Positions 1 through 16,980 of a stretch of DNA of 16,980 nucleotides are shown piece after piece. The notes beneath the pieces are model-generated. The model was not told where the DNA came from, made no database searches, and saw only the letters and a program-made list of their open reading frames with translations. The translations under genes were made by a program, and so were the position numbers. The stretch comes from Candidatus Tectimicrobiota bacterium (GTDB taxonomy: Bacteria > JACPSX01): contig JACPSX010000055.1 in NCBI GenBank assembly GCA_016193065.1, forward strand, positions 1 through 16,980, read 5' to 3'. Numbering within the stretch: position 1 is the stretch's first letter; the number at the start of each line of letters is the position of its first letter.

Positions 1-1448
1 TTCCGGTCTTCCGCGGCGACCGTCAACAAGTGGCGGGGCTGGTCGCGATCAGTTACTTCCTTCCGGAGGGGCTGGCCACCAAGGTCTACGACATCAAAGA
101 GGCATTTGAGGAATACAAGCAGAAGAAGATCTTCAAGGCTCCGATCAAAGCGCAGTACGTGGTGCTTTTCCTGATGTTCACGCTCTTGATCGTGTTCTCG
201 GCCACCTGGTTTGGTTTTTATCTGGCCAAGGGGATCACGGTTCCCATCCAGGAACTGGTGGAAGGAACCCGGGCCATCGCGGGCGGCAAGCTGGACTTTA
301 CCATCAGCGCGCGTGCTGACGACGAGATCGGCATGCTGGTGGACTCCTTCAACAAGATGACCGCGGATCTTCACCGCAGCCAGCAGGAACTCGAGCGCAC
401 GAACGCGGACCTGCGCCAGACCAATGTGGAGTTGGACCAGCGCCGCAGCTACATGGAAACGGTCCTGGAAAACATCACGACGGGGGTTCTCTCTCTGGAT
501 CCGAAGGGCCGGATTACCACCTTCAACCGGGCCGCCGAGCGCATCCTGGGGATCGATGCGGCCAGCGCCAAGGGGCGGCACTATCGGACCGTTTTCCGCT
601 CCGATCACATGGATCCCGTGCGGGCTCTCATGAAAAAGATGAACGAAAACGGAGCCACGAGCACGACGGCCCAGATGCAGCTCTCTTCCGGGGGGCGAAA
701 GATCACCCTGATCACCAGCGTGACTCACCTGCAGGACCGGGAGGGGAACTTCCTGGGAATGGTCATCGTGTTTGACGATTTGAGCGAGCTCATCAAGGCC
801 CAGAGGACCGCGGCCTGGCAAGAGGTGGCCCGGGGAATTGCTCACGAGATTAAGAACCCCTTGACCCCCATTCAGCTCTCCACCCAGAGACTCCGCAAGA
901 AGTTGGTGGAGGTCATCAAAGGGATGGTTGACGAGTTTTCGAAATTCGCCCGCATGCCCCTGCCGAACCCCAAACCCAACAATCTGCATCAGATCATTGA
1001 GGACGCCACGGGCCTGTACCGGACTTCCGTGCGAAAAATCGAGATCACCTCGTCCTACGATCCGAATGTGCCTGTCATGGAGCTGGATCGCGAGCAGATG
1101 CAAAGGGTGTTCATCAACCTGCTGGAGAACTCGGTGGATGCCACACAGGGGAAGGGACGCATCGAGATCCGGACCTCCCTGGACGCGCAGCGCCAGAGGG
1201 TCTCCATCGAGGTGAGTGACGACGGGGTCGGCATTCCCGCAGAGGACCGGGACAAGCTCTTTGCGCCGTACTTTTCCACGAAGAAGAGGGGTACGGGATT
1301 GGGACTTGCCATCGTCCAGCGAATCGTGGCGGATCATAACGGCACGGTCTACGTGCAGGATAACAAACCCCGCGGCACGAAATTCGTGATTGAACTTCCT
1401 CTGGGACCCCACAAGGCCCAAGCCAGCAAGAAGATCATTTCGGTCTAG
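1..1448 (+). CDS. ntrY: NtrY-like membrane sensor histidine kinase, 5' end outside the window, DHp domain shortened
   Basis: The frame is open from base 3, so the gene starts upstream; the GTG at 30 is internal. In order I see a transmembrane helix (about 150-230), a HAMP domain with a DDEIGMLVDSFN core (about 230-390), a coiled-coil-like stretch, a PAS domain (about 450-770), a phosphotransfer motif AHEIKNPLTP with its histidine codon at 843-845, and a HATPase_c domain with N box NLLENSVDA (about 1117-1143), DDGVGIP and GTGLGLAIV. The AWQEVARGIAHEIKNPLTPIQLS signature is typical of NtrY. NtrY kinases autophosphorylate and pass phosphate to NtrX. Oddity: between RLRKK and VEVIKGMVDEFSKFARMP (near 900-908) about 21 residues usual in the family are missing, so the two DHp helices are abnormally short. 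It ends 13 bases before its cognate regulator. Family call is strong; activity is uncertain. Confidence 0.9.
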   Translation, partial: PVFRGDRQQVAGLVAISYFLPEGLATKVYDIKEAFEEYKQKKIFKAPIKAQYVVLFLMFTLLIVFSATWFGFYLAKGITVPIQELVEGTRAIAGGKLDFTISARADDEIGMLVDSFNKMTADLHRSQQELERTNADLRQTNVELDQRRSYMETVLENITTGVLSLDPKGRITTFNRAAERILGIDAASAKGRHYRTVFRSDHMDPVRALMKKMNENGATSTTAQMQLSSGGRKITLITSVTHLQDREGNFLGMVIVFDDLSELIKAQRTAAWQEVARGIAHEIKNPLTPIQLSTQRLRKKLVEVIKGMVDEFSKFARMPLPNPKPNNLHQIIEDATGLYRTSVRKIEITSSYDPNVPVMELDREQMQRVFINLLENSVDATQGKGRIEIRTSLDAQRQRVSIEVSDDGVGIPAEDRDKLFAPYFSTKKRGTGLGLAIVQRIVADHNGTVYVQDNKPRGTKFVIELPLGPHKAQASKKIISV

Positions 1449-1461
1449 GGGAGGAAGCATC

Positions 1462-3663
1462 TTGAAAAAGGGCAGTATTCTGATCGTCGATGACGAGAAG
1501 TCCATCGTTTCCTCCCTGGAGGGAATTTTGGAAGACGAGGGCTTTCAGGTGATCAGCGCCAAGGATGGTCAGCAGGCCCTGCAGATTATCCGGGGGCAAA
1601 ACCCCGACCTGGTCCTCCTGGACATCTGGATGCCGGGAATGGACGGCATCGAGGCTCTGCAGGCCATCAAGAACCTGAGGGCCGACCTGGGAGTCATCGT
1701 CATGTCCGGCCACGGCAGCATCGATACGGCCGTCAAGGCCACCAAGCTTGGTGCTTTTGATTACATCGAGAAGCCTCTCTCGATGGACAGCCTCCTCCTT
1801 ACCGTGAAGCACGCCCTGGAACAGCAGCGGCTTTTGCGACAGAATGTGGAGCTGAAGCGCAGAGCCAACAAGGGGGAGAATCTGGTCGGCGAGAGTTCCC
1901 GGACCCTGGCGGTCCGCAAAAGGGTTGCAGCCGCGGCCCGGCGGGATGACCCGGTCATGATCCTGGGTGAAAACGGGACCGGAAAGGAACTGGTGGCGAG
2001 GCTGATCCATCGGGAAAGCGGGCGGCGGGATGCCCCGTTTGTCAAGCTGAACTGCTCGAGTCTCCCCGCCGAGGATTGGAAACGAGTCTTGTGGGGGGCC
2101 GAGGGAGCCGCCTCCAAAGAAGGGGAATTCACCCAGGGGAAGCTCGCCCAGGCCGAAGGGGGCACCCTGTTCTTGGACGACGTGGAATATCTGGGGCCGG
2201 AGATCGAGGCGGCCCTGGCCCGCTCTCTGAAGAGCAAAACCTTTACCAGGGCAGGCAGGTCCGAAACTCTCCCCCTGGACGTGCGGATTATGGCCGCCAC
2301 CACCAAGCCCTGGACCCGCGGAGATCTGGTCGGCAACCTGTCCTCCGAGTTCCTGGCCTTGTTTTCCTCTGCGCCGATCCAACTGCCTCCGCTGCGCCAG
2401 CGCAAGGAGGACATTCCCGCGCTGGTAGATCATTTTCTCCGGGAACTGGCGGAGGAATACGGCAGGGGGAGCAAGGAGATGGATGAAGCGGCCATGCAGA
2501 TTCTGATGAATCATGACTGGCCCGGCAACGTGAAGGAGCTGCAGAACATCCTGGAGCGGATCTTCATCACAGTACCCTGGGCCCGGATTTCGCGGGAGGA
2601 TATCCCCGCCGCGATCCGCAAGAACCCGGCACTGGCCGGAAACGGGTCCGCGTGGGACGGCGCGCAGTCACTGAAGGATGCCCGCAGGTTGTGGGAGCGG
2701 GAATTCATCGGCTACAATTTGCGCCGCCATCGCGGCAGCCTGGCCAAAACGGCCGGGGAGCTTGGGATTTCTGTTCCCAGCCTGGAGCAGAAGATCAAAT
2801 CTCTGAAAATCTTCGTTCCCAGGAGGGGTGAGTTCCAACCTCAAAGGAGCCTGAAGAGAAGCGTGGTGCTGTGCGGACAGGGGCTCCACTCCGGACTCAA
2901 GGGCGGGTTGATACTGAACCCCCTGCCTCCCAACAGCGGGATCCATTTCGGGAACATCACCTCGGGCGAGAGTATCCCGGCCTTGGTGGATTACGTCTAT
3001 TCAGCGGAGTACGCGACCTCTTTGCGAAGGGGCGTTGTGATTGCCCGCACCATCGAGCACTTGATGGCTGTCCTGCACATGTACGGAATCTCGAACCTGC
3101 TGGTCAAGATCAACGATGAGGTCCCCATCATGGATGGCTCGGCGCTGGACCTGTGCCAGTTGATCGAGGATGGCGGCGTCGAGGAACAGGGGGCGGAGGC
3201 GGAGGAGATCATCGTGAAGGAAACCGTCACCGTGGGCAATCCGCAAAACGGCGGCAAGCACATCCGGATCGAGCCCGCGCAGACTCTTAGTGTCACCTAT
3301 ATCCTGGACTATCCTCGTCCGATCGGTCACCAGGAGTTTACCTTTACCCCCTGCGGAGTTGAGGACTTCAAGCGGGAAATCGCTCCGGCGCGGACCTTCG
3401 GCTTTCTCAAGGACATCGAGAAGCTGGAACAGATGGGGCTGGGAGGAGGGGGCCGCCTGCACAACGTGATCCTGGTGGATGAGGACAGAATCATCAACGC
3501 CCCCTTGCGGTTTCCCGATGAGTTCGTGCGCCACAAGATCCTGGACGTGCTCGGGGATCTCTACCTGCGGGGGAAGCGGATCCGGGGGAAGGTCACGGCC
3601 TGCATGACAGGTCACGCGGACAACGTGGAGTTGGTTAGGCGGATCGGGGCGGCTCAGCTATGA
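1462..3663 (+). CDS. lpxC: NtrX-like response regulator fused in frame to LpxC (UDP-3-O-acyl-GlcNAc deacetylase)
   Basis: I start it at TTG 1462 (733 aa), with GGAGG at 1450-1454 seven bases upstream; the open frame reaches back to 1390 without a ribosome site. Residues 5-125 are a receiver domain (D10/D11, phospho-acceptor D54, IEKPLS lysine). Residues 145-390 are an AAA+ domain of the NtrC family with Walker A GENGTGKE (169-176), but the GAFTGA loop is gone (212-226), Walker B ends DD instead of DE (239-240), and arginine-finger positions are S294 and L300. Residues 410-450 are a Fis-type helix-turn-helix. After a linker of about 12 residues, 463-733 is a full LpxC with TIEH (E532, H533), [20 protein letters not shown] (H691, D695) and GHADN (H718), so all zinc and catalytic residues are present. 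LpxC catalyses the committed step of lipid A synthesis. The stop overlaps purM (ATGA). Confidence 0.93.
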
Positions 3664-4636
3664 TTACCTACCGCGACGCCGGGGTAGATCTGAATGCGGC
3701 CGGGGCCCTGGTCGGCAAAATTGCGGCTCTGGCCCGATCCACGTTTCGCCCCGAGGTCCTGACGGATATCGGGGGGTTTGCCGGACAGTTTCGGCTTCCC
3801 GCCGGATACCGGGAGCCCGTGCTGGTGGCCTCCACGGACGGGGTTGGCACCAAGGTGAAAATTGCCCAATCTCTGGGCCTCCACCATACGGTGGGCATCG
3901 ATTTGGTGGCCATGTGCGTCAACGATATTGCCGTCCAGGGGGCCGAACCCTTGTTCTTTTTGGATTATCTGGCCACCGGCCGGCTCGATCTGGGGGTGGT
4001 CGAGAAGATCATCGAAGGGATCGTGCGGGGGTGTAAGCAGGCCGGGTGCGCCCTGCTGGGCGGGGAGACGGCCGAGATGCCCGGGCCATCGATGGTCGTT
4101 TCATCGAAAAGGGGGACACCGTCGTGGGGATTCCTTCCAGTGGGCTCCACAGCAACGGCTATTCCCTGGTGCGGAAGGTGCTGGAGACGGCCGGCCTTCA
4201 TCTGGAAGAGGTTGTGTCTGGGCTGGGGCGGAGTCTCGGGGAAGAGCTCCTGGAGCCTACCCGCATCTACTCCCCCCTGATGCAAGGCCTGATGGCACGC
4301 TGCCCGATCCGCGGGGCGGTTCACATTACAGGAGGGGGGTTGATCGAGAACATTCCTCGTATCTTGCCCCGGGGGTTGGGAGTCGATCTCGACCCGGGGA
4401 AGTGGAGGATCCCGCCAATCTTCGAGCTGTTGCGGGAAAGGGGCGGCATCCCGCGCGAGGAAATGTTCCGCGCCTTCAATATGGGGGTCGGAATGGTCTT
4501 GATCCTGTCCGGCAAGGATGCTGGCGAGGGTCGGGAATGGCTGCAGGGGCAAGGAGAGGAGTCCTTCCTCATCGGGGAGGTCATCGAACTGCCGGAGTCG
4601 GAGACCTGTCGGGTAAAGATCTCGGGAGGAACATGA
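3660..4636 (+). pseudogene. purM: Phosphoribosylformylglycinamidine cyclo-ligase, interrupted by an internal loss of about 64 nt
   Basis: PurM converts FGAM and ATP to AIR in de novo purine synthesis. The ATG at 3660 overlaps the previous stop (ATGA). Frame one reads 142 good PurM residues with STDGVGTK (58-65), [12 protein letters not shown] and GGETAEMPG, then goes out of frame after 4085 and would stop at 4280. The rest of PurM continues in another frame from about 4088: [47 protein letters not shown], ending at TGA 4634-4636. Between the halves the family normally has about 21 more residues (in E. coli, MYHGEDYDVAGF and onward to the EIIDG region). Adding 21 to the 142 and 182 residues present gives the usual length of about 345, so roughly 64 nt are missing. 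Everything else looks conserved and purN is intact, so an assembly error or a very recent deletion fits best. Confidence 0.88.
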
Positions 4637-5289
4637 ACATTGCAGTGCTGGCCTCGGGGCGCGGGACAAACTTGCAGGCTCTCATTGATGCGACAGAGGC
4701 GGGAAAGATCTCGGCCCGGATCGTTCTGGTAGTCAGCGACGTGGAGAGTGCCTATGCTCTGCAGAGAGCTGCCCGTCACGGGATCGAGACGCGAGTTCTC
4801 AGGCCCAAGGAGTTTCCCGACCGGGTCCGCTTCGAGGAAGAGATGGTCCGGGTTTTGCGTTCCCGACAGGTGGGCTTGATCTGCCTGGCGGGATTTATGC
4901 GGATTCTAGGGTCCACGGTGATCGAGAACTTCCGGGGCCGCATCATGAACATCCACCCCGCCCTTTTGCCGTCTTTTCCGGGGCTCCACGGCCAGCGGCA
5001 GGCACTGGAGTATGGGGTGAAGATTTCGGGCTGCACCGTCCATTTTGTCGATGAGGGGGTGGACACGGGGCCGATCATCATCCAGGCGGCCGTACCGGTC
5101 TTTTCCGGGGATACAGAAGAAAGCTTGTCCAGCCGGATCCTGGAGCAGGAGCACCGGATCTACCCCCTGGCCGTGCAGGCGTTTGTGGAAGGAAGACTGA
5201 AGATCGAAGGGAGGCGCGTGCATTTTCGGGGAGAAGAGTCCTCGCGAAGCGGGGAGGTCGTATTGTCCCCTGTCCCGCAACAGCCTTGA
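4633..5289 (+). CDS. purN: Phosphoribosylglycinamide formyltransferase (folate-dependent)
   Basis: PurN transfers a formyl group from 10-formyl-tetrahydrofolate to GAR to make FGAR, an earlier step in the same pathway as PurM. The ATG at 4633 overlaps the purM stop (ATGA) and has GGGAGGA at 4624-4630. The open frame extends far upstream, but that part overlaps purM and has no PurN similarity. The 218-aa product shows the N-terminal SGRGTN loop, AGFMRIL, the N-I-H-P-A-L-L-P signature with N106 and H108, and DEGVDTGPII with D144. These fall at the same numbers as the E. coli catalytic residues. The C-terminal tail after about residue 195 (RVHFRGEESS and onward) is not conserved, which is normal for the family. 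It is translationally coupled to purM and ends the first gene cluster. Confidence 0.96.
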   Translation: MNIAVLASGRGTNLQALIDATEAGKISARIVLVVSDVESAYALQRAARHGIETRVLRPKEFPDRVRFEEEMVRVLRSRQVGLICLAGFMRILGSTVIENFRGRIMNIHPALLPSFPGLHGQRQALEYGVKISGCTVHFVDEGVDTGPIIIQAAVPVFSGDTEESLSSRILEQEHRIYPLAVQAFVEGRLKIEGRRVHFRGEESSRSGEVVLSPVPQQP

Positions 5290-5315
5290 GAGTTCTCAAT
5301 AGAGACCCATATCAT
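5286..5315 (+). promoter_or_regulatory. Possible sigma-70-like promoter for lolA
   Basis: TTGAGA at 5286-5291 (overlapping the purN stop) and TATCAT at 5310-5315 are separated by 18 bases; each differs from consensus at one position. It sits about 60 bases before the lolA start in an 84-base gap that holds no gene. This is pattern matching only; read-through from purN remains possible. Confidence 0.4.
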
Positions 5316-5373
5316 ATCCGGAGTGGAGGATGTGAGAGGGTTGGCGCAGACGCAGAGAGGATAGGTTGACGAT

Positions 5374-6096
5374 ATGAGGCGTGGATGGTTTAATAAATTC
5401 AGCTTTGGCCTTGTGCTGGTCTCGGGTGCTGTGCTTCTGCCGGGGGCGGTAGGACGAGCCTCCGGTCCCCTTTCCCTGGCGGAAATTGTTGAGCGTGTTC
5501 AAAAGGTATACGAGCTGACTGAGGATATTTCGGCGGATTTCGCGCAGGTTTCAACCTTGAAGTCCCTGGCGGTGACGGGACCTGCCGGCGGACAGCACGA
5601 GCAACAGGCAGCGGGAAAAGTGCGAATCAAGAAGCCGGGCATGATTCGCTGGGATTATTCGAAGCCGGAGGCCCAGGTGTTGCTCAGCGACGGGAAGGTC
5701 CTGTGGCGTTACGCGTCGTCCGAAAAGGTGGCTTATAAGGATAGCCTGGCCGCGACCGGGAAAACGCCCCTTTCTTTCCTGACAGGCACGGGGAAAATCG
5801 AGGAGGATTTCAAGACCCGCCTTGTAAGTAACAAGGAGAATGTGGATCCGCGCACGTATCTGGTCGAGTTGGTTCCTAAAGAACCCTTGCCCACCGTGGA
5901 GAAGCTCTTCCTCGATGTGGACCGGGACAGCTTCTGGATCAAGCGGGTTACTTTCTGGGATCATTTTGGCAACAAGACGGCGTTGGGATTCTCCAACATC
6001 CGGTTGAATGTGGGGCTTTCCCCCTCACTGTTCCGGTTTACCCCTGCGCCGGGGGTACGGGTGGAATCCCTGCAGGGGATTTCGATTTGGCGTTGA
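5374..6096 (+). CDS. lolA: Outer-membrane lipoprotein carrier protein LolA
   Basis: LolA is a periplasmic chaperone that takes lipoproteins from the inner-membrane LolCDE complex to the outer membrane. The 240-aa product begins with a Sec signal peptide: MRRGWFNKFSFG, then a hydrophobic stretch, with probable cleavage near GRA-SG at about residue 30. The mature part has the LolA pattern: LAEIVERVQKVYE, then DISADFAQVSTLKS, then a GKVRIKKPGMIRWDY strand, then VLLSDGKVLWRY, then LSFLTGTGKIEEDF, then LFLDVDRDSFWIKRVTFWDHFGN. The length is slightly above that of E. coli LolA (about 200 aa including its signal). The start is ATG 5374 with AGG eight bases upstream. With LpxC and RseP nearby it supports a diderm envelope. 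No LolB or other Lol gene lies in the window. Confidence 0.93.
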   Translation: MRRGWFNKFSFGLVLVSGAVLLPGAVGRASGPLSLAEIVERVQKVYELTEDISADFAQVSTLKSLAVTGPAGGQHEQQAAGKVRIKKPGMIRWDYSKPEAQVLLSDGKVLWRYASSEKVAYKDSLAATGKTPLSFLTGTGKIEEDFKTRLVSNKENVDPRTYLVELVPKEPLPTVEKLFLDVDRDSFWIKRVTFWDHFGNKTALGFSNIRLNVGLSPSLFRFTPAPGVRVESLQGISIWR

Positions 6097-6164
6097 GAAG
6101 CCGCGGGTTAAATCAAATTTCTGCCCGTTCCCTCGGTCAGAGATTCAATGGTAGGGGATGGTAA

Positions 6165-7229
6165 ATGACCACGATCTTGAGTGCTGTCCTGGCCCTGGGG
6201 ATTTTGATTTTCGTGCACGAACTGGGGCATTTCCTGGTGGCCCGCCGCCTGGGTGTGGGGGTTGAGAAGTTTTCCCTTGGTTTTGGCCCGAAACTGCTGG
6301 CCACACGAAGGGGGGAAACCGAGTACCGCATTTCTGCGGTTCCCCTGGGCGGATATGTGAAGCTTGCCGGCGAGAATCCCGATGAGGAATGTGCCGATCC
6401 GAAGAAGTCTTTCTCGGAAAAGCCTGTGTGGACGCGGATCGCCATTGTTTTGGCCGGACCGATCTTTAACCTCCTGTTTGCGGCTGTTCTTTACGTGACG
6501 GTCTTCATGGTCGGAGTGCCCGTGTTGACGACGGAGATTCGCGGGGTGGCTCCGGGGTCTTCTGCTATGCAGGCGGGGCTGCAAAAGGGGGACCGGATCG
6601 TGGCGGTTGGCAATATCCCGGTCCAGGAATGGGAGGAGCTGGCCGACGTTATTCACCGGAGCGCGGGGAAATCGTTGGATTTCAAGGTGCGGCGGGGGGA
6701 AAATGAGTTTCATGTACCGATTACTCCCCGGGCGGATTCGGTGAAGAACATTTTCGGTGAAGAGATCGTGGTGGGCCGGATCGGTATCGAGGCGGGCGGC
6801 AAGTTCGTCACGAAGCGTTATAACCCACTGGCAGCTCTGGGAAAAGGGCTGGAGCGCACCTGGGTCATCATTAAGCTTACGGTGCAGAGCATCGTGAAAA
6901 TCATTTCTCGCGTCATCCCTGCCAGCACGATCGGGGGGCCGATTCTCATTTTCCAGATGGCCGGGGAGACAGCTCGATTAGGGCTGATCAGCTTGGTCCA
7001 CTTCGTCGCCCTGCTGAGCATCAACCTGGGGATCCTCAATTTGCTCCCGATTCCCGTTCTGGACGGGGGCCACATCGCCTTTTTTGCCCTGGAGGCCATC
7101 AAGGGGAAGCCCATCAGCTTACGAAAGAGGGAAGTTGCCCAGCAGGTAGGCTTGGTTTTGCTGATTTCGCTCATGGTCTTTGCGTTTTACAACGACCTTG
7201 TGCGGCTTTTCCTGGGATCCGCCCAGTAA
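6165..7229 (+). CDS. rseP: RseP-type intramembrane site-2 zinc metalloprotease
   Basis: The 354-aa protein belongs to peptidase family M50 and cleaves membrane-embedded substrates such as anti-sigma factors and leftover signal peptides. The first membrane helix holds the zinc motif HELGH (H18, E19, H22). It is followed by SLGFGPKLL and VPLGGYVKLAGE, a second helix (VLAGPIFNLLFAAVLYV), one PDZ domain (about 120-195, with GLQKGDRIVAV), and C-terminal helices containing NLLPIPVLDGGH, where D300 is the third zinc ligand. Having one PDZ domain rather than the two of E. coli RseP is common outside Gammaproteobacteria. The start is ATG 6165 with AGGGGA at 6153-6158. It is usually near dxr, cdsA and uppS, but here it lies between lolA and rimP. 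No sigma or anti-sigma gene in the window suggests its substrate. Confidence 0.95.
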   Translation: MTTILSAVLALGILIFVHELGHFLVARRLGVGVEKFSLGFGPKLLATRRGETEYRISAVPLGGYVKLAGENPDEECADPKKSFSEKPVWTRIAIVLAGPIFNLLFAAVLYVTVFMVGVPVLTTEIRGVAPGSSAMQAGLQKGDRIVAVGNIPVQEWEELADVIHRSAGKSLDFKVRRGENEFHVPITPRADSVKNIFGEEIVVGRIGIEAGGKFVTKRYNPLAALGKGLERTWVIIKLTVQSIVKIISRVIPASTIGGPILIFQMAGETARLGLISLVHFVALLSINLGILNLLPIPVLDGGHIAFFALEAIKGKPISLRKREVAQQVGLVLLISLMVFAFYNDLVRLFLGSAQ

Positions 7230-7238
7230 TCTTTTGTC

Positions 7239-7266
7239 TTGAAAATAAGTGGAAAGGTAGTAAAAT
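7239..7266 (+). promoter_or_regulatory. Sigma-70-like promoter of the rimP-nusA-infB operon
   Basis: TTGAAA at 7239-7244 and TAAAAT at 7261-7266 are 16 bases apart; each differs from consensus at one position. The site begins ten bases after the rseP stop and implies transcription starting near 7273, giving a leader of about 75 bases before rimP. Position, spacing and the local AT-rich composition make this the best promoter in the window. Confidence 0.68.
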
Positions 7267-7289
7267 TGACATGTTCAATATCCGCTTTG

Positions 7290-7317
7290 AAAAAGTGGGC
7301 CGGTGCCCACTTTTTTT
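7290..7317 (+). terminator. Intrinsic terminator or attenuator in the rimP leader
   Basis: AAAAAGTGGGC (7290-7300), a CGGT loop, and GCCCACTTTTT (7305-7315) form an 11-bp perfect stem whose 3' arm runs into a row of T residues ending at 7317. It lies downstream of the predicted promoter and upstream of rimP, so besides ending rseP transcripts it would attenuate the rimP operon. A similar GTGGGC/GCCCAC hairpin with a T-run before rimP is known from other bacteria (the rimP leader). Whether it is regulated is inference. Confidence 0.78.
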
Positions 7318-7347
7318 GTTCCTCTTTGATTGGCTGAGAGCTCAGCG

Positions 7348-7812
7348 ATGGTGAAACAAACGGTCATCGAGCGGGTGGAACATCTGACACGCTCCGCTAT
7401 CGAGTCCCAGGGGCTGGAACTGCTCGATGTGGAGTACAAGAGGGAAAGAGGGCGTTGGATCTTGCGCCTTTTTATTGATAAGGAAGGAGGGGTCGGGTTG
7501 GACGACTGCGAGGCCATGAGCTGCCTGGCCGGGGAGCTGATCGAGATGGAGAATGTGATCCCTCATCACTACATTCTTGAGGTCTCTTCGCCGGGACTCG
7601 ATCGGCCCCTCAGGCGGCCTCAAGACTTCTCCAGGAGTTGCGGCAAGCTGGTCCGGGTTACCACCGGGATCCCTGTTGAGGGGAGGCGGAAATTTCTGGG
7701 AAGGCTGCTCAAGTTTGAAAACAATCAAATTGTCCTGGAATCGCAGGATGGTCATTTGGTTGAACTTCCCTATGAATCTGTCACCCGAGCTCGACTCGAA
7801 GTTGAGTGGTAG
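7348..7812 (+). CDS. rimP: Ribosome maturation factor RimP
   Basis: RimP binds free 30S subunits and helps their late assembly. The 154-aa product has the RimP N-terminal domain (VEHLTRSAIESQGLELLDVEYKRERGRWILRLFIDKEGGVGLDDCE), the conserved YILEVSSPGLDRPL motif, and a C-terminal SH3-like domain ending in ELPYESVTRARLEVEW. I chose ATG 7348; a TTG at 7330 in the same frame is possible but would add only six residues. The ribosome site is weak (GAGAG at 7336-7340) and lies inside a small inverted repeat. It is first in the rimP-nusA-infB operon, with nusA 24 bases downstream. Confidence 0.95.
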   Translation: MVKQTVIERVEHLTRSAIESQGLELLDVEYKRERGRWILRLFIDKEGGVGLDDCEAMSCLAGELIEMENVIPHHYILEVSSPGLDRPLRRPQDFSRSCGKLVRVTTGIPVEGRRKFLGRLLKFENNQIVLESQDGHLVELPYESVTRARLEVEW

Positions 7813-7836
7813 TCAGGCGGTGGGGAGGCTTTTCTA

Positions 7837-9408
7837 ATGGGGCAGGAACTCATTCGGGTAATTGAACAGATTGGTCGGGAGAAGGGAATTTCCCGGGAAA
7901 CCCTGGTGCAGGCCGTGGAGGCTGCTGTGGTCTCGGCTTCGAAGAAGAGGTTCGCCAGCATGGGCAACATGGAGGCCCGCCTGGATCCCGAATCGGGCGA
8001 AGTGGATCTGTTTAACGTGAAGGACGTCGTGGAGGTCGTGGAAGACAGCGAGACCCAGATTTCCCTGGCCGAAGCAAGAGCCGTAAATCCCAATGCCGAC
8101 CTGGGAGGGAAATTGGTGATCCCCGTGCAAATGGAGGGATTGGGCCGCATCGCGGCGCAAACGGCCAAGCAGGTGATCGTCCAGAGAGTTCGTGAAGCGG
8201 AACGGGAGATCGTTTTCAACGAGTTCCGGGGCCGGGAAGGTGAACTGGTCAACTGCGCTGTGATGCGGATCGAGCGCGGGAACATCATCGTCGACATGGG
8301 TAAGACGGAAGGGATTCTGCCGCGCCGCGAGCAGTCTTTTCGCGAAGTGTTCCGGCGCGGTGAACGGATCAGGGCCTATATCGTGGAGGTGAAGAAAACT
8401 CCCAAGGGGCCCCAGGTCATCCTGTCGCGCACCCACTCGGGGTTCCTGAAGAAACTCTTCGAGCTGGAGGTTCCTGAGGTGGCCGAGGGGACGGTGGAGA
8501 TTGTGGCCGGAGTTCGGGAGCCGAGCGGTCGGGCCAAAATTGCCGTGCGGGCCAAGGAAAAGGACGTGGACCCTGTCGGGGCCTGTGTTGGAGTACGAGG
8601 GTCCAGGGTGCAGGCGATCGTTCAGGAGTTGCGCGGAGAAAAAATCGACATTATCCAATGGACGGACGATCCCGTGGATTTCGTAAAGAACGCCTTGAGT
8701 CCCGCGAAAGTTTCCAGGATTACCGCAAATCCTCAGGAAAAGGCCATGGAAGTCATCGTGCCTGACGACCAACTCTCCCTGGCCATCGGTAAGAAGGGGC
8801 AAAACGTCCGGCTCGCTGCCAAGCTGTCGCAGTGGAGAATTGACATCAAGAGCGAGGCCGAACACGGCAAGCAGGAAGCGGAACGGCAGAAAATAGCCCT
8901 GGAAAAGGCCCGCGGGGATCTAACCGGGGTTCAGGCCCTGAAGGGAGTCGAAGAGGAAACAATCCAATTGCTCATGGGAAACGGGTTCACCAATCTCACC
9001 TCGGTGCTGGAAGCGCCTCTGGAGAGATTGCAGGAGATTCCCGGAATGGACCAGGAAAAAGCTCTAAGGATTAAAGAGCTTGCCCATGCCTTCGTGCGCG
9101 GAGAGACCCAGGAGTCGCCCGGGGCGGCTGATGAGCGGGAGATCCCGGCCTTGACGGTCTCTGAAGATTCCCAGTCCCAAGGGCACTCCTTGCTGGATCT
9201 GGAAGGAGTGGGGGAGAAAACGGCGCATCTGCTTGAGGAACACGGTATCGCCACTGTTGAGGTCCTGTCCCAGGCAAGCGAGGAGAAATTAACCGAGATC
9301 CCCGGGATCGGCAGGGCTCGGGCCGGGGGATTGATTCAGAAAGCGCGGGAGTTCATTACAGGCGGTAGTGGGGGATCAGGTGATGAAAAGGACGGAGGAA
9401 GTGAGTGA
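7837..9408 (+). CDS. nusA: Transcription termination/antitermination factor NusA
   Basis: NusA binds RNA polymerase and nascent RNA and modulates pausing, intrinsic termination and antitermination. In order the 523-aa protein has the polymerase-binding N-terminal domain (about 1-130), an S1 domain (about 135-200), and two KH domains with VGACVGVRGSRVQAIVQEL and IGKKGQNVRLAAKLS (about 205-345). A C-terminal part carries two helix-hairpin-helix acidic repeats (about 360-430 and 450-510, each ending in an IPG motif). Full C-terminal repeats make it E. coli-like in length, longer than Bacillus NusA. The start is ATG 7837 with GGGGAGG at 7822-7828. The 3' end overlaps the next gene by about 26 bases. 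As NusA acts on leader terminators, it may influence the hairpin before rimP; that is inference. Confidence 0.97.
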   Translation: MGQELIRVIEQIGREKGISRETLVQAVEAAVVSASKKRFASMGNMEARLDPESGEVDLFNVKDVVEVVEDSETQISLAEARAVNPNADLGGKLVIPVQMEGLGRIAAQTAKQVIVQRVREAEREIVFNEFRGREGELVNCAVMRIERGNIIVDMGKTEGILPRREQSFREVFRRGERIRAYIVEVKKTPKGPQVILSRTHSGFLKKLFELEVPEVAEGTVEIVAGVREPSGRAKIAVRAKEKDVDPVGACVGVRGSRVQAIVQELRGEKIDIIQWTDDPVDFVKNALSPAKVSRITANPQEKAMEVIVPDDQLSLAIGKKGQNVRLAAKLSQWRIDIKSEAEHGKQEAERQKIALEKARGDLTGVQALKGVEEETIQLLMGNGFTNLTSVLEAPLERLQEIPGMDQEKALRIKELAHAFVRGETQESPGAADEREIPALTVSEDSQSQGHSLLDLEGVGEKTAHLLEEHGIATVEVLSQASEEKLTEIPGIGRARAGGLIQKAREFITGGSGGSGDEKDGGSE

Positions 9409-10048
9409 GCGGATCCGGACCTGCCTGGGCTGCCGGCGCCAGCTTCCCCAGGGGGAATTCCTGCGGATACTCCGGGGCCCTGACGGTGTTTTAGTTCCGG
9501 ACCTGAAGAAGCGCTTGCCCGGGCGGGGCGGCTATGCATGCTTTGACCGGCAGTGTTTGCAGGAAGCCTTGAGTCCGACCCGCTTGCGGCGTGCCTTTCG
9601 AGGGGAGAGCACGGAGAGCATCTCTGTGGATGCCTTTGTGGAGCAACTGCTCCTTCAACTCAAGGAGAGCGTGAAGAATCTTCTGGGCATGGCCTGCAAA
9701 GCCCGGAAGGCAGTCTTTGGAAAGACGGAGGTTAGAGAGGCGCTGGAGAGCGGGCTTCTCCGGTTTGTGGCTGTGGCCTCGGATTGTGAGCAGTCCCGGC
9801 GCCAGGAAATGACGGACAGGTGCGAGAAGCGAACGGTTCCCTATCTCGCCGCCCTATCCGTGGCCGATCTGGGACAGATCAGCGGGCGAGGAGTCATGGA
9901 TTTTGTGGGGATTATAGACAGAGGGTTTGCCGAGCAGATGATCGTTCTCGGCGACCGGCTGCGGCGACTTGACCTTTTGGAAAGGCGCCCGGATGCGCTT
10001 CCTGTTTCCACGGGGTCCAGAAAATCCCGGTCCAGAGAAGGGAGGTGA
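9383..10048 (+). CDS. YlxR (DUF448) and L7Ae-type RNA-binding domains in one protein
   Basis: The N-terminal half (about 1-90) is YlxR-like: [38 protein letters not shown], the [11 protein letters not shown] cysteine pattern and RRAFRG. The second half (about 95-195) resembles the L7Ae/YlxQ kink-turn RNA-binding family: [48 protein letters not shown]. YlxR and YlxQ are separate neighbouring genes between nusA and infB in Bacillus; the joined form occurs in other bacteria. Exact roles are unsettled, though RNA binding in translation or RNA processing is likely. I chose ATG 9383 (221 aa), with GGGGGA at 9370-9375, over GTG 9368. Either way it overlaps nusA. Its stop lies inside the infB ribosome site. 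The basic C-terminal tail ([13 protein letters not shown]) is not conserved. Confidence 0.88.
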
Positions 10049-10053
10049 TGGGA

Positions 10054-12243
10054 ATGTCAAATGTTCGGGTGCACGAGCTGGCCAAGAACCTGGGAATGAC
10101 CAGCAAAGATCTCATTGGTCTGTTAGCCAAGGAGGGGATTCCTGCCAAGAGCCACATGAGCGCTTTAGATCCCGAGACGGTGGAGCTTATTGTGGCCTTG
10201 CTGAAAGAAGAGAAGACGCCAACCGCAGCCCCTCCGGCACAAGCGGAGCCCGCTGTGAGCAAGAAGACGAAGGCGGCTGTCAAGAAAAAGGGAGACTCTC
10301 TCCAGGCTGCCGCTGCTCCGACCGAGCCTGCCGTCTCGAAGGAGCCTGCGCCCGGGGTGATCCCGAAGAGTTTGCATGCCGAGGTGTCCCCCACTTCCGT
10401 CGAAGCGCCTGTCGAGGTACCGGAAGAGGTAACACCCCAGCCGGCTCCGGCCGAGGCGCCGGTTTCCGCAGTTGGTCGCGAGCCGGCCGAAGCGGGAAAG
10501 ATTATCCGGATCGGGGAGGCAATTACCGTTAAGGAGCTCTCGGAGCGTCTCTCGCTCAAGCCCCAAGAGGTCATTAAAAAGCTCATCGAAATGAAGGTCA
10601 TGGCTTCCATTAATCAGCTTCTCGACGTGGAAGCGGCCAGGTCCATCTCCGAAAAGTTCGGGTTCCGCGTTGAGGGACCGGCCCCGGGGGAGGAAGGGGG
10701 CGAAGTCGAAGATGTGGAAGAACTCGCGAGATTGGAGCCTCGGGCCCCGGTGGTCACCATCATGGGGCATGTCGACCACGGCAAGACGTCCCTTTTGGAC
10801 GCAATCCGCAAGACCAACGTAACGGGAGGCGAAGCGGGGGGGATTACACAGCATATTGGGGCCTATGAGGTTCAAACCGACGGCCGCAAGGTGACCTTCC
10901 TGGATACACCGGGACACGAAGCGTTCACCGCCATGCGCTCCAGAGGGGCGCAGGTAACGGACATCGTGGTGCTCGTGGTTGCGGCGGACGACGGGGTAAT
11001 GCCGCAGACCCGGGAAGCCATTGCGCACGCGCGGGCCGCCAAGGTTCCCATTGTTGTGGCCGTGAATAAGATCGACAAACCCGGCGCCAATCCCGAGCGC
11101 GTCCGGCAGCAGCTCTCGGAAGAGGGGCTGGTGGCCGAGGCCTGGGGAGGAGATACGATCTATGTGGAGGTCTCCGCCAAGAAGAGTTTGGGGATTGAGA
11201 ACCTCCTGGAGATGATTCTCTTGCAGGCGGATATTTTGGAACTCAAGGCCAACCCCCACCGTCCGGCAAAAGGGGTGATCATCGATTCCAAGCTGGATCG
11301 GGGACGTGGCCCTGTTGCCACGGTCCTTGTGCAAAGTGGAACTCTGCGGGTGGGCGATCCGTTTGTGACCGGCACACACTTCGGGAAAGTACGGGCCTTG
11401 CTGAATTACAGGGGGCAAAAGATCGATGTAGGAGGGCCCTCGACTCCGGTTGAGGTTTTGGGACTTTCCGGTGTCCCGTCGGCGGGGGACTCGTTCAAGG
11501 TCGTCAGCGATGACCGGAAAGCCAGGCAAATCGCGGCCGCGCTTCTGCAAAAACAGCGGGACAAAGAACGGACCCGGATGACGCGAGTGACCCTGGAAGA
11601 TCTGTTCGCCCAGATTCAGCAAGGGGCTGTCAAGGAACTCAACATTGTTCTAAAAGCGGATGTCCAGGGTTCCGTCGAGGCGATTTCCGATGCCCTGGAG
11701 AAGCTGAGCACGGCAGAGGTGCGGCTCAAGGTGATTCACGGAGACGCGGGGGGGATCACCGAGACCGACGTGACTCTGGCGCTGGCCTCGAATGCCATCA
11801 TCATCGGGTTCAGTGTCCGGCCCACGCCTCAGGCTCACCAGTTGGCGGATCGCGAGCAAGTCGACGTGCGTCTCTACACCGTCATTTACGAGGTGGTGAA
11901 CGACATACGGGCTGCGATGGAAGGGTTGCTCGAGCCCACGATGAAGGAGAAGGTGCTGGGCCGGGCCGAGGTCCGCGAGGTGTACATCATTTCCAGGGTC
12001 GGTACGGTTGCGGGGTGCGTGGTCTCCGATGGGCTGATCCCGAGGGGGTCCGAAGCCCGCCTGGTGCGGGACAACGTGATCGTTTACGAGGGTAAAGTCG
12101 GCTCTCTTCGTCGGTTCAAGGAAGACGTCAGGGAAGTCGCCGCGGGCTATGAGTGCGGCATCGGGCTGGAGAAGTTCAACGACATCAAGGTGGGAGACGT
12201 GATCGAGGCGTTTGCCTACGAGGCAGTAGCTCGAAAACTGTGA
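10054..12243 (+). CDS. infB: Translation initiation factor IF-2
   Basis: IF-2 is the GTPase that brings initiator fMet-tRNA to the 30S subunit and promotes subunit joining. The 729-aa product has an N-terminal IF2_N module (1-50), an Ala/Pro/Glu-rich unstructured linker (about 55-145), a second IF2_N module (about 150-205), and the G domain. The G domain carries G1 GHVDHGKT (238-245), switch motif GGITQHIG, G3 DTPGHEAF, G4 NKID and G5 SAK. Beta-barrel domain II, domain III ([13 protein letters not shown]) and the fMet-tRNA-binding domain ending [17 protein letters not shown] follow. I chose ATG 10054, with GGGAGGT at 10040-10046 placed correctly; GTG 10045 and ATG 10048 are in frame but overlap that site. 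It lacks the long N-terminal extension of enterobacterial IF-2. Confidence 0.97.
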
Positions 12244-12250
12244 GGTCCAG

Positions 12251-12538
12251 TTGCGCGTGGTGGTAGGGGTTTGCACGGTAGAACTTCTGATCCCGTCCAT
12301 GGGGTCCCTCAAGGGGAAGAGGCAGGTCGTCAAGAGCCTCATCAGCCGGCTCCAGAATAAGTTCAAGGTCTCCGTGGCTGAGGTGGATGAAAACGACAAA
12401 TGGCAAAAGGCGATCATCGGGATCGCTGCTGTCAGCAATGAAGCTAACCATGCAACCCGTGTTCTCCAAAGCGTGGTGAATTACATCGACCGGGAAACCG
12501 CCAGCCAGTTGCTGGACTATTCGATCGAGATTCTGTAG
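12251..12538 (+). CDS. YlxP-like small protein, DUF503 family
   Basis: The 95-aa protein matches the DUF503/YlxP family: VVVGVCTVELLIPSMGSLKGKRQVVKSL at the N terminus, then the VSVAEVDENDKWQKAIIGIAAVSNE core. Members typically sit between infB and rbfA, as here, which points to ribosome assembly or initiation; the molecular function is not established. The start is probably TTG 12251, seven bases after the infB stop, with GAGG overlapping that stop. The next in-frame alternatives (GTG 12257 and 12260) would cut into the first strand. Its stop is 10 bases before the rbfA-nrnA gene. I see nothing unusual in it. Confidence 0.85.
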   Translation: MRVVVGVCTVELLIPSMGSLKGKRQVVKSLISRLQNKFKVSVAEVDENDKWQKAIIGIAAVSNEANHATRVLQSVVNYIDRETASQLLDYSIEIL

Positions 12539-12548
12539 GGGAAATGCC

Positions 12549-13874
12549 GTGTTCTTGGGGAAGAGATCGGAACGGGTTGGGGAGATGATCCTGGCCGAGA
12601 TTTCCCGGCTGCTGTTACGGGAGGTGAAAGACCCGAGAATCGGCTTTGTGACTTTGACGGGGATTGATCTCAGCGATGATCTGAGACATGCCAAGGTATA
12701 CATCAGCGCGCTGGGAGATGAGGGGACGAAGCAAAAGACCCTGCAAGGTCTGTCGAGCTGCGCGGGTTTTCTGCGTGGCCGGTTGGGACGTGAACTCCGA
12801 CTGCGGTACGTTCCGGAGCTTGATTTCCACTGGGACACATCCATCGCACACGGAGTGAGGATCTCGCATGTGATTGACGAGTTGAAGGAGTCCAGGGAAG
12901 CGGCGGCCGTCTTCGCCATGACACAGGTCGCGGAGCTGATCCAGAACAGCCAGTCTTTTGTCATCACCAGCCATATTGATCCCGACGGCGACGCGCTGGG
13001 CGGCTTGCTGGGCCTGGGGCTTTTTTTGCGGCAGATGGGCAAACAGGTGGCCTTGAAACACGTGCAGCCCGTCCCGGAGACCTACCGGTTTCTGCCGGGA
13101 TCGGAACTCATTGAAGTCTGCCCTGTAAACCGGGAGCCCTACCAGGTGGGAATCATGGTGGACTGTGGAGACATGTCCCGCGTCGGCACGCTCTTCCAGG
13201 AGAGGCATCTGATTGGAACGTTCATCAACATCGACCATCACGAAAGCAACGGGGGGTTTGGTGACTACAATCTCTTGGACCCGAAAGCCGCGGCCTCCTC
13301 GGAAATTGTCTACCGGCTCATTTCGGCTGTGGATCCGGGAAAGGCAATTACCGCGGATATCGCCACGAACCTGTTCACGGGGATTCTGGTCGATACGGGA
13401 TCGTTTCATTACGGGAACACGACGCCCGAAGTCCTGATGGTGGTCGCTGACCTGGTGGCCCGGGGGGCTTCACCTGCCGGCATCACCAGGAACCTGTATG
13501 AACAAAGGTCCCTGCCCCAACTCCGTCTTTTGGGGGAAGCTCTGCTGACAGTCGAATGCGCGCTTGCCGGCAGGGTTTCTCTCATGGTCGTTTCCGAGGA
13601 GATGTACCGGCAGACGGGCACCACAGCCGGTGACACGGAGGATCTGGTGAACTTTGCCGGCTCTCTTGCTGGGGTGGAGGTGGCGATCCTGCTGAAGCAG
13701 AAGGGGACCGCTCAATACAAGGCGAGCCTGCGGGCCAAGGACCGGGTCAATGTGGCTTTGGTGGCCGAGCGGTTCGGAGGAGGTGGGCACCCCAATGCGG
13801 CGGGCTGCCATATCGATGGTACTCCAGAGGAGGTCAAGGCCCGTTTGCTCTCCGTGATCCAGGAATTTCTGTGA
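12549..13874 (+). CDS. rbfA: RbfA ribosome-binding factor fused in frame to an NrnA-type DHH phosphoesterase
   Basis: Start GTG 12549 has AGGGGA at 12537-12542. Residues 1-115 are RbfA, a 30S assembly factor: KRSERVGEMILAEISRLLLREVKDPRIG, then LRHAKVYIS, then FLRGRLGRELRLRYVPELDFHWDTSIAHG. Residues 124-441 form a full-length NrnA-like enzyme (nanoRNase/pAp phosphatase): ITSHIDPDGDALGG (139-152), VDCGDMSRVG, IDHHESN with D229-H230-H231, GILVDTGSFHYGNT, and the DHHA1 motif FGGGGHPNAAGC. All metal-binding motifs are present. No stop or ribosome site separates the parts. ATG 12918 (M124) sits exactly where a free NrnA would start, but the nearest purine-rich site (12894-12900) is about 17 bases away. 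The two genes are often adjacent, so fusion by frame joining is easy. A single-base sequencing error cannot be excluded. Confidence 0.9.
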   Translation: MFLGKRSERVGEMILAEISRLLLREVKDPRIGFVTLTGIDLSDDLRHAKVYISALGDEGTKQKTLQGLSSCAGFLRGRLGRELRLRYVPELDFHWDTSIAHGVRISHVIDELKESREAAAVFAMTQVAELIQNSQSFVITSHIDPDGDALGGLLGLGLFLRQMGKQVALKHVQPVPETYRFLPGSELIEVCPVNREPYQVGIMVDCGDMSRVGTLFQERHLIGTFINIDHHESNGGFGDYNLLDPKAAASSEIVYRLISAVDPGKAITADIATNLFTGILVDTGSFHYGNTTPEVLMVVADLVARGASPAGITRNLYEQRSLPQLRLLGEALLTVECALAGRVSLMVVSEEMYRQTGTTAGDTEDLVNFAGSLAGVEVAILLKQKGTAQYKASLRAKDRVNVALVAERFGGGGHPNAAGCHIDGTPEEVKARLLSVIQEFL

Positions 13875-14794
13875 ACGGCTTTCTCAATCTGAATAAAGAA
13901 GCAGGAATGACCTCTCACGATGAGGTGCTTCGGGCCCGGGAGCTTCTGGGGATCAGGAAAGTCGGCCATCTGGGCACTTTGGATCCTCTGGCAACGGGGG
14001 TATTGGTCCTGTGCATCGGCAGTGGTACGAAGCTGGTCTCTTATTTAGAGCACACCTCAAAGGCCTACCGGGCAACGGTGGCTCTGGGGATGGTGACGGA
14101 TACCATGGATATTTCTGGCCGTGTTTTGGAAACCCGGCCAGTCGCCCCCCTTTCGCCGGACGCCGCCTCCCAAATCCTGGAGCGGTTCTGCGGGCAAATC
14201 GAACAGATCCCGCCCATGTATTCGGCCGTTAAAGTCCGAGGCAACCGCCTCTACAAACTGGCCCGCCGCGGGATTGAGGTGGAGCGCCAGCCGCGTCAGA
14301 TCACCATTTTCCGCCTGGTCCTCCAGGATCTGCGGGAAAATTCCCTGACCATCGAGATTGAATGCTCGAAGGGGACTTACATCCGGACTCTGTGCGCGGA
14401 CATCGGTCAGGCGCTGGGGTGTGGAGGGTGTCTTAGGTCTCTGGTCCGAACGAGAGTCGGGCCCTTCAGACTGGAGGAATCGTTGACCTATGAGCAATTG
14501 TGTGGGATCCGGGAGCGGGGTGAGGTCGGCAAGGTCCTGTGGTCTCTGGATCAGGTTCTCTCGGACTATCCGCAAGTCGTTGTCCCCGAGAAGGTTGCTG
14601 ATCGGGTCCGGCACGGTTCCTCATTCCGTGAGGATTGCCTTGCGGGAGGGGGCTCCCCGGTGTCTACGGGTACGATGATGCGCGTTTATGATCCTTCTGG
14701 GAACCTTCTGGCTTTAGCAGAACTCCAATGGGATCAAATGGATAAAGGGCTTTCTCGGATCTTTCGGATCTCCAGGCTTCTGGTCCCGGGGTGA
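13871..14794 (+). CDS. truB: tRNA pseudouridine-55 synthase
   Basis: TruB makes the universal pseudouridine 55 in the T-loop of tRNA. The GTG at 13871 overlaps the previous stop (GTGA), with AGGA at 13861-13864, so translation is coupled to rbfA-nrnA. The 307-aa protein has the catalytic motif GHLGTLDPLATGVL with the nucleophile D38, then AYRATVALGMVTDTMDISGRV, IPPMYSAVKVRGNRLYKLARRG, and CSKGTYIRTLCADIGQALGCG with the LRSLVRTRVGPF segment. A C-terminal PUA-like part follows. Length and motifs are normal. It closes the rimP operon; ribF, its frequent downstream neighbour, is not here, and rpsO follows after a 121-base gap. Confidence 0.96.
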   Translation: MNGFLNLNKEAGMTSHDEVLRARELLGIRKVGHLGTLDPLATGVLVLCIGSGTKLVSYLEHTSKAYRATVALGMVTDTMDISGRVLETRPVAPLSPDAASQILERFCGQIEQIPPMYSAVKVRGNRLYKLARRGIEVERQPRQITIFRLVLQDLRENSLTIEIECSKGTYIRTLCADIGQALGCGGCLRSLVRTRVGPFRLEESLTYEQLCGIRERGEVGKVLWSLDQVLSDYPQVVVPEKVADRVRHGSSFREDCLAGGGSPVSTGTMMRVYDPSGNLLALAELQWDQMDKGLSRIFRISRLLVPG

Positions 14795-14848
14795 TTTCCT
14801 GGACCGACCCGAGGTCGCAGCGCAGAGAAACTGCCAGTAAGGATGGAC

Positions 14849-14877
14849 TTTACAAGCATTGATCGTCCTGCTAACAT
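14849..14877 (+). promoter_or_regulatory. Likely sigma-70-like promoter for rpsO-pnp
   Basis: TTTACA at 14849-14854 and TAACAT at 14872-14877 are 17 bases apart, in the only AT-rich part of the 121-base gap after truB. Transcription would begin near 14884, leaving a short AT-rich leader with AAGGAGA at 14904-14910 before the rpsO ATG. The -35 box is a good match and the -10 box matches four of six positions. Confidence 0.5.
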
Positions 14878-14915
14878 ACGCAAATTAAATTTAGAAAGGA
14901 AATAAGGAGAAGAGG

Positions 14916-15185
14916 ATGCCCTTAGAGCAGACGAAGAAAAACGAGGTTATCCAAGCCTATCGAAAGCACGAGAAAGACACAGGCTCGTCCGAAGTACAAA
15001 TTGCCCTATTGACCGAGAGGATTTCTTACTTGACCAACCACTTTCAGACTCACGCCCGGGATCATCTTTCCCGCCGGGGTTTGCTCAAGCTTGTCGGCCG
15101 CAGACGGAGGCTCCTGGACTATTTGCGACGGAACGATTTTCAGCGCTACCAGACGGTCATCGAGAGGCTGGGGCTTAGGCGCTAG
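14916..15185 (+). CDS. rpsO: 30S ribosomal protein S15
   Basis: S15 is a primary binder of the central domain of 16S rRNA and forms a bridge to the 50S subunit. The 89-aa product has the usual length and motifs: [29 protein letters not shown], then [32 protein letters not shown], then [19 protein letters not shown]. The start is ATG 14916 with AAGGAGA at 14904-14910. pnp begins 21 bases after the stop, the classical rpsO-pnp pair. In several bacteria S15 represses its own mRNA through a structured leader. The leader here is short, and I could not recognise a known S15 leader fold. Confidence 0.97.
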
Positions 15186-15206
15186 GAACCTTGGAGAGAG
15201 AGGGAT

Positions 15207-16980
15207 ATGATCCACAAAGTTGAACTGGAAGTCGGGGGGAGAACCCTTACCATCGAGACTGGAGAACTGGCCAAGCAGGCCGATGGGGCGGCGCTGGTAA
15301 GGTACGCCGATACGGTCATTTTGAGCACTGCAGTCTCTGCCAAACAGCCCCGGGAGGGGGTCGATTTCCTGCCGTTGACCGTCGACTACCGCGAGAAAGC
15401 CTACGCGGCCGGGAAGATTCCGGGGGGGTTTTTCAAGCGGGAGGGTCGCCCCAACGAGAGGGAGATCTTAATCTCAAGGTTGACGGACCGCCCCATCCGT
15501 CCTCTGTTCCCCGAGGGGTATTGTTACGATACCCAGGTCGTTTGTTTTGCTCTCTCAGCGGATCAGGAAAATGACCCAGATATACTGGTCGTCACCGGAG
15601 CTGCGGCTGCATTGGTCCTTTCGGACATTCCCTATGAAACTCCCCTGGCGGGTGTAAGGATGGGGAGGATTAACGGTCAGTTTGTGATTAACCCGACCTA
15701 TCTTCAGATGGAAGAGAGCGATCTCCAACTCACCATGGCAGGAACCTCCGAAGCTGTGGTGATGGTGGAAGCCGGAGCGAAAGAGGTCTCCGAAGAGGTT
15801 TTCCTGGAGGCTCTGGATGTCGGTCACCGGCAGATCCGGCGGATCGTGGAGGCCATCTCCGAGCTTACCCGCAAGGCCGGGAAGCCCAAGCGTTCGTGGA
15901 GTTCCCCTGTTCCGAACGAGGTGCTCAGACAGCGGGTTGAGGAGATTGTCGCCCCGGGGGTCCGTGAATGCGTCCGCATCAAAGAAAAACTCGACCGGGA
16001 AAACCGCATGGAGGCCTTGCTGGGGCAAGTCGTCGGGCAAGTTCTCGGTGAATATCCGGAGGTTGCTGAAAAAGAAATTAAGAAAGTCTTTGAGGAAATC
16101 GAGTACCGGGAAGTCCGCAGCAATATTCTTCAAAATGGGATTCGGGCCGATGGCCGAGGCCTCAAGGACATCCGGCCAATCTCCATCCGGATCGGGATCT
16201 TGCCCAGGACCCATGGCTCTGCCCTGTTCCAGCGGGGAGAGACACAGGCGCTGGTCGTCTCGACGTTGGGCACGTCTGTGGACGAACAGCGGCTCGACGA
16301 TCTGGAAGGAAAATCGACCAAGTCCTTTATGCTGCACTACAACTTTCCTCCGTTTTCGGTGGGAGAGTCGACTCCTCTGAGGGGCACGAGCCGTCGCGAG
16401 GTAGGACACGGGGCCCTGGCGGAACGAGCCATACAACCGGTGCTCCCGAAGAGCGAAACGTTCCCATATACCATTCGGATTGTTTCGGACATTTTGGAGT
16501 CCAACGGCTCCTCTTCCATGGCGACCGTCTGCGGGGCTTCCCTTTCGCTCATGGATGGAGGGATTCCACTTGCAACTTCGGTGGCCGGAATCGCCATGGG
16601 GCTGATCAAAGAAGGCAATGAGGTCCGAATTCTGTCGGATATCCTGGGTTTAGAAGATCATCTGGGAGATATGGATTTCAAGGTGGCCGGAACACGCCGG
16701 GGGATCACAGCCCTGCAGATGGATATAAAGATCGGAGGCGTGACCCAGCAGATCTTGTCCCAGGCTCTGGCTCAGGCTCGGGAGGGTAGGATCCATATTT
16801 TGAACATCATGGATCAGGTGATTGCAGCCCCCAGGACGGAGATTTCCATGTATGCGCCGCGGATCTTTACGATGAAAATTAATGCGGATAAGGTTCGGGA
16901 AGTAATCGGACCCGGGGGTAAGATGATCCGCAGCATTATTGAGGAGACCGGCTGCTCCATTGACGTGGAGGACGACGGCA
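15207..16980 (+). CDS. pnp: Polyribonucleotide nucleotidyltransferase (PNPase), 3' end outside the window
   Basis: PNPase degrades RNA 3' to 5' by phosphorolysis and is a core part of RNA turnover. The start is ATG 15207, with GGAG at 15193-15196 and an AGAGGG run closer to the start. The 591 codons present cover the first RNase PH domain (VDFLPLTVDYREKAYAAG, FFKREGRPNEREIL, RLTDRPIRPLFPEG), the alpha-helical linker, and the second RNase PH domain (LPRTHGSALFQRGETQALV, HYNFPPFSVGE, ESNGSSSMA). The catalytic aspartates lie in GDMDFK (D488, D490). The start of the KH domain (KVREVIGPGGKMIRSIIEETG) is also present. The rest of KH and the S1 domain lie beyond the right edge. The frame is open throughout with no missing block. 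Confidence 0.97.
   Translation, partial: MIHKVELEVGGRTLTIETGELAKQADGAALVRYADTVILSTAVSAKQPREGVDFLPLTVDYREKAYAAGKIPGGFFKREGRPNEREILISRLTDRPIRPLFPEGYCYDTQVVCFALSADQENDPDILVVTGAAAALVLSDIPYETPLAGVRMGRINGQFVINPTYLQMEESDLQLTMAGTSEAVVMVEAGAKEVSEEVFLEALDVGHRQIRRIVEAISELTRKAGKPKRSWSSPVPNEVLRQRVEEIVAPGVRECVRIKEKLDRENRMEALLGQVVGQVLGEYPEVAEKEIKKVFEEIEYREVRSNILQNGIRADGRGLKDIRPISIRIGILPRTHGSALFQRGETQALVVSTLGTSVDEQRLDDLEGKSTKSFMLHYNFPPFSVGESTPLRGTSRREVGHGALAERAIQPVLPKSETFPYTIRIVSDILESNGSSSMATVCGASLSLMDGGIPLATSVAGIAMGLIKEGNEVRILSDILGLEDHLGDMDFKVAGTRRGITALQMDIKIGGVTQQILSQALAQAREGRIHILNIMDQVIAAPRTEISMYAPRIFTMKINADKVREVIGPGGKMIRSIIEETGCSIDVEDDG

Follow-up and report, generated by a model that had tools for sequence, protein, structure and literature searches.

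A 16,980-nucleotide stretch of DNA from a Candidatus Tectimicrobiota bacterium (in the following, the window) carries a gene in which an NtrX-like response regulator is fused to LpxC. Judging from its sequence and those of its relatives, the encoded protein is probably a response regulator with LpxC as its output domain, controlled through phosphorylation by the kinase NtrY. LpxC, the committing enzyme for the lipid A of the outer membrane, is essential and an antibiotic target; to our knowledge, its control is known in detail for only a few Proteobacteria. The features of the fused gene and its neighbors are collected in Table 1.

Table 1. Positions of the fused gene, its domains, and the neighboring genes in the window.
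Feature	Position	Strand	Remarks
NtrY-like membrane histidine kinase	30–1448	+	5' end cut by contig; HAMP, PAS, HisKA (partial), HATPase_c (Pfam)
NtrX-like response regulator::LpxC fusion	1462–3663	+	733 aa; TTG start; stop TGA at 3661–3663
Receiver domain (residues 6–115)	1477–1806	+	Pfam Response_reg, 112.6 bits
Codon of receiver phospho-acceptor D54	1621–1623	+	
AAA+ plus lid (residues 141–389)	1882–2628	+	Pfam; decayed sigma-54 activator module
Weak Fis-type helix-turn-helix (residues 411–446)	2692–2799	+	Pfam HTH_8, below cut-off
LpxC domain (residues 461–728)	2842–3645	+	Catalytic E532, H533, H691, D695, H718; Pfam, 263.5 bits
purM (AIR synthase)	3660–4636	+	Frameshifted in contig; start overlaps fused-gene stop by 4 bases (ATGA)
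purN (formyltransferase)	4669–5289	+	Conserved downstream neighbor
lolA (lipoprotein carrier)	5374–6096	+	Conserved downstream neighbor
rseP-type site-2 protease	6165–7229	+	Conserved downstream neighbor

The sequence GGGGAGGAAG is found upstream of the TTG start of the fused gene, and the frame (1462–3663) is open across 733 codons; a stop between the helix-turn-helix and LpxC parts was looked for, and none is present. The preliminary description had read the frame as a single receiver–AAA+–helix-turn-helix–LpxC polypeptide, which is borne out by the open frame and by the Pfam and NCBIfam matches, with the helix-turn-helix match falling below the Pfam cut-off (HTH_8, residues 411–446, 20.8 bits against 22). 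LpxC matches PF03331 over the full domain with 263.5 bits against a cut-off of 27, and the protein also matches the lpxC equivalog TIGR00325 (243.8 bits, cut-off 187.25). The middle is covered by Sigma54_activat (residues 141–283, 116.8 bits) and AAA_lid_14 (residues 312–389), and the best NCBIfam match of the N-terminal half is NtrX, at 373.8 bits below the equivalog cut-off of 600. No FabZ hotdog domain was matched in the protein by Pfam or NCBIfam, and LpxC is its C-terminal end. The receiver has the acid pair, phospho-Asp, Ser/Thr, and Lys of two-component receivers; in the AAA+ domain the GAFTGA loop is missing, Walker B reads DD for DE, and the sensor II Arg is replaced by Lys. The phospho-acceptor and the five catalytic residues are those named in the preliminary description and are invariant among the aligned relatives; in an alignment, the catalytic residues line up with those of solved LpxC. 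The window genome (2.9 Mb, 86% complete, 294 contigs) yielded one LpxC match and no second. Both the residues and the lack of another LpxC suggest that the window LpxC is an active deacetylase.

We give hardly any credence to the idea that two products arise from this gene, with LpxC either translated separately from an internal start or cut off by proteolysis. No support for it was found; GTG codons do occur 6–7 residues into the LpxC strand in many of the fused genes, where they encode a conserved Val-Val. The window has neither ATG nor TTG in the 25 codons preceding LpxC and no usable internal start there. Among 74 fused genes, an ATG occurs in this region in 19 and a Shine–Dalgarno-like site in 3, with no conserved position, and no usable start is conserved across the set.

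In the window, the NtrY gene is separated from the start of the fused gene by 13 bases, confirming the earlier statement that an NtrY-like kinase is encoded just upstream (30–1448), and NtrY is directly upstream of the fused gene in most lineages. The gene order in fused genomes is DUF4390–ntrY–ntrX::lpxC–(purM)–purN–lolA–rseP, with purM present in some only. NtrY is unlinked to the fused gene in one large family and in genome G104. When nine genomes with unlinked NtrY were searched, eight had a full-length NtrY (40–47% identity) elsewhere, with no receiver gene found within about 1.5 kb on either side of it, and no NtrY was found in the ninth, the draft genome G273. In the family of L164, L167, and L248, the NtrY neighbor is gone, and greA and a trmB-like methyltransferase gene, both called by eye, precede the fused gene instead.

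A search for the same domain order showed the fusion to be far more widespread than the preliminary description could know. It is the sole LpxC in about 109 genomes, nearly all of them metagenome-assembled, from at least seven GTDB phyla, including Schekmanbacteria, a Nitrospinae lineage, and a Tectomicrobia lineage. Full-length fused homologues from these three (Schekmanbacteria L002, 734 aa; Nitrospinae bacterium L003, 729 aa; Tectomicrobia bacterium L004, 720 aa) are about 50% identical to the window protein from end to end. Because they occur in three other named lineages and are joined by about 70 more fused proteins, chance or an assembly error is excluded; a sequencing or assembly artifact is likewise ruled out by the roughly 109 fused genomes. 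The fusion is not general, being found in 10 of 166 LpxC-bearing genomes in a broad bacterial sample of 192, and is near-universal among LpxC-bearing genomes of the phyla in which it occurs. It was found in 20 of 20 genomes with LpxC in the phylum of G080, in 16 of 16 informative genomes in that of G155, and in all four Schekmanbacteria genomes. In the phylum of G023 the count is 64 of 65, some assigned from just the frame length and the position on the contig and the remaining one uninformative, and in that of G002 it is two of three, the third being without any LpxC match. G003, G104, and G000 contribute one fused genome each.

None of the approximately 109 fused genomes has a stand-alone lpxC (one LpxC each), and no close relative has separate genes: in the fused phyla, all informative genomes have the fusion as their sole LpxC. 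Ten candidates for a stand-alone gene (L184, L190, L203, L207, L208, L233, L235, G289, G293, and G299) turned out to be short frames cut by contig ends. Three long LpxC frames (G086, G116, and G190) were rejected as fusions, being LpxC-FabZ with chance upstream read-through. A published marker-gene tree treats Nitrospinota, Nitrospinota_B, Tectomicrobia, Schekmanbacteria, and UBA8248 together, which fits the distribution of the fusion (PMC11009272), and the fusion may be a shared derived character uniting Nitrospinota-, Tectomicrobia-, and Schekmanbacteria-like phyla.

In a set of 74 distinct fused proteins, the two ends are conserved and the middle decays. The receiver acid pair (with D or E at position 10), D54, S82, and K104 are present in 74 of 74 proteins, as are E532 and H533 of LpxC; H691, D695, and H718 are present in 72 of 72, two truncated rows having been left out. 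In a 51-row alignment, every invariant column falls in the receiver or in LpxC. The median pairwise identity among fused proteins is 0.58 for the receiver and 0.55 for LpxC, compared with 0.26 for AAA+ and 0.37 for the helix-turn-helix. The corresponding values for 77 unfused NtrX-like proteins are 0.60 for the receiver and 0.67 for AAA+; as this set was picked by similarity to the query, it may overstate absolute identities, which leaves the difference between AAA+ and receiver inside either set unaffected. The GAFTGA loop, which contacts sigma-54, occurs in none of the 74 fused proteins versus 58 of the 77 unfused ones, a count that leaves out relaxed matches, which fell on the receiver's KLGAFDF. 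The Walker-B Glu is retained in 3/74 versus 76/77 and the sensor II Arg in 3/74 versus 75/77. A helix-turn-helix-like segment is kept in 35 fused proteins, that of the window included, and is missing in 39.

The invariance of the receiver and LpxC active sites while the middle decays points to phosphorylation as the means of control. It also bears on the idea that the fusion is inert, serving co-expression only, so that the polypeptide is a plain LpxC with a passive receiver. Fusions of neighboring genes are common, and lpxC and ntrX lie near each other in unfused relatives, but a passive receiver should decay as AAA+ does, whereas the phosphorylation residues are invariant and receiver identity is as in unfused NtrX; we therefore regard an inert fusion as very improbable. 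Of the control by D54 phosphorylation proposed in the preliminary description, the residue stands as the likely control point, being invariant in 74 of 74 proteins, while the phosphotransfer from NtrY to the receiver and the effect on LpxC are what we infer from sequence.

Nature has also provided deletions. The whole AAA+ domain is missing in 10 of the 74 proteins (L194, L198, L199, L201, L205, L206, L224, L246, L248, and L228), of which L228 has retained the helix-turn-helix. The AAA+-less forms are receiver–linker–LpxC proteins of 430–455 aa, and in the three that were run, L198 included, Pfam detects Response_reg and LpxC and no other domain. L198 is the shortest form, with 432 aa comprising the receiver, a 35-residue linker, and LpxC. 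Parsimony on a receiver-plus-LpxC tree of the 72 sufficiently complete proteins, nine of them without AAA+, gives six changes for loss of AAA+, at least four of which are forced by well-supported branches, and about nine changes for loss of the helix-turn-helix. Because the middle decays and AAA+ has been deleted repeatedly, the receiver and LpxC form, by these comparisons, the core that is conserved, and transcription can be dispensed with. Repeated loss of AAA+ and helix-turn-helix with unchanged ends implies that selection has maintained the link between LpxC and a receiver that can be phosphorylated, while the parts needed for transcription were dropped. The AAA+ deletions point to action of the receiver on LpxC.

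The same losses weigh against the protein being a trigger enzyme, that is, still an NtrX-type DNA-binding regulator in which LpxC senses its substrate and feeds back on the transcription of envelope genes. Such a role could be read from the helix-turn-helix-like segment in 35 of 74 proteins, including that of the window, from the repression of lpxC transcription by alphaproteobacterial NtrYX (PMC7240162, PMC12444477), and from the ability of regulators without GAFTGA to work at sigma-70 promoters (PMC10274813). However, the helix-turn-helix was lost about nine times and AAA+ at least four times with receiver and LpxC unchanged, the window helix-turn-helix is under the Pfam cut-off, the LpxC catalytic residues are invariant, and the fused genomes have no other lpxC, all of which makes this role improbable. 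Two routes of control raised in the preliminary description, AAA+ oligomerization and tethering to DNA, find no support as general mechanisms for similar reasons: AAA+ is either missing or has decayed motifs, and many lineages have lost the helix-turn-helix; DNA tethering is thereby disfavored. Residual DNA binding could persist in the forms that keep the helix-turn-helix, about half of the total with the window included.

In the mechanism that we favor, the upstream-encoded membrane kinase NtrY would phosphorylate the receiver at D54, and this would set the activity, stability, or membrane location of LpxC, in a direction that the model leaves unspecified. AAA+ and helix-turn-helix would be remnants of the NtrX ancestor, serving as spacer or scaffold in some lineages and deleted in others. 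Coupling by rigid helices is disfavored because the short-form linkers (35–58 aa) are disordered and often basic; docking, dimerization, or recruitment would be the coupling route in these forms. The linkers that replace AAA+ in L198, L201, and L205 are disordered and rich in Lys and Arg, and they possibly bind membrane or nucleic acid. AlphaFold predicts both domains of L198 with confidence (mean pLDDT 89.9, pTM 0.74), with a linker pLDDT below 50 at residues 131–151; the full form likewise has confident domains, at a pTM of 0.51. Given the disordered linker of the short form and the low pTM of the full form, these models do not demonstrate a receiver–LpxC interface. The LpxC model of L198 is closest to Aquifex aeolicus LpxC (TMt 0.94). 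About 21 conserved residues are specific to the LpxC of the fused clade, and the 15 of these that lie in domain I, beside the junction, form a candidate docking surface, some such residues being expected of a long-stemmed clade anyway.

Long, disordered, often basic linkers, unlike rigid allosteric couplers, would also suit a role in localization, with the receiver docking LpxC on NtrY or another membrane partner so that lipid A is made at the inner membrane, and with phosphorylation releasing LpxC. There is precedent in Neisseria meningitidis, where LpxC is recruited to the membrane by the LapB homologue Ght (PMC12444477). We consider such scaffolding rather unlikely as a separate explanation: one large family has its NtrY away from the fused gene, and release would need the retained phosphorylation residues, at which point scaffolding merges with phosphorylation control by NtrY.

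As to origin, the LpxC domains of 31 fused proteins group as a single clade apart from 62 unfused ones (SH-aLRT 100, stem length 1.26) in trees built in quick mode, and because all fused domains fall in this clade, the fusion probably arose in a single event and has since been retained. Of the 77 unfused loci, 42 have lpxC on the strand of ntrX and a few kilobases upstream of it, and many of the remaining loci are cut by contig ends. A gene-by-gene reading of one unfused locus, L016, gave the order lpxC–DUF4390–ntrY–ntrX. The arrangement of lpxC upstream of ntrYX recurs in Desulfobacterota, Rokubacteria, Methylomirabilota, and relatives (L005–L081; for example, L016 at 1665–7359). By gene linkage, then, NtrYX has a tie to lipid A synthesis in unfused genomes as well, and this linkage, common among unfused relatives, became a covalent link in the fused lineages.

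The fused protein resembles NtrX in its receiver with D54 and K104, its AAA+–helix-turn-helix order, the ntrY upstream, DUF4390 before ntrY, and the linkage to lpxC; it differs in having a C-terminal LpxC, in the loss of GAFTGA, the Walker-B Glu, and the sensor II Arg, and in the dispensability of AAA+ and helix-turn-helix. As an LpxC (PF03331, TIGR00325) it passes the family cut-offs and has all catalytic residues, but it carries an N-terminal receiver, has no C-terminal extension, and belongs to a long-stemmed clade of its own. The bifunctional LpxC-FabZ enzyme (PRK13188) likewise has LpxC joined covalently to another protein and occurs in several phyla, but there the partner, FabZ, is C-terminal and metabolic rather than regulatory, and the window fusion is without it. 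Response regulators with enzymatic output exist, among them CheB, PleD, and the HD-GYP types, in which a receiver is joined to an enzyme in place of a DNA-binding domain. Their output is a signaling enzyme, whereas that of the fused protein is an essential lipid A biosynthetic enzyme, and it is this choice of output that is new.

Known controls of LpxC rely on separate proteins, on proteolysis, or on transcription, namely FtsH/LapB/YejM in Escherichia coli, MurA in Pseudomonas aeruginosa, Ght in Neisseria, NtrYX and ChvGI in alphaproteobacteria, and DVU2934 in Desulfovibrio vulgaris, and none has a receiver in the same polypeptide (PMC12444477, PMC7240162, PMC3333781). A 2025 review of lipid A regulation covers proteolysis involving FtsH/LapB/YejM and Lon, activation by MurA, recruitment by Ght, and transcriptional control by NtrYX and ChvGI, and does not contain the words "fusion" or "fused" (PMC12444477). 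NtrYX is implicated both in the fusion and in alphaproteobacterial lpxC control; its loss in Rhodobacter sphaeroides raises lpxC mRNA 8.8-fold, with no NtrX site at lpxC (PMC7240162). For the D. vulgaris regulator DVU2934, lpxC is the single target (PMC3333781). We found no description of a receiver–LpxC polypeptide in the open-access literature, though database annotations may list the architecture. The fusion suggests a previously undescribed placing of outer-membrane synthesis under the direct control of a membrane sensor kinase. With a set of phyla in which LpxC is hard-wired to a phosphorylation switch, signal control of LPS synthesis becomes directly testable, and the natural deletion series indicates which domains matter and how a transcription factor can become an enzyme switch.

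Two further observations concern the neighboring genes in the window. Aligned with the full-length NtrY of L003, the window NtrY (30–1448) has an in-frame gap of about 21 residues in the DHp hairpin, past the H-box, and this may be a real shortening or an assembly error. The window purM consists of two overlapping frames with the N-terminal AIRS domain in one and AIRS_C in the other, and this separation indicates a frameshift in the contig.

Follow-up and report, generated by a model that had tools for sequence, protein, structure and literature searches.

Does the rbfA-nrnA reading frame in the 16,980-nucleotide stretch of contig JACPSX010000055.1 from a Candidatus Tectimicrobiota bacterium (hereafter the window) encode a genuine two-domain protein, or have two ordinary neighboring genes been merged by an error of the assembly, and what would a ribosome assembly factor gain from carrying a nanoRNase? 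The frame is open throughout and encodes 441 residues (Table 1). Its N-terminal part is a complete RbfA: the Pfam family PF02033 scored 110 bits against a cut-off of 34.7, which identifies a full-length RBFA domain, and the NCBIfam rbfA model TIGR00082 (model length 115) matched residues 5-114 with 104 bits (cut-off: 51.15). In the C-terminal part, the Pfam domains DHH (PF01368, residues 137-279, E-value 3e-14) and DHHA1 (PF02272, residues 355-441, E-value 2e-12) are both essentially full length, and the NCBIfam NrnA model matches residues 124-425. The NrnA equivalog NF053633 was covered over nearly its whole length with 102.9 bits, below its cut-off of 350; the window protein is NrnA-like and lies outside this narrow equivalog. 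Domain matches of such strength rule out a chance similarity.

The residues H142, D146, D148, D205, D229-H230-H231 and D282 are all present, as is the GGGGH motif at 410-414. H142, D146, D148, D205, H230, H231 and D282 correspond, in order and spacing, to the seven metal ligands of Bacillus subtilis NrnA, namely H20, D24, D26, D80, H103, H104 and D156 (PMC9757072). The fold-recognition analysis matched the NrnA part to the structures of TmPDE (5o1u), Rv2837c (5jju) and Bacillus NrnA (5ipp). Thus, the original prediction of a complete RbfA joined in one 441-residue protein to a complete DHH/DHHA1 phosphoesterase with all metal motifs agrees with the profile searches and with the ligand list of the B. 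subtilis enzyme. The degradation of pAp, proposed there next to that of nanoRNA, is doubtful: NrnA degrades RNAs of 2-4 nt from the 5' end and is poor on pAp, and the NrnA-like proteins assayed exhibited no significant pAp hydrolysis under the assay conditions used (PMC9757072).

Table 1. Features of the window discussed in the text (positions count from the first nucleotide of the window)
Feature	Position	Strand	Remarks
purM, broken	3660..4636	+	TIGR00878 positions 1-141 and 162-331 matched in different frames
Host operon	7837..15185	+	order nusA-ylxR-infB-ylxP-rbfA-nrnA-truB-rpsO
nusA	7837..9408	+	host operon
ylxR-L7Ae	9368..10048	+	host operon
infB	10045..12243	+	host operon
ylxP/DUF503	12251..12538	+	named by eye; no NCBIfam match
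rbfA-nrnA	12549..13874	+	441 aa; GTG start, TGA stop
RbfA KH-type domain, residues 6-108	12564..12872	+	PF02033, E-value 7.3e-32, profile 1-104 of 105
Joint, residues 114-123	12888..12917	+	10-residue RbfA tail without extra linker; from tail length and AlphaFold2 model
ATGA	12918..12921	+	Met124 and out-of-frame TGA; possible start of a free NrnA
NrnA part, residues 124-441	12918..13871	+	DHH, DHHA1, metal and GGGGH motifs intact
truB	13871..14794	+	host operon
rpsO	14916..15185	+	named by eye

The operon context of rbfA-nrnA fits the role of RbfA in the maturation of the 30S subunit, a role that is itself predicted here. A search of the genome indicated that rbfA-nrnA is single-copy, and a second copy of NrnA was looked for and not found at the sensitivity used. 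In the same operon, a single 226-residue ORF (ylxR-L7Ae) holds both a YlxR (DUF448) and an L7Ae domain.

The two parts of the protein meet abruptly. The 10-residue tail that follows the RbfA core is ordinary for a free RbfA (median 8), and no other fusion compared in this work has so short a joint, the secure ones having ~7-12 more residues than the window protein between RbfA and the catalytic His. The distance from Met124 to H142 (18 residues) is at the short end of the range found among separate nrnA genes. The coordinates of the joint are as originally described: the ATG codon of Met124 (12918-12920) is overlapped by a TGA (12919-12921) in the +1 frame, and this Met124/ATGA arrangement looks like a relic of an overlapping rbfA-nrnA gene pair. 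The same ATGA would be expected after a natural one-base fusion of genes that overlap by -4, so it points to a recent event or to an artefact and favors neither. Up to Met124, the codons of the tail favor the fused frame (score: 1.69) over the TGA frame (score: -1.95) and the third frame (score: 0.82). None of the sequences AGGA, GGAG or GAGG occurs in the 14 bases examined upstream of Met124; we rejected a ribosome-binding site at this position as a sign of separate genes, because two other sampled -4 overlaps lack one too. The AlphaFold2 model (mean pLDDT 87.8, ~75 near the joint; pTM 0.65) predicts one helix, residues 97-133, running through the joint, which could plausibly act as a short rigid arm from RbfA to NrnA; with a pTM of 0.65, the relative orientation of the domains is unsure.

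Comparison with other genomes bears on whether such an architecture exists at all. Our sample comprised 386 diverse genomes, 194 of them with a strong NrnA match. Across many phyla, most of the loci examined carry rbfA and nrnA as separate genes that adjoin, touch or overlap; the commonest layout of separate pairs is the -4 overlap (34 of 89, a count that is descriptive only, as many of these pairs come from related Verrucomicrobia). Both domains share one frame with no stop in five of the 194 genomes (the window, G033, G132, G270 and G025, all checked at the ORF level), and among these 194 the rate of natural fusion is ~2%. Long open frames or same-frame matches had also suggested G051, G128, G085 and G011, which were rejected since their genes lie in separate ORFs.

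G033 belongs to the family f34, in which the members G179 and G314 have a separate nrnA, while G132 and G270 (f133) represent two genera and are the only members of their phylum that were covered. The phylum of G025 was searched using the G025 fusion protein itself as a query: in family f26 all 28 loci with a readable joint are fused (13 genera; the count includes G025, and 4 of the 28 loci are cut off by a contig end beyond the joint), and a fused ORF is also present in G396, a member of another family of this phylum. In f26 the end of the RbfA core is separated from the catalytic His by 38-41 residues with a shared pattern GEF..E...R....L.DL.PP..L...L, and this near-constant length and conserved pattern of the linker indicate that the fused form is maintained. 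The metal residues are invariant across 12 aligned fusions from four groups. In the NrnA domain of G025, an acidic stretch of ~40 residues is inserted after the DHH motif and before the metal motif that comes next; the other aligned members of f26 have a shorter insertion or none. In a rapidly built tree of the NrnA domains (85 sequences), with many deep branches unresolved, the fusions fall in separate places and need four changes, at least two of them required by the starred branches; the NrnA domain of the window groups weakly with f34 (SH-aLRT 90). Such a distribution argues for a recurrent origin of the fusion.

Altogether, the clade-wide fusions and the scattered single-ORF fusions elsewhere indicate that the RbfA-NrnA architecture is real and recurrent. 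Hence a sequencing error, which the original prediction wanted to see ruled out, is excluded as an explanation of the architecture, and the fusions in other genomes by which that prediction was to be checked do exist as single ORFs in G033, G132, G270, f26 and G396. Relatives with separate overlapping genes, which it regarded as evidence to the contrary, form the majority; since fused relatives exist too, they do not decide the matter.

For the copy in the window the question is harder, as a search of its phylum for relatives gave back no genome but its own, so that this copy rests on a single assembly of its species and phylum, and that assembly is prone to lesions. A scan with a codon model over 312 kb of this genome, the calls of which are approximate, yielded 15 frame lesions (4.8 per 100 kb, or about one per 21 kb), compared to 2 in a total of 391 kb of controls (0-1.1 per 100 kb; both came from the 180 kb of one complete genome, and there was none in the 100 kb taken from another or in the 111 kb from six other genomes). 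Family models confirmed 4 of the 15 calls. On the same contig, purM misses ~20 codons and changes frame near position 4085, and on other contigs of this genome dctM (L110, ~2233), ubiD (L113, ~6343) and a ParA-like gene (L109, ~1768) have each lost ~12-24 residues together with a change of frame, which suggests an assembly-wide habit of dropping short blocks. At 30-1448 of the window, the HisKA domain of an NtrY-like sensor kinase is left with its first half only, the frame being kept (PF00512 2-30 of 66), perhaps a lesion of the same kind. Another ORF of the window (1390-3663, 757 residues) combines an NtrX-type response regulator with LpxC; it was considered as a second artefactual fusion and rejected, because the same ORF is found in G072, G041, G047 and G005 (45-52% identity), by which comparison the NtrX-LpxC fusion is real and shared.

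Given the lesion-prone assembly and a joint with an ATGA and no linker, the window copy is less certain than the architecture. We nevertheless regard it as probably a natural gene fusion. It is quite possible, though we do not favor it, that the organism has ordinary adjacent or overlapping genes and that they were merged in this contig by a small indel within the RbfA tail or by the loss of a short block from it. The residue-losing frame lesions in purM, dctM, ubiD and the ParA-like gene, the in-frame loss in HisKA and the excess of lesion calls over the controls all speak for such an accident, as do the ATGA, an RbfA tail typical of the free protein and the shortest linker of all fusions. 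The original statement that one indel would recreate two overlapping genes is likewise sound, considering how common the -4 overlap is and that the assembly does carry frame lesions. Against an accident, lesions spaced ~21 kb apart would hit a target of ~30 bases, and in the right frame, with a probability of less than 0.1%; among the ~190 sampled genomes whose NrnA match is strong there are three other fused lineages, independent of one another, although the ~2% rate of natural fusion has to be discounted for the linker that the window copy lacks. In addition, the joint removes nothing from either domain, and both domains are without missing conserved residues, unlike the products of the other lesions; the codon usage of the tail favors the fused frame, and an equivalent natural fusion would likewise show the ATGA. 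For this one copy, therefore, an error keeps an appreciable probability, in view of the frame lesions; our gradings of the natural and the artefactual origin are a matter of judgement and not a computed posterior.

Relative to known systems, the window protein shares the complete KH-type domain (residues 5-114) with RbfA of Escherichia coli (7afl, 7bog) and Staphylococcus aureus (8byv); however, it carries a whole enzyme where an ordinary RbfA stops ~8 residues beyond the core. With the nanoRNases of the NrnA/TmPDE/CnpB type (5o1u, 5ipp, 5jju) it shares DHH and DHHA1, the seven metal residues and GGGGH, at 24-31% identity to the solved structures in the fold alignment; those enzymes are stand-alone proteins, whereas the NrnA of the window has RbfA at its N-terminus. 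Separate overlapping rbfA-nrnA pairs exhibit the same order and operon, but with a stop codon that is absent from the window. The fusions of f26, f133, G396 and G033 have the same domain order in one ORF and keep the catalytic residues as the window protein does.

How could such a protein have arisen and what might it do? In many bacteria rbfA and nrnA are neighbors, often overlapping, in the nusA-infB-rbfA-truB-rpsO operon, and we propose that the stop codon between them was lost in this lineage, giving one protein. RbfA sits at the neck of the 30S subunit near h28, h44/h45 and the 3' end of 16S rRNA (PMC9917171; PMC8201178), and the C-terminus of S. aureus RbfA forms a helix that reaches S7 on the 30S (PMC9917171). 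In the window protein, the N-terminal RbfA would bind the neck of the immature 30S, and its C-terminal helix would continue into the first helix of NrnA, so that the C-terminal enzyme, predicted to hydrolyse RNAs of 2-4 nt, would lie next to the pre-30S, on the side of the head, S7 and the mRNA path, for as long as RbfA stays bound. Both domains are presumed active, for NrnA on account of the conserved residues, and the gain would consist mainly in co-production and localisation, with no new chemistry. The most economical interpretation is a two-function protein whose enzyme would be carried to the maturing 30S, and a coupling of nanoRNA removal to 30S maturation appears plausible. We tentatively go one step further, to a suggestion that we consider rather unlikely: the fusions could be an undescribed, selected architecture, in which the nanoRNase rides the maturing 30S and either clears 2-4-nt debris of 17S trimming or shuts the mRNA path until RbfA leaves, thereby linking RNA turnover to ribosome maturation, with the widespread rbfA-nrnA gene pair as its looser, unfused version.

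A real fusion may also have other consequences, or none; the gradings that follow overlap with the case of a natural fusion and are not intended to sum to one. It is possible, if doubtful, that the fusion is functionally neutral, two housekeeping enzymes having been joined by chance in a tight operon, with each working as before: rbfA and nrnA adjoin in many phyla, which makes the loss of a stop easy, and the fusions are few and scattered, but f26 has kept the fusion together with a conserved linker of near-fixed length over 13 genera. An improbable variant is that initiation inside the frame, at Met124, yields a free NrnA beside the fused form. The ATG does stand at a start position known from separate nrnA genes, yet the bases upstream of it lack the motifs mentioned above, and a Met in a comparable place is absent from the linker of G033 and from most of those in f26. 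Quite improbable in our view is a role of NrnA mainly as a steric block which, fixed on the C-terminal helix of RbfA, would cover part of the mRNA path on the immature 30S, even though the continuous helix 97-133 of the AlphaFold2 model would suit it and a similar proposal exists for the long C-terminal part of mitochondrial RBFA; the catalytic residues, needless for a pure blocker, are invariant in the aligned fusions, the orientation of the domains in the model is unsure, and the lengths of the linkers vary among the lineages.

The families of both parts are known, and rbfA-nrnA pairs are common. For the fused form, family-wide in f26 and apparently of more than one origin, we came across no description in the literature searched, nor for a functional or operon link of RbfA with NrnA or DHH proteins, although such fusions may show in domain databases. 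RbfA and NrnA are each well studied and their genes are neighbors in many bacteria, and the conservation of a fusion throughout a clade is strong evidence, from genomes, for cooperation between its two partners. The fusions of f26 and f133 make the link between RbfA and NrnA directly testable.
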